Below, piece after piece: positions 1 through 64,000 of a DNA stretch of 64,000 nt (the first letter of the stretch is position 1; the number at the start of each line of letters is the position of its first letter). This DNA is from Allomuricauda sp. M10 (GTDB taxonomy: Bacteria > Bacteroidota > Bacteroidia > Flavobacteriales > Flavobacteriaceae). The DNA lies in contig NZ_JAJGBN010000004.1 in NCBI RefSeq assembly GCF_020782875.1, positions 186,001-250,000 on the forward strand, in the 5' to 3' direction. Position numbers and translations under genes: made by a program. Below the pieces are notes generated by a model, which had not been told where the DNA came from, searched no databases, and saw only the letters and a list, made by a program, of their open reading frames with translations.

Positions 1-124
1 TGCCAATACCGCTCATAAAAATGGTACCACTTTGAAAGAAGAGGCCGTTAACCTTGGCTATGTAACCCCTGAGGAATATGATGCCTGGGTACGTCCTGAG
101 GATATGGTGGGAAGTTTGAAATAA
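1..124 (+). CDS. fumC: class II fumarate hydratase, C-terminal end (partial)
   Basis: Only the last 40 codons are present, entering in frame 2 and ending at TAA 122-124. The peptide begins [15 protein letters not shown] and ends [11 protein letters not shown], which matches the C-terminus of class II (FumC-type) fumarase, including the conserved LG(Y)[15 protein letters not shown] segment. The enzyme hydrates fumarate to malate in the TCA cycle, in the cytoplasm. The catalytic loop lies outside the window. A strong symmetric terminator follows. The assignment rests on this short tail only, but the tail is distinctive. Confidence 0.85.
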
Positions 125-150
125 TTCGATTCAAAAAAAATAAGCAATAA

Positions 151-180
151 AAAGGCCCGTCCAAATTTGGACGGGCCTTT
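151..180. terminator. bidirectional Rho-independent terminator
   Basis: A perfect 12-bp inverted repeat (AAAGGCCCGTCC / GGACGGGCCTTT) around a 6-base AAATTT loop, with A-rich sequence on the left and T-rich on the right. It can terminate fumC on the plus strand and the convergent minus-strand gene ending at 203. Confidence 0.9.
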
Positions 181-202
181 TATTTATGATGGATAGTGTG
201 TA

Positions 203-1093
203 TTATTTCAACTCGAACTTGGAGGTACCCAACAATTTCAATTTGTTGTCATAAACATTTACCATGTAGTTACCTTTTTGGTAATCACCGGCTGGCTTGT
301 TCACGTAATCACATACATCCAAAGCATCATTCTCATAGTAGAAATTGGTTCCTTTGCTATAGGTGATGGAAGAACCAGCATCAGTAGTCTTGGAATAACC
401 GTCACCGAGTACGTTTCCTTGTGGACCCAATACTTCGATATAGAATTCCCTGTCACCAGCTTCAGCAATAGTGTTGCTAGCTACAGTGAAACATACTTTA
501 AGTTTATCGGTAGCTTTTGCTCTTTGGGTAGAAACCAATTTACCGCTAGTTCTTTCTTTTACAGCATCAACGCTGATAGTGGAAAGGTTAAGGGCAGAAC
601 CTCTTTCAACAGCATCGGCCAATTGGGTGTTCTGTACGATCAAAGAATCGTTGAAAACAGTTTGTTTTTCCAATTCCACAAAAGTACTGTCCCTTTGCAT
701 AGCCAACAAAGTGTTGGATTGGGTCAAGGAATCTACTTGTCTCAATAGCTTTTCTCTTTCTTCCTTAAGAACGCTTACTTGTCTTCTGTATCTAGAAAGA
801 GAAGCGATGTCAGCTTTCATAGTTTGTACAGAGTCAATGTACTTAGCGATGTTGTCCCTTGCAGCAACCAATTCTTCGTTGGTAGCGTTGCTTTCCAAAA
901 TGGCCTTGTCGTACTCGGATTTCAAGTTGTTCAAGTCCTCAACAACCAATTCTTTCTCTTGGGTAAGAGCTTCAGTTGTTTTCTTTTTGTCTTGGTAAAG
1001 GCTCACGGTATAGATAATGGTCCCCAAAAGAACTACACCCAACAACCCGGCAATTACCTTCAATCCATTGTTATTGCTTTTTGTTTCAGTCAT
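203..1093 (-). CDS. membrane-anchored coiled-coil protein of unknown function
   Basis: 296 residues. The N-terminus is short and polar, then residues about 12-31 form one membrane segment (GLKVIAGLLGVVLLGTIIY). Residues about 35-165 are a long heptad-rich coiled coil (KKKTTEALTQEKE onward). The last ~110 residues are a compact, probably beta-rich domain with two Cys (KVCFTVASN and LDVCDYVN). The layout suggests an inner-membrane protein with a periplasmic stalk and globular head. I do not recognise a named family; such proteins are widespread in Flavobacteriia. It is transcribed alone, facing fumC, and the neighbouring terminator serves both. No function is proposed. Confidence 0.75.
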   Translation of the reverse strand: MTETKSNNNGLKVIAGLLGVVLLGTIIYTVSLYQDKKKTTEALTQEKELVVEDLNNLKSEYDKAILESNATNEELVAARDNIAKYIDSVQTMKADIASLSRYRRQVSVLKEEREKLLRQVDSLTQSNTLLAMQRDSTFVELEKQTVFNDSLIVQNTQLADAVERGSALNLSTISVDAVKERTSGKLVSTQRAKATDKLKVCFTVASNTIAEAGDREFYIEVLGPQGNVLGDGYSKTTDAGSSITYSKGTNFYYENDALDVCDYVNKPAGDYQKGNYMVNVYDNKLKLLGTSKFELK

Positions 1094-1256
1094 AACTTTT
1101 TGATTTAATTGATTCTCGTTTAAATGTTTTGATCAATCGTGTTTGGTTTATATACGCATGAGATGTTCGTTTGGATTATTTGGTTAAAAAAAATTGTGAA
1201 AAAATCACCATAATGTTAGAGAAACCTTATTTTTAAAGGAATCCAAAAAAATAACC

Positions 1257-2042
1257 ATGAAAAGAATTTTACCAATCATAGTGTTGATATTGCTTATTTC
1301 CTGCAAGCAGAACAAGACAGAAAACGATGAAACCACCGATACTGCTACCGAAGTGGAGGTTGAAACGCCTGCAGACGCGACCATCATTCCTATTGAACAT
1401 GCCACTGCCATTTTGGAATGGAACGGCAGTACTATATATATGGACCCCGTTGGAAGCAAAGAACTTTATGAAGGCCAAAAACCACCAACCTTGATTTTGA
1501 TCACGGATATCCATGGAGATCACTTCAGTATGGAAACGTTACAGGTATTGGATACGGTTAAAGCAACCGTGATTGCTCCAAAAGCGGTTGCCGATCAAAT
1601 TCCTGCCGATTTTAGATCTCCCGTTATCGTGATGAACAATGGCGAGACCAAGAATTTCTCCGGAATTACGGTGGAAGCCATCCCCATGTACAATCTTAGG
1701 GAAGAAGCCCTCAACTTTCACACCAAGGGAAGAGGCAATGGGTACGTGTTGACATTGGGTGAAGAACGACTTTACTTTTCAGGGGATACAGAGGATATTC
1801 CTGAAATGAGGGCTTTACAAAATATAGATAAAGCCTTCGTTTGTATGAACCTACCGTTTACCATGACGGAAACAAGTGCCGCTGATGCCGTATTGGAATT
1901 CAAACCGAAAGAAGTGTATCCTTATCATTATAGAGGCCGTCCGGATGTAAGCGACGTAGATAAATTCAAAACCTTGGTGAACGAAGGTGACCCCAATATT
2001 AAGGTGGTGCAATTAGATTGGTATCCCAAGGACGATTTCTAA
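1257..2042 (+). CDS. MBL-fold metallo-hydrolase lipoprotein
   Basis: 261 residues. The N-terminus MKRILPIIVLILLISCKQ carries a lipobox (LISC), so the mature protein should be lipid-anchored at Cys16. The remainder is a short metallo-beta-lactamase fold of the UPF0173/YtkL (L-ascorbate lactonase-like) type: metal-binding ITDIHGDHF (an HxHxDH variant, here D-I-H-G-D-H), a YFSGDTED segment, and a C-terminal YPYHYRG histidine that would complete the metal site. The substrate cannot be inferred. It begins with ATG and no clear Shine-Dalgarno, and is the first gene of a short plus-strand pair with the secreted protein at 2111. Family confidence is high, reaction unknown. Confidence 0.85.
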   Translation: MKRILPIIVLILLISCKQNKTENDETTDTATEVEVETPADATIIPIEHATAILEWNGSTIYMDPVGSKELYEGQKPPTLILITDIHGDHFSMETLQVLDTVKATVIAPKAVADQIPADFRSPVIVMNNGETKNFSGITVEAIPMYNLREEALNFHTKGRGNGYVLTLGEERLYFSGDTEDIPEMRALQNIDKAFVCMNLPFTMTETSAADAVLEFKPKEVYPYHYRGRPDVSDVDKFKTLVNEGDPNIKVVQLDWYPKDDF

Positions 2043-2110
2043 CCTAATATAATAATAGCGCCTTTTTGGCGTTAGCTTATCAGACTATTAACCAAATCAA
2101 ATACTTGACC

Positions 2111-2800
2111 ATGGCCCCCAAATCCCATGTTTTAGTAGTTGCGGTGATGTTATTTGCCGTTCAAACTACCTTCGCTTTTCAGTGTGATGCTTTTTATTCA
2201 AAGGTAACCTACGCACTCAACCATTGTAAAAAAGCAATGACTGCCACTAATTTTGAACACCAGATGTACTATGCCGAAAGGGCATGGGACGCATTGGACA
2301 AGGCAAAAGCCTCCAAAGGTGATTGCGATTGTGCCAAGGCTGATGAAATAACCATCGATGCAATGGAATCCTTGGACAAGGCCATTGAACCTTCAGACTG
2401 GGAAGCAGGCCGATTCTTTACCAAAAAAGCACAGGCCCAGATCGGTGAGTTGATCACCTTCCTTGATGAATGTACCTTGGGGGTTTCCAATACCACAACC
2501 GTTGTGGATACCGATACCACCATCATGGAAAACGAGGCGCATCCTCAAGTGGAGGAAACGGAGAGTGTGAACACCATGGAGTTGGAAATGATCAAAATCT
2601 TCGATAAACACTCACAGGATAAATTAAAATCTGCTGAAAATGCCATTTCCCAATTGGTAGAATTGGCCAAAACCATTGGAAACAATCCAGAACAGGATAA
2701 CGGTGACCCCAATAATTTGGCATCCCACCAAAAAGCTTATCTGGAAAAAGCCAAAAAATTACTGGAAGAGGGAATCAAAAATCTCGGTGGAGAAGAATAA
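2111..2800 (+). CDS. secreted helical protein of unknown function
   Basis: I chose ATG 2111 over the in-frame TTG at 2066. From 2111 the protein starts MAPKSHVLVVAVMLFAVQ and reads as a clean signal peptide ending near TTFAF, whereas the longer form places 15 polar residues ahead of it. The mature part is mostly helical with five Cys (two in GDCDC) and repeated YAERAWDALDKAKAS-like segments, resembling a TPR-like helical bundle. The C-terminal half is acidic and linker-like, then another helix pair. 229 residues. It follows the MBL lipoprotein by 68 bp. Not a family I can name. Confidence 0.7.
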   Translation: MAPKSHVLVVAVMLFAVQTTFAFQCDAFYSKVTYALNHCKKAMTATNFEHQMYYAERAWDALDKAKASKGDCDCAKADEITIDAMESLDKAIEPSDWEAGRFFTKKAQAQIGELITFLDECTLGVSNTTTVVDTDTTIMENEAHPQVEETESVNTMELEMIKIFDKHSQDKLKSAENAISQLVELAKTIGNNPEQDNGDPNNLASHQKAYLEKAKKLLEEGIKNLGGEE

Positions 2801-2808
2801 TCCTCTTT

Positions 2809-4500
2809 TTATCTTATCAGCTTTTTATATTTGATGCGCTTGGGCATAATATCACCGCCCAAGCGTTTCTTTTTGTTCTCCTCGTAATCCGAGAAGGATC
2901 CTTCAAAGAAATACACCTGTGAATCACCTTCAAAAGCTAGGATGTGGGTACATATCCTGTCCAGAAACCATCTGTCGTGCGAAATGATCACGGCGCAACC
3001 CGCAAAGTTTTCCAAACCTTCTTCCAAAGCACGTAACGTATTTACATCCAAATCGTTGGTAGGCTCATCCAAAAGCAAAACGTTGCCTTCCTCCTTTAAG
3101 GTCATCGCCAAGTGAAGTCGGTTCCTTTCCCCACCGGATAACATATTCACCTTTTTGTTCTGTTCACTTCCGGAGAAATTGAAACGGCTCAAATATGCCC
3201 TTGAATTTACCTGTTTGCCTCCCATCATCACCAATTCCTGTCCATCGCTAAAGTTTTCCCAAATGGTTTTTTCAGGATTGATGTTGGAATGACTTTGATC
3301 TACGTAGGCAATCTTGGCGGTCTCCCCTACCACAAATTCTCCTTTGTCTGGGGTTTCTTCCCCCATAATCATTCTAAAAATGGTGGTCTTACCAGCACCG
3401 TTGGGTCCAATAATACCCACAATACCGGCTTGAGGAAGGTTGAAGTTTAATTCTTCATACAATAATTTATCGCCAAAAGCTTTGCTCACCCCTTTTGCCT
3501 CGATTACGTTTGTTCCCAAACGAGGGCCATTGGGGATATAGATTTCCAAGTTCTCCTCTATCTGTTTTTGATCCTGACTGAGGAGTTTATCGTAATTTTT
3601 TAAACGGGCCTTTTGTTTTGCCTGACGGCCTTTTGCTCCTTGACGTACCCATTCAAGCTCTCGCTCCAATGTTTTTTGCCTTTTGGAAGCTTGCTTGCTC
3701 TCTTGGGCCAATCGCTTGGCTTTCTGATCCAACCAACTGGAATAGTTCCCTTTCCATGGAATGCCTTCTCCCCTGTCCAGTTCCAAAATCCAACCAGCTA
3801 CGTTATCCAAGAAATAACGGTCGTGCGTTACGGCGATAACGGTACCTTTATATTGTGCCAAGTGATGTTCCAACCAATGTACCGATTCCGCATCCAAGTG
3901 GTTGGTAGGCTCATCCAACAACAATACATCCGGCTCTTGCAACAACAGACGGCAAAGCGCAACTCGCCTTTTTTCACCTCCCGAAAGCACACTGATTGGT
4001 TTATCGGGTTCTGGCGTGCGAAGGGCATCCATCGCAATCTCCAACTTGGTATCGAGTTCCCAGGCGTTGGTAGCATCAATTTTATCTTGCAAAGCCGCTT
4101 GCTTGTCCATCAGCTTTTGCATCTTATCAGGATCTTCATACACTTCAGGCAACCCGAACATATCATTGATCTGGTTGTATTCGTCCAAAATGGCAACGGT
4201 ATCGGCAACACCTTCCTTTACAATTTCTAAAACCGTCTTGCTTTCATCCAGCAATGGTTCCTGTTCCAAATATCCTACCGTATATCCAGGTGAAAAAACC
4301 ACATTTCCCTGATAGTTTTTATCTACTCCGGCAATAATCTTCAACAAGGTGGACTTACCAGATCCATTGAGACCCAGAATACCAATTTTGGCTCCGTAGA
4401 AAAAACTGAGATAAATATTTTTGAGTACGGGAGTGTTGGCCGTTTTATAGGTCTTGGTAACCCCGGACATTGAAAAAATGACCTTTTTATCGTCTGACAT
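2809..4500 (-). CDS. ettA: energy-dependent translational throttle protein EttA (ABC-F)
   Basis: 563 residues, the usual EttA length. Two ABC cassettes are visible: Walker A GLNGSGKST and GPNGAGKTT, signatures LSGGEKRR and LSGGERNR, Walker B LLLDEPTNHLD and LLLDEPTNDLD. The first cassette contains the long 'arm' insertion (EYNQINDMFG... about residues 95-155) that in EttA contacts L1/tRNA, and the cassettes are joined by a charged P-site tRNA interaction linker (residues ~245-320, rich in K/R/Q/E). There are no membrane segments, so this is a ribosome-bound ABC-F factor rather than a transporter. It gates entry into the elongation cycle according to the ATP/ADP ratio. A CAL67264-family membrane gene lies 35 bp upstream in the same direction. 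Confidence 0.95.
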   Translation of the reverse strand: MSDDKKVIFSMSGVTKTYKTANTPVLKNIYLSFFYGAKIGILGLNGSGKSTLLKIIAGVDKNYQGNVVFSPGYTVGYLEQEPLLDESKTVLEIVKEGVADTVAILDEYNQINDMFGLPEVYEDPDKMQKLMDKQAALQDKIDATNAWELDTKLEIAMDALRTPEPDKPISVLSGGEKRRVALCRLLLQEPDVLLLDEPTNHLDAESVHWLEHHLAQYKGTVIAVTHDRYFLDNVAGWILELDRGEGIPWKGNYSSWLDQKAKRLAQESKQASKRQKTLERELEWVRQGAKGRQAKQKARLKNYDKLLSQDQKQIEENLEIYIPNGPRLGTNVIEAKGVSKAFGDKLLYEELNFNLPQAGIVGIIGPNGAGKTTIFRMIMGEETPDKGEFVVGETAKIAYVDQSHSNINPEKTIWENFSDGQELVMMGGKQVNSRAYLSRFNFSGSEQNKKVNMLSGGERNRLHLAMTLKEEGNVLLLDEPTNDLDVNTLRALEEGLENFAGCAVIISHDRWFLDRICTHILAFEGDSQVYFFEGSFSDYEENKKKRLGGDIMPKRIKYKKLIR

Positions 4501-4535
4501 TTGGCTTTAATTAAAGAGTTAAGAAAAAAGAGGGA

Positions 4536-4718
4536 CTACACCCTTCCCTTCAGCGCGTTGAATACCCACGCCACAGCAAAAAATCCGATACCTACAGCGG
4601 CAAAACCATATCCTGCCACTTCATCATATTTAAATGCCCCAAGTGCTATCATTCCAATTCCCACAAAAATCATAATCCATGTGGCCCATGCGAGCACCGT
4701 GTTCTTGTTCATTCCCAT
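4536..4718 (-). CDS. CAL67264 family small membrane protein
   Basis: 60 residues starting MGMNKNTVLAWATWIMIF, with two hydrophobic helices (about residues 7-25 and 33-53) separated by a short polar loop (KYDEVAG). The sequence matches what I remember of the Bacteroidetes-specific CAL67264 family of small inner-membrane proteins, for which no function is established. It sits 35 bp upstream of ettA on the same strand and could be cotranscribed. Confidence 0.8.
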   Translation of the reverse strand: MGMNKNTVLAWATWIMIFVGIGMIALGAFKYDEVAGYGFAAVGIGFFAVAWVFNALKGRV

Positions 4719-4784
4719 TGTCTGTAGTTCTGAAGAGGTCCAAATATCGTAAAAAATGAACTAATGCAAAGGCTATGTCAAGGA

Positions 4785-5777
4785 TTAAGTTTCAAAAGGA
4801 AAGGTTATGCCACATTTTTCACGTACGCTATCCAGCAATTCCGACAAATCCAGGCTATTTTGATGTGACCAGAGCTTACTTTCAATCTGCTTGGCCTTGA
4901 GGCATTTGTTCACTTCCAAGATTTCATAATAGTACCCAATCCCTGTCAATGGCATTGGGAATTCTTCTTCTTCCCCGTCTTTGGACAATCTGTATCCATC
5001 TGCTTCGTGCCATCTGGAATTTAAAAGCAACTCCCCTTCGGTACAGGAAATTTCAGCAATCATACTAGACCGACTGGTCAGACCGGAATACAAAACCGCT
5101 TGTGCCTGGTCGTAGTCAAAAATCATACTGGTCTGGAGCTCCGTGCCATTGGAATGGAAATTGGAGGTAGCCAAAATCTTCTTCGGCATTCCCAATAACA
5201 AATACGAAAGAAAAATAGGGTAGATTCCAATGTCCAGTACTGAACCTGAGGCCAAATCCGGATTCAATAATCGGGAATCCAGATCCCTGTCCAAGGCATA
5301 AAAAGCGAAATCGGCGTGCAGGTAACAAAGTTTGCCCAACTCACCATCATCAACCATTTGCTTTACCTTCTGGATGGTGGGATTAAAGCGAGACCACATG
5401 GCTTCCATCAAAAAAACGTTGTTCTTTTTTGATACGGCCACCATCTCTTGCACTTCTGCCCTACTTATACCCAATGGCTTTTCACACAGAATATGTTTCC
5501 CATGTTTCATGGCCATTATGGCCAAATCCTTATGAAAATTATGTGGTGTGGCAATATACAGCACGTCTACTTCGGGAGATTGAAAAAGTTCCTCATAAGT
5601 GCCAAAAACATGCGGTACATCGAATTCATCCGCAAACTCCTGTGCCCTTTGTACATTTCTTGAGCCAACTCCTGTGAGCATGGCATCTTCAACCAATTGA
5701 AGGTCCGACGCAAATTTTCTTGCTATTTTTCCTGGGCCAACAACGCCCCATTTGATTTTGCTTTCCATATATCCCAA
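4785..5777 (-). CDS. Gfo/Idh/MocA family NAD(P)-dependent oxidoreductase
   Basis: 330 residues. The N-terminal Rossmann fold has GVVGPGKIARKF (dinucleotide-binding G-x-G-x-x-A); the conserved HILCEKPLG (EKP) motif lies near residue 100; the C-terminal half is the alpha/beta substrate domain, with DIGIYPIFLSYL carrying the family's D-x-G-x-Y/H pattern. These enzymes oxidise or reduce sugars, inositols or dihydrodiols; the substrate is not predictable here. An alternative start is Met4 (5768), giving the more usual MESKIKWGVVG opening. It is monocistronic and divergent from the carboxylase gene, with the palindromic element 5813-5928 between them. Confidence 0.9.
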   Translation of the reverse strand: MGYMESKIKWGVVGPGKIARKFASDLQLVEDAMLTGVGSRNVQRAQEFADEFDVPHVFGTYEELFQSPEVDVLYIATPHNFHKDLAIMAMKHGKHILCEKPLGISRAEVQEMVAVSKKNNVFLMEAMWSRFNPTIQKVKQMVDDGELGKLCYLHADFAFYALDRDLDSRLLNPDLASGSVLDIGIYPIFLSYLLLGMPKKILATSNFHSNGTELQTSMIFDYDQAQAVLYSGLTSRSSMIAEISCTEGELLLNSRWHEADGYRLSKDGEEEEFPMPLTGIGYYYEILEVNKCLKAKQIESKLWSHQNSLDLSELLDSVREKCGITFPFET

Positions 5778-5812
5778 AAGTAATGATTCCCAGCATGCTT
5801 TCAGACCTATAA

Positions 5813-5928
5813 GTCAATTCGAGTGATGTTTGGAGCGATTGCGAGAAAAATTGTATCGAGAATGTTCATTTTCCGATATATACCCTAGTTCTCGATACTT
5901 TTTCACAAGTGAAAAAACTCGAACTGAC
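5813..5928. repeat. nested palindromic intergenic element
   Basis: Outer arms 5813-5824 (GTCAATTCGAGT) and 5917-5928 (ACTCGAACTGAC) are inverted with 11 of 12 matches. Inside lies a perfect 10-bp inverted repeat, GTATCGAGAA (5853-5862) with TTCTCGATAC (5889-5898), followed directly by the hairpin TTTTTCAC-AA-GTGAAAAA (5899-5916). It lies between two divergent genes, so it is not a terminator. The form suggests a dispersed REP/MITE-like element, but no second copy is in the window. Confidence 0.6.
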
Positions 5929-6017
5929 AACTCGCTGATACATTATATCTCAAAAAGCAATAAAGGTTAATTACTATAACTCCTTATCTTTAGCCAACTA
6001 AACGAATTTGGACAAAA

Positions 6018-7646
6018 ATGGACCTTACCTTCAATAAAAACGAAGACCATAATAAACTAAAACTCTCCGAGTTACGAAGAAGACTTGCCGAAGTAAAACT
6101 GGGTGGCGGTAAAAAGCGGATAGAAAAACTGCATGCCCAAGGAAAAATGTCGTCCAGGGAGCGTATCGATTATTTGTTGGACAAAAATGCTCCCGTGATC
6201 GAAATTGGTGCGTTTGCAGGCGATGGCATGTACGCTGAGCATGGTGGTTGCCCCTCGGGAGGTGTTGTAGTGAAGATTGGGTATGTGAAGGGAAAACAAT
6301 GTGTGGTGGTAGCCAACGATGCCACAGTAAAAGCTGGAGCTTGGTTTCCCATCACCGGGAAGAAGAATTTAAGGGCGCAAGAAATCGCCATGGAAAACAA
6401 ACTTCCCATTATTTATTTGGTGGACAGTGCAGGAGTTTACCTCCCCATGCAGGATGAAATTTTTCCGGATAAGGAACATTTTGGTCGCATTTTTAGGAAC
6501 AATGCCATCATGAGTAGCATGGGCATTACCCAAATTGCGGCCGTAATGGGCAGTTGTGTGGCCGGGGGCGCCTACTTGCCCATTATGAGTGATGAGGCTT
6601 TGATCGTAGACAAAACCGGAAGCATCTTTTTAGCAGGAAGCTATCTGGTTAAAGCTGCGATTGGGGAAAGCATCGATAACGAAACCCTTGGCGGGGCAAC
6701 GACCCATTCTGAAATCAGCGGAGTCACCGATTATAAAGCAGCCGATGACAAGGATGCCTTGGACAAAATCAAAAATATTGTAGATAAAATTGGGGATTTT
6801 GAGAAAGCGGGCTACAATAGGATCGATGCCAAATCACCCATTGATAATCCAGAGGATATTTACGGTCTGCTTCCTTCATCGCGAAGTGATCAATATGATA
6901 TGCTGGAAATCATCAAACGGTTGGTGGACAATTCCGAGTTTGAACAATACAAAGAAGGTTATGGCAAAACCATTTTGACCGGTTATGCCCGTATTGATGG
7001 TTGGGCCGTAGGCATTGTGGCCAATCAACGTAAGGTGGTAAAGACCAAACAAGGTGAGATGCAATTTGGCGGTGTGATCTATTCCGATTCTGCAGATAAG
7101 GCCACCCGTTTTATTGCCAATTGCAATCAAAAGAAAATACCGTTGGTCTTCCTTCAAGATGTTACAGGATTCATGGTGGGCAGCAAGAGTGAACATGGTG
7201 GTATCATAAAGGATGGTGCCAAAATGGTGAATGCCGTAAGTAATTCCGTTGTGCCTAAATTCACTATCGTAATCGGAAATAGTTATGGGGCAGGCAATTA
7301 TGCCATGTGTGGAAAGGCATACGACCCCCGACTCATCGTAGCGTGGCCGAGTGCCGAACTTGCAGTAATGAGCGGAAATTCAGCGGCCAAGGTGTTGCTT
7401 CAGATAGAGAAAGCCTCATTGGAAAAAAATGGAGAGCCGCTCGACCCAGAAAAAGAGAAAGCCCTTTTTGCCAAGATCAAGCAGCGTTATGATGATCAAA
7501 TTTCACCGTATTACGCCGCTGCCAGACTTTGGACGGATGCCATCATTGACCCCTTGGACACCCGAAAATGGATTTCGATGGGTATTGAGGCCGCAAATCA
7601 TGCACCGATTGAGAAGCAATTCAATTTGGGTGTTCTTCAAGTATGA
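6018..7646 (+). CDS. acyl-CoA carboxylase, carboxyltransferase (beta) subunit
   Basis: 542 residues with the N- and C-terminal halves of a biotin-dependent carboxyltransferase (MccB/PccB family). Landmarks: GKMSSRERIDYLLD near the start, the GGCPSGGVVVKIGYVKGK and VANDATVKAGA segments, VMGSCVAGGAYLPIMSDE (first oxyanion-hole region), and in the second half FLQDVTGFMVGSKSEHGGIIKDG and IGNSYGAGNYAMCG. The length and motifs fit methylcrotonyl-CoA or geranyl/propionyl-CoA carboxylases; methylcrotonyl-CoA (leucine degradation) is my preference but the substrate is not certain. No biotin-carrying alpha subunit is adjacent. It converges with the 7652-9406 gene, 5 bp away. Confidence 0.9.
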   Translation: MDLTFNKNEDHNKLKLSELRRRLAEVKLGGGKKRIEKLHAQGKMSSRERIDYLLDKNAPVIEIGAFAGDGMYAEHGGCPSGGVVVKIGYVKGKQCVVVANDATVKAGAWFPITGKKNLRAQEIAMENKLPIIYLVDSAGVYLPMQDEIFPDKEHFGRIFRNNAIMSSMGITQIAAVMGSCVAGGAYLPIMSDEALIVDKTGSIFLAGSYLVKAAIGESIDNETLGGATTHSEISGVTDYKAADDKDALDKIKNIVDKIGDFEKAGYNRIDAKSPIDNPEDIYGLLPSSRSDQYDMLEIIKRLVDNSEFEQYKEGYGKTILTGYARIDGWAVGIVANQRKVVKTKQGEMQFGGVIYSDSADKATRFIANCNQKKIPLVFLQDVTGFMVGSKSEHGGIIKDGAKMVNAVSNSVVPKFTIVIGNSYGAGNYAMCGKAYDPRLIVAWPSAELAVMSGNSAAKVLLQIEKASLEKNGEPLDPEKEKALFAKIKQRYDDQISPYYAAARLWTDAIIDPLDTRKWISMGIEAANHAPIEKQFNLGVLQV

Positions 7647-7651
7647 TGGAA

Positions 7652-9406
7652 TTAATTTCGAACCACTAACGAAGGTAATTCCAGGTCGAACAGAAACTGG
7701 TTGGCACCTTTTAATCCCAATCTGAATACTTTGATCTCTTTACTTTGCAACTTGCTTCCATAATTTCTGTATATGGTAGCCTTTAAGTAAGTAGGCGTCA
7801 ATTGCTTATTGCCATGATAAGTCGCGTTCACTTTCCAGGTTCCCGGCAGTTCATCATCCAAGAGAAAGTCGGCCATCGAATAGCCCAGCTTCTTTTCGGA
7901 ACGAATGCGCTCTGGCATGTCCTCCATAGTATGCTTCCAGTTGAAATATTGATTGTTTGGGTTCACAAACTGCAGGTCGAACTCCGCTTCGGAATCGTTC
8001 CATTCAAAAACCAATCTTGTGCTTATTCCCTGCTCCTCCAAGTTGAAGGTTCGCTCCCTAATTTTGGTAGTATTGTTATCGATAGCAAACAAATTATCAA
8101 GCTCCCGATCCATCATCTTGGATAAATCCAGACTATCCATTGGCAATAAACCTTCCTCCTGTAAATAGGCATGCCTTGCAAAAAGTGAAGTGGCGGATTC
8201 CGCCAACCCCAAGCTCCGATAACTATTGGCCATATCTACAAAGCTTTGGGCATATTCCGGACGCAGCATATACACATGTTTGTAGAGCTCATGTGCCTTT
8301 TCAAACCGATTTTGTGACTCGTACAAATAGGCCAGTACCTTCAACCAAACAGGATTTTCTTGGAACTGGACAACGTTTTCATCCAAAATCTTATCGGCTT
8401 CTTTCCCACCATATTTTTCAAACATCAACCTATAACAATCCAAATAGAAATAGGGAACCTTGGAGAACAATTTTTCATATTCAGCATAGATCCTAAGGGT
8501 TTCCTCTAAACTAGATGCCCCATCCATCATTTTTAAATAAGAAGGGTATTCCTCCTTCAGTTCTGTATTGGATACCACCTTCCCAATCACAAAATTGCTA
8601 CGTAGCCTTGCCTTGTCATAATGCTTGTTGCTGTCCTCCTCCCTTAAACCATGTACACCATTGACCGTATTAATGACCACAACCCCACCGCTGGCAATAT
8701 GGCCATAACGCCAAACAGCCTGTAGTCCCGGGATAATCCCTACCCGAAGTACCATGGAAACATCCAACCAGTTCGGTGGATCGGTATGGATCATACCGTC
8801 AACCTCGTAGAGTACCGGTATTTTTTTCAATGAAGACCCCAAAGTTCTAGTCATGAATAAGGTGCGAACGGGTACTTTATCAGGATAATAAGTTTCTACA
8901 TTTATGCCTGACCTTCTACTGGCAATGGCTAACAACAAATCCATTCCAGGATGGAATTCTGAGCCATCTATCACCTTAAGATGATAAGCACTTGTAGCTG
9001 GACTGATATAACCGAAGGAGGTGTTGACCACTGTAGAATCCGTAAAATAATCCATGGCCAGTTTTTTCTGTCTACTGATTTTCTTTTCAACCACGACTTC
9101 ATCCAACTGTTCCACCTTGGGATACATTTTGATATTCAGAATATGGGTGACATCCTCCACAATAATTGAAATTGTGTCCATGCCAAGGTAGGTAAACCTC
9201 AATTCTTCCTTTGGCCGAGCCTGAATCACATATAAACCATTGTCATCAGAGCCTGTTGTTGTACCAGAAGCAATATTGGTAATATGAACACTGGGCAATG
9301 ATTTGCCATCATTGGTAATGCGGCCCTTAACGATATTTTGTCCCAAAAGGGTTCCAATGGAACAAAAGATAACTATTAAGGATGTACAGGTTCTCATCAT
9401 GAACAA
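7652..9406 (-). CDS. CarboxypepD_reg / TonB-plug / TPR / DUF2135-like protein (paralogue 3)
   Basis: 584 residues. A signal peptide (MMRTCTSLIVIFCSIGTLLG) precedes a CarboxypepD_reg beta sandwich (VKGRITNDGKSLPSVHI, ending LDEVVVEKK), a TonB-receptor plug-like region (IPVLYEVDG ... GGVVVINTVNG), a TPR-like helical part (LKVLAYLYESQNRFEKAHELYK; SFVDMANSYRSLGLAES) and a C-terminal beta domain (LVFEWNDSEAEFDLQFVNP ... GYSMADFLLDDELPGTW ... YRNYGSKLQSKE) that resembles DUF2135 (YfaP-like). There is no room for a 22-strand barrel, so it is not a TonB-dependent transporter. It is the third of three tandem paralogues, 10 bp after the one at 9417. Role unknown; probably periplasmic or outer-membrane associated. 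Confidence 0.75.
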   Translation of the reverse strand: MFMMRTCTSLIVIFCSIGTLLGQNIVKGRITNDGKSLPSVHITNIASGTTTGSDDNGLYVIQARPKEELRFTYLGMDTISIIVEDVTHILNIKMYPKVEQLDEVVVEKKISRQKKLAMDYFTDSTVVNTSFGYISPATSAYHLKVIDGSEFHPGMDLLLAIASRRSGINVETYYPDKVPVRTLFMTRTLGSSLKKIPVLYEVDGMIHTDPPNWLDVSMVLRVGIIPGLQAVWRYGHIASGGVVVINTVNGVHGLREEDSNKHYDKARLRSNFVIGKVVSNTELKEEYPSYLKMMDGASSLEETLRIYAEYEKLFSKVPYFYLDCYRLMFEKYGGKEADKILDENVVQFQENPVWLKVLAYLYESQNRFEKAHELYKHVYMLRPEYAQSFVDMANSYRSLGLAESATSLFARHAYLQEEGLLPMDSLDLSKMMDRELDNLFAIDNNTTKIRERTFNLEEQGISTRLVFEWNDSEAEFDLQFVNPNNQYFNWKHTMEDMPERIRSEKKLGYSMADFLLDDELPGTWKVNATYHGNKQLTPTYLKATIYRNYGSKLQSKEIKVFRLGLKGANQFLFDLELPSLVVRN

Positions 9407-9416
9407 ATCCGATGTC

Positions 9417-11165
9417 TTAATTGTGGGCCACCACAGAGGGCAGCTTCAGATTGAACAGGTGCTGGTTGTAGCCGGTCAGTCCAAGCTTGAACACTTTGAC
9501 CTCCTTACTCTGTAACTTGCTCCCATAGTTTCTATAAACAGTAACTTTTAAATAGGTGGGAGTGAGTTGTTTGTTTCCTAAATAATTTGCATTGATGCTC
9601 CATGTCCCTGGAAGTTTATCATCCAACAAAAAGTCGGCCATGGAGTAGCCCAGTTCTTTTTCGGAATAGATTCTGTCCGGCATATCTTCCATGGTATGTT
9701 TCCATTGAAAATATTGGTTTTCGGGATTTACAAATTGAAGGTCAAATTCGGCTTCCGAATCGTTCCATTCAAAGACCAATCTTGTGCTAATGCCCTCCTC
9801 TTCCAACAAAACTTTTCTTTTACTGATTTTAAGGGTCCCATTGTCCAATGCGAAGAGATTTTCCAGTTCACGTTCCATAATCTTGGCAAGGTCAACAGTA
9901 TCCCTAGGCAACAACCCTTCATCCAAAAGATAGGCGTGCCTTGCGTATAGAGAAGCCGCCGCTTCAGGATTTTTCAAGTTACGGTAGCTATTGGCCATAT
10001 CAATAAAACTCTGGGCATAATCTGGCCGTAGGGTGTATACTTCTTTATAAATTTCGTGGGCATTCTGCCATCTTCCTTCCGATTCATAGCTATAGGCCAA
10101 TGCCTTTAAAGCCACTGGATTGTTTTCAAATGCACTTTTTTGGTCGGAAATGATTTTATCCGCAAAATCCTGATCGTTCCACTGCTCCATAAAGTATTGG
10201 TAGTTATCCAATGTAAACCAATAGGAACCAGAATAGGCCCTGGCATTCTTTTCGTATAAAGCGATGGCATCGGATTTCTGTGGACTGGTATAAAGATCCT
10301 TTACATATTGGGGGGCATTATTGGCTACCTTTTCGGTCCCCAAAGCCCTTTGATCATAAAAATTGTTCCTGAGCTTGGCACGATCAAAAGGTTTGCCATC
10401 GTTTTCTTTTGTTGTGACTGTTCCAGCTTTAGTATTGATGATTACCACTCCGCCTTTCCCCATGGCCCCATATCGTGTAAGGGCTGCATAAGAAGGTATA
10501 AAGGCAATCCTTCTCACATTTCCATTGAGCCAGCTGCAATTCACTTCGGTCAAAATTTGCCCATCCACATCAAAAATGGCATCGCCAGCAAGCGTTAAGC
10601 TATTTGTTGGTCTCATGGCCACAATGAACTTATCTGTATCCGGTCTACAACTTGCGTATATCCCCGCAAACCTTCCATTGACCAAAAAATTAAGATTAGG
10701 GGCCTTGTCCACTTCTTCCTCACCTATTATCCGTAATGAAAAATTGGATGTGTTCTTGTCCATAAAACCAAAAGCCGTTTTGATGACATTGGGATTGGTA
10801 TCATATTCCAGTTCCAGTTCTTTTTGGCTTTTTAAAATGGTTTTGGATACGGTAACCTCGTCCAACTCTTCCACTTTTTGGGGTAATTTCACATTCAAGA
10901 CCCTGGTAACATCTTCCACCTTTATCTTCACCGTCTTCATCCCCACATGGGAATACACCAAAATCTCCCCTTTTTGGGTTTCTATCTCATATTTTCCACC
11001 GCTATCCGAAACCGTACCCTTTTCAGTACCTTCAATTTGTACACTTACATTTTTAAGGGGACCAAAATCATCGGAAATGGTACCATAGACCGTTTTTGAG
11101 TTTTCTTGGGCCAAGGAAATGGCCATGAATAGAAAAAAGGAACAGAATGCAGCATTTTTTTTCAT
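9417..11165 (-). CDS. CarboxypepD_reg / TonB-plug / TPR / DUF2135-like protein (paralogue 2)
   Basis: 582 residues and the closest relative of the 7652-9406 product; the C-terminal ~110 residues are nearly the same. Signal peptide MKKNAAFCSFFLFMAISLAQ, then CarboxypepD_reg (VYGTISDDFGPLKNVSVQI, LDEVTVSKT), plug-like region (IFDVDGQILTEVN; GAMGKGGVVIINTKAG), TPR-like repeats (LKALAYSYESEGRWQNAHEIYK; SFIDMANSYRNLKNPEA) and the DUF2135-like domain (LVFEWNDSEAEFDLQF). No beta-barrel. It starts 55 bp after the vWA paralogue's stop. The near-identity of the C-terminal domains indicates recent duplication or ongoing gene conversion. Confidence 0.75.
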   Translation of the reverse strand: MKKNAAFCSFFLFMAISLAQENSKTVYGTISDDFGPLKNVSVQIEGTEKGTVSDSGGKYEIETQKGEILVYSHVGMKTVKIKVEDVTRVLNVKLPQKVEELDEVTVSKTILKSQKELELEYDTNPNVIKTAFGFMDKNTSNFSLRIIGEEEVDKAPNLNFLVNGRFAGIYASCRPDTDKFIVAMRPTNSLTLAGDAIFDVDGQILTEVNCSWLNGNVRRIAFIPSYAALTRYGAMGKGGVVIINTKAGTVTTKENDGKPFDRAKLRNNFYDQRALGTEKVANNAPQYVKDLYTSPQKSDAIALYEKNARAYSGSYWFTLDNYQYFMEQWNDQDFADKIISDQKSAFENNPVALKALAYSYESEGRWQNAHEIYKEVYTLRPDYAQSFIDMANSYRNLKNPEAAASLYARHAYLLDEGLLPRDTVDLAKIMERELENLFALDNGTLKISKRKVLLEEEGISTRLVFEWNDSEAEFDLQFVNPENQYFQWKHTMEDMPDRIYSEKELGYSMADFLLDDKLPGTWSINANYLGNKQLTPTYLKVTVYRNYGSKLQSKEVKVFKLGLTGYNQHLFNLKLPSVVAHN

Positions 11166-11221
11166 AGCAGTTTTTTTAAGAAATGTACTATTTCCATGCT
11201 TAAGTTACTAAATAATGGCAT

Positions 11222-13411
11222 TCAATTGACATGCAGGGACTTGATGTTACGCTTTTCGTCCCTCTCGGTAAAGTATACCACAAGCTGCTCCTCCTTTTGG
11301 TCAGGCTTGCCAAAGTTCGTGTAGAGATTACATTTCAACACCAAGGGCAGGGCGTCCGTTTCCGATAGGTTTCCCAAAAATTTGGCGTTCACCACCCAAT
11401 TGCCCTTCGCCTCTTGGCCATAGAACTCGAATTCCTCCATGGTCAGGCCCTCCTCGATGCCCTGTTTTATCCTTTCTGGTTTGGCATTGGAATATTCCCA
11501 GTTGAAGAACCGGTTCTGAGGGTTCACGAACTGGATCTCGAACTCCGCCTCCGGGTTGTTCCACTCAAAGACAAAGCGTGCATCGTACATGACATTGTTC
11601 CGGTATTTGGGGTCCACTTGGGTCACATCCATCTGTCCCCCTTTTTGATGGATCAGGTTTTTGATGTCCCTATCCAAGGTCTTGGATATCAAGAAGGTCC
11701 TCAGATTCTGAAAGCCCTGTCCCCCGTTGCACAGGGCAATGAGGGCATCCAGTTCCCCTTTAGGTGAGCCATTCCCCAAATAATGCACCTTGTTGTAATT
11801 GGCCTGGAGATTGCCACCGTCCAGACGGAGCACTTGATCGTTCACAAGGGCCGCCAGTTCATTTTTCCCCAATTGGGACAGGCATAGCTCCACCATCTTG
11901 AGGATACGCCCATCATCGGGGTGCAGCTCCCAAAGATCGGTGATCACTTGGGCTGCCTTGGTTTTGTCCCTTTCCGCGAAAAAGGCATAACTGTCCAGAT
12001 AGAACTTCAGGTTGTCCAGGTTCAAACTCCGTAGGGAAAGATAGGTCACAAAAGATCCCTCCAGGTTTTCGGCCTGGGCGAACAGATTATAAAAGGGGGA
12101 ATCCCCTGGCGTTGCCAATCGCTCCTCCTTGTCGTACACGTTGTTCTTCAACCTTGCCCTGTCCTCTACTTGGCCCTCGTTCACCGTGGGCACCTTGGCG
12201 GTCTTGGTGGTGATGAGCAACACCCCGTTGCGGCCTATTTCACCATATTTGTTGGTGGCGGCCAGTCCCTTCAGGACGGTGATACTGGCAATGCTGTTGG
12301 GATCCAAGAAATTAAAGCGTGCCAAATGATTAGTAGCTGAACTAGATTGCTCCATGGGAATGCCATTGACGACCACAAGCCCATAATTGTTACCCAGCAT
12401 GGTCCAGTCCGTCCTCATTTTCACCAATCCCAATTCCGGTTCCTGGCCCGGGGCAGCGGATTTTACTTCCACACCGGAAAAGCGGTTCTGTACCACCGTG
12501 GAGACATTGGTGTTGATATCCGTGATCTGGTCTTCCCCTATGGTCTGTATGGCCACCCCTACCCGTTTCTCATCAATATCCCCGTACGCCGTGGCCTTGG
12601 TGACCAACTTTTCCTTGCGTTCCTCTACCAGCACCACTTCGTCCAGGGCCACTACCTTGGAGGATAGGAAGATCTTATTGTTGTCCATATCGGACACGGC
12701 ATAATCCAATACTGCCCCTTTTTCACCACCGCGTATGTAGAGACTGTCGTTCCTGCTTGCGGGAATACTGAAATTTCCCTCCGCATCGGTATAATAGAAC
12801 TCGTCCGTTCCCTTGATTCCAATGGCCACATGGGGAGAGGGCACATTATCAATATACACCCTTCCCGTCACCAAATTGCCCGTGGCATCAGCATTTTCCT
12901 GCCGGTTTCCAATGTCCAATATGGAAGCGTAATCCATCAACCTGGCACGATTGATCAAAGCGGTCCGCTTTAGGAAATCCTCATTTCTGGCCAGGGCGCT
13001 GTTGACGATTACACTGCCCTTCTCTAACAACAGCCGGTCCCCTTTGAAAAGGGCGTTGCCATCGGTGAACACGTATACCTTTTTGCCCTCTATCCTTTCA
13101 TTGAGCTGCGAATAGATCGTTGCTCCTGCGTAGGGAAGGTTTTCCAGTCTTTGTTTTAGGCTTGACCAATCGCCTCCCTCTACCCTATATCTTTCCTCGA
13201 TCACTTCCGTCCCGAATAGATAAAGGACGATTTTCTGGTCTGGTTTGTTCGCTATTGCCTTGCCCAAAAATTCGAATTCCTTTTCCACGTCCCTGTCCAT
13301 CATGGAAAGGGAGGTGTCCCAACAAATAAACAATTGTCCAGGATCTGCCTGCGGATACAGTTTCACGAACAGGCAGCTGAGTAGAATACAAAAGATCATA
13401 GGTAACCTCAT
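11222..13411 (-). CDS. vWA / CarboxypepD_reg / TonB-plug / TPR / DUF2135-like protein (paralogue 1)
   Basis: 729 residues. After a signal peptide (MRLPMIFCILLSCLFVKLYP) comes a von Willebrand A domain, about residues 25-160: CWDTSLSMMD gives the MIDAS DxSxS (Asp32, Ser34, Ser36), LPYAGATIY supplies the threonine position and VYVFTDGNALF the later aspartate. Then follow a CarboxypepD_reg domain (VTGRVYIDNVPSPHV), a plug-like region (YGLVVVNGIPME; GEIGRNGVLLITTKTAK), helical repeats and a DUF2135-like domain (FVFEWNNPEAEFEIQFVNP; CNLYTNFGKPDQKEE). Pairing vWA with DUF2135 is typical of VIT/vWA proteins, which supports the call. By eye its bases are clearly richer in G+C than its neighbours, hinting at a different history. 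It is the first-transcribed of the three tandem genes. Confidence 0.75.
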   Translation of the reverse strand: MRLPMIFCILLSCLFVKLYPQADPGQLFICWDTSLSMMDRDVEKEFEFLGKAIANKPDQKIVLYLFGTEVIEERYRVEGGDWSSLKQRLENLPYAGATIYSQLNERIEGKKVYVFTDGNALFKGDRLLLEKGSVIVNSALARNEDFLKRTALINRARLMDYASILDIGNRQENADATGNLVTGRVYIDNVPSPHVAIGIKGTDEFYYTDAEGNFSIPASRNDSLYIRGGEKGAVLDYAVSDMDNNKIFLSSKVVALDEVVLVEERKEKLVTKATAYGDIDEKRVGVAIQTIGEDQITDINTNVSTVVQNRFSGVEVKSAAPGQEPELGLVKMRTDWTMLGNNYGLVVVNGIPMEQSSSATNHLARFNFLDPNSIASITVLKGLAATNKYGEIGRNGVLLITTKTAKVPTVNEGQVEDRARLKNNVYDKEERLATPGDSPFYNLFAQAENLEGSFVTYLSLRSLNLDNLKFYLDSYAFFAERDKTKAAQVITDLWELHPDDGRILKMVELCLSQLGKNELAALVNDQVLRLDGGNLQANYNKVHYLGNGSPKGELDALIALCNGGQGFQNLRTFLISKTLDRDIKNLIHQKGGQMDVTQVDPKYRNNVMYDARFVFEWNNPEAEFEIQFVNPQNRFFNWEYSNAKPERIKQGIEEGLTMEEFEFYGQEAKGNWVVNAKFLGNLSETDALPLVLKCNLYTNFGKPDQKEEQLVVYFTERDEKRNIKSLHVN

Positions 13412-13448
13412 ATCTGTTTTGTTGGATGGTTACCTAAGTTACAAAAAA

Positions 13449-14795
13449 TCAGTTCCCTAATTGAGGTTTAGGTCGGGGGATGAGCAACATTTCGGTTTGT
13501 CTACCATTTACGTACCTAAAACCTTCTTCCCCATAAAATCCAGGTTCTTCCAGCATAATACGGATATCCCTGTTCCATTCGGGAATATTCACGGTGGCAT
13601 TCAGTTCTATGGCATACGCCGTATTGGGATTAAGTGGATAATTTTCCCCATCATCCTTCATCACACCACCTTGTGCATCCCACATTCCGATGGTTGTTCC
13701 TGCTGAATGCCCATAAGTACCCAAGGGATGGGTATAAATCGAGGGGCGAAGACCTGCATCCTTCGCAGCTTGAAGGGATTTGGCCAAAATATCGTTCCCC
13801 ACCCTTCCCTTGATCATATTCTGGGTCAGGAAATCCTGCACTCGGTTACCATCCTTAAAGGCGTTGACCAAAAATTCAGGGGCTTCCCTTTCGTCCGGTA
13901 ACAAAACATAGCCCATTTCTTGACAGTCCGTATTGAGTCTCAAGTAAGTGATACCAAAATCGCAATGCAACAAATCCCCAGGCAGGATCACTTTTTCAAC
14001 TTCACCTGCTGAAAATGCAGCTAGATGACTAACCAATCCTTCATTGTTTCTTTGGATATCCACTGTTGGATGAAACCACGTTTCCAAACCAAGATCGGTC
14101 ACTTTTTGACGCATCCACCATACCACATCGTCCGTAGTAGTGATGCCGGGTGTAATTACTTTTTCTGAAAAAGCTTCGGCAATAATACTGTGTGTAATAT
14201 CGGTCAATTGTGCAAAAATGGCCATTTCCCTCGGGGTCCGGGTCTCAATCCAACGTACGGCCAGCTGTTCTGCAGAACCAACTCTGGAATGATATTTTTT
14301 TGGAAGATTGGCCATGAACTCATCATAATCCGTCTTGTCCAAACCATCGGCAATGTTGTGATCCTTCGAAAAATTGAGCCCTATTTTCTTCGGATTTCGC
14401 TCTTCGATCAGTTCCATTAAACGTTTCCATTGATTGGGTTCCTGTTCCTTGTCCCAAGCGGAAATAATGCTCTTCCCTACGTTATATCGGGCAACTGCCA
14501 ATTTATCAATGGTGTTTTTGTCCTTGTTCCTATAAAATAACAAAATGGTGCGCCTTCTGGTATTTAACCAAGTAGCGGGCAACATGGTCTTTATTACAGG
14601 ATCTTCATTGTATTCCCTTGAAATCACTATCCACATATCAATTCCGGTGCGGTCCATTAACTCTGGTAGCAGGATGTTGAAGCGTTCTTCCAAAATTTCA
14701 TCCACCACACGGGCCCGCTCTACTTCGGGTAAAATTTCTTGAGCAAAAAAGGTAAATGGAATCAACAGAAAGATGAGTCGGATGGTTTTTTTCAT
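13449..14795 (-). CDS. secreted M24 family (Xaa-Pro aminopeptidase-like) metallopeptidase
   Basis: 448 residues with signal peptide MKKTIRLIFLLIPFTFFAQ. The N-terminal half is a creatinase-N-like domain; the C-terminal pita-bread fold shows the five metal ligands expected for M24: HCDFGIT and NTDCQEMG (Asp, Asp), the histidine in YTHPLGTYGHSAG, and glutamates in AIELNATV and ILLEEPGFYGEEG. It should remove N-terminal residues ahead of proline, or act on a related substrate, in the periplasm. It lies 32 bp after the menE stop and 37 bp before the vWA gene on the same strand, so it may be read through from the menC-CPBP-menE unit. Confidence 0.9.
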   Translation of the reverse strand: MKKTIRLIFLLIPFTFFAQEILPEVERARVVDEILEERFNILLPELMDRTGIDMWIVISREYNEDPVIKTMLPATWLNTRRRTILLFYRNKDKNTIDKLAVARYNVGKSIISAWDKEQEPNQWKRLMELIEERNPKKIGLNFSKDHNIADGLDKTDYDEFMANLPKKYHSRVGSAEQLAVRWIETRTPREMAIFAQLTDITHSIIAEAFSEKVITPGITTTDDVVWWMRQKVTDLGLETWFHPTVDIQRNNEGLVSHLAAFSAGEVEKVILPGDLLHCDFGITYLRLNTDCQEMGYVLLPDEREAPEFLVNAFKDGNRVQDFLTQNMIKGRVGNDILAKSLQAAKDAGLRPSIYTHPLGTYGHSAGTTIGMWDAQGGVMKDDGENYPLNPNTAYAIELNATVNIPEWNRDIRIMLEEPGFYGEEGFRYVNGRQTEMLLIPRPKPQLGN

Positions 14796-14827
14796 GGGGT
14801 TATTTTTGGTTGTTTTGAATGCTCAAA

Positions 14828-15901
14828 TTACAAGATTAATTTTAAAGTTTTATCGCGATGAATCTTTTGCGTGGCCGTTTCCACAAAAGATTTTACAAAG
14901 TAAATGTCCTTTGGCACTTCATATTTTGAAATACTTGCTTGAGACTTGATTTTTTGAAGTATTTCGTCAGTGGGCAAAGGTTGTCCTTCGATAACCAAAA
15001 TCAGTTTTTCACCCAAAACTTCATCAGGAATACCTGCCACAAAAAAACGGGAAGGCATTAGAGGGGTCAACTTGGCTTCAATGGATTCTGGCATTAATTT
15101 GATACCTCCTGAATTGATTATGGAATCATACCGTCCTAACCATGTAAATTGATTTGTTCCCTTTAGTTCCACAATGTCATTGGTAATGACCTTTTCGTTG
15201 GCCACTTTTGGGGCATTTATGACCAAACAACCTCGGTCATCAGTAGACAATGTTATATTGGGAAGAGTTTCAAAATACGGTTTTGGTTCTGGGGCGATTT
15301 CCTTAACGGCAATATGGGTGATGGTCTCTGTCATGCCATACGTTTCATAAACCTGGGTAGAGCCACTTTCCAGCACAGCACGAAGTTTATCATTCACTGG
15401 GGCACCGCCAATAATTAAAATACCTACCCTATCCAATTCTTGTAAAGATTGTTCCACTTGAAGCGGTACCATCGCTACAAAATCATAAAGTTTTTTGTTG
15501 TGTTGCAGTGGATTTGAACTAGGCTCCACTTCATCTAAATGAAGGCCCAGGACCATGGCACGAACCAACATCATTTTTCCTGCAATGCCTGAACAGGGCA
15601 AACAAAGGAGTGCTTGTTGTTTTGGCTTCAGTTGAAAATATTCCCCAGTGGCTAAGGCAGAATTGACCATATGTTCCTTGTTCAATTCAATCCGTTTTGG
15701 CTTGCCTGTAGAGCCAGAGGTAAAGACTTCCAAGGTGGGTTTGTTCGATATCCAATCCAACACGAATTGCCCGATGACCACTTCATACGGTTCACCTTCC
15801 TTAACCAAACTATATCCTATTTCGGAAAGGTCATCCAGATTACAGGAAAAGCCGTTGAATTTAAAATCGGGATGTATGTTATGCCAAATCGGAATCTCCA
15901 T
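14828..15901 (-). CDS. menE: o-succinylbenzoate-CoA ligase, AMP-forming
   Basis: 357 residues, short for an acyl-CoA synthetase but normal for Bacteroidetes MenE. AMP-binding motifs: phosphate loop FTSGSTGKPKRIEL (about residue 58), YETYGMTETITHIA, WLGRYDSIINSGG and the C-terminal catalytic lysine region TATQKIHRDKT. It activates o-succinylbenzoate with CoA in menaquinone synthesis. Identity is backed by menC two genes upstream in transcription. The start overlaps the CPBP gene end by 23 bp, implying translational coupling. Confidence 0.9.
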   Translation of the reverse strand: MEIPIWHNIHPDFKFNGFSCNLDDLSEIGYSLVKEGEPYEVVIGQFVLDWISNKPTLEVFTSGSTGKPKRIELNKEHMVNSALATGEYFQLKPKQQALLCLPCSGIAGKMMLVRAMVLGLHLDEVEPSSNPLQHNKKLYDFVAMVPLQVEQSLQELDRVGILIIGGAPVNDKLRAVLESGSTQVYETYGMTETITHIAVKEIAPEPKPYFETLPNITLSTDDRGCLVINAPKVANEKVITNDIVELKGTNQFTWLGRYDSIINSGGIKLMPESIEAKLTPLMPSRFFVAGIPDEVLGEKLILVIEGQPLPTDEILQKIKSQASISKYEVPKDIYFVKSFVETATQKIHRDKTLKLIL

Positions 15902-16841
15902 CGGTCAGGGCTGCAAATTCTTCCTTGGTCAATACTTTTCCAAATAGACGTTCCTTCCAATTTTTCCAACCATACTTTTGGGAAAAAATAAGGATGAGAA
16001 TCGGGTAAAATACAAAAACAGGCACCAAAACATCCCAACCAAGTATAGGCTCGGAAACATCTTTATAAAGGGAATTGGTATGGAATGCTGTCCAGTCCGC
16101 AGTGACCAAAAGTGCCGTAAAAAGGTTGTTCGCTGCATGGAATCCGAGCGGGAGTTCCAATCCTTCGTCCATCAACGTCAATATGCCCAAAAAGAAACCC
16201 GTACCAATGTAGAACACCAAAACACCGTACCCCAGTTTTTCAACTTCTGGATTAAAGATGTGCAATAGACCAAAAAGTGAAGAGCTTACCACAAACGGCA
16301 GCCACTTTGTCTTGGATGCAATCCCTATGCCCTGCATAAGATAACCACGTGTGAAATATTCTTCAAAACTGGTCTGTATGGGCACCAAAACGATGGAAAG
16401 GACCAACAACACCAAAAACGGCATGGGCTTAAAGTTGAAAACATAGTTTTCTGGGGAAAGGTAAATATCCAACAATACCATTAGGGAAGAAACGATGCCC
16501 CAAAGACCGAATGCGAAAAGAATCCGCTTCCAATCCACTTTTTTACGCGAAGTGGTAAAACTGGTAAAGGACTGTTGATGTACGAAGCGCACAACCAACC
16601 AAAGACTACCCATGGCAGCCACAAAAGTCAACAATACCAAAAAGAAGAACATGTTCAACCCTAGCGTATCGGCCATGGCCCCATAATCCATAGCCATGTT
16701 CATCATGGAATCGGATTTTAATATGAGTGCCACCAATAAGGGAATCCCACCTAAAATCTGCCATCCAAAAAAAATGATCAAAAGACCAACGATGTACCGC
16801 CAACCTTCGCTTAATCCCTTGTATCCTTGCTCTATAAACAT
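15879..16841 (-). CDS. CPBP family intramembrane glutamic endopeptidase
   Basis: 320 residues with about seven hydrophobic helices. The CPBP (Rce1/CAAX-like) motifs are all present: motif 1 SFEEYFTRGYLMQG (EExxxR), motif 2 FGLLHIFN (FxxxH), motif 3 GFHAANNLFT (HxxxN). The substrate is unknown. It is wedged between menC (10-bp overlap at its start) and menE (23-bp overlap at its end), so it is made with menaquinone enzymes. I recall the same menC-CPBP-menE order in other Flavobacteriaceae. Confidence 0.9.
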   Translation of the reverse strand: MFIEQGYKGLSEGWRYIVGLLIIFFGWQILGGIPLLVALILKSDSMMNMAMDYGAMADTLGLNMFFFLVLLTFVAAMGSLWLVVRFVHQQSFTSFTTSRKKVDWKRILFAFGLWGIVSSLMVLLDIYLSPENYVFNFKPMPFLVLLVLSIVLVPIQTSFEEYFTRGYLMQGIGIASKTKWLPFVVSSSLFGLLHIFNPEVEKLGYGVLVFYIGTGFFLGILTLMDEGLELPLGFHAANNLFTALLVTADWTAFHTNSLYKDVSEPILGWDVLVPVFVFYPILILIFSQKYGWKNWKERLFGKVLTKEEFAALTDGDSDLA

Positions 16842-17884
16842 ATTTTTTCAATTTCTTTTTGGTTCCAACTCTTGTATTGTCTATAATATATATTCCCTTG
16901 GGAAACTTCAAGTGGACTATCAATATTATTGGTATATAAACTCCCTGTTCCCAAACCTTGTGGCATGGATGTATTCAAGGAATAGTTCCATTGTGCTATG
17001 GCATTAAGGCCAATATTACTTTCCAGTGCACTGGTGACCCACCAACCGATATTGTATTTTTCGGCAATTGCTATCCATTGTTCACTTCCTGCAAAACCAC
17101 CTACCAAACTGGGTTTTAAAATAATGAATTGTGGCTTTATAGTTTGTAGTAGTTTTTCTTTTTCTGTTACTGAAAATATTCCTATCAACTCTTCATCCAA
17201 CGCAATGGACAATGGGGAATCTTCACATAGTTGGGCCATTACTTCCCATTGTTTGGGTTTTATGGGCTGCTCTATGGAATGTAATTGAAATGCTGCCAAT
17301 ATTTCCAATTTGTGCAATGCGTCCTCAGGGGGAAAAGCCCCGTTGGCATCAACCCGCAATTCTATTTCATTTGGGTCGAAGTTGTTGCGTATGGATTTTA
17401 AAATGGATAATTCCTTATTAAAATCAATAGCACCAATTTTCATTTTGATGCAACGGAAACCTTCATCCAGTTTTTTCTGCAATTGCGATAACATGAATCC
17501 TTCATCACCCATCCAAATCAACCCGTTAATGGGAATTGGAGCTTCCTTTTTTGTGAAATCAGAAGGGAAAAGTTCAAATGAATCTTGACTCGCCAGGGAT
17601 AAAAATGCCTGTTCAAGCCCAAACTGAATGGAAGGAAAAGCCATCAATTCATCCAATAGTTGCTCTTTTTCCAAATGGATGTTTTGACAGACCCACTCCA
17701 GTTTTTGTTCATATTCAGGAACATCATCAATACTCAGACCTTTTAAAAGTCCACATTCCCCGATACCTGTTTTTCCATTCTCATTGAGAATCAAAAACCA
17801 AGTTTCCTTCTGCGTCAAAATACCACGTGAAGTTCCACTGGGAACTTTAAAATTAAGGGTGTACTTTTTGTAGGTTGCTTTCAT
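16832..17884 (-). CDS. menC: o-succinylbenzoate synthase
   Basis: 350 residues, enolase superfamily. The catalytic set is visible in order: KMK of CIKMKIGAIDF (general base pair), metal ligands Asp in LRVDANGAF, Glu in SIEQPIKP, Asp in IALDEELIG, and the second lysine in FIILKPSLVGG. It dehydrates SHCHC to o-succinylbenzoate in menaquinone synthesis. First gene of the minus-strand unit menC-CPBP-menE and divergent from the SDR gene at 17931, with only 46 bp between them. Confidence 0.92.
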   Translation of the reverse strand: MKATYKKYTLNFKVPSGTSRGILTQKETWFLILNENGKTGIGECGLLKGLSIDDVPEYEQKLEWVCQNIHLEKEQLLDELMAFPSIQFGLEQAFLSLASQDSFELFPSDFTKKEAPIPINGLIWMGDEGFMLSQLQKKLDEGFRCIKMKIGAIDFNKELSILKSIRNNFDPNEIELRVDANGAFPPEDALHKLEILAAFQLHSIEQPIKPKQWEVMAQLCEDSPLSIALDEELIGIFSVTEKEKLLQTIKPQFIILKPSLVGGFAGSEQWIAIAEKYNIGWWVTSALESNIGLNAIAQWNYSLNTSMPQGLGTGSLYTNNIDSPLEVSQGNIYYRQYKSWNQKEIEKICL

Positions 17885-17930
17885 CCTGTGCTACCAAATT
17901 TAACTATATTTTACATCTAAAAGAGAACAA

Positions 17931-18725
17931 ATGGCAAGCATCGCGGGAAAAACGATTTGGATTACAGGTGCCTCTTCAGGTATAGGAAGAAGTCTGGCAT
18001 TGGAACTGAGCAAATATCCCTGTAACCTTATTCTTTCCTCACGGAAAACAGGCGAATTGGAATCGGCAAAGGAAGCCTGCAGAGGTACCGAAAATATTTC
18101 CATTTTGCCCTTGGACCTGAAAAATCATGACCAAATGGAAATGGTTGCCAAAAAAGCTATTTCGTTTTATGGCAAAGTGGATATTCTGGTCAACAATGCC
18201 GGGATTAGTCAACGGTCATTGATCAAGGACACCGATATGACTGTTTACAAACAGCTTATCGATATTGATTATTTGGGGACCGTGGCGCTGTCCAAAGCAA
18301 TCCTCCCCTATTTTTTGGGTCAAAAATCAGGACATTACGTTACCGTTACCAGTCTGATGGGCAAATTTGGTTCTCCCTATAGATCAGGATATTGCGGGGC
18401 CAAACATGCCCTACATGGCTTTTTTGATGTGATGCGGATGGAGCACGAAAAAGATGGGATAAAAGTAACCTTGGTTTGTCCTGGTTTTGTACAGACCAAT
18501 GTGGCCAAAAATGCATTAACAGCTGATGGCACACCCCAAAAAACAGATGATACTGCAACCCAAAATGGTATTTCCCCTGAATTGGCAGCCCAAAAAATGA
18601 TCAAGGCAATCACAAAGGAAAAATTTGAAGTGAATATTGGTGGAAAAGAAATCAGTGGCGCTTACCTGAAACGGTTTTTTCCCAAATTACTGCATAAAGT
18701 AGTCCTTAAAAGTCAGGTGCGGTAA
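17931..18725 (+). CDS. short-chain dehydrogenase/reductase (SDR)
   Basis: 264 residues. Classical SDR: cofactor motif TGASSGIGRSLA near residue 12, LVNNAGIS, catalytic serine in VTSLMG, and YCGAKHA giving the YxxxK pair, followed by PGFVQTNV. The length and C-terminal tail (KRFFPKLLHKVVLKSQVR) resemble DHRS7-like membrane-associated SDRs, but I cannot name the substrate. It is convergent with the kinase gene (1 bp apart) and divergent from menC. Confidence 0.9.
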   Translation: MASIAGKTIWITGASSGIGRSLALELSKYPCNLILSSRKTGELESAKEACRGTENISILPLDLKNHDQMEMVAKKAISFYGKVDILVNNAGISQRSLIKDTDMTVYKQLIDIDYLGTVALSKAILPYFLGQKSGHYVTVTSLMGKFGSPYRSGYCGAKHALHGFFDVMRMEHEKDGIKVTLVCPGFVQTNVAKNALTADGTPQKTDDTATQNGISPELAAQKMIKAITKEKFEVNIGGKEISGAYLKRFFPKLLHKVVLKSQVR

Positions 18726-18726
18726 C

Positions 18727-20688
18727 CTAACTAAAATTGAACCAGAACCTGACCCCGTCGTTCTGCTTATCAATATTGAGCTTGGATTGAAGCTGGTTCA
18801 CCAAACGATTGATCAAGCGAATACCCATAGAGGAATGGCTTCTTTCTTCCGTATCTTCAGGCAGACCGACCCCGTTGTCCGAATACTCAAAATAGCCCTG
18901 GTCGCCATTTTTACGAAGGTGGATGTAAATCTTACCATTTTCATCATTTTCTGGGAAAGCATATTTGAAGGAATTAGAGACCAATTCATTCAAAATCAGA
19001 CCAAAAGGAATGGCCCGGTCAATATCCAGCTCGGTACCTTCGGCATCTATGGTAATGCTGATGTTATGCCCTCCCTTTTTGTAAACGGACTGCACGCTAT
19101 TGATCAAGCTTTCAATATAACCCTGCATTTCAATAACCGAAAGGTCATCATTCTGATATAATTTTTGATGGATCAAGGCCATGGCCTTTACCCTACTCTT
19201 TCCTTCTTCCAAGGCCTCGATCGCCGCCTTACTTCTCGTATTTTTGGTCTGTAAACTTAACAAGCTGGACACCATCTGAAGGTTGTTCTTTACCCTATGG
19301 TGAATTTCTTTCAAGAGGGAATCCTTTTCTATCAAGGCATTCTCTATGATATGTTTTTGTTCGGCGATCAGTCGTTGGTTTTTGATACTCTTCATATAGG
19401 CATACACCAATCCTGCAAATCCCAACAAGGTGAATATCAATGAAATGATGACCAAATTAATCTGTTCCTCTTTCGCTTTCATTTCACTACGGGCTTGGGC
19501 GTTTATTTGCTTTTGCTCGTTAATGATACGCAAGCTGTTCTGCATTTCCTCATTGCCCACAACCGTAACCAACTGCTGTTTGATCAGGGCCGCCTCTTTT
19601 TGGGACATGGAATCATTAATCCTTTCATTGCGTTTATAATAAATCGCTGCGTTCCTGTAGTTTTCAATCTTATCGTAATATGCAGCCAATAGGCTATTCC
19701 GCTTTATGGTCTGAAAAACGGTGATGTTGTCAAATTCAGCATCCAAATATTTTTTGGCCTCTGTAAAGCGTTCCATTTTTAAATAGGCATCGGCTAAATA
19801 GAGTGTATTTTCCACCACTTGACTCTTATCGCTATTTTTGGGAGATGTCTTTAGTACCTCGATACTGTTCTGCAATAATGGAATAGCTTCCTCATATTCG
19901 CCAAGTTGAACATGGCATTTGGCAATATTCCCTTCTATTTCTGCCTTTAAAAGATCACTTTCAAAAATATCGGCGTCACTTTTCTGGGTGGATATATCAT
20001 TCAGGTATACATCCAAATAAGCATTGGCCTTTTTAAGTTCGCTCAGAGCGGTCGGGGCCGAGTTGTCCAACCGTAAATAATTCCCCACTTTACTGTGGTA
20101 TTTGGCCAGACCATAGGAATCATTGTCCGCAATGGTCGGTTTGACTTCCATGATGTATTTGTTCCTCGCTTCGGTATAAAGTCCAAGGTTGCTGTAGATA
20201 TCGTAGAACGCTACATTATCGGTAATGCCCAGTTCACGCTTTTTTTTCCGAATTTCTATTTGCTTATCGAACAACTGAAGATTGGCAAAATTATCATCCA
20301 ACATTTCCAGGATGATTTTTTTGGATTCAAAGTTCAATGAATCTTCGGACAGGTATAGTTCCTTGGCCAAAGCGGTACTTTTATCATATTCGCCCAAATC
20401 GTTGTATACCTGTGCCTCCATTACACGATACATTTTGGATGCCAAGGTGTCGTTGGTCTTTTCTGCATTGGACAAATAAACTTTGATGGTGTCCAACCAA
20501 TCGTAAGCGGAATGGACATTGTAGCGGTTCACCGAATTGAAGAAAACATTGAACCTGGTGGATGGGGCGCCTGCATCCTGAAATTCCTTTAGCACACTTT
20601 GCTCATCATCCGTAGCGACTTGAGCCGAGGCAGTAAAAAGAAAAACAAAATATAAGGTGGTGAATAAATATCTTACGTAACGTCCCAT
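18727..20688 (-). CDS. TPR-containing sensor histidine kinase (HisKA_2 type)
   Basis: 653 residues. Signal peptide MGRYVRYLFTTLYFVFLFTASA, a periplasmic region of TPR repeats (about residues 60-390), one membrane helix near 405-425 (INLVIISLIFTLLGFAGLVY), then a HisKA_2 H-box EIHHRVKNNLQM (His near 458) and an HATPase with ILNELVSNSFKYAF, SDNGVGLP and SSMGIRLINRL. No receiver domain, so it needs a partner; the LytTR regulator at 22119 is the likely one. The promoter region (20847-20914) carries a direct-repeat operator shared with two sRNA candidates. The 5' leader would be about 150 nt. Pairing with the regulator is inference from proximity. Confidence 0.92.
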   Translation of the reverse strand: MGRYVRYLFTTLYFVFLFTASAQVATDDEQSVLKEFQDAGAPSTRFNVFFNSVNRYNVHSAYDWLDTIKVYLSNAEKTNDTLASKMYRVMEAQVYNDLGEYDKSTALAKELYLSEDSLNFESKKIILEMLDDNFANLQLFDKQIEIRKKKRELGITDNVAFYDIYSNLGLYTEARNKYIMEVKPTIADNDSYGLAKYHSKVGNYLRLDNSAPTALSELKKANAYLDVYLNDISTQKSDADIFESDLLKAEIEGNIAKCHVQLGEYEEAIPLLQNSIEVLKTSPKNSDKSQVVENTLYLADAYLKMERFTEAKKYLDAEFDNITVFQTIKRNSLLAAYYDKIENYRNAAIYYKRNERINDSMSQKEAALIKQQLVTVVGNEEMQNSLRIINEQKQINAQARSEMKAKEEQINLVIISLIFTLLGFAGLVYAYMKSIKNQRLIAEQKHIIENALIEKDSLLKEIHHRVKNNLQMVSSLLSLQTKNTRSKAAIEALEEGKSRVKAMALIHQKLYQNDDLSVIEMQGYIESLINSVQSVYKKGGHNISITIDAEGTELDIDRAIPFGLILNELVSNSFKYAFPENDENGKIYIHLRKNGDQGYFEYSDNGVGLPEDTEERSHSSMGIRLINRLVNQLQSKLNIDKQNDGVRFWFNFS

Positions 20689-20846
20689 TAATTTTCTTGA
20701 TACGGAAACCGCTTTTTAATTGGAACGGCTCCATATGATTTTGTGCCCATTTTTCCTTTATAGCCCCTATAAATGGACAATTTCAGAGACGAAAAACAGT
20801 CGCTGAAAACCAAGTATGGGGTATATAAAGAACGTTAGTTTGATCC

Positions 20847-20914
20847 CAAAATTAAATTCCAGACATCAGACTTGCCCAGTATTGTTGTGAAAACCCCATA
20901 TTCTGTTGTGAAAA
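20847..20914 (-). promoter_or_regulatory. kinase-gene promoter with direct-repeat (LytTR-like) operator
   Basis: On the minus strand two copies of TTTTCACAAC (plus-strand GTTGTGAAAA at 20884-20893 and 20905-20914) lie exactly 21 bp apart, two helical turns. Exactly 29 bp downstream is TAATTTTG (plus 20847-20854), a perfect match to the flavobacterial -7 box TAnnTTTG. The start of transcription would be near 20841, about 150 nt before the kinase ATG. Paired direct repeats one face apart are typical for LytTR regulators. Confidence 0.65.
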
Positions 20915-20993
20915 GGCCATCAATGTATGTCAATAGGCATTATATCGATGTTTTGTGCATTTCATGGAATAGATCAATGAATTTGGAGCTGGC

Positions 20994-21079
20994 AAAAATC
21001 AAAAAAGGTCTTGCCGATTGAACAAGACCCTTTTACGAGAACACTATATGAAAATGAAAAAATTACTTTCTGATTAATT
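20994..21079 (-). ncRNA. candidate small RNA 1, paralogue of 21886-21972
   Basis: Reading the minus strand from the predicted start near 21079, a 43-nt block (21031-21073) identical to that in copy 2 is followed by a hairpin GGTCTTG/CAAGACC (21007-21029) and a U-rich tract (21006-20996), a good Rho-independent terminator. Upstream are a TACTTTTA -7 box and a paired operator. No credible reading frame lies on this strand. Boundaries are approximate and the RNA itself is inferred. Confidence 0.5.
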
Positions 21080-21085
21080 ACATGG

Positions 21086-21150
21086 TAAAAGTATATTTCA
21101 GGTATCTGCGAAGGAAATTATTGTTGCGAAGTTGCCGGTAGCTGTGGTGA
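21086..21150 (-). promoter_or_regulatory. operator plus -7 box of sRNA candidate 1
   Basis: Minus-strand half-sites TCACCAC (plus 21144-21150) and TTCGCAAC (plus 21123-21130) begin 21 bp apart. The gap to the -7-like TACTTTTA (plus 21086-21093, one mismatch to TAnnTTTG) is 29 bp, as at the kinase promoter. Confidence 0.5.
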
Positions 21151-21257
21151 TTTCACCTTTTTATGACTTTTATTCAATGTGTGGTTATCAATTATCAATG
21201 GACAGTGGACAATTAACAATGAGCAATGAATTACCTGTATGGGCATCCATTCCTTTA

Positions 21258-21875
21258 TTGAGATTCTTCGCTGTGCTCAGAATGACAAGAAAGGCATTGG
21301 CAAGGAATATGTGTAATTCGTGTCAATCAGATTAGTCCAAACTTGAGATTCTTTACTACGTTCAGAATGACAAGCAAAATCCATATTAGTGGCATTCGGG
21401 AAATTCGCGTCCAACTCTGATCAGAAGAAACTGGGATTCTTCGCTGTGCTCAGAATGACAAGAAAGGCATTGGCAAGGAATATGTGTAATTCGTGTCAAT
21501 CAGATTAGTCCAAACTTGAGATTCTTCACTACGTTCAGAATGACTAGCAATATCCATATTAATGTCATTCGGGAAATTCGTGTCTAACGAAATTGAGATT
21601 CTTCGCTGTGCTCAGAATGACAAGAAAGGCATTGGCAAGGAATATGTGTAATTCGTGTCAATCAGATTAGTCCAAACTGGAGATTCTTCACTACGTTCAG
21701 AATGACAAACAAGATTCTTATTGGTGGCATTCGGGAAATTCGTGTCTAACGAAATTGAGATTCTTCGCTGTGCTCAGAATGACAAGCAATATCCATATTA
21801 ATGTCATTCGGGAAATTCGTGTATAACTCTATTCAGAAGAAATTGAGATTCTTCACTGCGCTCAGAATGACAGGT
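21258..21875. repeat. eight-copy alternating intergenic repeat array
   Basis: The ~25-bp core GATTCTTCRCTRYGYTCAG followed by AATGAC starts at 21262, 21347, 21435, 21520, 21597, 21682, 21759 and 21847. Copies alternate: type A (GCTGTG version) is followed at 21262, 21435 and 21597 by the same ~55-bp tail (AAAGGCATTGGCAAGG...), and type B (ACTACG version) by a tail with CATTCGGGAAATTCG. Intervals are 85, 88, 85, 77, 85, 77 and 88 bp. The copy at 21759 is a hybrid (A core, B tail), and the last is a core only. No coding sequence fits. The core has an imperfect ATTCT...AGAAT dyad. Confidence 0.85.
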
Positions 21876-21885
21876 TGGATAGTAT

Positions 21886-21972
21886 AAAATCAAAAAGAGC
21901 CTTGCCACTTGGGTCAAGACTCTTTTACGAGAACACTATATGAAAATGAAAAAATTACTTTCTGAATTATTA
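21886..21972 (-). ncRNA. candidate small RNA 2, paralogue of 20994-21079
   Basis: Same design as copy 1: predicted start near 21972, identical 43-nt block (21923-21965), then hairpin GAGCCTTG/CAAGACTC (21897-21904 with 21915-21922, one mismatch) and a minus-strand U tract. The stems and loops of the two copies differ in sequence while the hairpin is kept and the upstream block is unchanged. This pattern suggests selection on an RNA. A plus-strand frame MKMKKLLSELL... starts at 21940 but diverges from copy 1 after eight codons. Confidence 0.5.
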
Positions 21973-21978
21973 ACACTG

Positions 21979-22043
21979 CTAAAGTATGGTGGACTAACCT
22001 GAAGGGGAAAATTATGTTGTGAACCCCATAAAAGTTGTGGTAA
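21979..22043 (-). promoter_or_regulatory. operator plus -7 box of sRNA candidate 2
   Basis: Minus-strand half-sites TTACCAC (plus 22037-22043) and TTCACAAC (plus 22016-22023) begin 21 bp apart, and a -7-like TACTTTAG (plus 21979-21986) follows after exactly 29 bp. The spacer sequences are unlike those in copy 1, so the half-sites and distances are what is conserved. Confidence 0.5.
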
Positions 22044-22073
22044 TTTTCCAAATTCAATATTGTGGTATAAAAA

Positions 22074-22094
22074 AAGCGCCCAATTTGGGCGCTT
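22074..22094 (-). terminator. Rho-independent terminator of the LytTR regulator gene
   Basis: 9-bp stem AAGCGCCCA/TGGGCGCTT with an ATT loop; on the minus strand it is followed by a run of U (plus-strand A tract 22069-22073 and beyond). It lies 25 bp past the regulator's stop codon. Confidence 0.85.
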
Positions 22095-22118
22095 CCATAT
22101 CATCAAAAGGGTTATCCC

Positions 22119-22871
22119 TTAACTGTTCATGGATGAAAGAATGAAATCCTTGAAGTCCTTGGAGATAGGTATCAAATTATTGTTGATTACAATATCCTTG
22201 GAATTGATGGCATCAATGTGGTCCACATTTACGATGTAGGATTTGTGCGCTCTATAAAATTTATTCTGTGGTAATTTTTCTAGATAATCCTTTAACGGGG
22301 AACGTACTAAAAACTTCTTATCCACCGTATTCACTTCCAGATACACATTGTCCGCCTTTATAAAATGGATATCCTTGAACTGTATCCTATAATAAAGATG
22401 CTGCTTCTTCACAAAAATGGAATCCTTAAGTACCGAGTTTGAGGTGAAACTTTCCCCTGCATCTTCAAACTCCTTGCTATTTTCTTTTCTGGAGTAGCTA
22501 AAGTTGGAAAGTGCAATCTCAATGGAAGTATACAGATCCTGCTGCTCAAAAGGCTTTACCAAATAACCATCCGGTTTAACGGTCTTGGCATTTTCCACAG
22601 TGGCCCTATCCGAGTTGGAGGTCACAAAAATGAACGGAATGTTATAATTTTCCCGGATATGCTTGCCTAGATCAATACCTGTCTTGTCCGAAGCCAAGAT
22701 AATATCGATCAACACCAAATCAACATGGTTGTTCTTCAATACCTCCACGGCCTGTTCGTACACTATGACATTATCTACAATCTCATACCCAATTTCTTCG
22801 AGCATGGATTGCATGTCATCAGCAATGATAACGTTGTCCTCTACGATTAGAATTCTGATTGGATGTTCCAA
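22119..22871 (-). CDS. LytTR-family response regulator
   Basis: 250 residues. N-terminal receiver: ILIVEDNVIIADD (acidic pair), phosphoacceptor Asp in DLVLIDIILASDKTG (near residue 56), FVTSNSD (Thr/Ser switch) and the conserved lysine in YLVKPFEQQ. The C-terminal half is a LytTR DNA-binding domain (HFIKADNVYLEVNTVDKKFLVRSPLKDYL ... FYRAHKSYIVNVDHID). LytTR proteins bind paired ~9-bp direct repeats spaced about two turns. Such sites occur three times between this gene and the kinase at 18727, the probable partner. It begins only 33 bp after menA and shows no operator of its own, so it is probably read from the menA transcript. Confidence 0.93.
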   Translation of the reverse strand: MEHPIRILIVEDNVIIADDMQSMLEEIGYEIVDNVIVYEQAVEVLKNNHVDLVLIDIILASDKTGIDLGKHIRENYNIPFIFVTSNSDRATVENAKTVKPDGYLVKPFEQQDLYTSIEIALSNFSYSRKENSKEFEDAGESFTSNSVLKDSIFVKKQHLYYRIQFKDIHFIKADNVYLEVNTVDKKFLVRSPLKDYLEKLPQNKFYRAHKSYIVNVDHIDAINSKDIVINNNLIPISKDFKDFILSSMNS

Positions 22872-22904
22872 GTTCCTTAAAGTTTATCTGGTTGTTAATC
22901 AAAT

Positions 22905-23813
22905 TTACAAAAAAATATTGACTGCCGTGAAGAAGAGTATAGCAAGTAAAAAAGTGCCCAATGCCAACTTTTTCAGTTCTCCGTCCAACTTCACCGGTTC
23001 GTGGGTCAACATAACTTTTCTCAAGTGGGTCAATAATGGCACAAAAGCCAACATAAAAAAACTATGGCTCCAATGCATGCCCACTACCCCAATATAAATC
23101 AAAAAACACAGCAACGCTGTTAAAATCAGGAAGAAATGGTAGCGTTTACCGTTTTTGAACCCCATTTTAACCACCAACGTTATTTTTCCGTGTTTTTTAT
23201 CGGATACTATATCCCGAAGGTTATTGAGATTCAAAACCCCAACACACAATAGTCCTATGGCCACTGCAGGCAGAAACGAAGCTACGTCCAAGCTTTTGGT
23301 AAATAAAAACATGCTCCCTAAAACGCCTAACAAACCGAAGAATAAAAACACAAATAAATCTCCCAATCCCTTGTAGCCATAAGGGTTGGAGCCCATGGTA
23401 TATTTTAGGGCGGCCCAAATGCTCAAAATTCCAAGTGCGGTAAAGAGGATAATGTATGGCACGTTTTCCAAACCAAATGCTCTGTAAATTAGAACCAAGG
23501 CCAAAATCATGGATATGGCAATGGAAACTATAATCCCTTTTTTGAGGGATTCCCTTGTTAGCAAACCACTTTGCAGTGCCCTAGCCGGACCTATGCGGTC
23601 TTCATTGTCCGTGCCCTTTACCCCATCCCCATAATCGTTTGCAAAATTGGAGGTCACCTGAAAACCGATGGTGGTCAAAAGGGCCAGAATAAAAATGGAA
23701 AGTTCAAAAAAACCTTGTTTGGTGGCCAAAGCGGCCCCAGTAAAAATTCCTGAAAGGGAAAGCGGGAGTGTTCGTAATCGTGCGGCCTGAATCCAGGTCT
23801 TCGTATTTGCCAA
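22905..23813 (-). CDS. menA: 1,4-dihydroxy-2-naphthoate polyprenyltransferase
   Basis: 302 residues with about nine hydrophobic helices, UbiA superfamily. First aspartate motif: NDYGDGVKGTDNEDR; second: NLRDIVSDKKHGK (DxxxD). It prenylates 1,4-dihydroxy-2-naphthoate to demethylmenaquinone in the inner membrane. The gene directly follows the SPOR protein (2-bp gap), with the LytTR regulator 33 bp downstream. menA, menD, menF and a thioesterase share this strand. Confidence 0.93.
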   Translation of the reverse strand: MANTKTWIQAARLRTLPLSLSGIFTGAALATKQGFFELSIFILALLTTIGFQVTSNFANDYGDGVKGTDNEDRIGPARALQSGLLTRESLKKGIIVSIAISMILALVLIYRAFGLENVPYIILFTALGILSIWAALKYTMGSNPYGYKGLGDLFVFLFFGLLGVLGSMFLFTKSLDVASFLPAVAIGLLCVGVLNLNNLRDIVSDKKHGKITLVVKMGFKNGKRYHFFLILTALLCFLIYIGVVGMHWSHSFFMLAFVPLLTHLRKVMLTHEPVKLDGELKKLALGTFLLAILFFTAVNIFL

Positions 23814-23815
23814 GC

Positions 23816-24415
23816 TTAAAACGGATCTTCTATTTTAATTCTTTTGCCATCTTGGTAAGACGCCACGAATGCATCCTTGAATCCCATATCCACTAACTGC
23901 TTTCTAAAGGATTGGGCTTCTTGCAAGGTTTCAAAATTACCAAGGGAATAGGCATAAAAAGGATTGGTCTTTACAAAAAGGGTATTGGTCAAAGCTTCAG
24001 AAGCCAAAGTCACATTATTATCTACAAATGATTGGACCTGAACGGAATAAATTTTTTCCTTATTCAAAAATTCCTTGGCCAAATAGAATTCTTTTACCAA
24101 GCTGAGTTCCTCGTTTTGGGATTTCAAGTTATTGATCCTTGCCTTGATCACATCCAAACTATCGATGGAAACCAGTACATTGCTTTGGTTCTCGAAAGAT
24201 TGCTTGCTACTCCATCCAGCGGTAAAGGATGTAATGGCCAAAATACCGATGACAAAGATTCCCACAAAACCCATAAGAATGTTGCGCTGTATCTTTAATT
24301 TACGCAAATCTTTGTTCTTGTATTTGATCTGATCCAGTAATCTTTCGTTGATAATCTGGGCCTTATCTATATCCTTATGAAGGTCCAACAAATCACTTTC
24401 TTCAATAAAAGGCAT
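23816..24415 (-). CDS. SPOR-domain-containing membrane protein
   Basis: 199 residues. An N-terminal cytoplasmic helix, a membrane segment at about residues 48-68 (ILMGFVGIFVIGILAITSF), a short coiled coil (DVIKARINNLKSQNEELS) and a C-terminal SPOR fold (IYSVQVQSFVDN ... YAYSLGNFETLQEAQSFRKQLVDMGFKDAFVASYQDGKRI). SPOR domains bind denuded septal peptidoglycan, so a division or envelope role is plausible. A perfect -7 box TACATTTG lies on the minus strand at plus 24486-24493, about 70 bp upstream of the ATG. It occupies the place where I would expect menB in flavobacterial menaquinone loci. Confidence 0.88.
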   Translation of the reverse strand: MPFIEESDLLDLHKDIDKAQIINERLLDQIKYKNKDLRKLKIQRNILMGFVGIFVIGILAITSFTAGWSSKQSFENQSNVLVSIDSLDVIKARINNLKSQNEELSLVKEFYLAKEFLNKEKIYSVQVQSFVDNNVTLASEALTNTLFVKTNPFYAYSLGNFETLQEAQSFRKQLVDMGFKDAFVASYQDGKRIKIEDPF

Positions 24416-24574
24416 GTTGTCAAGGGGTTATGGGTTAATATAATGTTCAATACGCATCTTTTGTCATCTTAAAAACGTATCCTTACAAATGTAAAATTTT
24501 TACCTAAAGAAAAAAACTCAATGGTATGAAAATTACACACTTATAAAGCAAAAAACCTAGGTTTTGACCTCCCT

Positions 24575-25405
24575 TCATATGAGTCGGATGCCATCATCCT
24601 GAATAATGATCTTTCGTTGGCGATACAAAATCCCCACTCCCTTTTTAAAGGCTTTTTTACTCAGGTGAAGTTGATCCTGGATCTCTTCCGGTGTAGACTT
24701 GTCATGTAACGGCAGAAAACCGTTATGCTGCTGCAATTTATCCAAGATCATCTTGGCTGTGGGTTCCAACATCTTGGCACCAATGGGCTGCAGGGAAATA
24801 TCTATTTTATGGTCCTCGCGAACTTTTTTCACAAAACCCTTGAGCTTATCCCCTATGGAAATGGGTTGAAAAATATCGCTGTCAAAAATAAGTCCCTTGA
24901 ATTTATTGTCCACAATTACCTCCCAACCCAATGGTGTTTTTCTGTAGACCATAAGATCTACCTCGGTATTGGCTTGGTATTCGGGATTTTGGTTGGCCAA
25001 AACTTTATCCAGCTTACTGGATCCGGTAAGTCTTTGACTTTCCTCATCCATGTAACAATACACCAAATATTTCTTGCCTTCTTCCATTCGTTGGGACTGT
25101 TCCCTAAAGGGAACGAGCAAGTGTTTTTCAAGGCCCCAATCCAAAAAGGCACCATAGGCACTGACTTCAGCTACTTTTAAAAAGCCAAATCCATCACGTA
25201 CGATATAAGGGGTTAACGTAGTAGCGACAGGACGTTCACTATTATCCAGATAGCAGAATACCGTTATGTCGGAGTCTATTTTAAAATCGTCCGGCACATA
25301 CTTGTTCGGCAAAAGAATTTCAGTTCCCTCATCGTCCTGTAAAAAAAGTCCAACACTGGTGGATCTTTCTATTCTAAGCGTATTATAATCGCCAAGTCTT
25401 ATCAT
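24575..25405 (-). CDS. cvfB: CvfB-family S1 RNA-binding protein
   Basis: 276 residues from Met at 25405 (MIRLGDYNTLRIER), the standard CvfB opening. The in-frame Met at 25423 would add MFYFCD and abut the terminator at 25429-25449, so I reject it. The protein has tandem S1-type OB domains (GLFLQDDEGTEILLPNKYV; GAFLDWGLEKHLLVPFREQ; GLIFDSDIFQPISIGDKLKGFVKKV) and a C-terminal winged helix (LPLHDKSTPEEIQDQLHLSKKAFKKGVG). CvfB proteins bind RNA and influence gene expression in Gram-positives. It commonly accompanies men genes in Flavobacteriia, though no role in the pathway is known. Confidence 0.92.
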   Translation of the reverse strand: MIRLGDYNTLRIERSTSVGLFLQDDEGTEILLPNKYVPDDFKIDSDITVFCYLDNSERPVATTLTPYIVRDGFGFLKVAEVSAYGAFLDWGLEKHLLVPFREQSQRMEEGKKYLVYCYMDEESQRLTGSSKLDKVLANQNPEYQANTEVDLMVYRKTPLGWEVIVDNKFKGLIFDSDIFQPISIGDKLKGFVKKVREDHKIDISLQPIGAKMLEPTAKMILDKLQQHNGFLPLHDKSTPEEIQDQLHLSKKAFKKGVGILYRQRKIIIQDDGIRLI

Positions 25406-25428
25406 ATCGCAAAAGTAGAACAAAAAAA

Positions 25429-25449
25429 GCTGCCCAAATTGGACAGCTC
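25429..25449 (-). terminator. Rho-independent terminator after the DUF2853 gene
   Basis: AGCTGCCCAAATTGGACAGCT forms a stem with one mismatch (AGCTG/CAGCT and CCA/TGG arms); on the minus strand it is followed by seven U. It closes the menF-menD-DUF2853 unit and sits just upstream of cvfB, so cvfB probably has its own promoter or depends on read-through. Confidence 0.75.
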
Positions 25450-25469
25450 TTTAAAACGGCGTTGTAATC

Positions 25470-25811
25470 TTAATTATAAACCGATTCTTTTCCAAAGTGC
25501 TTGGTCAACATATAATAGATGACCGCCCTATGTTTGTTTTTTTCGGATTGCCCATACTTGGCAATGACCTTGTTGATGCCTTCCATCAAAGCCGGACTAT
25601 CTGCTAGTCCCAACTTCTTGATTAAGAAATTGTTCTTTACAGTCCCCAATTCTTTTTCATCCGATCCGGATACTTTGGAAGCATCCAAATTGTAGATGGC
25701 CGGACCAAGGCCAATGGCCACTTTGGTCAATAGGTCCATATTGGGTGTTTCTCCGAATTTGGATTTGATGTCCTCTGCGTACTTTACGATCAACTCGTCT
25801 CTTTTGCTCAT
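25470..25811 (-). CDS. DUF2853 family protein
   Basis: 113 residues (MSKRDELIVKYAEDIKSKFGE ... YYMLTKHFGKESVYN), soluble and helical, matching the DUF2853 family as I remember it. No catalytic motif and no known function. It lies 36 bp downstream of menD on the same strand, and DUF2853 between menD and cvfB is a recurring order in Flavobacteriaceae. Confidence 0.88.
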   Translation of the reverse strand: MSKRDELIVKYAEDIKSKFGETPNMDLLTKVAIGLGPAIYNLDASKVSGSDEKELGTVKNNFLIKKLGLADSPALMEGINKVIAKYGQSEKNKHRAVIYYMLTKHFGKESVYN

Positions 25812-25847
25812 GATTGATTAGTGTTTTATGGATTCATAGCGTAGCCT

Positions 25848-27587
25848 CTAAGATATAAAATCGAAGTAGCCAAGCAAAATTTTATTGTTCAGTTCCCTTG
25901 GTGTGCTTATCTCTAAAATCTTCGGTTTTGCTGATGGACTATAAAAACTGTCCATGTTTTGCAGGACTTCCGTTTCGTTTTCTGCCCTATCATATCCAAA
26001 TTCGTACATCTGTGCCAAATGCTCAGCCGTTAGTGCGTGATGCGTTTCAAAATAGGTGGTAAATTCTTCGGTTTCCTCTTTACCAGGAAGGATCCTAAAA
26101 ATTCCCCCTCCCCCATTGTTGATGAGGATGATCCTGAAATCGGGCCTAATGTACTGGTTCCATAACGCATTGCTATCATAGAAAAAACTAAGGTCGCCCG
26201 TAACTAAAAGGGTCGGTTCAGGATAATGTACCGATGCCCCAACGGCGGTGGACGAGCTTCCATCAATACCGCTTGTGCCTCGGTTGCAAAATACCTTTAG
26301 GGATTTGTGCATGGGGAACAATTGGGCATATCTAACCGTTGAACTATTTGCCAAATGCACCTGATACCCTTTGGGTATGTACTTCATCAACCTATCAAAC
26401 ACGAGAAAATCGGAAAAAGGAATTTGTTCCAGATACGCTTCCCTCTTAGCTTCGTATTTAGATTTAATTGTTTCCCAATAGGACTTGTATTCACCGGTTT
26501 TGGTTGGCGAAATTTCCAAATGATTGAAAAAAGTGTTCGGGTTTAGTTTGATGTGCTCCGTAAGACAATAAAAGGTGTTGTATGCTTTTTTGGAATCAAT
26601 ATGCCAATGATGCTCGGGCTTGTATTTTCGCAGAAACGCCTTGATTTTTTTGGAAACGATCAAACCTCCGAAAGTGACCAATAGTTCTGGTTGCAACTTT
26701 TTGAAGAGTTCGTCACTATCTTTTGATTTTTCAATTGGGGCGATGATGCTGTCGATGCTCGGGAAAAAATCCGGATGGTGCAGGTTGGAAGTCGTTTCCG
26801 TAAATACCAAGGTATTACCGTCACTGGCCAACTTCTCCATTATGCTCTCATCCAAAGTGCCTGGACGATCTACGCCTACCAAAATCATTTTCCGTGTACA
26901 CTCTTTCCAAATTTTGGAAAGTTCCTCCAAATTTTGGTCGATTATCATTTCCGAAGGTTCAAATGGTATTTCATTGATTACCACCGATGGCGTTTCCACC
27001 TTCCCATACAAAGGTTCTTCAAAAGGAATGTTGATATGTACTGGGGATTTCTGCTGAAAAGTAGCTTCCAGTGCTTTCCCTATTTCCGACTCATTGAATT
27101 GCTGCACCGTTTCTTGACTTTCTTCCAAAAGCCATGGCCCATAGTTGGAGATTTTGTCCGTAGCGTGGTTTACATCTTGTTTTAAATTGGCTTCGTACCC
27201 AATATGTCTTTCCAAAACATGTTCTTGCCGAATGGTCTGCCCGTCCCCAATATCGATTCGGTAACTGGGACGATCCGCGGAAACCACAATCAAGGGAATA
27301 TCACTATAAAAAGCTTCTGCAACAGCGGGATAATAATTTAAAAGGGCACTGCCGGATGTACATACCACTGCCACAGGTTCTTGCAACTGTTGGGCCATTC
27401 CCAAGGCAAAAAATGCCGCACAACGCTCATCCACAACACTATAACAACGGAAAAATGGATTCTTCGTAAAACTGATGGTCAACGGAGCATTCCGAGATCC
27501 TGGGGAAATCACAATATGTTTAACACCCTTGGATTTAAAATACAAAACCAAGGTCTGGGCAGAGGGAATATCAGAGTACATCATCAA
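25848..27587 (-). CDS. menD: SEPHCHC synthase
   Basis: 579 residues, a thiamine-diphosphate enzyme of full length. Recognisable: HIVISPGSRNAPLTISF at the start, catalytic glutamate region VCTSGSALLNYYPAVAEAFY, ThDP/Mg site GDLSFFYDSNALWN and NNGGGGIFRILPG. It joins isochorismate and 2-oxoglutarate to give SEPHCHC in menaquinone synthesis. Three consecutive Met codons open the frame (27587, 27584, 27581); MYSDIPSAQTL from 27581 is the usual start in the family. menF lies 50 bp upstream. Confidence 0.95.
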   Translation of the reverse strand: MMMYSDIPSAQTLVLYFKSKGVKHIVISPGSRNAPLTISFTKNPFFRCYSVVDERCAAFFALGMAQQLQEPVAVVCTSGSALLNYYPAVAEAFYSDIPLIVVSADRPSYRIDIGDGQTIRQEHVLERHIGYEANLKQDVNHATDKISNYGPWLLEESQETVQQFNESEIGKALEATFQQKSPVHINIPFEEPLYGKVETPSVVINEIPFEPSEMIIDQNLEELSKIWKECTRKMILVGVDRPGTLDESIMEKLASDGNTLVFTETTSNLHHPDFFPSIDSIIAPIEKSKDSDELFKKLQPELLVTFGGLIVSKKIKAFLRKYKPEHHWHIDSKKAYNTFYCLTEHIKLNPNTFFNHLEISPTKTGEYKSYWETIKSKYEAKREAYLEQIPFSDFLVFDRLMKYIPKGYQVHLANSSTVRYAQLFPMHKSLKVFCNRGTSGIDGSSSTAVGASVHYPEPTLLVTGDLSFFYDSNALWNQYIRPDFRIILINNGGGGIFRILPGKEETEEFTTYFETHHALTAEHLAQMYEFGYDRAENETEVLQNMDSFYSPSAKPKILEISTPRELNNKILLGYFDFIS

Positions 27588-27637
27588 CTACAAAAATACA
27601 TCTGAAAAATGTATTGCCATATGTTATGCGCAACTTA

Positions 27638-28699
27638 TTATAGAATGCGAAGCATGGTTTTGCTTTTGTTCTGGGTCTCTACCCATTCTTGCTCCGCAAC
27701 CGAACTGGCCGTAATACCGCCGCCCACATAAATGGAAGCCGAGTCGGCATTAATTTCCATACATCGCAAGTTCACAAAAAGGGAGGTCTCACCATCTGTA
27801 TGCATGTTCAATTCCCCTAAAAATCCGGTATAAAAAGTACGCTTGTATTGTTCATTTTGAAGGATGAATTCCTTGGCAGCCTTTGTAGGTATGCCACATA
27901 CGGCCGGAGTGGGATGCAAGGATTCAATGATATTCAATAAGCTGGTATCCGGGCGAGGAATACCGTTTACCTCGGATCGTAGATGCCACAGATTACCTGC
28001 CTTAACCGATTCCGCTTGTCCAATTTCCAGATTTTCCATCAAGGTGCCCAGAGAATTCCGGATATGATCCGAAACCATTTGCTGCTCTTCAATTTCTTTT
28101 GCACCCCATCTCGGGTTTATATTTTCTTCAAAAGGAAGGGTTGCGGCCAATGACATGGTGGTCAACTTTCCATCCTTGATTTTGACCAAGGTTTCAGGAG
28201 TAGCACCACACCATGTGCCCACTTTGGGGTGATGAAAGAAATAGCAAAAGGCATTGGGGTAATTGCCGAGTAAATCTTTAAAAATGGGAATCGGTGATTT
28301 TGATATTTTCTCCTCCAGTTTTCGGGAAAGGACTACTTTCTTTAATCGACCTGATCGGATTTCCTCTATCCCTTTTTCAACCAAATGGATGTGTTCCATT
28401 TTGCCCAATTCTGATACGTCAAAATCTTTGGTATTCCCTCTTCCTTCTTCTTCAACATTGAATTGATAACATTTATCGGGCCGAATCAAGATGACACCTT
28501 CCTCCATTGAAAAAGGAGCAAAAACAAAACCGGTTTCTGAAAAATCCGTTATTATATTCAGGTCAGCATTGGATTGAAAAATAGCGATTACGGATACTTC
28601 ATTGGGTTTTCTATAAATGACAAACGGTAATCCATGCTCCAAACAAGAACCGATTCGATCAAAAATATATTGGGAATCTTTATTTTCTGGGTAATGCAA
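27638..28699 (-). CDS. menF: isochorismate synthase
   Basis: 353 residues, chorismate-binding fold. Motifs: KKVVLSRKLEEK, GTWCGATPETLVKI, LWHLRSEVNG, LHPTPAVCGIPTKAA and YTGFLGELN, typical of isochorismate synthases (MenF/EntC) rather than anthranilate synthase. It converts chorismate to isochorismate, the first committed step to menaquinone. Its start overlaps the thioesterase gene end by 20 bp, and menD follows, so the three are transcriptionally and partly translationally linked. The N-terminus is short relative to E. coli MenF, as usual in Bacteroidetes. Confidence 0.93.
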   Translation of the reverse strand: MHYPENKDSQYIFDRIGSCLEHGLPFVIYRKPNEVSVIAIFQSNADLNIITDFSETGFVFAPFSMEEGVILIRPDKCYQFNVEEEGRGNTKDFDVSELGKMEHIHLVEKGIEEIRSGRLKKVVLSRKLEEKISKSPIPIFKDLLGNYPNAFCYFFHHPKVGTWCGATPETLVKIKDGKLTTMSLAATLPFEENINPRWGAKEIEEQQMVSDHIRNSLGTLMENLEIGQAESVKAGNLWHLRSEVNGIPRPDTSLLNIIESLHPTPAVCGIPTKAAKEFILQNEQYKRTFYTGFLGELNMHTDGETSLFVNLRCMEINADSASIYVGGGITASSVAEQEWVETQNKSKTMLRIL

Positions 28700-29102
28700 T
28701 GGTGGTCAATTTACAGTTGGAAATGAGTTCCCCCGCCTCATTGGTAATCTTTATCTCCCAAAGTTGGGTGGTTCTGCCTTTGTGCAATATGGAAGCCCTG
28801 GCGTATACATATCCTTCTTTAATGGATTTGACATGGTTGGCGGCAATTTCGATTCCACGGACAAAAAATTCCTTTCCATCCAAAAAAATATAGGAAGCCG
28901 CACTGCCCACACTTTCGGCCAAGGCCACAGAGGCACCTCCATGCAAAACGCCATCAGGTTGGTGTACCCTTGGTGTTACAGGCATTCTAGCCAAGAGAAA
29001 GTTTTCACCCACATCAATGTAGGTAATGTCCAGCGTTTCCATTAAGGTTCCCTTGCAAATTTGGTTGCATACGGCTAGAATTTTCTCTTTATGTTCGTTC
29101 AT
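28680..29102 (-). CDS. hotdog-fold PaaI-type thioesterase, probable DHNA-CoA thioesterase
   Basis: 140 residues. The hotdog motif HQPDGVLHGGASVALAESVGS contains the HGG and catalytic Glu typical of DHNA-CoA thioesterase (MenI) and the PaaI group. Coding overlap with menF (20 bp) and menD downstream point to hydrolysis of 1,4-dihydroxy-2-naphthoyl-CoA. First gene of the minus-strand menaquinone unit. Assignment to DHNA-CoA is inferred from context; sequence alone gives the superfamily. Confidence 0.85.
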   Translation of the reverse strand: MNEHKEKILAVCNQICKGTLMETLDITYIDVGENFLLARMPVTPRVHQPDGVLHGGASVALAESVGSAASYIFLDGKEFFVRGIEIAANHVKSIKEGYVYARASILHKGRTTQLWEIKITNEAGELISNCKLTTIALPRK

Positions 29103-29156
29103 TCTCCTATTTTTTGTAAAATTACATAAAGCTTTGGCAATAACTAATCAACCCCC

Positions 29157-29825
29157 ATGATTATGCCCAATATTGAAAAGTCGGTAACCTATACCACTGA
29201 AAACACGTATGTAACGCTCAATGAAATTACTTCCAAAACCAAGAATATTTGGCTATCGTTCCACGGCATTGGGTATTTGAGCCGCTATTTTGTCAAGTAT
29301 TTTGAAAGTTTGGATCCCGATGAAAATTACATCATAGTTCCACAGGCACCATCCAAATACTACTTAAAAAATGAATATAAATATGTGGGTGCCAGTTGGC
29401 TTACCAAGGAAAACACGGTTTCGGAAATTGAGAACGTCATCAATTACATTGATGCGGTATTGGATTCCGAAAATCTCCCCAACAACCTGAATCTTAATCT
29501 ATTCGGATTTTCACAAGGGGTCTCGGTTTTAACTCGTTGGTTGGTCCGAAAAAAACTCCCTTGCAGCATGATAGTGCTTTACGCAGGTGGAATTCCAAAC
29601 GAATTGACCTCAGAAGATTTTGCCTTCTTGGATTTTGATCGAACCAAAATCAAAATCATTTATGGGGACCAAGATGAATTTTTAACCCCTGACAGACTTG
29701 AAATAGAACATCAAAAAATAGAGACTTTGTTTCGTGGCCATGCCTACATCATCACCTTTAAAGGGGGGCATGAGGTGAAACCAAAGATTATCCGGAAATT
29801 GATGAACGAACCCACCGAATTGTGA
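29157..29825 (+). CDS. alpha/beta hydrolase (carboxylesterase/phospholipase type)
   Basis: 222 residues, cytoplasmic. Nucleophile elbow LFGFSQGVSV (Ser near residue 122), acid in YGDQDEFL and histidine in FKGGHEVKP form the triad; IWLSFHGIGYLS is the oxyanion segment. It resembles the short predicted-esterase (YpfH/lysophospholipase II-like) group. Substrate unknown. It is divergent from the thioesterase/menF/menD unit, and its proximity raises the question of a MenH role, but MenH usually has a different motif set, so I do not call it. Met3 (29163) is an alternative start. Confidence 0.85.
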   Translation: MIMPNIEKSVTYTTENTYVTLNEITSKTKNIWLSFHGIGYLSRYFVKYFESLDPDENYIIVPQAPSKYYLKNEYKYVGASWLTKENTVSEIENVINYIDAVLDSENLPNNLNLNLFGFSQGVSVLTRWLVRKKLPCSMIVLYAGGIPNELTSEDFAFLDFDRTKIKIIYGDQDEFLTPDRLEIEHQKIETLFRGHAYIITFKGGHEVKPKIIRKLMNEPTEL

Positions 29826-29827
29826 GC

Positions 29828-30763
29828 TTAACGCTTCTTGTCGGTCTTTTCCTTCTGGGTTTCTTCTTCAGGATAATATTTGATAACCCTTGTAGTATAG
29901 GTGTTATCCGGGGTGATGATTTTTTTGGTCCAGTTTTTTGGGGAATGCCCATCAAATTGAAAGATATATTCATCCACCGCTTCGGTGTTCAAGGTTTTGG
30001 TGACTACTTTTTGTAATACCCCTTCTTTATAGCTGTAGAACAATTTCTTCTGAGACACAAATTCTTTATCCCCAGCATTATATAAAAAATCTTCTTGGGT
30101 CAAAAGTTTCCCTTCTGGACTGTATACTTCTTCCACAGCGGTATTGGGTTCGCCGTCCAAATATTCCTTGGTCAAAATTACTTTTTGGATGCCTTTTGTT
30201 CCCTTTCGCTCGGAAGTCCTGATCGATTTTTCCAAAACTCCATTGGTGAAAGTACTCACGGTCAATTCGTTCTTGAAAGGCGTATACTCCAAAGTCGTTT
30301 CGTCCACACCATCAATATTGGAGGAAATGATACGGACCAGTTTACCGTCCTCATTGTATTGGTATTCCTCTTTTTCCAAAAATTGCTTGTCATAGGATAC
30401 AATTTTTTCCACCACCTTCCGTGTTGGAACCGTATCCACAGTATAAAAATTGGCCATGGAGGTGGATTCGTCAAGCACATTGTTCTTGTAACTTTCCATG
30501 CGCTTTTCCAACAATTCCCCATTACGGTATTTGTAATCGGTAATGTCTTGATCGGATTCATTGTACTGGGTAATGGTCTTAGTCAGGATGCCTTCCTCAT
30601 TGAACTCAAAATATTCACGGCCATAATCCGTAATCACCAAACACGATTTCACCTTACCCTTAAGATCAAAGTCCTCTACCTTAAATATTTGAACCTCTTG
30701 GGCACAAACGCCAAAAACCTGAACAATGGAGAAAAACAAAAAGGTGGTGTAATTTCTTTTCAT
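29828..30763 (-). CDS. secreted protein with YD-like sequence repeats, unknown function
   Basis: 311 residues with a signal peptide (MKRNYTTFLFFSIVQVFGVCAQ). The body has a recurring pattern of 20-25 residues ending in Y-x-x-x-G-x-L (FEFNEEGILTKTITQYNESD, YKYRNGELLEKR, YQYNEDGKLVRI, VYSPEGKLLTQEDFLYN), like the short beta-hairpin repeats of MORN/RHS-YD families. The C-terminal ~25 residues are basic (EEETQKEKTDKKR). No enzyme motif. It converges with the hydrolase gene (2-bp gap). Function not predictable. Confidence 0.75.
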   Translation of the reverse strand: MKRNYTTFLFFSIVQVFGVCAQEVQIFKVEDFDLKGKVKSCLVITDYGREYFEFNEEGILTKTITQYNESDQDITDYKYRNGELLEKRMESYKNNVLDESTSMANFYTVDTVPTRKVVEKIVSYDKQFLEKEEYQYNEDGKLVRIISSNIDGVDETTLEYTPFKNELTVSTFTNGVLEKSIRTSERKGTKGIQKVILTKEYLDGEPNTAVEEVYSPEGKLLTQEDFLYNAGDKEFVSQKKLFYSYKEGVLQKVVTKTLNTEAVDEYIFQFDGHSPKNWTKKIITPDNTYTTRVIKYYPEEETQKEKTDKKR

Positions 30764-30847
30764 ACCGTAAAATTACTTTTTAATAACGCAACTAAAAAAT
30801 TTTAAGCACACACCATGCCCAATTTAACCCAAAGTAAATATTGACGG

Positions 30848-32104
30848 TTAAAACTTGCGTTCTGGATAAAAAGGAGTAATATCCATTGATAATTTTTCAC
30901 CAGAAACCAATTCTGTGACCAGTTTACCCGTAGCTGGGCCAAGGCTCCAACCCATCATCGCATGGCCTGTGGCCACAACCAGGTTGTCAAAACCATTAGG
31001 TCTACCAATATAGGGTAAGCCATCAGGACTAACAGGGCGAAGTCCACATTGGGCATTTTTCTTATCCTCTTCGGGGATATGCAATCCCTTATAAAAATGT
31101 TCTACCCCATGTGCAATGGCCTCTACCCGCTCCTTTCTGATAAAATGATTGTTTCCTGAAAATTCCATGGTGCCCGCAAAACGGGTAAAACCTTCCATAG
31201 GGGTCACCGCAATTTTTCTCTCCATCAAAATGGCCGGCATGGTAATTCCAGTAGGCGCCTCCATGTTGATGCGGTATCCTTTCCCTCCTTGAAGGGGAAG
31301 TACAAGTTTCATTTTCTTAGCAATTTCACCGGTCCAAGCGCCAGCGGCAAAGATGACTTCATCCGGTTTATAGGTAGCCTTATTCGTAATGACTTCCGAA
31401 ATTTTATTCCCCGATGCCTTAACATCCACCACTTCTTCATTTTTATGGATGGAAACACCACTTTTAATAAGATACTCCATCATTTTTTTCATGATGAGGG
31501 GTGGCGTGGTGTGCCGGTCACATTCCCAAAGAATGGCACCTTTGGCATTAAAATCCACATTGGGTTCCAGGGCTTTTAGTTCTTCCATGGACAATTCCCT
31601 GCCTTGTAATCCCAATTCGGCAGCCTTTACCAACACTTCCATTTCATGATCTCGGGATTCTTCCGTTTGGTACACCATCAACAGTCCCTTATCCCCAATA
31701 GAAAAATTGCCTAAATCTCCAGATGCCTGAATATCCTCGTACAATTCCCTACTGAGCAAATTGATATCCCGAATAATGGGCATCGCCTTTGCCACTTTTT
31801 CCTTAGTGGAGGATTTTTTAAAGTACCACGCCCATTTGAAGAATTCCGGATCTAACCTAGGTTTCATGTAAAACGGACTGGAAGAATTGAACATATACTT
31901 CAATCCTTTGGTAATCATTCCAGGTGCAGCCAAAGAAATTATATGGCTTGGGGTTAAATAGCCTGCATTTACAAAGGATGCTCCCGAAGAAATATCAGAT
32001 TTGTCCAAAACGGTCACTTGATGCCCCGCTTTTTGCAAATAATAAGCTGTGGAAAGTCCGACGATGCCGCCCCCTACCACAACGATGTTCTTGGTATTGC
32101 CCAT
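30848..32104 (-). CDS. FAD-dependent oxidoreductase, D-amino-acid dehydrogenase-like
   Basis: 418 residues from Met at 32104 (MGNTKNIVVVGGG), 18 codons inside the longest frame. The longer version would add an unrelated polar extension ahead of the Rossmann fold, so I reject it. GGGIVGLSTAYYL is the FAD-binding motif; the C-terminal part has GLRPVSPDGLPYIGRPNGFDN and the ATGHAMMGWSLGPATGK region of DadA/glycine oxidase-type flavoproteins. It oxidatively deaminates a D-amino acid or a cyclic imino acid (hydroxyproline-type is possible); no dedicated partner gene is adjacent. Predicted cytoplasmic or membrane-associated. Confidence 0.87.
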   Translation of the reverse strand: MGNTKNIVVVGGGIVGLSTAYYLQKAGHQVTVLDKSDISSGASFVNAGYLTPSHIISLAAPGMITKGLKYMFNSSSPFYMKPRLDPEFFKWAWYFKKSSTKEKVAKAMPIIRDINLLSRELYEDIQASGDLGNFSIGDKGLLMVYQTEESRDHEMEVLVKAAELGLQGRELSMEELKALEPNVDFNAKGAILWECDRHTTPPLIMKKMMEYLIKSGVSIHKNEEVVDVKASGNKISEVITNKATYKPDEVIFAAGAWTGEIAKKMKLVLPLQGGKGYRINMEAPTGITMPAILMERKIAVTPMEGFTRFAGTMEFSGNNHFIRKERVEAIAHGVEHFYKGLHIPEEDKKNAQCGLRPVSPDGLPYIGRPNGFDNLVVATGHAMMGWSLGPATGKLVTELVSGEKLSMDITPFYPERKF

Positions 32105-32244
32105 TTGCCTGGTTGTTATGGTTATTGTTGATTTGAAACTGGGTGCCAATTTACACAAAGGGCCTGAAATAGTTATAAGAAGGAGATGCCTTTTCCATAA
32201 CTATCTTTTCCCTATTTTTGGGAAATTTTGAAAACAATCCATAC

Positions 32245-33801
32245 ATGAAAAAAGTATCCCTACTAGCCCTAGGTCTTGTAATGGCATGTAACCCAACGCT
32301 AAAAACCGTTTCGGAAGCGCCAAAGACCACAGTAGCGGCAGATCCTGTACCCTATGCAGAATCCATTACCCAAGCAGACCTTAAAGAATACCTATATACC
32401 TATGCCTCCGATGAATTTGAAGGTAGGGAAACCGGAAAGCCTGGTCAGAAAAAAGCCGTTGAATACCTAAAGGCGTTCTATACCTCCCATGGCATTGCAG
32501 CTGCACAAAGCAATGGCGACTATTTTCAGGAAGTTCCTTTGGAAGTATCCAAAGTTCCTGAAGGAAGTGTAACCATTAATGGCACCTCTTTCCCATTGGG
32601 AGATGATATCGTTACTTTTTCCTCAGCGGAAGGTTCCTATTCAGAAGTTGCTTTTGTTGGATACGGTGTGGAAGAAGGTGATTATTCCGACTACAACGGA
32701 TTGGATGTGGACGGAAAATTGGTGCTCATCAAATCCGGGGAGCCCATGAATGCAGATGGCACTTATGTGATTTCCGGTTCTTCCGAGAAATCCGCTTGGG
32801 GCAATATGTCCGAAGGAATGGGTAAAAAATCCGAATTGGCCATTGAAAAAGGCGCTAAAGGCATTTTGTACTTGGATGATCAGAATTTTGCCAGATACAA
32901 GGGGTATTTCAATTATATGAAAAACAACGAAGGCGGCAGAATGGAGTTGGCTGCCAAGCATAGTGACAATATGTTGTTCGTTTTGGATGAAAAAGCCGCC
33001 AAAGCCATCAAAAGTGATATTACAGAAGCAACCAAAACCAGTTCTGTACCCGTGAAACTTGAACTTAATGTTACCAGCGGTAACGAAAAATTAAGCTCGG
33101 AGAACGTAGCTGCCATCATCAAGGGTACAGAAAAGCCGGATGAATATGTGATCATTTCATCCCACTTGGATCATATTGGCATCACTGGAAATGGGGAAAT
33201 CAACAATGGTGCGGACGATGACGGTTCGGGTACCGTTTCCGTTTTGGAAATTGCCCAAGCGTTCAAAAAAGCGGCCGATGCAGGTCATGGACCTAAACGT
33301 TCCATTATATTCTTGCACGTTACCGGGGAGGAAAAAGGATTATTGGGTTCCATGTATTATACCGATGTGGATCCTATTGTTCCCCTATCAGAAACCGTTG
33401 TGGACCTCAATATTGATATGATCGGAAGGATCGACCCCAATTATAAGGGAGCAAGAAATTACCTGTATTTAATTGGATCCGATAAGTTGAGCACCGAACT
33501 GCACAATCTTTCTGAGGATATCAATAAAAAATACACCAACATTGAGTTTGATTACACCTATAATGACGAAAACGACCCTAACAGGTTTTACTATAGAAGT
33601 GATCACTACAACTTTGCCAAGAACAACATTCCGATCATCTTTTATTTTAACGGTACCCATGCGGATTATCATCGTCCGAGTGACACACCAGATAAAATCA
33701 ATTATGATTTGATGGAAAACCGTGCCCGTTTGATTTTTTACACGGCTTGGGAAATTGCCAACCTGGACCATCGCTTGGTGGTGGACAAGGCCTCTAAATA
33801 A
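32245..33801 (+). CDS. M28 family metallopeptidase lipoprotein
   Basis: 518 residues from ATG 32245 (MKKVSLLALGLVMACNPT), which gives a lipobox (VMAC), so I prefer it to the upstream TTG at 32218. A perfect -7 box TATTTTTG (32213-32220) lies just ahead. A PA-type insert region (residues ~120-260) precedes the peptidase domain, whose metal ligands are HLDHIG, GADDDGSG, GEEKG, NIDMIG and YHRPSD. Predicted surface/periplasmic aminopeptidase anchored by lipid. A strong terminator follows at 33824-33846. Confidence 0.93.
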   Translation: MKKVSLLALGLVMACNPTLKTVSEAPKTTVAADPVPYAESITQADLKEYLYTYASDEFEGRETGKPGQKKAVEYLKAFYTSHGIAAAQSNGDYFQEVPLEVSKVPEGSVTINGTSFPLGDDIVTFSSAEGSYSEVAFVGYGVEEGDYSDYNGLDVDGKLVLIKSGEPMNADGTYVISGSSEKSAWGNMSEGMGKKSELAIEKGAKGILYLDDQNFARYKGYFNYMKNNEGGRMELAAKHSDNMLFVLDEKAAKAIKSDITEATKTSSVPVKLELNVTSGNEKLSSENVAAIIKGTEKPDEYVIISSHLDHIGITGNGEINNGADDDGSGTVSVLEIAQAFKKAADAGHGPKRSIIFLHVTGEEKGLLGSMYYTDVDPIVPLSETVVDLNIDMIGRIDPNYKGARNYLYLIGSDKLSTELHNLSEDINKKYTNIEFDYTYNDENDPNRFYYRSDHYNFAKNNIPIIFYFNGTHADYHRPSDTPDKINYDLMENRARLIFYTAWEIANLDHRLVVDKASK

Positions 33802-33823
33802 ATCTTAGCGATTACAAAATAGT

Positions 33824-33846
33824 AAGCCCTTATTTTATAAGGGCTT
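33824..33846 (+). terminator. Rho-independent terminator of the M28 peptidase gene
   Basis: Stem AAGCCCTTAT/ATAAGGGCTT around a TTT loop, followed by TTTTTGTTTT on the plus strand, 22 bp after the stop. Confidence 0.9.
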
Positions 33847-33866
33847 TTTTGTTTTAGTGAAATAAG

Positions 33867-33892
33867 AAACCCAAGCCGTACAGCTTGGGTTT
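33867..33892 (-). terminator. Rho-independent terminator of the tRNA-His gene
   Basis: 10-bp stem AAACCCAAGC/GCTTGGGTTT with a CGTACA loop, just past the 3' end of the tRNA; the plus-strand A/T bias on its left provides the minus-strand U tract. Confidence 0.8.
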
Positions 33893-33904
33893 TGTTTACT
33901 TAAG

Positions 33905-33979
33905 GGTGGAAGACCGGGTTCGAACCGGCGACCTCTGGAACCACAATCCAGCGCTCTAACCAACTGAGCTACAACCACC
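33905..33979 (-). tRNA. tRNA-His (anticodon GTG)
   Basis: Minus-strand sequence GGTGGTTGTAGCTCAG... with D-arm (AGCTCAGTTGGTTAGAGC), anticodon stem CTGGA/TCCAG around loop TTGTGGT (anticodon GTG) and T-arm with GTTCGAA. The extra 5' G (-1 position) that identifies His tRNAs can pair with C73. No CCA is encoded. The acceptor stem read here has two adjacent U-U oppositions between otherwise canonical pairs (5' GGUGGUUG with 3' CUUCCACC). Confidence 0.93.
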
Positions 33980-34264
33980 ATTTAAAGCGGACGCAAAAAT
34001 ACTTTTTTGGATTGATTCAACCAAAATATTTTTACAATTCCGATGATTAAAAATTTCTACCTACTTACAATTGGTTATACTTTAGAATTTTACCGTCAAA
34101 AGTACTACCCTTCCCTTTTTGGTATAAATCACCGATGAAATGCACGTTTTTTTAGACCAAACACACTATTTTTGACATTTCACAACAATTTATTCCCTTG
34201 ATAGCAACCTAAAGTTATTTTTACATCAAATTAATTTTGCCTGTTGTTGTCGGAAAAAAACTTC

Positions 34265-36334
34265 ATGTCTCAATCCAAAAACCTACTCCTTTTATTGGTC
34301 GTGTGCATTTGTTTGATGCTTACAACATCATCTTTGTCCGCACAATCCAGCAAAAGGGATAGTCTAGCTTTCCGATTGCAACGTTTGGAGATAACCGATC
34401 GGTTCAATCCCAAGGACACTACCCACATCAATCTATTGATCCGACTGGCAAAATCCTACCGTTATTTGGACAGTGACAGTCTCTATTCCATTGCGGGCCG
34501 AGTGCTCGAATACAGTAATGCCATTGATTACGATTATGGCAAAGTAAAAGGATTGGATGCCCTCGCCGGTTATTATTACAACAAGGGGGATCGAAAAAAA
34601 TCCATGCCTTTGTTTCAAGAAGCACTTCAATTGGCCAAGGAAACAGAAGATATAGAATCTGAGATCACCATCATCAATACCCTGGCTCAAAACTATAGCT
34701 TTGAAGGCAATTATGCAGAGGCCCTCAGTCTGAACCTTAAAGGAATTGACCTTGCCCGCAAGATCAATATGCAACAAATGCTTTCCGTTCTAAATGAGAA
34801 CATTGCCAGCTTGTATGCCGATCAAAAGGACTTTAAGAATGCTTTGATGTTTTACGATACGGTACAAAAAATAAACCGTCGTTTGGGCAATGAGGTCATC
34901 GATGCGGAGACACAAAGTAACATGGCCGCCCTGTATAAAGATGCCAAGGACTTTAAAAATGCCATGTTCAACATCAACCGAAGCATCAATACCTTTGAAA
35001 AACATAAAATCATTGATTGGTTGGCCTATGCCTATGAGGTTAAGGGGGATATTTATCTGGAGCAACAAAAATACCAATGGGCCCTTTATTGGTATGACCA
35101 GAGCAACATGCTCTTCAAAAATCAGATAGAGGATGACCGGATCAAGATCCAGTTGATGAACGGTATGGCCAAGGTATATCTCGGTATCGGAAAAGATAGC
35201 TTATCCATGGCATATGCAATGGAAGGATTAGGGCTATCCACCAAAATAAAATCATTGCAAGGACAGATAGACTGTTCCGAAACCTTGTATAAATTGAACA
35301 AAAAAAGCGGGAACGATGCCAATGCATTGGCTTATCTAGAAGAATTCAAAAAACTTTCCGACTCCCTCTCCCGTGATAAAAACAAGCAAAGCCTTTCCTT
35401 GTTGGAGACGAAGTTGCATTATGAGCAGGAAAAACAGGAATTGATAGAGTCCAATCAAATAGCCCTTGCCAAACAGCGTAACTATATTTATTTCTCTGTT
35501 ATCATTCTGTTGATTCTCAGCATCATCACTTTTGTAATCAGGCGAAGTGAAGGCATCCAGAAAAAACTGAACAAGGAGCTTAAGGAAAAATCCTTGGCCG
35601 TTGCCGAACGGGAAACCGAACTGCACGAAATCAACAAGACCAAAACCAAGCTGTTCTCCATTATCGGTCATGACCTTAGAGGACCTATCGGTGCCTTGCA
35701 AGGACTTTTAAAACTTTTTACTGACGGTGAAATCAGTAAGGACGAGTTTTTGTCCTTTATTCCTAAATTGAAGTCGGATGTGGACAATATTTCGTTCACG
35801 CTGAACAACTTATTATCGTGGGGTCAAAACCAGATGAACGGAGTGGTTACCAAACCAAGACGTATTTCTTTGGACAAAATCGTATCCAACAATTTTCAAT
35901 TGCTATCCGAATTGGCCAATAGCAAATCCATCAAACTCATCAATCAGTTGCCTGAAAATCCTCTGATCTGGGCCGATCAAAACCAAATTGACATTGTGGT
36001 GAGAAACCTGTTGAGTAATGCCATTAAATTTACGCCTGAAAATGGCTTGATCACTGTTGAGGCCGAAGAGAAAAAAGATATGTGGCAAATTTCTGTACGT
36101 GATACCGGTGTTGGGATGAGTGAGGAAATCCAAAAGAAAATCTTTACGAACTCTTCCAATGTGACCACTTATGGAACCAATAATGAAAAAGGTACCGGAC
36201 TTGGGCTATCCTTATGTAAGGAAATGGTCTTGAAAAACAATGGTGAAATTTGGGTGGAGAGTATCACACGCAAAGGAACCACTTTCTTCTTCACCGTTCC
36301 CAAAGCTGAAAAACGGTACCAAAAGGCGAGTTGA
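34265..36334 (+). CDS. TPR-containing sensor histidine kinase
   Basis: 689 residues from ATG 34265 (MSQSKNLLLLLVVCICLML, signal peptide); the TTG at 34244 merely extends it. The periplasmic portion holds TPR repeats (residues ~90-370). A membrane helix near 415-435 (YIYFSVIILLILSIITFVI) leads to HisKA (FSIIGHDLRGPIGALQGL, His near 470), N box LLSNAIKFTPENG, G1 DTGVGMS and G2 GTGLGLSLC. No receiver or regulator nearby, so its partner is elsewhere. TATTTTTG at 34167-34174 is a possible -7 box, without a clear -33. Distinct in HisKA type from the kinase at 18727, though both use TPR sensors. Confidence 0.93.
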   Translation: MSQSKNLLLLLVVCICLMLTTSSLSAQSSKRDSLAFRLQRLEITDRFNPKDTTHINLLIRLAKSYRYLDSDSLYSIAGRVLEYSNAIDYDYGKVKGLDALAGYYYNKGDRKKSMPLFQEALQLAKETEDIESEITIINTLAQNYSFEGNYAEALSLNLKGIDLARKINMQQMLSVLNENIASLYADQKDFKNALMFYDTVQKINRRLGNEVIDAETQSNMAALYKDAKDFKNAMFNINRSINTFEKHKIIDWLAYAYEVKGDIYLEQQKYQWALYWYDQSNMLFKNQIEDDRIKIQLMNGMAKVYLGIGKDSLSMAYAMEGLGLSTKIKSLQGQIDCSETLYKLNKKSGNDANALAYLEEFKKLSDSLSRDKNKQSLSLLETKLHYEQEKQELIESNQIALAKQRNYIYFSVIILLILSIITFVIRRSEGIQKKLNKELKEKSLAVAERETELHEINKTKTKLFSIIGHDLRGPIGALQGLLKLFTDGEISKDEFLSFIPKLKSDVDNISFTLNNLLSWGQNQMNGVVTKPRRISLDKIVSNNFQLLSELANSKSIKLINQLPENPLIWADQNQIDIVVRNLLSNAIKFTPENGLITVEAEEKKDMWQISVRDTGVGMSEEIQKKIFTNSSNVTTYGTNNEKGTGLGLSLCKEMVLKNNGEIWVESITRKGTTFFFTVPKAEKRYQKAS

Positions 36335-37057
36335 TCAAATAAGATCACTTAAGCTATCTACTGCTGGGAATCGTTCCACGGTAAAGCCTTCGGCATATTC
36401 CACTCCTACCAACCTTCCTAAATCCCTGGCACGGTAAATAACACTGTCGATGAAATTCTTACTGCTGATCGGAGTTTCGGGCTCATCACTGTTTGGGTCA
36501 TAAAACTGTGAACCGTAAGCCTTTATCGCATCCACCTTTGTGTCTATAAATCCAGATACATCAACAACAAAATCTGGTTCCAGGTTTTTCCATTGGATAT
36601 AGTGATAGACCACTTTGGGTCTCCATACTTCCTGCCATTCATCATCGCCATCCATTTTAGTATCGATTTTGACCAAACCGCTCAAAAAACAAGCGTCACT
36701 TACCAACTTACTTCCTTTTCCATGGTCAATGTGCCTATCATCCACCGCATTGCACAACACAATTTCAGGTCGATAAAGCCTGATCATTTTGATAAGTTCC
36801 AACTGATGTTCCTTGTCGTTCACAAAAAAACCATCGGCAAACTCCATGTTCTCCCTTACCGAAATACCCAAGATTTTGGCTGCAGCTGAGGCTTCGGAGT
36901 CCCTAATTTCAGCTGATCCCCGGGTTCCCAGTTCCCCACGGGTCAAATCCACGATTCCTACTTTCTTTCCTTTGGAAACTTCCTTGGCAATGGTTGCCCC
37001 GGCTCCAAGCTCTGCGTCATCAGGGTGTGCCCCGAATACTAAAATATCTAATTTCAT
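36335..37057 (-). CDS. bshB1: bacillithiol biosynthesis deacetylase BshB1
   Basis: 240 residues, PIG-L/LmbE fold. Metal motif GAHPDDAELGAG near residue 10 and DRHIDHGKGS near 112. The sequence matches BshB1, which removes the N-acetyl group of GlcNAc-malate to give GlcN-malate for bacillithiol; many Bacteroidetes carry this pathway. It abuts the kinase gene end (convergent, 0 bp) and lies downstream of the PLP gene. Other bsh genes are not in the window. Confidence 0.9.
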   Translation of the reverse strand: MKLDILVFGAHPDDAELGAGATIAKEVSKGKKVGIVDLTRGELGTRGSAEIRDSEASAAAKILGISVRENMEFADGFFVNDKEHQLELIKMIRLYRPEIVLCNAVDDRHIDHGKGSKLVSDACFLSGLVKIDTKMDGDDEWQEVWRPKVVYHYIQWKNLEPDFVVDVSGFIDTKVDAIKAYGSQFYDPNSDEPETPISSKNFIDSVIYRARDLGRLVGVEYAEGFTVERFPAVDSLSDLI

Positions 37058-37064
37058 AAGCTAC

Positions 37065-38231
37065 TTATGCGGTGACCGTTAATGCCTTTACCTTGGCAAT
37101 GGCCTGTTCAATATCCGCGATGATGTCTTCTGTTTCTTCTATTCCCAACGAAAAACGGATCAGTGAATCCTTGATGCCTTGTTTGGCCCTATCCTCTGGA
37201 CTCATCAATGCGTGGGAAGTTAATACAGGCGAGGTCATGGTACTTTCTACCCCTGCCAAACTCATGACCGGTTTTACCAACCTTAAATGTTTGTAGAAAA
37301 GCGTATGGTCCACATTGGGCAGTTCAAAGGACAACATACCACCAAAACCTTTCATTTGTGACTTGGCCAGTTCATGTTCGGGATGGGTTTCCAAACCTGG
37401 ATAATAAACTGCATCCACATCTTCATTCTGGCTCAGGTACTCGGCCATTTTCATGGCATTTTCGTTTTGGGCCCTCACCCGTAAGGCCATGGTCTTCATA
37501 CTACGTTCCAAAAGCCAAACCGTATAATCGCTCAAACTTCCACCAAAACAAATTCCCGTTTGGAACACTTTTTCCATATTTTCCTTGGATGCGGTTACCA
37601 CTCCGGCACAGATATCTGAATGTCCACCCATATACTTGGTAGCACTGTGCAATACCACATCCACCCCAAGATCTATTGGAGTTTGGTTAATGGGACTTGC
37701 GAACGTATTATCAATCATGGTAACGATGCCCTTGCTCTTTGCCAACTCACAGACACCTTTAATATCGGTGATGGTCAGCAACGGATTGGAAGGCGTTTCC
37801 ATATAGATCAACTTGGTATTGGGCTTGATCTCGTTTTCAAAATCCGTGGGATCCCAACCATCGGTAAAGGAATAGGTGATGCCAAACTTTGGAAACTGGG
37901 TCACCGCAAAATGATAGGTTCCCCCATAAATGGTCTGCTGTAACACCACATGGTCTCCTGCTTGTAAAAAACTCATGAGAGCCGTACTGATGGCTGCCAT
38001 ACCGCTACCAAAAATCAAAGCGGCCTCGGCATGTTCCAAGGCCGCCAATTTTTTACAGAGTGCCTCTTGGTTCGGGGTATTGTAATATCGCGGGTACCGT
38101 TTTATATCCACTTCACCGAATTGGTAGGAAGTACTCATATACAATGGGGAAGTTGCCCCTTTGTAGACTGTATCCTCCAACTCCCCAACGTGGGTACAAA
38201 TAGTATTGATGCCTTTCTTGTTTGAATTCAT
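37065..38231 (-). CDS. PLP-dependent trans-sulfuration enzyme (cystathionine gamma-synthase/lyase family)
   Basis: 388 residues. Cys/Met metabolism PLP fold: substrate-phosphate loop FGSGMAAISTAL, cofactor aspartate in MIDNTFASP, Schiff-base lysine in HSATKYMGGHSD (near residue 205) and a C-terminal SLGGVES-like region, here MSLAGVESTMT. It could be a cystathionine gamma-synthase, gamma-lyase or methionine gamma-lyase; the sequence does not settle which. It is 7 bp upstream of bshB1 on the same strand, which would tie cysteine supply to bacillithiol synthesis if it is a lyase. Confidence 0.9.
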   Translation of the reverse strand: MNSNKKGINTICTHVGELEDTVYKGATSPLYMSTSYQFGEVDIKRYPRYYNTPNQEALCKKLAALEHAEAALIFGSGMAAISTALMSFLQAGDHVVLQQTIYGGTYHFAVTQFPKFGITYSFTDGWDPTDFENEIKPNTKLIYMETPSNPLLTITDIKGVCELAKSKGIVTMIDNTFASPINQTPIDLGVDVVLHSATKYMGGHSDICAGVVTASKENMEKVFQTGICFGGSLSDYTVWLLERSMKTMALRVRAQNENAMKMAEYLSQNEDVDAVYYPGLETHPEHELAKSQMKGFGGMLSFELPNVDHTLFYKHLRLVKPVMSLAGVESTMTSPVLTSHALMSPEDRAKQGIKDSLIRFSLGIEETEDIIADIEQAIAKVKALTVTA

Positions 38232-38266
38232 GATGGTCGATCTTTAGGTTAAAGATACGAAACCCA

Positions 38267-39676
38267 TCATACTTGTACTTGCTTCCAGTTTCCTTTTTTG
38301 AACCAAACAATAGCTAAGATGGCAAGGACCACTTCAGCCAAAGTAATGGCCAAAAAAACACCCATGGCACCCCACTCCAAAACCAATGCGGCTATATAGG
38401 CCAGCGGTAGTTGGAACATCCAGAAGGAGATCAAATTGATCTTGGTAGGTGTCTTGGTGTCTCCTGCACCATTAAAGGCTTGGCTCACCACCATCCCGTA
38501 AGCATAAAAGATGTATCCAGCAGCAATCACCTGCAAACAAAGTGACCCATTTTTCACCACATCTGGTGTGGTATTGAACCATGAGATGATCTGTTTGGCA
38601 AAAATGAGATAGACCAAAGAGACAGTTCCCATGAAAATGGCATTGTATTTACCTGTTTTCCAGACGGATATTTCTGCCCTATCGGGTTGCTTTGCTCCCA
38701 AATTCTGTCCTACCAAAGTAGCTGCTGCATTGCTCATGCCCCAAGATGGCATCAAGGTGAACATCATCACTCGTATGGCGATGGTATAGCCTGCCAAAAT
38801 TTCGCTACCGAACTCGGACATGATCCGCATCAAAAAAATCCAGCTGGAGGTACCGATCAAAAATTGGGCGATACCACCGAGTGAAACCTTGATCAAATTT
38901 ACCATGACCTTGAAATTCAGGACCAAGTCCGACAATGCCAGTTTGATCTTACCCCAACCGAAAAACAATATCCCCAACTGGAAAAGAACAGCCGAACCTC
39001 GACCAATATTGGTAGCAATGGCAGCTCCCATTACCCCGTATTCCGGGATTGGACCAAATCCGAAAATGAACATGGGATCCAAAATGATGTTGAGTCCGTT
39101 GGACAAAACCAAGGCCCACATGGCAATGGAGGCGTTTCCCGCCCCACGGAAAATGGCATTGATCAAGAAAAGGAGAACCACTGTAATATTGCCCCCGATC
39201 ATGAATTTGGTATAGCCAAAACCTTCTTCTATGAGATCAGGCTCCCCTCCCATCAAGGCCAAAATTTCCTTGGCGAAAAGAATTCCAACGATACCTATGA
39301 TCACTGAAATCAGCACTCCAAGACTAATGGCTTGAACTGCCGCGACCTTGGCTCCTTGTACGTCCTTCTCACCAATTCTACGGGCAACCACAGCTGTTGC
39401 TGCCATACTCAACCCAATGGCCAAGGCATACACCAAGGTGATTACTGATTCGGTTAGACCAATTGTGGCTACGGCATTAACGCTGACCTTGGACACGTAA
39501 GCAATGTCCACCAAAGCAAAAATGGATTCCATGAGCATTTCCAAGATCATGGGAATGGAGAGCATGAAAATGGCCTTTCGGATGCTTCCTGTGGTGAATT
39601 CAGTTTCTTTTCCGGATACGGCAATCCAGAAATATTGAATCAATTTTTTGAATGAAAGTGTATTGTGATCTGTCAT
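38267..39676 (-). CDS. MATE family efflux transporter
   Basis: 469 residues with about 12 hydrophobic helices in two halves. The N-terminal half begins with FTTGSIRKAIFMLSIPMILEMLMES, the usual MATE opening, and contains VVARRIGEKDVQGAKVAAVQA; the second half starts near LILGGIAQFLIGTSSWIFLMRI. It exports drugs or metabolites by Na+ or H+ antiport. The 172 bp upstream (39677-39848) hold no gene; a short hairpin TTTGGC-GTAAA-GCCAAA lies at 39745-39761 without a U tract. Confidence 0.92.
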   Translation of the reverse strand: MTDHNTLSFKKLIQYFWIAVSGKETEFTTGSIRKAIFMLSIPMILEMLMESIFALVDIAYVSKVSVNAVATIGLTESVITLVYALAIGLSMAATAVVARRIGEKDVQGAKVAAVQAISLGVLISVIIGIVGILFAKEILALMGGEPDLIEEGFGYTKFMIGGNITVVLLFLINAIFRGAGNASIAMWALVLSNGLNIILDPMFIFGFGPIPEYGVMGAAIATNIGRGSAVLFQLGILFFGWGKIKLALSDLVLNFKVMVNLIKVSLGGIAQFLIGTSSWIFLMRIMSEFGSEILAGYTIAIRVMMFTLMPSWGMSNAAATLVGQNLGAKQPDRAEISVWKTGKYNAIFMGTVSLVYLIFAKQIISWFNTTPDVVKNGSLCLQVIAAGYIFYAYGMVVSQAFNGAGDTKTPTKINLISFWMFQLPLAYIAALVLEWGAMGVFLAITLAEVVLAILAIVWFKKGNWKQVQV

Positions 39677-39848
39677 TTTAAAAGAATTATGCGTGAGAAA
39701 TGTGTGTGAATGTCAACAAGTCCGAAAAGAATTCCGGTTACTTTTTTGGCGTAAAGCCAAAGGTGACATCTATAGCGTACATAATTCTTATAACTTCATG
39801 ATGAAGCAAAGATGCAACTTTTTTTTAAAGAGAAAAGAAAAATCTTAT

Positions 39849-42800
39849 TTATTTGGCGTAGTGCACTTTATATCTCCAATAGCTGATAGCTCCCAAAATA
39901 AAGACCCCTAACACCGTAAACCAAACAAAACTTGGTGTGATCACTTGGTCGCCGCTGGCATAGCTATGCAGCCCTACCAAATAGAAGTTCACCCCAAAAT
40001 AGGTCATCATAATACTGGAAAAAGCCAAGACACTTGCAAAATTATAGCTCCACTTGCCCCTTAATCCTGGAACAAGACGCATGTGCAGCACAAAGGCATA
40101 CACCATGATGGAAATCAAGGCCCAGGTTTCCTTTGGATCCCAGCCCCAGTAACGACCCCAGCTTTCATTTGCCCATTGACCACCCAAAAAGTTACCGATG
40201 GTCAACATGACCAAGCCGGCTGTCAACGCCAATTCGTTGATTACCGTAAGCTCTTTGATGTTCAAGTCCATGCGCTTTTTGTTCTTTTCGGTCGTTAACA
40301 CCATCAATAGCAAGGAAACTACTCCCAAGATCATTCCCACGGTGAACGGACCGTAGCTACCCACAATGACCGCTACGTGAATCATCAACCAATAACTATC
40401 AAGAACCGGTTGCAGGTTGGCAATGGCAGGATCTACCCAACTTTGGTGGGCAATCCACAGCAACATGGAAGTCACAAACGCACTGGCTGCAATGGTCAGT
40501 TCACTTTTTCTTCCCAAAGCCAAACCAATACCCATAGTAGCCCAAGAAACATATAGAATACTTTCATAAGCATCGCTCCATGGAGCGTGACCCGAAATGT
40601 ACCAACGCAACACCAAACCAATGGTATGCCAAATGAAAAACAGAATAATCGTTCCTTTTAAAAGATATGCGAAAGCATTTAAAATTTTTCGTTCCTTGAA
40701 AATTTGGATCATGAGCACCAAGAACAGGATCACCCCCACCATTGCATAATATTTGTACAATCGGTTGAAGAGATCCAGTTTGTTGTAGATGATCTCTGTT
40801 TTGATCTTGTTATCGGATGGCAAAACTTCTTCACCGTGATTTTTTTGGTTCTGTTTGAAAGCTTCCAACATTCGGTCCGGTTGGGAGTAATCCCCAGAAA
40901 CAATCGACTGTTGCAATGAATTCAAATAAAACGGAATGGCATTGCGGATAAAGTTGGAATACAGGGAATCCTGCACCACATAATTCCCTCCACGATAATC
41001 CACAGTGGAAACCCATTTGTTGTTCTCATCGTTCAACAAAGGGAATATTTTTACCATATTTCCGCTCAGGGCCATATCTAACAAGCTTAACCTTTCCCCT
41101 ACTTTTTTAATGTCCTTTTCAAAATTGGATGGATTGGTGGTAGCGGTGGCTTTTTCCAGATAGGAACGAAGTTTGTAAGCTCCTTTTTCATCAAAAAAGT
41201 CGGTGGCTTTTACATATTTAGTACCTGACGGAACGCCAATTACTTTTCGGATGCTATCGTTTTGCCATTTGCCCACTTCAATCAAATCCACAGTATACCA
41301 AACCCCAGGATTCAACATCATGGAAAGGAAGACCTGATCGGCAGACATTTCATTAAACTTGTCCTTGCCACTTAGTTTTCTCAATAATTCTGATGAAAAG
41401 GTGTGAATAGGTTTCATTCTACCGGCACCATCTTGGATGACCAAGGCTCCAAACTTTTCAGCATGTTCCTTGGCAACGGTTGTGGCCTTCAGTACGGAAT
41501 CAATCTGGGCTTGGGTCGGCATTGAGGAATGCCCATGTTCATCTGTGGATTCTTGAGCATGTACTCCGGTTAAAGTCAGCATTAAAAAAGCTATGGTCAA
41601 AGCTGCTTTCTTGGCCTTGATTTTTTCCAACATTTGCTGAAGATCTTTAAATCGGGTATCCCCGAAGAACATGATGCCCATCAAACCAATATAGAGCAAG
41701 AAATACCCAGTATAGGTAATCCATGTACCCCAAGCGTCGTGGTTTACAGAAAGAACGGTTCCTTTTTCGTCCTGATCAAAACTGGACTGAAAAAATCGGT
41801 ATCCTTGATGGTCCAACACGTGGTTCATATAAATATCATAGTCGAAAGGTCGCTCATCATGAACCGTTATTCTACTCATAAAAGAAGCGTAACCTGCCTC
41901 GGTACCCGGATATTTTTCAGCAATAAAATCGTTGAGTTCAATAGAAAAAGGCAGTTCATAGATTTTTGAGCCATAACTCAATGCAAAATCCAATCCACCC
42001 ACATTGATCTTATCCGAGAAGTTGGTTGTGCCCTTGCCTCCCAGCAATTTCACTTCTTTGGATTCCCCATTGGTTGCAATGGAAACCACCAACGCATCCT
42101 GCGTTACCTTGGTAATTTCTTCATCTGGAACCTTTACGATACCATAAGTGCCTTTCACGATAGGTTCCGGGATCACAAACTGCATTCCGGCCATGTTATA
42201 GAGCGAACGTAGTTGCAGGGTTTGAAGACTATCCTGCACTACGGATCCCTGAAGCTGGTCGGCCATTCGCATGAAATGGCCCTCAAAAGGTGGTTTTAAC
42301 TGGTAACCCCCTTCTTCCGTATAAAAAATGTTGATCGCGCCAGCCGTTTCATTGTTCAGAGAAAAAAGTACATTGTGTATACTGGCAATTTTACCGTTTT
42401 CCAAATAATGTTCATGGCGTTGTCCGTTTCCGGCCTCCACAATCTGAAGGTATTCTGTCCCATTTTCATCGGGAATCAATCCCTTCTCTGCTCCTCGGAT
42501 AAAATCAACATAAGAAATGGTGAACGGTTGCCCGTTAAAATCGGATTTCCATGGCAAGCTTGTTTTTTTACCTTCCGGGGTCGCCAAAATTTTATCTTCT
42601 AGAATACGGCGTTTGGTCTCCCCATTAATTTCACCATCCACATAGGCCGTCAGATACGTTTTATCCGAATAGAATATGTTCTCGGTAGCGCCTTCACGAA
42701 TAGGCATCATTCCCTCAAAACTGATATAACGGGTTACAAAAGCGCCAACAATGATCAATATCCAAGATAAGTGCAGTACCAAAATGGCCCATTTCTTCCA

Positions 42801-43019
42801 ATTCAAAAGTTGATAGCGATAGATGTTGCCGATAAAGTTGATGACAAAAAAGACCATGATGGCCTCAAACCAAGTCGTGTTGTAGATATAGATTCGGGCA
42901 GTTTCGGTGCTGTACCAGCTTTCCACAAAGGTACCTATGGCCATTGCTGCTGCAAAAACCAAAAATAGAACGGCCATAAGTCTTGTGGAAAATAGGGTCT
43001 TTTTTAGGATATCGATCAT
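39849..43019 (-). CDS. ccsBA: fused ResB/CcsA cytochrome c biogenesis protein (system II synthetase)
   Basis: 1056 residues. N-terminal ResB-like part: three membrane helices (LFSTRLMAVLFLVF, FEAIMVFFVINFIG, WAILVLHLSWILIIVGAF), a large periplasmic domain, and a fourth helix (YTGYFLLYIGLMGIMFFG). A periplasmic linker with HGHSS follows, and then the CcsA part: about eight helices with the tryptophan-rich WGRYWGWDPKETWALI haem-binding signature and flanking His. It moves haem out and attaches it to apocytochrome c. Such fusions are normal in Bacteroidetes. A -7-like TATTTTTG lies at plus 43045-43052 (minus strand), about 25 bp upstream. Confidence 0.93.
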   Translation of the reverse strand: MIDILKKTLFSTRLMAVLFLVFAAAMAIGTFVESWYSTETARIYIYNTTWFEAIMVFFVINFIGNIYRYQLLNWKKWAILVLHLSWILIIVGAFVTRYISFEGMMPIREGATENIFYSDKTYLTAYVDGEINGETKRRILEDKILATPEGKKTSLPWKSDFNGQPFTISYVDFIRGAEKGLIPDENGTEYLQIVEAGNGQRHEHYLENGKIASIHNVLFSLNNETAGAINIFYTEEGGYQLKPPFEGHFMRMADQLQGSVVQDSLQTLQLRSLYNMAGMQFVIPEPIVKGTYGIVKVPDEEITKVTQDALVVSIATNGESKEVKLLGGKGTTNFSDKINVGGLDFALSYGSKIYELPFSIELNDFIAEKYPGTEAGYASFMSRITVHDERPFDYDIYMNHVLDHQGYRFFQSSFDQDEKGTVLSVNHDAWGTWITYTGYFLLYIGLMGIMFFGDTRFKDLQQMLEKIKAKKAALTIAFLMLTLTGVHAQESTDEHGHSSMPTQAQIDSVLKATTVAKEHAEKFGALVIQDGAGRMKPIHTFSSELLRKLSGKDKFNEMSADQVFLSMMLNPGVWYTVDLIEVGKWQNDSIRKVIGVPSGTKYVKATDFFDEKGAYKLRSYLEKATATTNPSNFEKDIKKVGERLSLLDMALSGNMVKIFPLLNDENNKWVSTVDYRGGNYVVQDSLYSNFIRNAIPFYLNSLQQSIVSGDYSQPDRMLEAFKQNQKNHGEEVLPSDNKIKTEIIYNKLDLFNRLYKYYAMVGVILFLVLMIQIFKERKILNAFAYLLKGTIILFFIWHTIGLVLRWYISGHAPWSDAYESILYVSWATMGIGLALGRKSELTIAASAFVTSMLLWIAHQSWVDPAIANLQPVLDSYWLMIHVAVIVGSYGPFTVGMILGVVSLLLMVLTTEKNKKRMDLNIKELTVINELALTAGLVMLTIGNFLGGQWANESWGRYWGWDPKETWALISIMVYAFVLHMRLVPGLRGKWSYNFASVLAFSSIMMTYFGVNFYLVGLHSYASGDQVITPSFVWFTVLGVFILGAISYWRYKVHYAK

Positions 43020-43141
43020 GGAAATTCGGTATGCTTACGGCTGGCAAAAATAAGGCCTTTTTACCATTTTGTTGTTTTTGGCCCAATAAATAATGTTAAT
43101 TATATAGATGATGCATCAGTCCTAAATTTGTAGTTTTGGGC

Positions 43142-43903
43142 ATGCTCAACGTTGTGCTCCTGGGTACCGGAAACCTTGCCAGACATTTGTTCGCTGCCAT
43201 ATCCAAATCGGATAGGGCAAAAATTGTGCAGGTGGTTGGCAGGAATTTGAACGACTTGGCCTGGTTTTCCCATCATACTGCCGTCTCCAATGATTTTAAT
43301 GATGTTTTTGATGCCAACATTTACCTGATTGCAGTTAAGGACGATGCCATTGCACAAGTTTCCAAATGTTTGGCCAACAAACCGGGTGTTGTGGCACACA
43401 CATCTGGGGCTACGGACATGGATGTTCTTATTCCTGAAAACAAAGGGGTTTTCTACCCTTTGCAATCCTTTACCAAAGGTAGGGAGCTCAATTTCAAGAA
43501 TATTCCCATCTGTATAGAAGCTAAAGAGGAATCATCGCTTCAAGTACTCAAGGAACTGGCAAATTCCATTTCTGATAACGTACAGGAAATTGATTCCGAA
43601 CAGCGAAAAAAGTTACATCTTGCTGCAGTTTTTGTGAGCAACTTCACCAATTACCTGTACGGCGTTGGTAAAGAAATTTGCGTTGAAGAAGGTTTGTCTT
43701 TTGATCTTTTGAAACCTTTGATTTTGGAAACTGCAGAAAAGGTGCAGACCTTTGCCCCGCGTGATGCCCAAACGGGTCCTGCGAGACGGAAGGATCGGTT
43801 GAGCATGCAAAACCACCTGAAACTGTTGAAAAATGAAAAACACATCGCTCTGTATCAACTGTTGAGCGATGCCATAAAAGAAGTTTATGAAGAAAAACTA
43901 TAA
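43142..43903 (+). CDS. Rossmann/DUF2520 domain protein
   Basis: 253 residues from ATG 43142 (MLNVVLLGTGNLARHL); a TTG two codons upstream is in frame. N-terminal NADP Rossmann motif GTGNLA, and the C-terminal helical DUF2520 domain (KLHLAAVFVSNFTNYLYG ... TGPARRKDRLSMQNHL). Such proteins resemble ProC/ketopantoate-type reductases, but the substrate is unknown. TAAATTTG (43123-43130) matches the -7 box. First gene of an overlapping trio; its end overlaps the KdsC-like gene by 17 bp. Confidence 0.88.
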   Translation: MLNVVLLGTGNLARHLFAAISKSDRAKIVQVVGRNLNDLAWFSHHTAVSNDFNDVFDANIYLIAVKDDAIAQVSKCLANKPGVVAHTSGATDMDVLIPENKGVFYPLQSFTKGRELNFKNIPICIEAKEESSLQVLKELANSISDNVQEIDSEQRKKLHLAAVFVSNFTNYLYGVGKEICVEEGLSFDLLKPLILETAEKVQTFAPRDAQTGPARRKDRLSMQNHLKLLKNEKHIALYQLLSDAIKEVYEEKL

Positions 43904-44414
43904 AGAGCTTTTGAACAACATCACCACCTTTGTTTTTGATGTGGACGGTGTTTTTACCGACGGCTCTGTACTGATTACCTCTGATGGGGAATTGCTTCGA
44001 AAAATGAGCGTGAAGGATGGTTATGCGGTTAAAACGGCCATTCAAAAAGGATATAACGTCTGCATCATTACCGGTGGCACCAACCCTGGGGTGAAGGAAC
44101 GCCTTAAAGGTTTGGGGGTTACCGATTTTTACATGGGTGCCCATCATAAGGAAGAGCCTATGAAAGAGTATCTGGATGTTTATAGCATTGACCCACAATG
44201 TGTTGTGTATATGGGCGATGACCTACCGGATATCCCACCAATGAAAATGGTGGCCCTGGCTACTTCCCCTCAAAATGCAGTGCCAGAGGTGAAGGCCATT
44301 TCGGATTATGTTTCCCATAAAAATGGAGGTGATGGCTGTGTAAGGGACATTATAGAACAGGTTTTAAAAGTTCGAGGGCATTGGAACGATAATTTTAGCG
44401 CCAAGAATGACTAA
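43887..44414 (+). CDS. KdsC-like HAD phosphatase
   Basis: 175 residues, HAD C0 type without a cap. Nucleophile FDVDGVFTDGS (DxD), KAAIQKG-like motif II TGGTNPG, and YMGDDLPDIPPM motif III match KdsC, which hydrolyses KDO 8-phosphate in lipopolysaccharide synthesis. It overlaps the DUF2520 gene by 17 bp and Maf by 8 bp, so the three are coupled. KDO8P phosphatase is likely; a nucleotide or sugar phosphatase is possible. Confidence 0.85.
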   Translation: MKKNYKELLNNITTFVFDVDGVFTDGSVLITSDGELLRKMSVKDGYAVKTAIQKGYNVCIITGGTNPGVKERLKGLGVTDFYMGAHHKEEPMKEYLDVYSIDPQCVVYMGDDLPDIPPMKMVALATSPQNAVPEVKAISDYVSHKNGGDGCVRDIIEQVLKVRGHWNDNFSAKND

Positions 44415-45000
44415 GAATCCGCTAAAGGAAAAACTAATGGAAATCAAAATCATTCTGGGATCGGGATCCCCAAGACGCAAAATGTTCTTGGAAGAATTAG
44501 GGCTCGAATTTGAAGTTCGGACCAAATCTGTGGAAGAAGTTTATCCCGAACACCTTCAAGGCAAAGAAATATCAGACTATTTAGCCCAATTGAAAGCAGA
44601 ACCTTTTAAAGCAGAGTTAAAACCCAACGAGGTTGTCATCACTTCGGATACCGTGGTTTGGCACAATGGTGTCTCCTTGGCGAAGGCGGCCGATGAAGAA
44701 GAAGCCTTTAATATGCTACGGACATTATCAGGGGACTGGCATGAAGTGATCACTTCGGTATGTTTTACTTCGAAGGACTTCCAAAAAACCGACAGTGCTG
44801 TTACCAAGGTGAAATTCAAAGAGTTCACCGATGATGAAATCAACTACTACATTGAGGAATTTGAACCCTTTGACAAAGCGGGTGCCTATGGCATTCAGGA
44901 ATGGATCGGGATGATCGGAATTGAAGAAATCCAAGGTTCCTATTCCAATGTTGTTGGTTTACCCACCCATTTGGTTTACGAGACATTGATGAACCTTTGA
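44407..45000 (+). CDS. maf: Maf family nucleotide pyrophosphatase
   Basis: 197 residues. Maf landmarks: LGSGSPRRKMFLEELG, the EVYPEHL region, SDTVVWHNG and KAGAYGIQEWIGMIG. Maf proteins hydrolyse non-canonical or modified NTPs such as dTTP/UTP or methylated derivatives. The start overlaps the KdsC-like gene (8 bp), and a Met at 44437 (MEIKIILGSGS) would give the common shorter form; I keep the first because the overlap is typical of coupled genes. It converges with the ferredoxin gene, with no gap. Confidence 0.9.
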   Translation: MTKNPLKEKLMEIKIILGSGSPRRKMFLEELGLEFEVRTKSVEEVYPEHLQGKEISDYLAQLKAEPFKAELKPNEVVITSDTVVWHNGVSLAKAADEEEAFNMLRTLSGDWHEVITSVCFTSKDFQKTDSAVTKVKFKEFTDDEINYYIEEFEPFDKAGAYGIQEWIGMIGIEEIQGSYSNVVGLPTHLVYETLMNL

Positions 45001-45231
45001 TCAAATACTTTTTACCGAAATAATCTTTACCGGACAGGCTTTTGCCGCCTGCTCACAGTTGTCAAAAATATCATCGTCGTGCGATTTGATGGTGTGAAAC
45101 CCCTTCTTGTTCTGGGAATGCAACAGCACAGATTTTCCATCTTTTTTGGACATGGCAAACTGTTCCGGCGCCATTTCCACACAGTAATTGCACCCGATAC
45201 ACTTTTCGCGCTGCAAGGTCACTACAACCAT
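45001..45231 (-). CDS. 4Fe-4S ferredoxin
   Basis: 76 residues. Cys11, Cys14 and Cys17 (CIGCNYC) with Cys66-Pro (CPV) form one [4Fe-4S] site; Cys59 is extra, as in single-cluster ferredoxins where the second set is lost. It begins with the A of the U32 gene's stop (ATG/TAG overlap on the minus strand, one base shared), so it is translated with that enzyme. Likely electron carrier for it. Confidence 0.92.
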   Translation of the reverse strand: MVVVTLQREKCIGCNYCVEMAPEQFAMSKKDGKSVLLHSQNKKGFHTIKSHDDDIFDNCEQAAKACPVKIISVKSI

Positions 45232-46484
45232 TAGGCCTCTACCTTATTTTCAACGATTTTGTACAATTTATCGGAAGCCCTGATCCTGAATTCCAAAGGA
45301 ATGGTAACAGAGTCGCCCTTTTTTCCTGTGGAGATTTGAGCATCATTCACCAACATTTGGGTCACCTTCATTTCTTTGGCTCCCGTGGTAGGGCCAGTAA
45401 TCAGAATAGTATCACCTATGGAAATATCATACGCCTCAATACTGAATTCCCCAATATTGGTCTTGGGGAAGAAATGGGCTCCTTTTCCGATGTAGACTTT
45501 TTTCTGGGTAGCCGAAGAACCAGGAATTTTACTCCACTCCCCTAATTTCTGTCCCAGATAGTATCCACTCCAAAAACCGCGGTTGTACACTTTTTCCAAT
45601 TCCTGCATCCAAGTGATGACCTTTTCCTTGTCGTAAGTACCATTGTACAAACTATCAATGGCTTGTCGGTAACAACCAATGACTTTGGCCACATATTCGG
45701 GTGCCCTGCCCCTACCTTCGATTTTCAATACTTTGATGCCAGCATCGGCCACTTGATCCAAAAAATCGATAGTACAAAGGTCTTTGGGCGACATGATGTA
45801 CTCGTTATCGAGTTCCATTTCAAAACCGGTCTCCTGGTCGATGACGGTATATTTTTTTCTGCAGTTCTGCTTGCAGGCTCCTCTATTGGCCGAAGAGTTA
45901 TAGGAATGAAGGCTCATATAGCACTTCCCCGAAACCGCCATACACAAGGCCCCGTGACCAAAAATCTCAATTTCTATCAATCGACCTGATGGACCCTTTA
46001 TCTGCTCCTTTTCAATTTGATCGGTAATTTTCTTTACTTGTCTCAAACTCAACTCCCTGCTCAACACCATCGTATCGGCAAAAAGGGCATAAAACTTCAC
46101 CGTCTCTATGTTGGTGACATTGATTTGGGTTGAAATATGCACTTCCAATCCCAGTTCCCTGGCAGAAGCAATTACCGCCTGATCCATGGCAATAATAGCC
46201 GTAAGATCGGCCTCCTTTGCTTTTTTTAGCAAGGTTTTTACGATGGAAAGATCGTGATCGTAAATGATGGTGTTCAATGTGAGGTAGGTCCTCACCCCTT
46301 TTTCCTTGCATCTTTTGGATATTTCCGGAAGATCATCCAACGTAAAATTTATGGATGCCCTTGCCCTCATGTTCAACTGCTCCACTCCAAAATAAACAGA
46401 ATCCGCCCCATTGTCCAAAGCTGCTTGCAACGATTCAAAGTTGCCTGCCGGTGCCATCAGTTCTATCTGCTGCATTCCCATCAC
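45231..46484 (-). CDS. U32 family peptidase-like protein (TrhP/RlhA-type RNA hydroxylation)
   Basis: 417 residues. N-terminal TIM-barrel opening MELMAPAGNFESLQAAL-like, here IELMAPAGNFESLQ, and the U32 signature EIFGHGALCMAVSGKCYMS with extra cysteines (NRGACKQNCRKKY). The family is named peptidase U32, but characterised members include RlhA (23S rRNA C2501) and TrhP (tRNA wobble U34), both hydroxylating with prephenate as hydroxyl donor. TrhP is the closer match by length and C-terminal beta domain. The overlapping ferredoxin suits an iron-sulfur enzyme. Confidence 0.88.
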   Translation of the reverse strand: MMGMQQIELMAPAGNFESLQAALDNGADSVYFGVEQLNMRARASINFTLDDLPEISKRCKEKGVRTYLTLNTIIYDHDLSIVKTLLKKAKEADLTAIIAMDQAVIASARELGLEVHISTQINVTNIETVKFYALFADTMVLSRELSLRQVKKITDQIEKEQIKGPSGRLIEIEIFGHGALCMAVSGKCYMSLHSYNSSANRGACKQNCRKKYTVIDQETGFEMELDNEYIMSPKDLCTIDFLDQVADAGIKVLKIEGRGRAPEYVAKVIGCYRQAIDSLYNGTYDKEKVITWMQELEKVYNRGFWSGYYLGQKLGEWSKIPGSSATQKKVYIGKGAHFFPKTNIGEFSIEAYDISIGDTILITGPTTGAKEMKVTQMLVNDAQISTGKKGDSVTIPLEFRIRASDKLYKIVENKVEA

Positions 46485-46663
46485 TTTAATGCTTCAATTT
46501 TTTTGCAAAACTACGCTTTTAGCTTGCATAACAAAAAGTTAAGCGGGATTGTTATTTTTCCTATTTCGTTACGATATAAAAACTATGATCTAACTTTAAC
46601 GGAGAGTTGTGATCCGTAACCCCTTTATTTGCAATGTATGCGCCATGTTAAAACTGTTCTAAA

Positions 46664-46698
46664 TTGCCGAAACCCTAATTTTTATCTTTCTATATTTG
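46664..46698 (+). promoter_or_regulatory. flavobacterial promoter of the PIG-L gene
   Basis: TTG at 46664-46666 and a perfect -7 box TATATTTG at 46691-46698, 24 bp apart (one more than the usual range). The start of transcription would be near 46704, 18 nt before the ATG at 46722, which supports that start. Confidence 0.6.
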
Positions 46699-46721
46699 GT
46701 TCAACCACTAAAGAACCAACC

Positions 46722-49253
46722 ATGAAGCACTTTTGGGTCCATTTTCTGTTTATCCTATTGATCAGTTTTAATTCCTTCGCCCAAAAACCTGATAAACCAA
46801 CGACTTCGGAAATTTACCACGACCTTCAAAAGTTGAACTTTTTGGGGACCGCCCTTTATGTGGCTGCCCACCCAGATGACGAAAACACCAATCTGATTTC
46901 CTATCTATCCAACCAGGAACATGCCCATACCGTGTACTTGTCCATGACCCGCGGTGATGGCGGACAGAATTTGATCGGTTCGGAACTACGGGAACTTTTA
47001 GGTGTTCTACGTACCGAAGAGCTTTTGGCTGCAAGAAACATAGATGGTGGGGAACAACGATTTACCAGGGCCAACGACTTTGGCTTTTCCAAACACCCTA
47101 ATGAAACCTTGAAGATTTGGGACAAGGACAAAGTGTTGAGTGATGTGGTTTGGGCTATTCGGAACATAAAACCCGATGTCATCATCAACCGTTTTGACCA
47201 TCGTACACCGGGATCTACCCATGGTCACCATACCTCTTCCGCCATTTTGAGTATGGAAGCCTTTGATCTGGCCAATGACGCAACAGCCTATCCTGAGCAA
47301 TTGAAATCAACATCACTGTGGCAGCCCAAAAGAGTATTTTTCAATACTTCGTGGTGGTTTTATGGCAGTCAGGAAAATTTTGAGAAAGCGGACAAATCCA
47401 ATTTGGTTAAAATGGATGTTGGTGTCTACTATCCCGAATTGGGTTTATCCAACAATGAAATAGCCGCCATGGCGCGTAGCCAACACCTTTGTCAAGGATT
47501 TGGAAGGATGACGGAGCGTGGTTCTTCGGATGAATACATAGAATTCTTGAAGGGCGACAAACCAGCCAACAATGATCTTTTTGCGGGTATCAACACCACA
47601 TGGTCGCGAGTAAAGGGTGGTGAGGCCGTTGGAGAAATCTTGTACAAAGTTCAGGACAATTTTGATTTCAGGGATCCATCCAAACACCTTCCAGATTTGG
47701 TGAAAGCCTACCAATTGCTTCAAAAAGTGGAAGATAACCATTGGAAAACCCTTAAATCCGAAGAACTTAAAAATCTTATTTTGGAATGTGCCGGGGTATA
47801 TTTGGAAGCCAGTTCCGAATCGGGTACCACAACCCCGGGAAGTGCCGCCAAAATCCGCATAGAGGCTATAAACCGAAGTGCACAGAACATCACTTTGAAA
47901 GAAATCGATATTATTGGGGCTTCATCCAAATTGACCCCGAATGTTGCGTTGGCCAACAACGAGGAAAAGAATTTTGAAATCAGTTTTACCGTTCCGGAAA
48001 ACACCGATTACACTAGTCCCTACTGGTTGAACGAACCAGGAACGTTGGGCACCTACGCGGTGAACGACCAAAGTTTGATCGGTAAACCAGAAACTCCACC
48101 AGCCTTCTCAGCCAGATTTGTACTGAATCTTGCTGGTGCTGATATGGCTTTCGATAAACCAGTGGTACACCGATTTTCAAAACCGGACAAAGGGGAACTT
48201 TATGAACCTTTTGCCGTTTTGCCTGAAGCCACTTCAAAAATTGATGAAAAGGTACTGATCTTCGCCACGGATGCCGCAAAAGATATACAAGTTAAGGTTA
48301 GGGCCGGAAAGGATAATGTGGCCGGCTCAGTTGCCTTGGATCACCCAACTGGATGGACTGTAACCCCGTCCAGTATTCCTTTCAACATTCCACAAAAAGG
48401 CCAAGAAGTGACGGTTACCTTTAAGGTTACACCGCCCCATACGGACAGTGAAGGAAAAATTTCGCCCATAATTACCATTGGAAACAAGAAATATGGCAAG
48501 GAACTTGTGGAAATTAATTACGACCATATCCCAAGACAATCCATTTTGTTGCCATCCGAAGCCAAAGCAGTTCGAATGGACATTCAAAAATCCGGAGAAC
48601 ACATTGCGTATATTATGGGAGCTGGGGATATGGTGCCGGAAAGTTTGAAACAAATTGGATATCAAGTGCATATCATCGACCCCAATGACATCCAAAAAGG
48701 TTCTTTGGATAAATATGATGCGGTTGTAGTTGGAATTAGGGCGTACAACGTAGTGGAAGCTTTGAAATTCAAACAGCCCCTGCTTTTTGAGTATGTAAAA
48801 AATGGGGGAACCATGATCGTGCAGTACAACACGGCCGGAAGATGGGCCAGCCAGTTTGAAAATATTGCCCCCTATGATCTAACCCTGTCCAGTGATAGGG
48901 TTACCGATGAAAACTCGGAGGTAAAAATCGTAGCGCCAGGGAATGCCTTGATGAATTTTCCAAACAACATCCAAAAAAGTGATTTTGATGGATGGGTACA
49001 AGAAAGGGGATTGTATTTTCCAAAGGCTTGGAGTTCAGAATTTACGCCAGTGATTTCCATGGGCGACGAAGGGGAATCACCCACCGAAGGAAGTCTTTTG
49101 GTGGCACCATATGGAGAAGGTCATTATATTTACACCGGATTGAGCTTTTTCAGGGAACTCCCTGCTGGTGTATCCGGAGCTTATAAGCTTTTTGCGAATA
49201 TGCTGTCCGTTGGAAAAAGTGAAGTAAAAAAAGAAAGTAATGTCAAAGGATAA
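46722..49253 (+). CDS. secreted PIG-L family deacetylase, multidomain
   Basis: 843 residues from ATG 46722 (MKHFWVHFLFILLISFNSFAQ, signal peptide). The first in-frame ATG (46629) precedes the promoter and would add a 31-residue non-signal extension, so I reject it. Residues 45-250 form the PIG-L fold with VAAHPDDENT (His50-Asp52) and GSTHGHHTSSA as metal ligands. The C-terminal half has beta-sandwich regions (NEW3/Ig-like, IKVRAGKDN... GWTVTPSS) and a ThuA/glutaminase-like end. It probably acts on glycan N-acetyl groups in the periplasm or on the surface. First gene of a unit with the 33-aa peptide and symporter. Confidence 0.85.
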   Translation: MKHFWVHFLFILLISFNSFAQKPDKPTTSEIYHDLQKLNFLGTALYVAAHPDDENTNLISYLSNQEHAHTVYLSMTRGDGGQNLIGSELRELLGVLRTEELLAARNIDGGEQRFTRANDFGFSKHPNETLKIWDKDKVLSDVVWAIRNIKPDVIINRFDHRTPGSTHGHHTSSAILSMEAFDLANDATAYPEQLKSTSLWQPKRVFFNTSWWFYGSQENFEKADKSNLVKMDVGVYYPELGLSNNEIAAMARSQHLCQGFGRMTERGSSDEYIEFLKGDKPANNDLFAGINTTWSRVKGGEAVGEILYKVQDNFDFRDPSKHLPDLVKAYQLLQKVEDNHWKTLKSEELKNLILECAGVYLEASSESGTTTPGSAAKIRIEAINRSAQNITLKEIDIIGASSKLTPNVALANNEEKNFEISFTVPENTDYTSPYWLNEPGTLGTYAVNDQSLIGKPETPPAFSARFVLNLAGADMAFDKPVVHRFSKPDKGELYEPFAVLPEATSKIDEKVLIFATDAAKDIQVKVRAGKDNVAGSVALDHPTGWTVTPSSIPFNIPQKGQEVTVTFKVTPPHTDSEGKISPIITIGNKKYGKELVEINYDHIPRQSILLPSEAKAVRMDIQKSGEHIAYIMGAGDMVPESLKQIGYQVHIIDPNDIQKGSLDKYDAVVVGIRAYNVVEALKFKQPLLFEYVKNGGTMIVQYNTAGRWASQFENIAPYDLTLSSDRVTDENSEVKIVAPGNALMNFPNNIQKSDFDGWVQERGLYFPKAWSSEFTPVISMGDEGESPTEGSLLVAPYGEGHYIYTGLSFFRELPAGVSGAYKLFANMLSVGKSEVKKESNVKG

Positions 49254-49254
49254 T

Positions 49255-49356
49255 ATGGATACCAAAATGGAATGGAAAAAGGAATACACCATAGTAGTCC
49301 TTTTGAACGCCATTTATATTTTGATTTTTTACTTCATCATGCTACTAAATAACTAG
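49255..49356 (+). CDS. 33-residue single-pass membrane peptide
   Basis: ATG 49255 opens one base after the PIG-L stop, and the frame ends at TAG 49354-49356, 8 bp before the symporter ATG. It reads MDTKMEWKKEYTIVV then a hydrophobic stretch (LLNAIYILIFYFIMLL) to NN. A charged head plus one membrane helix (about residues 12-31) is the design of small transporter subunits. It would be an accessory of the symporter, as short partners of SSS-family proteins are known. Too short for gene finders; the tight fit between two genes argues that it is real. Confidence 0.7.
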   Translation: MDTKMEWKKEYTIVVLLNAIYILIFYFIMLLNN

Positions 49357-49364
49357 AATTTTTA

Positions 49365-51077
49365 ATGGCCTTATTAGATTGGATCATTCTTGGCAGTACC
49401 CTATTGTTCATAGTAGCCTATGGCGTTTGGAAAACCCGTGGCAGCAAGGATGTTGATGATTATGTTCGTGGTGGAAACGATGTAAAATGGTGGACCATAG
49501 GTCTATCGGTTATGGCTACCCAGGCCAGTGCTATTACTTTTTTATCTACTCCTGGCCAAGCTTTTCACGATGGGATGGGGTTTGTGCAATTCTATTTTGG
49601 ATTGCCCTTGGCCATGATCGTCATCTGTTTGGTCTTTATCCCCATCTACAAAAAATTAAAGGTTTTTACCGCTTACGAAATGCTGGAAGGACGTTTCGAT
49701 CTGAAGACCCGCACCCTAACAGCAATCTTATTCCTGATACAACGCGGACTTGCTGCGGGAATTACCATATTTGCCCCGTCCATCATCCTTTCAGCCGTGT
49801 TGGGATGGGACCTTCGCACTTTGAACATCATCATCGGAATTCTAGTAATCATCTATACCGTTTCCGGAGGAACAAAAGCTGTAAGCGTTACTCAGAAGCA
49901 ACAGATGTTCATCATTATGTTGGGCATGTTCTTTGCCTTTTTCTTTATCCTTGGAGCCTTGCCTACCGATATTTCCTTTGATAAAGCTTTGAAAATAGCT
50001 GGGGCCAATAACAAACTCAATATTCTTGACTTCACCTTCGACACCAATAACCGTTATACCTTTTGGAGTGGTATCACTGGCGGATTCTTTTTGGCTCTCG
50101 CCTATTTTGGCACGGACCAAAGCCAGGTACAACGTTATTTATCCGGGGCATCGGTCAGGGAAAGTCAGTTGGCATTGGTCTTTAATGGAATTTTTAAGAT
50201 TCCGATGCAGTTTTTCATCCTATTGGTTGGTGCCATGGTCTTTGTTTTCTATCAATACAATGCTTCTCCTTTAAATTTCAATCCCGCGGCCACCCAAGCC
50301 GTAATGACCTCCGAATATGCTAATGAATATACGGCCCTGGAAGAGGATCATAAGAAAATCGAAATGGAAAAGCAGATTGCCCAACATGCCTTTTCCGGTG
50401 CTTTGGAACTGAAGGAGTACAACGCTATTGAGCAGGCCAAACGGGACATTATCAAAATAAACGAAAAGGAGATGGCCAGCAGGGAGGCTGCAAAGGAACT
50501 GATTGCAAAGGCCAATACCAAAGTGGAAACCAATGACAAGGACTATGTTTTCATCCACTTTATTTTGCACAATCTTCCCGTGGGATTGATAGGATTATTG
50601 TTGGCCGTGATCTTATCCGCGGCCATGTCCTCCACCGCATCCGAATTGAACGCATTGGGTACCATCACCGCCCTTGACCTATATAAAAGAAATCAGAAAA
50701 AAGATAAGGATCCCAAACACTATCTCATGGCGACCAAGGGGTTCACTTTGTTATGGGGAATTATTGCCATTTGCATAGCGAACGTGGCCAATCTGTTCGA
50801 CAATTTGATACAGTTGGTCAACATCATCGGGTCTATTTTCTATGGAAACGTATTGGGTATTTTCCTTCTTGCTTTCTTCTTCAAATTTGTAAAAGGAAAT
50901 GCCGTTTTTGTGGCCGCCATCGTTACCCAAGTCATCGTTATAATTGGTTGGTATCTGGACTGGATGTCCTATCTATGGCTCAACGCATTCGGCTGTGTAT
51001 TGGTGATTGTTTTGGCCATTATCACCCAAGGTTTCGATAACTTTTTGGGTAATGCACCAGTTGAAGTAGAAGAATAA
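49365..51077 (+). CDS. sodium:solute symporter (SSS family)
   Basis: 570 residues with about 13 hydrophobic helices. The N-terminal half carries VMATQASAITFLSTPGQAFHDGMGF, a typical SSS Na+-binding region; GGFFLALAYFGTDQSQVQRYL follows and DLYKR ends the conserved core. Between helices near residues 315-393 is a long charged, helical insertion (EEDHKKIEMEKQI ... AKANTK) of coiled-coil character, absent from most SSS members. It imports a sugar, sialic acid or similar with Na+; the linked deacetylase suggests a glycan-derived substrate (inference). Confidence 0.92.
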   Translation: MALLDWIILGSTLLFIVAYGVWKTRGSKDVDDYVRGGNDVKWWTIGLSVMATQASAITFLSTPGQAFHDGMGFVQFYFGLPLAMIVICLVFIPIYKKLKVFTAYEMLEGRFDLKTRTLTAILFLIQRGLAAGITIFAPSIILSAVLGWDLRTLNIIIGILVIIYTVSGGTKAVSVTQKQQMFIIMLGMFFAFFFILGALPTDISFDKALKIAGANNKLNILDFTFDTNNRYTFWSGITGGFFLALAYFGTDQSQVQRYLSGASVRESQLALVFNGIFKIPMQFFILLVGAMVFVFYQYNASPLNFNPAATQAVMTSEYANEYTALEEDHKKIEMEKQIAQHAFSGALELKEYNAIEQAKRDIIKINEKEMASREAAKELIAKANTKVETNDKDYVFIHFILHNLPVGLIGLLLAVILSAAMSSTASELNALGTITALDLYKRNQKKDKDPKHYLMATKGFTLLWGIIAICIANVANLFDNLIQLVNIIGSIFYGNVLGIFLLAFFFKFVKGNAVFVAAIVTQVIVIIGWYLDWMSYLWLNAFGCVLVIVLAIITQGFDNFLGNAPVEVEE

Positions 51078-51081
51078 AAAA

Positions 51082-51100
51082 ACCCACTTAAAAAGTGGGT
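51082..51100. terminator. terminator between symporter and DUF2911 genes
   Basis: Stem ACCCACTT/AAGTGGGT with an AAA loop; A tract on the left and T-rich CTTTC on the right let it work for both convergent genes. Confidence 0.85.
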
Positions 51101-51125
51101 CTTTCAATCAGTATTTGAATGCTTA

Positions 51126-51980
51126 TTACATTTCAGCCCACTCTTTTAGTGAGTCTTGGTTCATTTTTACATAATCTTGGTTGCCAGCAGCTTGAGCAGC
51201 GGCCAAAGATTTTTTAGCGGCTTCAATGGCACCTTTTTTATCACCCAATTTGGCATAGATCAAAGATTGGGTACGCATCATCCAGTAGGCTTTACCTCCA
51301 TCCAATTCAACGGCTTTGTCTACCCACTCCTTGGCTTGCTCCATGTTCATTCCTTCACTGAAATAGTATGAACCAGCAGCAAAGTAATCATTGGCGGTAA
51401 GTCCTTCGGTTTTGGACATGGTCTCGGTGATGCTTTTAATAGTCTTGTCCACGGTAGGAACCACAAACTTCACACCCACATAGGTTTTTTCCCAAAGAAT
51501 ACCCAAGGAAGCCCCGTTATTGTTCAGGTCATCAATGGAAATGGTAAAAGTTTCAATGTTTTCGGACATTGGATAGGCCTCAACCTTAACAGTGGCAGCA
51601 ACTTTAGAAGCATCCCATTCTTGTGGATTTCCCCAGTTTTCGGTGTCCGAATAAAAAATAACTTCCCAAACGGCTTCTCCCGGTTTTGTGTATATCGCAT
51701 AGGTTCCTGCCTTCAATTCTTTGCCTTCTACCACCACATCATCACTGAAGGAAATAGTTGTGTTCTTGTTGGCACCAGTTCTCCAAACAGCATCAAAAGG
51801 TACGAGGTTTCCAAAAACCGCCCTACCGCGCATGGATGGCCTGGAGTATTCTACCACCACGTCGGTTAACCCAACTTTCTGTTCCAATTTTTGAAAAGGA
51901 CTGGGAGCCGGCGTCTGTATTTGGGCATTCACGCTAAAGGATAATGCCGCAACAAATAATAAAAGTGAAATTTTTTTCAT
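51126..51980 (-). CDS. DUF2911 domain-containing secreted protein
   Basis: 284 residues from Met at 51980 (MKKISLLLFVAALSFSVNAQ, signal peptide). The longer frame from 52037 would start inside the promoter, so I reject it. The core is the DUF2911 fold (VEYSRPSMRGRAVFG; VWRTGANKNTTISF; GTYAIYTKPGEAVW), followed by TPR-like helices (AGSYYFSEGMNMEQAKEWVDKAVEL; AKLGDKKGAIEAAKKSL). Common in Bacteroidetes, function unknown. Confidence 0.9.
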   Translation of the reverse strand: MKKISLLLFVAALSFSVNAQIQTPAPSPFQKLEQKVGLTDVVVEYSRPSMRGRAVFGNLVPFDAVWRTGANKNTTISFSDDVVVEGKELKAGTYAIYTKPGEAVWEVIFYSDTENWGNPQEWDASKVAATVKVEAYPMSENIETFTISIDDLNNNGASLGILWEKTYVGVKFVVPTVDKTIKSITETMSKTEGLTANDYFAAGSYYFSEGMNMEQAKEWVDKAVELDGGKAYWMMRTQSLIYAKLGDKKGAIEAAKKSLAAAQAAGNQDYVKMNQDSLKEWAEM

Positions 51981-52009
51981 AGGAATAGTGTTACAAATGT
52001 TTAGTCGAA

Positions 52010-52037
52010 CAAAGCTAAAGATAAAGAAACCCTTCAA
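52010..52037 (-). promoter_or_regulatory. promoter of the DUF2911 gene
   Basis: On the minus strand TTG (plus 52035-52037), 17 bp, then TAGCTTTG (plus 52010-52017), a perfect TTG-N17-TAnnTTTG promoter. The start codon lies 29 bp downstream of the -7 box. Confidence 0.75.
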
Positions 52038-52101
52038 TTGTTAAGAAAACCTTAAAAACCATTCGTATATATCCCATTGGATAAGTACAATTCGATATTT
52101 T

Positions 52102-52143
52102 TTGTTTAATCTTTTATTATTTTTATTAAACAATATATCTTTG
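52102..52143 (+). promoter_or_regulatory. photolyase-operon promoter with perfect inverted repeat
   Basis: TTGTTTAAT (52102-52110) and its exact reverse complement ATTAAACAA (52125-52133) flank a 14-bp T-rich spacer; 2 bp further is the -7 box TATCTTTG (52136-52143), a perfect match. The start of transcription would fall near the ATG at 52151, so the mRNA may be leaderless. The repeat would cover the -33 region, a suitable place for a repressor or activator, for example a MerR/CarH-type light sensor. Confidence 0.65.
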
Positions 52144-52150
52144 AAAAAAA

Positions 52151-52657
52151 ATGCAAGTGACACTTTATCAACTCCATGCCAAGCAAGCATTGCCAATATC
52201 CAAATCGGAGGCGTGGCAATTTTTATCGGATCCCAAAAACCTGAAAACCATAACTCCGGAACATATGGGTTTCGATATTCTTTCTGGAGCTGACAAAAAC
52301 ATGTATCCTGGTCAGATCATTCAATATAAGGTGAAACCTTTTCCCATGTTCAGTACCATCTGGGTTACCGAAATTACCCATGTGAAGGACGGGGAATACT
52401 TTGTAGACGAACAACGTTTCGGTCCATATGCCCTTTGGCATCACAAACATTTTTTGAAAGAAGTTCCGAATGGCGTGGAGATGGAGGATATTATCGACTA
52501 TAAATTGCCATTTGGAATACTAGGAGTCTTAACCCATCCCTTTTTAGTGAAAAACCAATTGCAAAAAATCTTTGCATTTAGGGAACAGAAACTCACTGAA
52601 CTTTTTGGCAAATTGGATGGGGCACAAAATGAATTGACCCTTAAGAAAATTGGATGA
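52151..52657 (+). CDS. SRPBCC family protein (cell-division-inhibitor-like)
   Basis: 168 residues. START/SRPBCC fold: FLSDPKNLKTITPEHMGF, IWVTEITHVKDGEYF, FGPYALWHHKHFL and a C-terminal helix (VKNQLQKIFAFREQKLTELF). Many Bacteroidetes light-response operons place this type ahead of an SDR and a photolyase, and the same order is seen here. The stop codon overlaps the SDR start by 4 bp. Ligand unknown. Confidence 0.85.
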   Translation: MQVTLYQLHAKQALPISKSEAWQFLSDPKNLKTITPEHMGFDILSGADKNMYPGQIIQYKVKPFPMFSTIWVTEITHVKDGEYFVDEQRFGPYALWHHKHFLKEVPNGVEMEDIIDYKLPFGILGVLTHPFLVKNQLQKIFAFREQKLTELFGKLDGAQNELTLKKIG

Positions 52658-53349
52658 TGAAAAATATCTTACTCATTGGTGGATCCCACGGTATTGGTCT
52701 GGAGATTGCCACTCAATTGTCTGAGAAAAATCACGTTTACGTTGCCAGTAGGACTATCGGTCAATTACCACAGACCAATATTACTCATATTCCTTTTGAT
52801 GTACTTGCGGAAAACCTATCGGAGAAAAATCTTCCTGATCAAATACATGGCTTCGTATATTGTCCTGGTAGCATCAACCTAAAACCATTTAAGACTATGT
52901 CCGAAGAAATTTTTCGCAACGAAATGGAAATCAACTTCTTCGGTTTGGTCAAAACTGTAAAATCCGTTATAGGTAACATGGAAGAAGGTGGTAGTATGGT
53001 GTTTTTCAGTACCGTGGCCGTTTCAACCGGTATGCCATTTCACACCAGTGTTTCATCGGCTAAAGGGGCTATTGAAGGTTTTGCAAGGGCACTGGCAGCT
53101 GAATATGCCCCAAAACTTCGGGTGAACGTTATTGCCCCTTCCTTAGTTGACACACCACTTTCGGAGCGATTACTCAATAATGACAAGAAAAGGGAAATGA
53201 TGGCACAGCGACATCCGCTGAAAAAAGTGGGGTCCGCTTCCGATATTGCGAATGCTGCCATTTTTCTCTTGGATTATGAAAATTCTTGGATCACTGGCCA
53301 AGTAATTGGTGTTGATGGCGGGATTTCTACTTTAAACATTAATTCATGA
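52654..53349 (+). CDS. SDR family oxidoreductase
   Basis: 231 residues. Short SDR with LLIGGSHGIGLEIA, FVYCPGSI in place of NNAG, FFSTVAVSTGMPFHTSVSSAKGA and GQVIGVDGGIS. The usual catalytic YxxxK is not seen at the expected place: the SSAKGA has the lysine but Tyr is replaced by His/Thr-rich sequence, so the enzyme may be altered or non-catalytic. It overlaps its neighbours by 4 bp on each side and is coupled to the photolyase. Substrate unknown. Confidence 0.85.
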   Translation: MMKNILLIGGSHGIGLEIATQLSEKNHVYVASRTIGQLPQTNITHIPFDVLAENLSEKNLPDQIHGFVYCPGSINLKPFKTMSEEIFRNEMEINFFGLVKTVKSVIGNMEEGGSMVFFSTVAVSTGMPFHTSVSSAKGAIEGFARALAAEYAPKLRVNVIAPSLVDTPLSERLLNNDKKREMMAQRHPLKKVGSASDIANAAIFLLDYENSWITGQVIGVDGGISTLNINS

Positions 53350-54659
53350 AGGAAACCATTTCCATTTTTTGGTTCAGAAGAGATTTAAGGTTGGATGACA
53401 ATGTGGGTTTTTATCAAGCCCTAACTTCCGAACATCCGGTTTTGCCGATTTTTATTTTCGACAAGGAAATTTTGGAACAGTTACCCAAAAAAGATGCCAG
53501 GGTCAGTTTTATTCACGAAACGGTTCAAGGATTACATCAAAAATTGACCACCGATCATGACAGTGGATTGGCACAGTTCCATGATTCACCCAAATCCGTG
53601 TTTGAAAAACTGATGCAAACGTTTGATGTAAAAGCTGTCTTTACCAACCATGATTATGAGCCTTATGCACAAGAACGGGACAAGCAAATCAAGAATCTAT
53701 TAGAAAAATCCAACATAGCGTTCAAGACTTTTAAAGATCAGGTCATATTTGAAAAAAATGAAGTGGTGAAGGATGATGGCGACCCTTATGTGGTGTACAC
53801 CCCTTTCATGAAAAAATGGAAGGAAAATTTCATTCCTTCCATTCATTTGGTGAATTATGACACCCTTCCCCTACTTTCAAAAAAGTTGTTCAAAACCAAA
53901 TCATTACCAAAAATTTCGTTGGAAGAAATGGGTTTTGAAACTTCGGAAATTAAAGTTCCCGATTATTTGGTTTCATCGGATCTTATCAAGAAATATGCTG
54001 AAACCAGGGATTATCCTGCCATTGAAAATGGAACTTCCCATTTAGGTCCGCACCTTCGGTTTGGAACGGTTTCCATCAGAAAGATGGTAAAAAAGGCCAT
54101 TGCGGAAAAGAATGAAACTTTTTGGAACGAACTGATCTGGAGAGAATTCTTCATGCAGATTCTTTGGCATTTCCCTGAAACCATACACAAAGCTTTTAAA
54201 CCCAAGTATGACCGTATTCAATGGAGAAACGACGAAGAAGAATTTGAACGATGGAAATCTGGCCAAACTGGTTATGCCCTGGTAGATGCCGGAATGCGGG
54301 AGCTCAACGAAACAGGTTATATGCACAATCGCGTGCGTATGTTGGTGGCAAGTTTTCTTTGCAAGCACCTATTGATCGATTGGCGTTGGGGAGAAGCCTA
54401 TTTTGCCGAAAAACTGTTGGACTATGAAATGGCGAGCAATGTGGGAAATTGGCAATGGGCGGCAGGCAGCGGTGTGGACGCAGCACCCTATTTCAGGATC
54501 TTTAACCCCATGACGCAAGTGGAGAAATTTGATAAGCAACTTGACTATATCAATCAATGGGTTCCAGAACTTCAGGAACTTACCTACCCTTCCCACATGG
54601 TAGACCATAAAATGGCCCGTGAACGCTGTTTAAAAGTGTACAAAGAGGCTGTGGGTTAA
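53346..54659 (+). CDS. deoxyribodipyrimidine photolyase / cryptochrome
   Basis: 437 residues. N-terminal photolyase-related domain (ISIFWFRRDLRLDDNVGFYQAL; FTNHDYEPYAQERD) and a FAD-binding domain with ELIWREFFMQILWHFPE, VDAGMRELNETGYMHNRVRMLVASF, GEAYFAEKLLDYEMASNVGNWQW and FRIFNPMTQ. The length and motifs fit a class I CPD photolyase, repairing UV-induced pyrimidine dimers with blue light. It is the third gene behind the operator at 52102. 54660-54756 holds only ordinary intergenic sequence. Confidence 0.92.
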   Translation: MKETISIFWFRRDLRLDDNVGFYQALTSEHPVLPIFIFDKEILEQLPKKDARVSFIHETVQGLHQKLTTDHDSGLAQFHDSPKSVFEKLMQTFDVKAVFTNHDYEPYAQERDKQIKNLLEKSNIAFKTFKDQVIFEKNEVVKDDGDPYVVYTPFMKKWKENFIPSIHLVNYDTLPLLSKKLFKTKSLPKISLEEMGFETSEIKVPDYLVSSDLIKKYAETRDYPAIENGTSHLGPHLRFGTVSIRKMVKKAIAEKNETFWNELIWREFFMQILWHFPETIHKAFKPKYDRIQWRNDEEEFERWKSGQTGYALVDAGMRELNETGYMHNRVRMLVASFLCKHLLIDWRWGEAYFAEKLLDYEMASNVGNWQWAAGSGVDAAPYFRIFNPMTQVEKFDKQLDYINQWVPELQELTYPSHMVDHKMARERCLKVYKEAVG

Positions 54660-54756
54660 AGCTTTTTCAGTAATTTTAGTTCCAGCAGTGGCCCCACGGA
54701 TTTTTCTTCCAGAATATGGGGTCCTGCATATTTCTAACTAACTGTAAACCTTTAAA

Positions 54757-56184
54757 ATGAAAAAAACCACAACCCTATTGCTTTTGGGATTGCTTTCGCT
54801 CAACTTGGCGGCCCAAAAGATGACCAAGGACAAAAATGAGGTCGTTGCCTCTGTTGAAAAACACAAAGAAAACCTGATTCAAATTAGCGACTCCATTTGG
54901 GCGTTGGCCGAAACAGCGTTCGAAGAATCCATTTCCGCAGAATTATTGGCCGATTATGCCGAAAAAAATGGAATGACCGTTACCCGCGGAGTGGCCAATA
55001 TACCCACTGCATTCATTGCTACTTATGGTTCTGGGCAACCTGTGATCAGTGTTTTGGGAGAGTTTGATGCCCTTCCAGGTCTTTCGCAAAATTCTGTTCC
55101 CAACAAGGATCCACGCATTCCTGGTGCGCCGGGTCACGGTTGCGGACATAACATGTTTGGTGCCGCCAGTCTAGGTGCCGCCATTGCCATTAAAGAACAG
55201 ATTGAAGCCGGAAAAATCAAAGGGACCGTTAAATTCTTCGGAACACCTGCAGAAGAGAAATTCTTCGGGAAAGTCTGGATGGTAGAAGCAGGTCTTTGGG
55301 ATGATGTTGATGTGAACGTTAGCTGGCACCCATCAGCACAAATTGAAGCCGATGTACAAAGCGGACTTTCCTTGGTTGACTTTATTGTGGAATTCTACGG
55401 ACAGGCTGCCCATGCCTCTGCAGATCCTTGGAACGGACGCAGTGCCGCCGATGCCTTAGAACTTTACACTACCGGTATCAACTATTATAGGGAGCACATT
55501 ATGCCCACATCAAGAATTCATTATCACATTCAGGATGGTGGACAGGTGGTTAACGTGGTACCGGATTATGCCCGTTTGTGGGTGAGGGTCCGCGATCCCA
55601 AACGAAAAGTGATGCTTCCCACCTACGAAAGGGTGAAGGCCATGGCCGAAGGTGCCGCCATTATGGCCAATGTGGATTACAAGATTTCCTTGGTATCCGG
55701 TATTTATGAAACCTTGGTGAACCGTGCAGGAGGCGAGATCATGCAAAACAATTTGGAACTTTTGGGTCCCATTACCTATACTGAAGAAGAAACGGAATAC
55801 GGAAAGGCCATTCAACGTGCCACTGGTAAACCTGAAGTAGGCATGGACGGCGCAGTACACGAATTCAAGGAAACAGAAGATCTTCCCGGTGGTGGTTCTA
55901 CCGATGTGGGGGATGTAAGTTGGAACGTGCCCAACATCAATTTGGGTGTAACCGTTGCACCGAAGGACACTCCGTGGCACTCTTGGGCCGTAGTGGCCTG
56001 TGGTGGAATGAGCATTGGTCACAAAGGGATGGTACACGCTGCAAAGGCCATGGGATTGACCATGTTCGACCTATTCAAAGATCCTAAATTAGTGACCAAG
56101 GTGAAAGAAGAATACAAAACCAGAAAAGGGGATGAAAAATATAAGGCCATGATCGATGGTCCTCCTCCAATCCCTGGTAAATAA
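54757..56184 (+). CDS. secreted M20-family amidohydrolase
   Basis: 475 residues with signal peptide MKKTTTLLLLGLLSLNLAAQ. M20D-type motifs: GHGCGHNMFGAASLGAA, GTPAEEKFFGK, SWHPSAQIEADVQSG, and GQAAHASADPWNGRSAADALE with the dimerisation histidine; C-terminal STDVGDVSW and HSWAVVACGG complete the metal site. It resembles AbgB-like p-aminobenzoyl-glutamate or amidohydrolase enzymes; the substrate is unknown, and export makes folate catabolite recycling only one option. Confidence 0.88.
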   Translation: MKKTTTLLLLGLLSLNLAAQKMTKDKNEVVASVEKHKENLIQISDSIWALAETAFEESISAELLADYAEKNGMTVTRGVANIPTAFIATYGSGQPVISVLGEFDALPGLSQNSVPNKDPRIPGAPGHGCGHNMFGAASLGAAIAIKEQIEAGKIKGTVKFFGTPAEEKFFGKVWMVEAGLWDDVDVNVSWHPSAQIEADVQSGLSLVDFIVEFYGQAAHASADPWNGRSAADALELYTTGINYYREHIMPTSRIHYHIQDGGQVVNVVPDYARLWVRVRDPKRKVMLPTYERVKAMAEGAAIMANVDYKISLVSGIYETLVNRAGGEIMQNNLELLGPITYTEEETEYGKAIQRATGKPEVGMDGAVHEFKETEDLPGGGSTDVGDVSWNVPNINLGVTVAPKDTPWHSWAVVACGGMSIGHKGMVHAAKAMGLTMFDLFKDPKLVTKVKEEYKTRKGDEKYKAMIDGPPPIPGK

Positions 56185-56200
56185 TTTAAAAATTGAGATA

Positions 56201-56220
56201 AGCCTGCTACATAGCAGGCT
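56201..56220 (+). terminator. Rho-independent terminator of the M20 gene
   Basis: Perfect palindrome AGCCTGCTA-CA-TAGCAGGCT followed by TTTTTC on the plus strand, 16 bp after the stop. Confidence 0.88.
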
Positions 56221-56273
56221 TTTTCAATTATAGCCATACCTTTGATGTACAATATTTCAAATTTTTGATTCCC

Positions 56274-57275
56274 ATGAACAACCCCATTATAAAAATCTTT
56301 CCATTGAGTATGCCTTGGCAAACCCAAGATCCATTTTTGTTTTCTGTGTATCACCATGATCAGTACCCAAAGGGTAACGGAGAAATGGGACCAGCACCAG
56401 AACTGCTAAAGGGAAGAAACTTAGGTAACGATTTCAATCCGCAGGAAAAATGGCGCATGTACCACGGGCAGACCATTCCTGGATTTCCGTATCATCCGCA
56501 CAGAGGTTTTGAAACGGTAACCATTGTGAACAAGGGTTTTTGTGATCATTCCGATTCGCTTGGTGCCGCAGGTCGGTTCGGTGAAGGAGATGTGCAATGG
56601 ATGACGGCAGGAAGAGGAGTGCAACATTCTGAAATGTTTCCGCTGTTGAACGATGGCCAAGAAAATCCCTTGGAACTCTTCCAGATTTGGCTCAACCTAC
56701 CAAAGGCCAGCAAGTTTGTGGAACCCCACTTTAAAATGTTGTGGAATGAAGAGATTCCGATGGTCATCGAAGAAAACGCCCAGATCAAGGTGGTGGCAGG
56801 AAATTATAAATTGACTAAATCCATTAATCCTGCCCCTGATTCTTGGGCCGCGGACCCTGAAAATGAGGTAGCCATTTGGAACATTCATGTAGATGCAAAT
56901 TCGGATTATGTTTTACCTGCGGCAAGTTCATCGGTGAACCGGACACTTTATTTGTATGATGGCGAAACCATCCAAATGACCGGGCAAACCATAACCAACA
57001 ATCATGGTATTGCTTTGGATTCCATGCAGGAAGTCAACATCAAAACTGGAAATAAAACAGCCCATTTTATTCTGCTACAAGGAAAGCCTATGAATGAACC
57101 GGTTGCCAAGTATGGTCCATTTGTGATGAATACCGAATTGGAAATCCAACAAGCCATGGAAGAATACCGACTCACCCAATTTGGTGGGTGGCCTTGGCCC
57201 TATCCAGACCATGTGCATGACAAGGATAAGGGTCGCTTTGCCCTTTATCCAGATGGCACTTTGGTGGAAAAATAA
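56274..57275 (+). CDS. pirin family protein
   Basis: 333 residues from ATG 56274 (the TTG at 56265 is weaker). Bicupin with the pirin metal site: PHRGFETVTIV (His, His) and GRGVQHSEM (His, Glu). Members include quercetinases and iron-dependent redox regulators. It lies 15 bp ahead of the alpha/beta hydrolase gene and after the M20 terminator. Confidence 0.92.
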   Translation: MNNPIIKIFPLSMPWQTQDPFLFSVYHHDQYPKGNGEMGPAPELLKGRNLGNDFNPQEKWRMYHGQTIPGFPYHPHRGFETVTIVNKGFCDHSDSLGAAGRFGEGDVQWMTAGRGVQHSEMFPLLNDGQENPLELFQIWLNLPKASKFVEPHFKMLWNEEIPMVIEENAQIKVVAGNYKLTKSINPAPDSWAADPENEVAIWNIHVDANSDYVLPAASSSVNRTLYLYDGETIQMTGQTITNNHGIALDSMQEVNIKTGNKTAHFILLQGKPMNEPVAKYGPFVMNTELEIQQAMEEYRLTQFGGWPWPYPDHVHDKDKGRFALYPDGTLVEK

Positions 57276-57290
57276 CGTAACAAGCTCATC

Positions 57291-58229
57291 ATGAAGAACA
57301 GGATTTGTATTCTTTTGCTTTTCATTCTTGCTGGTTTTTACCTTGGATACTCCCAGTCTAAGGAACAAGCCATAACCTTGAAAACTGCTTCCGGAATTAT
57401 TGAAGGCAGCATGCTTATTCCATCCACCCCTGAAAACCCACCAGTGGTACTTATCATAGCTGGGTCTGGTCCAACAGATCGGGATGGCAACAATCCTTTC
57501 ATGAAGAACAATTCCTTGAAAATGCTGGCCGAAGGTTTGGCAGAAAAGGGAATCGCATCCCTTCGATATGATAAAAGAGGTATTGGGGAAAGTAAGTCGG
57601 CAGGGCTAGAAGAAAGCAAACTTCGATTTGAACATTATGTGGATGATGCCAAGGCTTGGGTGGAACTCCTTGCTGGAGACCCCAAATTTTCTAAAATTGT
57701 GGTATTGGGCCATAGTGAAGGATCCTTGATCGGGATGATAGCCTCACAAAACAAAAATGTAGCACAGTATATTTCTGTTGCAGGAGTTTCAGATCCTGCA
57801 GCCAAAATCTTAAAGGAACAACTTAAAGCACAACCTGCGTTTGTCTCGGAACTCTCCAATCCTATTTTGGATCAATTGGAAATGGGCAAACAGGTAGATT
57901 CCGTTCCACCAATGTTATACTCCCTTTTCCGGCCGAGTGTACAACCCTACATGATTTCCTGGTTTCAATACGACCCTAAATCGGAATTGGCCAAGCTGAA
58001 AATTCCTATTCTAATTGTTCAAGGCACCACGGATATTCAGGTTGATGTTAGTAATGCAACCGAGTTGTCAGAGGCTAACCCAAAAGCCAAATTGGAGCTT
58101 ATTGAAGGCATGAACCATATTTTAAAACCAGCACCTGCAGACCGAAATGCCAACATAGCTACCTATAGCATGGCCGAACTTCCCTTAATTGATGGGCTTT
58201 TGGAACGTATTACCTCCTTCATCAAATAA
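57291..58229 (+). CDS. secreted alpha/beta hydrolase
   Basis: 312 residues with a signal peptide (MKNRICILLLFILAGFYLGYSQ). Nucleophile GHSEGSLIG (Ser near residue 147), oxyanion IAGSGPTDRDG, acid GTTDIQVD and histidine EGMNHIL. This is the S9/DUF3887-like alpha/beta hydrolase group often annotated in Bacteroidetes; substrate unknown. Probably cotranscribed with the pirin gene. Its stop is 101 bp before the ArsR start, and the promoter of that operon lies between. Confidence 0.88.
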   Translation: MKNRICILLLFILAGFYLGYSQSKEQAITLKTASGIIEGSMLIPSTPENPPVVLIIAGSGPTDRDGNNPFMKNNSLKMLAEGLAEKGIASLRYDKRGIGESKSAGLEESKLRFEHYVDDAKAWVELLAGDPKFSKIVVLGHSEGSLIGMIASQNKNVAQYISVAGVSDPAAKILKEQLKAQPAFVSELSNPILDQLEMGKQVDSVPPMLYSLFRPSVQPYMISWFQYDPKSELAKLKIPILIVQGTTDIQVDVSNATELSEANPKAKLELIEGMNHILKPAPADRNANIATYSMAELPLIDGLLERITSFIK

Positions 58230-58267
58230 ATAGCTATTCATTTTCAGCACTATTTTTTCAAATAAAA

Positions 58268-58317
58268 TTGCGTAGTCAAATAACTACATATATATTTGTA
58301 GCCATATAGCTTCATAT
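58268..58317 (+). promoter_or_regulatory. ArsR-operon promoter with repeated operator
   Basis: TTG at 58268-58270, 20 bp, then TATATTTG at 58291-58298: a textbook flavobacterial promoter. Two 20-bp direct repeats with five mismatches begin at 58272 (GTAGTCAAATAACTACATAT) and 58298 (GTAGCCATATAGCTTCATAT), 26 bp apart. The first has a GTAGT/ACTAC dyad. They occupy the spacer and the start region, where an ArsR dimer would block polymerase. Confidence 0.75.
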
Positions 58318-58330
58318 TTTAAATTCCTTC

Positions 58331-58672
58331 ATGATGAAAATAAGAAGAGATCCTTTCCAAGCCATTGCCGACCCTACCCGTAGGGCCATTCTGGTTCTTT
58401 TGGCCTCACAGACCATGACCGCAGGTGCTATTGCTTCCAATTTTGATGTGGCAAGGCCCACCATATCCAAACACCTCCAAATTTTGGGTGAATGTGATTT
58501 GGTCGCATCCACGCAACAGGGCCGTGAAATGATCTATGAACTTAAGGTCGACAAAATGAAAGAAATTGACCTTTGGTTAGAACAGTTCAAGAAAATTTGG
58601 GAAGATCGCTTCAATAACCTTGATGCCTATTTGGCCAAAATCCAAAACGAAAAGAAAAATGGAAAACACTAA
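58331..58672 (+). CDS. ArsR-family winged-helix repressor
   Basis: 113 residues. Typical FQAIADPTRRAILVLLASQ, ASNFDVARPTISKHLQILGECDLV recognition helix and a beta wing (ASTQQGREMIYELKV). No metal-binding cysteine pair, so it belongs to the non-metal SdpR-like group that accompanies SRPBCC (AHSA1) genes. Expected to repress its own operon from the operator repeats just upstream. Its end overlaps the first SRPBCC gene by 14 bp. Confidence 0.92.
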   Translation: MMKIRRDPFQAIADPTRRAILVLLASQTMTAGAIASNFDVARPTISKHLQILGECDLVASTQQGREMIYELKVDKMKEIDLWLEQFKKIWEDRFNNLDAYLAKIQNEKKNGKH

Positions 58673-59111
58673 AAACCGATCTATAAGTATTTCAAGATTG
58701 CTCCAAGCTCCAGTAGAATTGGTCTGGGAAGTTTGGACCACCCCTGAACATATTGCGCATTGGTGGGGACCCAATGGCTTTACCAATACCATCCAAACCA
58801 TGGATGTGCAAGAAGGTGGCGAATGGAAGCTGACCATGCACGGTCCCGATGGTACCAATTATCCCAACAGAAGTGTATACAAAGAAGTGGTTCCCTTCAA
58901 AAAAATTGTGTTCGAACATTTCAATCCACATTTTTTTACAACAGTTGAATTTGAAGCAATTGGACAAACCACTAAGATGGAATGGAGCATGTTATTTGAT
59001 TCAGAAGAAATGCTTCAAACGGTTATCAAAGCCCATAAAGCAGACAAAGGCATGAAAGAAAATGTTGATAAACTTGAAACTTATCTATCCAACCTAAAAT
59101 CCAATCCATGA
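58659..59111 (+). CDS. SRPBCC (AHSA1-like) protein 1
   Basis: 150 residues from ATG 58659 (MENTKNRSISISRLL); the longer frame from 58620 lies inside ArsR and gives a poor start. AHSA1/START fold: VWEVWTTPEHIAHWWGPNGF, GEWKLTMHGPDGTNYPN, FEAIGQTTKMEWSMLF. The PEHIAHWWGP motif is typical of ArsR-linked members. It overlaps ArsR by 14 bp and the next gene by 4 bp. Ligand unknown. Confidence 0.9.
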   Translation: MENTKNRSISISRLLQAPVELVWEVWTTPEHIAHWWGPNGFTNTIQTMDVQEGGEWKLTMHGPDGTNYPNRSVYKEVVPFKKIVFEHFNPHFFTTVEFEAIGQTTKMEWSMLFDSEEMLQTVIKAHKADKGMKENVDKLETYLSNLKSNP

Positions 59112-59602
59112 AAACAAGCCTTTTATTTGAATTCACTGCTGACAAGGTGAACAACAAAATTTTGATCAAACGAGAATTTAATGCCGATCAAGATACGGTT
59201 TGGGATGCCTTCACAAAACCCGAAATATTGGATATATGGTGGGCTCCAAAACCATTTATCTCCAAGACCAAGTCCATGGACTTTAAAGAAGGTGGTAGAA
59301 GGCTCTATACCATGTGTGGCCCCAACGGGGAGGAATATTGGGACCTTGCGGATTATGTTTCCATATCACCCAAAACCAATTTTCAATATGTGGATGGATT
59401 TTGTGACAGCGAAGGAAACATCAATACAGAATTCCCCCAATCCAATTGGAATGTTGATTTCCTAGATCAAGGCAGCACCACCCTCGTGGACATTACCATA
59501 TCCTACGAAACATTGACAGATCTGGAAAAAATTATAGAACTTGGCTTTAAGGAAGGATTTACCCTCGCCCTGAACAACTTGGACGAAATTTTTAAAAAAT
59601 AA
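59108..59602 (+). CDS. SRPBCC (AHSA1-like) protein 2
   Basis: 164 residues. VWDAFTKPEILDIWWAPKPF and GGRRLYTMCGPNGEEYWDLADY correspond to the same motifs as in protein 1, with a longer tail (DLEKIIELGFKEGFTLALNNLDEIF). Starts within the preceding gene's stop (4-bp overlap), so translation is coupled. A diverged paralogue of its neighbours. Confidence 0.9.
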   Translation: MKTSLLFEFTADKVNNKILIKREFNADQDTVWDAFTKPEILDIWWAPKPFISKTKSMDFKEGGRRLYTMCGPNGEEYWDLADYVSISPKTNFQYVDGFCDSEGNINTEFPQSNWNVDFLDQGSTTLVDITISYETLTDLEKIIELGFKEGFTLALNNLDEIFKK

Positions 59603-59611
59603 CACAGCACC

Positions 59612-60022
59612 ATGCAATCCATCACTATTGAAACCCTTGTTGCAGCCCCAACCGATAAAGCTTGGGATTACTACACGCTACCTGAACATATTACCCAATG
59701 GAACTTTGCCGATCCCTCATGGCATTGCCCTTCTGCGGAAAACGACCTTCGGGTTGGTGGCAAATATAAAGCTCGCATGGAAGCCAAAGATGGCAGTTTC
59801 GGATTTGATTTTGAAACCACCTACACCGAAGTAGATAAACATAAAAAAATTGTTTACGTAATCGGAGATGGTAGAAAAGTAGAAGTACTTTTTCAACCCA
59901 AAGGTGACTCAACCAATGTGAAAATCATCTTCGATGCCGAAAACCAAAATTCCTTGGAACTACAGAAAAATGGCTGGCAGGCCATTTTGGACAATTATGC
60001 CAAATACACGGGATCCAATTAG
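59612..60022 (+). CDS. SRPBCC (AHSA1-like) protein 3
   Basis: 136 residues. AWDYYTLPEHITQWNFADPSWHCPSAENDLRVGGKY replaces the WWGP motif with NFADPSWH, another known AHSA1 subgroup; ends with the usual amphipathic helix (LQKNGWQAILDNYAKY). Follows protein 2 by 9 bp and is the last gene of the ArsR operon; it converges with murA with no gap. Confidence 0.9.
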   Translation: MQSITIETLVAAPTDKAWDYYTLPEHITQWNFADPSWHCPSAENDLRVGGKYKARMEAKDGSFGFDFETTYTEVDKHKKIVYVIGDGRKVEVLFQPKGDSTNVKIIFDAENQNSLELQKNGWQAILDNYAKYTGSN

Positions 60023-61330
60023 TTATACCCGAACGATGTTGGCCCCAATGGCCCTCAAACGCTCATCTATATTTTCATAACCACGGTCAATCTGTTCAAT
60101 GTTGTGGATGGTTGAAGTACCTTTTGCCGATAGTGCTGCAATCAACAAGCTCACCCCTGCCCTGATATCCGGTGATACCATTGTGGTGGCCTTTAAGGTT
60201 GACTTAAAGTCATGTCCGATAACAGTAGCTCGGTGCGGATCACATAAAATGATCTTTGCCCCCATATCAATGAGCTTATCTATGAAGAACAAGCGGCTTT
60301 CGAACATCTTTTGGTGAATGAGCACTTCGCCTTTCGCTTGGGTGGCTACAACAAGGATGATACTCAAAAGATCTGGTGTCAATCCTGGCCACGGCGCATC
60401 AGCAATGGTCAAAATAGAACCATCAATAAAATTTTGGATTTCGTACCCTTTATCGTGTTTGGGGATAAAGATGTCGTCGTCCTTCTTTTCAATGGTAATC
60501 CCCAATTTTCTGAACACGGTTGGGATTTGTCCCAAATCGTTCCAGCTTACATTTTTGATGGTCAGCTCACTTTGGGTCATGGCTGCAAGTCCGATCCAAG
60601 AACCGATTTCGATCATATCGGGCAGCATGGTATGCTCGGTGCCTCCCAATTTGTCCACGCCTTCAATCGTCAACAAGTTAGAACCGATACCGGTGATCTT
60701 GGCACCCATTCGATTCAACATTTTACACAATTGCTGAAGATAGGGTTCACAGGCTGCATTGTAGATGGTGGTGGTGCCTTCGGCCAATACGGCGGCCATG
60801 ACAATATTGGCTGTTCCGGTTACCGAAGCTTCATCCAAAAGCATGTAAGTACCCTTTAGCTTTTTGGCTTCCACTCCATAAAAATGCTCCTCTTTGTTAT
60901 ATCGGAATTTGGCGCCCAGTTTTATAAAGCCTTCAAAATGGGTATCCAAACGTCTACGTCCAATCTTATCGCCACCAGGTTTGGGAATGTATCCTTTTCC
61001 AAATCTGGTCAAAAGTGGTCCCACCAACATAATGGATCCTCGAAGGGCCCTTCCATCTTCCTTGAACTGTGATGATTGCAAATACTCCAGATTCACATCA
61101 TCGGCCATAAAGGTATAGGAACCTTTGCCTTTCTTTTGGATCTTAACACCAAGATCTTCCAAAAGGGCGATCAGTTTATTGACGTCTACGATGTCCGGGA
61201 TGTTGTTGATGGTAATTTTTTCTTCGGAAAGCAATACGGCGCAAAGTATTTGAAGTGCTTCGTTCTTTGCTCCTTGTGGGGTTATTTCACCGTGTAATTG
61301 ATGACCACCCTCTATTCGAAATGTACCCAT
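60023..61330 (-). CDS. murA: UDP-N-acetylglucosamine 1-carboxyvinyltransferase
   Basis: 435 residues, EPSP-synthase fold: GAKNEALQILCAVLL at the start, YIPKPGGDKIGRRRLDTH, NIVMAAVLAEG, and the C-terminal RAGVSLLIAALSAKG. It adds enolpyruvate to UDP-GlcNAc, the first committed step of peptidoglycan synthesis. The loop that carries Cys115 in E. coli (GGCTIGARP) reads GGDKIGRRR here, so the residue is Asp121. That Cys-to-Asp exchange is known to make MurA insensitive to fosfomycin. It lies 15 bp downstream of the DUF4290 gene, probably one unit. Confidence 0.95.
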   Translation of the reverse strand: MGTFRIEGGHQLHGEITPQGAKNEALQILCAVLLSEEKITINNIPDIVDVNKLIALLEDLGVKIQKKGKGSYTFMADDVNLEYLQSSQFKEDGRALRGSIMLVGPLLTRFGKGYIPKPGGDKIGRRRLDTHFEGFIKLGAKFRYNKEEHFYGVEAKKLKGTYMLLDEASVTGTANIVMAAVLAEGTTTIYNAACEPYLQQLCKMLNRMGAKITGIGSNLLTIEGVDKLGGTEHTMLPDMIEIGSWIGLAAMTQSELTIKNVSWNDLGQIPTVFRKLGITIEKKDDDIFIPKHDKGYEIQNFIDGSILTIADAPWPGLTPDLLSIILVVATQAKGEVLIHQKMFESRLFFIDKLIDMGAKIILCDPHRATVIGHDFKSTLKATTMVSPDIRAGVSLLIAALSAKGTSTIHNIEQIDRGYENIDERLRAIGANIVRV

Positions 61331-61345
61331 GTATTCCTTTGGCGT

Positions 61346-61993
61346 TTAAAATCTTTTCTTGCGGCTTCTTTGCCCACCTTTTTTGTTGGTTCCGTTTCTG
61401 TTGGATTTGGCCTGTCTGCTTTTCAGAAACTGATTGCTTTCGGTCAAGTTTTCGCCATCCCTTGCCAAATCGATTTGCCCATCACTCATATCTTTCAAAT
61501 GCTCAAAAATGGCAGTATCCTCAACGGTATCCTTGTTCCAGGTCAAGTAGCACTTTTTCATGTGGTTGGCAATAGCATATTCCAATCCTGAACGCATATC
61601 GCCTTTTTCCCATTTAACGGCCACATCTATCATACGTTTGATGTTATTCCCGTAAAACCGATATTTTGGGTGGTTCTGTGGATATTTCAACGGTTCTGGA
61701 CGTTGCTGCAACACTTCCTTTGAAGTAATGGGAAATGGCGAATCCACATCCAGTTTAAAATCGGACATGATGAACAACTGATCCCATAATTTATGCTGAA
61801 AATCAGGCACATCACGAAGGTGGGGCTGAAGGTTGCCCATCACACTGATAATGGCCTTGGCTTCCTTGTTACGTTCCTCACGATCCGCAATGGCAACGGC
61901 ATGGTCCACCATCTTTTGAAAATGACGGCCATATTCCGGAATATAAAGTTGTGGACGTTCAGTATTGTACTCTAAGTTTTCTACTATATTCAA
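61346..61993 (-). CDS. DUF4290 domain-containing protein
   Basis: 215 residues: NLEYNTERPQLYIPEYGRHFQKMV, KLWDQLFIMSDF and the repeated HMKKCYLTWNKDTVED segment match DUF4290, a Bacteroidetes family of unknown function. A basic, low-complexity tail (KSRQAKSNRNGTNKKGGQRS) may bind nucleic acid. Precedes murA by 15 bp, and this murA link is common in Flavobacteriia. Confidence 0.88.
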   Translation of the reverse strand: MNIVENLEYNTERPQLYIPEYGRHFQKMVDHAVAIADREERNKEAKAIISVMGNLQPHLRDVPDFQHKLWDQLFIMSDFKLDVDSPFPITSKEVLQQRPEPLKYPQNHPKYRFYGNNIKRMIDVAVKWEKGDMRSGLEYAIANHMKKCYLTWNKDTVEDTAIFEHLKDMSDGQIDLARDGENLTESNQFLKSRQAKSNRNGTNKKGGQRSRKKRF

Positions 61994-62076
61994 TTTAAAA
62001 CGTTTAGAAAATTAATAATGGGAAGTCTCTATCCGATAACGTCCGCAAAATAATAAAATTATGGCAAAGTCTGCCG

Positions 62077-62364
62077 TTATAAGGAAATTACACCCTCTAC
62101 AATGGCCACTTCCTTGTACTTGGCGATCACTTCATCGGGATCCTTCAAATTTACGGTAATGGAAAGACTGGTATAGGTTCCTTTTTTGGATTGTTTGGAT
62201 TCGATGACAGCCCCGGTATTATTAAAAATTTCATGTATCTGGGCAATGCGATCCTCATCGGTCGGAACAATAAATTTGTATAGATAATCAGAGGGCCAAA
62301 CGGTGTTTTCCAAGAGTTGCTCCCTCAACCTTTCGTAAAATTCATCCGTGCTATCCTTCTCCAT
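62077..62364 (-). CDS. DUF493 family protein
   Basis: 95 residues from Met at 62364 (MEKDSTDEFYERLREQL). The longer open frame continues upstream to 62613 but those residues overlap the AAA ATPase gene on the other strand and do not resemble DUF493, so I reject them. FIVPTDEDRIAQIHEIF, KQSKKGTYTSLSITV and EVIAKYKEVAIVEGV are typical. A small ferredoxin-like fold resembling ACT/regulatory domains; function unknown. Confidence 0.88.
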   Translation of the reverse strand: MEKDSTDEFYERLREQLLENTVWPSDYLYKFIVPTDEDRIAQIHEIFNNTGAVIESKQSKKGTYTSLSITVNLKDPDEVIAKYKEVAIVEGVISL

Positions 62365-62452
62365 GCCCTTATTTTTTACAAATATAGGGTTTACCCAACA
62401 ATTTTTTTTCCTTGGGGCTATTTCATTACTTTGTACCATCAAATTAAGATGT

Positions 62453-63016
62453 TTGGGCAAGAATAAGGTTGTAATCACTGGTGCGCCGGGAACCGGTAAG
62501 ACTTCCATCGTGAACGGATTGGAACAAAAGGGCTTCCATTGTTTCCATGAAATTATTCGCGATATGACCTCCAAAGCAAAGAAAGAAGGTAATTCCAATG
62601 AATTTGTGAGCAACCCTTTGGTTTTTGTGGAAGATGCCCATCAGTTCAATATGGACTTGCTCCTTGGCCGTACCGCCCATTACAAACAATCGTTAAAAAC
62701 CAACGTACCCATCAGTTTTTTTGATCGTGGCATACCGGATGTGCTGGCCTATATGGATTTCTTTGGACAAGTATATGACGAAGAATTCATGGCTTACTGC
62801 GAGATCCATCGCTATGATTCCGTGTTCATTGTTCCCCCGTGGGAAGAAATCTATATTTCGGACAACGAACGGTTGGAATCTTTCGAAGAAGCGGAAAAAA
62901 TACATTTGGCCCTAATGGCCACTTACTCCCAATTTGGCTATAACCCCATTGAAGTGCCAAAAGATGAAGTCCCCAAGCGGATTGATTTTATTTTGGAAAC
63001 ACTTAATACCATGTAG
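62453..63016 (+). CDS. AAA-type ATPase / P-loop kinase-like protein
   Basis: 187 residues from a TTG at 62453 (MGKNKVVITGAPGTGKTS); the nearest in-frame ATG is far upstream (62348) and would add an unlikely 35-residue hydrophobic extension, while the ATG at 62449 is out of frame. Walker A GAPGTGKTS, then FFDRGIPDVLAYMDFF (Walker B/DRG), matching the AAA_28 family of predicted ATPases. Substrate unknown. It ends at 63016 and overlaps the recQ start by one base. Confidence 0.82.
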   Translation: MGKNKVVITGAPGTGKTSIVNGLEQKGFHCFHEIIRDMTSKAKKEGNSNEFVSNPLVFVEDAHQFNMDLLLGRTAHYKQSLKTNVPISFFDRGIPDVLAYMDFFGQVYDEEFMAYCEIHRYDSVFIVPPWEEIYISDNERLESFEEAEKIHLALMATYSQFGYNPIEVPKDEVPKRIDFILETLNTM

Positions 63017-64000
63017 TGCAAAAGAATACCAAAGTCATTTTACAGGAATACTGGGGGCATAATAATTTTAGGGGTTCCCAGCAAACCATCATTGATTCGG
63101 TTCTTTCCGGAAAAGATGTATTGGCCTTGATGCCCACAGGTGGTGGCAAATCCATTTGCTATCAAGTGCCCGCCATGGCCAAAGAGGGTCTTTGTATTGT
63201 GGTCTCGCCTCTTGTAGCATTGATCCAAGACCAAGTATCCCAATTAAAAAAGAAGGGTATCAAAGCCATTTCACTTACTGGCGGCATCCCATTTGACGAA
63301 CTCAATGACCTCTTGGACAATTGCCTGTTCGGAAACTATAAATTTCTGTATCTATCCCCTGAAAGACTGCAACAAAGCTTGGTTCAGGAGCGGATCCAGG
63401 AAATGGACGTGAACCTGATCGCCATTGATGAGGCACACTGTATCTCCCAATGGGGCAATGATTTTAGGCCTGCGTATTTAAGTTGTTCCATTCTGAGGGA
63501 ATTATTGCCGAACATACCCATTATTGCCCTGACTGCGACAGCTACTCCTAGGGTTGTGGATGATATTCTTGAGAACCTGAAACTAGAAAACGCCCAAATT
63601 TTCAAGGATTCCTTCACTCGCCCCAATATTATCTTTAGGGTAAAACGTACCGAAGACAAGCTGTTTCAACTCAAAAAATATGTGGGCAAAATTTCAGGAA
63701 GCACCATTGTCTATGTACGTTCCCGAAAAATGTCCGTTTCGCTTTCCAAGTTTTTGAATGAGAATGGATTTTCGGCCACCTTTTTTCATGGGGGAATAAC
63801 CAAATCCGAAAAGTCGGAAAAACTCAACCTTTGGTTGAACGGGGATATCCGGATCATTGTAGCCACCAATGCCTTTGGGATGGGAGTGGACAAACCAGAT
63901 GTTCGATTGGTCGTCCATTTTCAAATTCCGGACAGTTTGGAAAGCTATTACCAAGAGGCCGGACGGGCCGGAAGGGATGGTCAACCTTCGGTAGCTTTGA
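63016..64000 (+). CDS. recQ: ATP-dependent DNA helicase RecQ (partial)
   Basis: 328 codons to the window edge, from GTG 63016, whose G is the last base of the preceding TAG. Helicase motifs in order: Q motif and LMPTGGGKSICYQ (I), LIAIDEAHCISQWG (II, DEAH), IIALTATATPR (III), IVYVRSRKMS (IV), IVATNAFGMGVDKPDVR (V) and QEAGRAGRDG (VI). SF2 3'-5' helicase that processes recombination and repair intermediates. The RQC and HRDC regions lie beyond the window. Confidence 0.95.
   Translation, partial: MQKNTKVILQEYWGHNNFRGSQQTIIDSVLSGKDVLALMPTGGGKSICYQVPAMAKEGLCIVVSPLVALIQDQVSQLKKKGIKAISLTGGIPFDELNDLLDNCLFGNYKFLYLSPERLQQSLVQERIQEMDVNLIAIDEAHCISQWGNDFRPAYLSCSILRELLPNIPIIALTATATPRVVDDILENLKLENAQIFKDSFTRPNIIFRVKRTEDKLFQLKKYVGKISGSTIVYVRSRKMSVSLSKFLNENGFSATFFHGGITKSEKSEKLNLWLNGDIRIIVATNAFGMGVDKPDVRLVVHFQIPDSLESYYQEAGRAGRDGQPSVAL

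Follow-up and report, generated by a model that had tools for sequence, protein, structure and literature searches.

Tandem genes of Allomuricauda sp. M10 for exported, barrel-less proteins with a SusC-type front end, possible soluble clients of TonB

The DNA analysed here, referred to as the window, is a 64,000-nucleotide stretch of the Allomuricauda sp. M10 genome. The window's ORF list has three ORFs in a row on the minus strand, with 729, 582 and 584 codons, namely gene A (11222..13411; 729 aa), gene B (9417..11165; 582 aa) and gene C (7652..9406); all further features given below are also on the minus strand. The TTG start of C at 9406 is a mechanical call; translation more probably begins at one of the ATG codons at 9400 and 9397. 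An M24-family peptidase gene (13449..14795; PF00557, 34.5 bits) with a signal-peptide-like start lies 37 bp upstream of A. Protein A comprises a signal peptide, a vWA domain, an NTE, a TonB-box-like motif, a plug, a TPR region and a DUF2135-type domain. B has a signal peptide, an NTE, the TonB-box-like motif, a plug-like part, a TPR region and a DUF2135-type domain, and the architecture of C is as in B. A preliminary description of the locus had read all three products as barrel-less proteins with a signal peptide, a CarboxypepD_reg domain, a plug-like segment, TPRs and a DUF2135-like end. That architecture is confirmed, the CarboxypepD_reg domain being a SusC-type NTE, but the support is uneven: at E up to 10, Pfam lists a plug in A and none in B or C, and the plug of C is assigned by homology only.

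The vWA domain of A (residues 23-166; 12914..13345) is not among the Pfam matches listed for A. It was recognized by its fold, which VIA-align matched to 1sht (Z 12.4, rmsd 3.6, 141 residues aligned), and by its letters, DTSLS, GAT and TDG, which we take to be the MIDAS metal ligands (DxSxS, a Thr/Ser and an Asp). The MIDAS residues Asp32, Ser34 and Ser36 had been read correctly in the preliminary description. Of 24 A-type proteins, 23 retain DxSxS, and the remaining ligand positions are less regular. Thus A has a vWA fold with a MIDAS motif, as judged from model and letters, and metal binding is predicted. It had also been suggested that the trio form a secreted scaffold assembled by metal-dependent adhesion. 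The motif of A, kept in most A-type relatives, speaks for such a secreted or surface scaffold, but the idea is not supported and we regard it as very improbable: the NCBIfam matches of the trio include no type IX C-terminal sorting domain at E up to 10, a single ORF among the 101 complete ones of the family has a lipobox-like sequence, and a vWA match is lacking in 51 of 98 family rows, B and C included (L072, a copy of L055, L108, with broken frames, and open-ended ORFs being omitted from the rows).

The NTE, or CarboxypepD_reg-like domain, of A (residues 179-255; 12647..12877) scores 18.6 bits with CarbopepD_reg_2, under the Pfam cut-off of 32.2, and its fold aligns with the SusC NTE 9hfj (VIA-align; Z 12.1, rmsd 2.3, 79 residues aligned). 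The TonB-box-like LDEVVL follows directly in a low-confidence linker (residues 256-261; 12629..12646). Next is the plug (residues 282-404; 12200..12568), with 41.5 bits for PF07715 against a cut-off of 23.9 and with matches to SusC chains; no barrel comes after it. For the TPR-like region (residues 436-600; 11612..12106) Pfam lists no TPR model in A; the assignment draws on a family profile built partly from A, on a model that is helical across the region, and on the A relative L049, which passes TPR_1 (33.3 bits, cut-off 27.8). The C-terminal DUF2135-type beta domain (residues 606-729; 11225..11596) reaches 13.1 of the 22 bits required and is supported by the family profile and the model.

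In protein B the NTE (residues 24-99; 10869..11096) is over the Pfam cut-off of 32.2 with 49.4 bits for CarbopepD_reg_2, and its fold match to 9hfj is close (VIA-align; Z 14.8, rmsd 1.3, 79 residues aligned). The TonB-box-like LDEVTV (residues 101-106; 10848..10865) precedes the plug-like part (residues 124-249; 10419..10796). The SusC/RagA model TIGR04056 matches residues 24-337 of B with 75.9 bits, a SusC chain matches residues 5-249, and Foldseek pairs B with SusC 8aa4_A (121 columns, rmsd 3.2, E 1.0e-3), an alignment that may in part cover the NTE. The B-clade relative L079 (836 aa) is over the Pfam Plug cut-off with 37.0 bits. By SusC model, SusC chain and predicted fold, then, B contains a plug domain. 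Its TPR region (residues 277-449; 9819..10337) comes from Pfam matches below cut-off, the family profile and the model, and its DUF2135-type domain (residues 459-575; 9441..9791) from Pfam, the genome scan and the family profile. In C, the NTE (9110..9337) has 33.5 bits for CarbopepD_reg_2 against the cut-off of 32.2, and the TonB-box-like LDEVVV lies at 9089..9106. TIGR04056 covers only residues 26-118 (55.3 bits). The plug-like part (8588..9040) matches, at 3e-43, a profile built partly from C itself, which makes that figure circular, and it is similar to B, so that the plug of C is a prediction by homology to B only. The TPR region of C (8063..8581) is again below the Pfam cut-off and found by the family profile, as is the DUF2135-type domain (7679..8026), with 16.9 of 22 bits.

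The Pfam scan gave no barrel family among the domain matches of A, B and C, and the ORFs end after the TPR and DUF2135-type parts. A SusC-type 22-strand beta-barrel is likewise absent from the predicted structures of A and B, the two proteins modelled, and a plug-like fold, as had been expected, is predicted in both. The expected DUF2135 relationship of the C-terminal part also held. Within the trio B alone reaches the cut-off, and only in the genome scan (24.5 bits), its protein scan giving 20.1 of the 22 bits required; genome-wide, the trio are the sole DUF2135 matches at E up to 1. The VIA-align comparisons were largely confined to residues 20-167 in A and, in B, to 22-99 and 280-460; the DUF2135-type fold lies outside them, and a family missing from these comparisons is not thereby excluded. 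The trio and their relatives resemble the N-terminal part of SusC/RagA in having NTE, TonB box and plug in the same order, but differ in having no barrel and in embedding this module in a TPR/DUF2135 or VIT/vWA/TPR/DUF2135 protein. A defence-system identity was also considered for the trio and rejected, as PADLOC gave no match at E up to 0.01.

A strict LDEVxV-type motif stands at the NTE/plug junction in 68 of the 82 complete family members having both parts, the other 14 having near variants. Elsewhere in NTE-bearing family members it occurs in 6 of 2418 stretches of 22 residues; the pattern was written after the sequences had been seen, many of the counted rows are paralogues, and L072, L108 and open-ended ORFs were again omitted. 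In position and letters the motif matches the boxes of this genome's SusC proteins and the TonB box VDEVVV of Bt1763. Deletion of the Bt1763 box or its replacement by all Ala is reported to have impaired growth on levan (PMC7782687). The motif segments of A (residues 253-285) and B (residues 100-109) are predicted with pLDDT under 50. In conservation the motif window nonetheless comes 35th of 577 when 44 B-clade proteins are compared (mean 0.696) and 36th of 724 for the 24 A-type ones (mean 0.689), with 0.23-0.46 for the other low-confidence segments tested. The motif is not an automatic companion of the plug, because L177, L178 and L180, three proteins of this genome that belong to other families and have a plug without a barrel, show no such motif. 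L053 has no NTE match, yet LEEVVV and a plug are present. Nor is the motif TonB-specific; it comes with this kind of NTE, given that three BamP relatives in this genome carry the same NTE followed by an LxEVVV or LEEVIV motif. Packing against the NTE could explain part of its conservation. We speak of a TonB box between NTE and plug as a sequence motif, with TonB binding putative.

The BamP relatives suggest another role, that of BAM accessory factors, in which the NTE, like that of BamP, would bind the POTRA domains of BamA while linker and plug-like part would act at BamA or within it, perhaps during assembly of TonB-dependent receptors. For F. johnsoniae, BamP is reported to contact POTRA 4 and 5 with its N-terminal domain and to send its linker into BamA (PMC12611786). 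BamP (NF053692), a BAM subunit of that species, is like the trio exported and barrel-less with an NTE, and the NCBIfam model matches the signal peptide and NTE of C (7.4e-12) and B (2.7e-10). The BamP chain 9n2d_E also aligns with the B model (Z 10.7, rmsd 2.9, 80 residues), several unrelated folds of this type scoring 11-12. Against this, the BamP matches end at residue 110-115 with 45.2 and 40.1 bits, far below the cut-off of 230, and none is listed for A, so that BamP identity of the trio was rejected as membership. Further, the SusC model outscores BamP in both B and C, the family has a plug, TPRs and DUF2135 where BamP has a linker and a three-helix end, and L053 retains box and plug without the NTE. 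The F. johnsoniae complex is reported to have no subunits other than BamA, D, G, H, M and P (PMC12611786), which would count against the role if that species has a member of the family. We consider a role in BAM rather unlikely.

By sequence comparison the trio are relatives of VIT-vWA-TPR-DUF2135 proteins of about 1000-1200 residues in Bacteroidota. A profile made exclusively from short members, 20 of them, finds the corresponding part of 18 long VIT-type proteins (5e-24 to 3e-11), and all 10 of those 18 that were scanned with Pfam pass the DUF2135 cut-off; the C-terminal domain of the trio is thus DUF2135-related by homology. VIT was found in 10 of 13 scanned members of 996 aa or more, the three without it (L059, L062 and L066) forming a group with an extra NTE. 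The trio share with these inter-alpha-trypsin heavy-chain-like proteins the order vWA, TPR, DUF2135, the kinship of the shared part and, for L067 and L158, the chromosomal address; they differ in that Pfam finds no VIT in A, B or C (E up to 10) and that B and C have no vWA. Some long relatives carry the SusC N-terminal module in a middle slot. In L067 the slot holds an NTE, box and plug (TIGR04056 positions 2-225 of 981, E 1.2e-83), and in L160 and L174 a box and partial plug (23.5 and 14.1 bits; best of 900 shuffles, 6.2). In L157 it holds a TonB_C domain (25.0 bits, cut-off 24.6), a single case barely over the line. TBDT-like fragments that visual inspection had suggested for the slots of L163, L169 and L170 did not beat shuffles and were dropped; the segments of L162, L167 and L173 did not beat them either, and Pfam sees there only an NTE-type domain (below cut-off in L173). 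The notion that a receptor's barrel had simply been replaced in the trio does not fit a family built as VIT-vWA-TPR-DUF2135 in which only some members hold the SusC module.

In 11 of the 18 long relatives (10 of the 18 Pfam-scanned) no box/plug segment scored higher than shuffles and no TonB_C match was seen, so the long chassis works without box and plug. The trio might then be a periplasmic scaffold independent of TonB, its SusC front end acquired, on one or several occasions, to serve for binding or as a spacer, and its box a relic or a structural strand. A tree with every third B-type protein (plus the window's own) and every second SusC placed the four plug-bearing long forms among SusC plugs, and in the AU test of capture once versus many times a single clade was not rejected for the whole family (p-AU 0.296) or for the long forms (0.547). 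In keeping with such a scaffold, the plug is drifting in short forms, those of B and C being the ones Pfam does not list, and barrel-less plug pieces occur in unrelated proteins of this genome (an NTE-plug protein, a 132-aa plug protein and, below cut-off, an M56-plug protein). We consider it unlikely, because the motif is near-invariant in a low-confidence linker amid drifting sequence and because the plug of A-type proteins is as conserved as their DUF2135 domain (0.555 and 0.539).

In synteny of the compared loci, the M24 gene is the usual neighbour of the short forms (frames of 400-760 aa, a cut set by the author), and L067 and L158, long proteins carrying the SusC NTE-box-plug, lie at the same chromosomal address as the trio. 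The M24 gene was found in 32 of 36 genomes with short forms versus 22 of 113 others, and in 34 of 47 family-bearing genomes versus 20 of 102 others, both counts being uncorrected for kinship and partly one locus. Because the loci were picked for their resemblance to the trio, they do not sample architectures and addresses at random. Relatives occur in 47 of 149 sampled genera of Flavobacteriaceae, the window's family, and in 28 of 296 genomes sampled across the phylum. No receptor gene was found as a constant partner across the compared loci; one cluster of NTE-bearing ORFs, perhaps including receptors, was seen at 13 of them, the nearest 99 bp away and the next eleven listed at least 1.4 kb away. 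This bears on the possibility of a plug decoy, in which a SusC-type receptor that is open or has no plug of its own would take the plug part into its barrel and be gated or chaperoned by it. The plug fold predicted for A and B and the 54 other plug matches in the genome would suit such a role, but it is quite improbable given that receptors have their own plug, that no receptor gene is a constant neighbour, and that the plugs of B and C have diverged.

To our knowledge, all cellular clients of TonB are outer-membrane receptors. We tentatively favour, at somewhat short of an even chance, the view that the three proteins act in the periplasm as soluble clients or adaptors of TonB. The domain content, the lack of a barrel, the motif conserved in a low-confidence linker, the kinship with long VIT-vWA proteins and the recurrent address, as found by sequence comparison and structure prediction, are what we build on. 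The proteins would keep the TonB-contacting SusC front end (NTE, TonB box and plug) without the barrel, joined to a binding platform of TPR and DUF2135-type parts, to which A would add its MIDAS vWA. The C-terminal domain of TonB would bind the exposed LDEVxV box, and the Ton motor might then recruit, pull on or release the protein together with whatever cargo the TPR, DUF2135 and vWA parts hold in the periplasm. This genome encodes four TonB_C proteins over the cut-off. The slot contents of L067, L160, L174 and L157 speak for the view; the BamP relatives with a motif of this kind and the 11 long relatives with none of these segments speak against it, and a soluble client, having no anchor in the membrane, would give the motor nothing to pull on. 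Of the preliminary description's adaptors occupying or gating a receptor barrel, the adaptor part is plausible and is supported by the conserved TonB-box-like motif, which had been missed. It is somewhat unlikely, though worth stating, that Bacteroidota have a whole class of soluble periplasmic TonB clients, in which the Ton motor reaches VIT/vWA/TPR/DUF2135 machines of the periplasm through pore-less receptor front ends and a relative uses the reciprocal TonB_C in the same slot. If soluble TonB-box proteins do exist, the Ton motor would work inside the periplasm, or competing clients would tune it. We found no published description of the family or of DUF2135 among titles and the openings of abstracts, a search that covered few subscription papers. 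The relatives are common and often at one address, and 'plug domain' proteins of Bacteroidota are not necessarily receptors, which annotators should bear in mind. Two M56 (BlaR1-type) proteins differ from the trio in having no TPR or DUF2135 parts and, in L180, no box motif that we could find, but both carry barrel-less receptor or TonB pieces in comparable places, a plug end (below cut-off) in L180 and TonB_C with an NTE in L179.

The trio are ORFs on the minus strand, here called A (11222-13411, 729 codons), B (9417-11165, 582 codons) and C (7652-9406, 584 codons). An M24-family peptidase gene precedes them, and because the successive gaps are 37, 56 and 16 bp, the last presuming that C starts at the ATG at 9400, the M24 gene and the trio are probably co-transcribed. 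A is ordered as vWA domain, SusC-type CarboxypepD_reg-like N-terminal domain (NTE), plug, TPR and DUF2135-type end; B and C are without the vWA domain. The preliminary description had assigned plug and DUF2135-like domains to all three proteins, and HMM searches bore this out in part. The plug exceeded the Pfam cut-off in A, but no Pfam plug was listed for B or C; DUF2135 fell under the cut-off in protein scans of all three, but B passed in a genome scan, where the trio supplied the only DUF2135 matches in the M10 genome. The NTE was above the Pfam cut-off in B and C, and Pfam listed neither vWA nor TPR for A. AlphaFold models of A and B, made from input alignments of 37 and 39 rows, had mean pLDDT values of 82.8 and 83.4. 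In structure comparisons the A model matched vWA chains (Z about 12), the B model matched the NTE domain of a SusC (Z 14.8, rmsd 1.3, 79 residues), and both aligned with SusC chains (A, 130-140 columns, E 1.4e-3 and weaker; B, 121 columns, E 1.0e-3). That the plug occupies a barrel, as had been suggested, is unlikely, and surface adhesion is very improbable.

At the NTE/plug junction lies a TonB-box-like motif: LDEVVL in A, LDEVTV in B and LDEVVV in C. The strict motif was found in 68 of 82 complete family members having both NTE and plug, versus 6 of 2418 other stretches. It sits in low-confidence linkers of the A and B models, which on this prediction are presumably flexible; the motif window nevertheless ranks among the better conserved windows. 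The equivalent element of Bt1763, VDEVVV, is a TonB box as judged by deleting it and by exchanging it for alanines (PMC7782687). Our tentative reading is that the trio are periplasmic clients or adaptors of TonB, in which TonB would bind the putative box and a partner would be held by the TPR and DUF2135 parts, with the vWA contributing in A. A published proposal that some vWA proteins serve as motor-driven force transducers (PMC12204202) makes it less odd to connect such proteins with Ton/Tol motors, but the proteins concerned have an inner-membrane tether and may be no more than analogues of the trio. That the motif is a relic box on a scaffold is doubtful. Three BamP relatives in the M10 genome, all below the BamP cut-off, also have an NTE and the same kind of motif, so the motif is not exclusive to the trio family. 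BamP belongs to the BAM complex and contacts the POTRA domains of BamA through its N-terminal domain (PMC12611786); the shared features speak for BAM association of the trio, which we consider rather unlikely. The three relatives (L181:1294-2825 and L182:692-1471) carry a SusC-like NTE with LxEVVV/LEEVIV, and the front ends of BamP and SusC look related.

Trio-type proteins form a widespread family and are not a curiosity of one genome. A TPR-DUF2135 profile found relatives in 47 of 149 genomes sampled, one per genus, from the window's family; in a phylum-wide sample of 296 genomes, 28 had them. Among the carriers known by name are Maribacter, Robiginitalea, Allomuricauda, Croceitalea, Kordia and Lacinutrix. 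Beyond the window's family, 16 of 18 phylum matches were in open frames of 997-1234 aa. VIT was present in 10 of the 13 Pfam-scanned members of at least 996 aa, the other three being the group with an extra NTE. In a tree of the common TPR-DUF2135 part (98 rows), B and C fell in a clade of 44 rows with support 100/99, and A-type rows did not resolve into a single clade; further groups were the one with an extra NTE, which included short relatives, and that of the long VIT forms, which also took in the 491-aa L096. Family genes occur in tandem arrays of up to five, as in an uncultured Croceitalea (L079:5931-15995), where one of the five has its NTE-plug doubled.

The slot between vWA and TPR varies among long relatives. 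Scored with a profile from seven SusC ORFs of the M10 genome, 6 of 18 slots exceeded all 900 shuffles: four held box and plug (L067, L068, L158, L164) and two box and part of the plug (L160, L174). The Pfam scan, which covered 10 of the 18 long relatives, placed a TonB_C domain, just above cut-off, in the L157 slot. The plug tree is compatible with a single capture of the plug and with several. L164:5719-9381, a long VIT form, carries one TonB-box-like motif at residue 712 and another at 777, an arrangement resembling two stacked box segments. Other barrel-less plug proteins of the M10 genome are a 223-aa NTE-plug protein (L177:954-1625), a 132-aa protein made up of the plug alone, with a sigma-factor-like ORF nearby (L178:1409-1807), and an M56 (BlaR1-type) protein with a C-terminal plug below cut-off (L180:1940-3706); a search of these three found no such motif. 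A second M56 protein (L179:946-2757) has TonB_C and then an NTE-like domain, below cut-off, so that plug (itself below cut-off) and TonB_C alternate somewhat as in the VIT-vWA family.

Family genes have a recurrent chromosomal address. Counting, from the synteny listing, loci with both sides visible, 33 of 65 distinct loci besides the window have them flanked by an acyl-CoA carboxylase gene on one side and by menE or the M24 gene on the other; 5 further loci (L069, L079, L084, L126, L135) show one side, and in the remainder the genes are at another site or the contig does not reveal it. Two of the 33 (L067, L158) are long VIT-vWA-NTE-plug-TPR-DUF2135 forms, and the other 31 are short forms, with broken frames in L108. 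This common address is consistent with the short forms having arisen in place from the long form, via domain loss and duplication; arrival by replacement in place is also compatible with it. Every domain of the trio is already known. In the literature searched, so far as the accessible texts go, we found no description of the assembly, of the address or of poreless proteins that conserve a TonB-box-like motif; TonB binding is putative.

The M24 gene is tied to the short forms. It was present in 32 of 36 genomes with short forms versus 22 of 113 without, as raw counts that ignore kinship, and in 30 of 31 short-form loci (the exception is L096) it was, on one flank, the first gene listed beside the family genes, in a listing that covers window-matching genes, so that others may intervene; in L171 the gap is about 2.8 kb, with room for unlisted genes. 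In the window (13449-14795) its product has a signal-peptide-like start, and it was found in 54 of the 149 genomes sampled from the window's family at E <=1e-60. A further partner of the family genes is possibly an exported-looking, NTE-bearing ORF of 430 aa with LNEV after the NTE (L108:6745-8037); its cluster has members at 10 loci, at most of which a family gene lies no more than 100 bp away.
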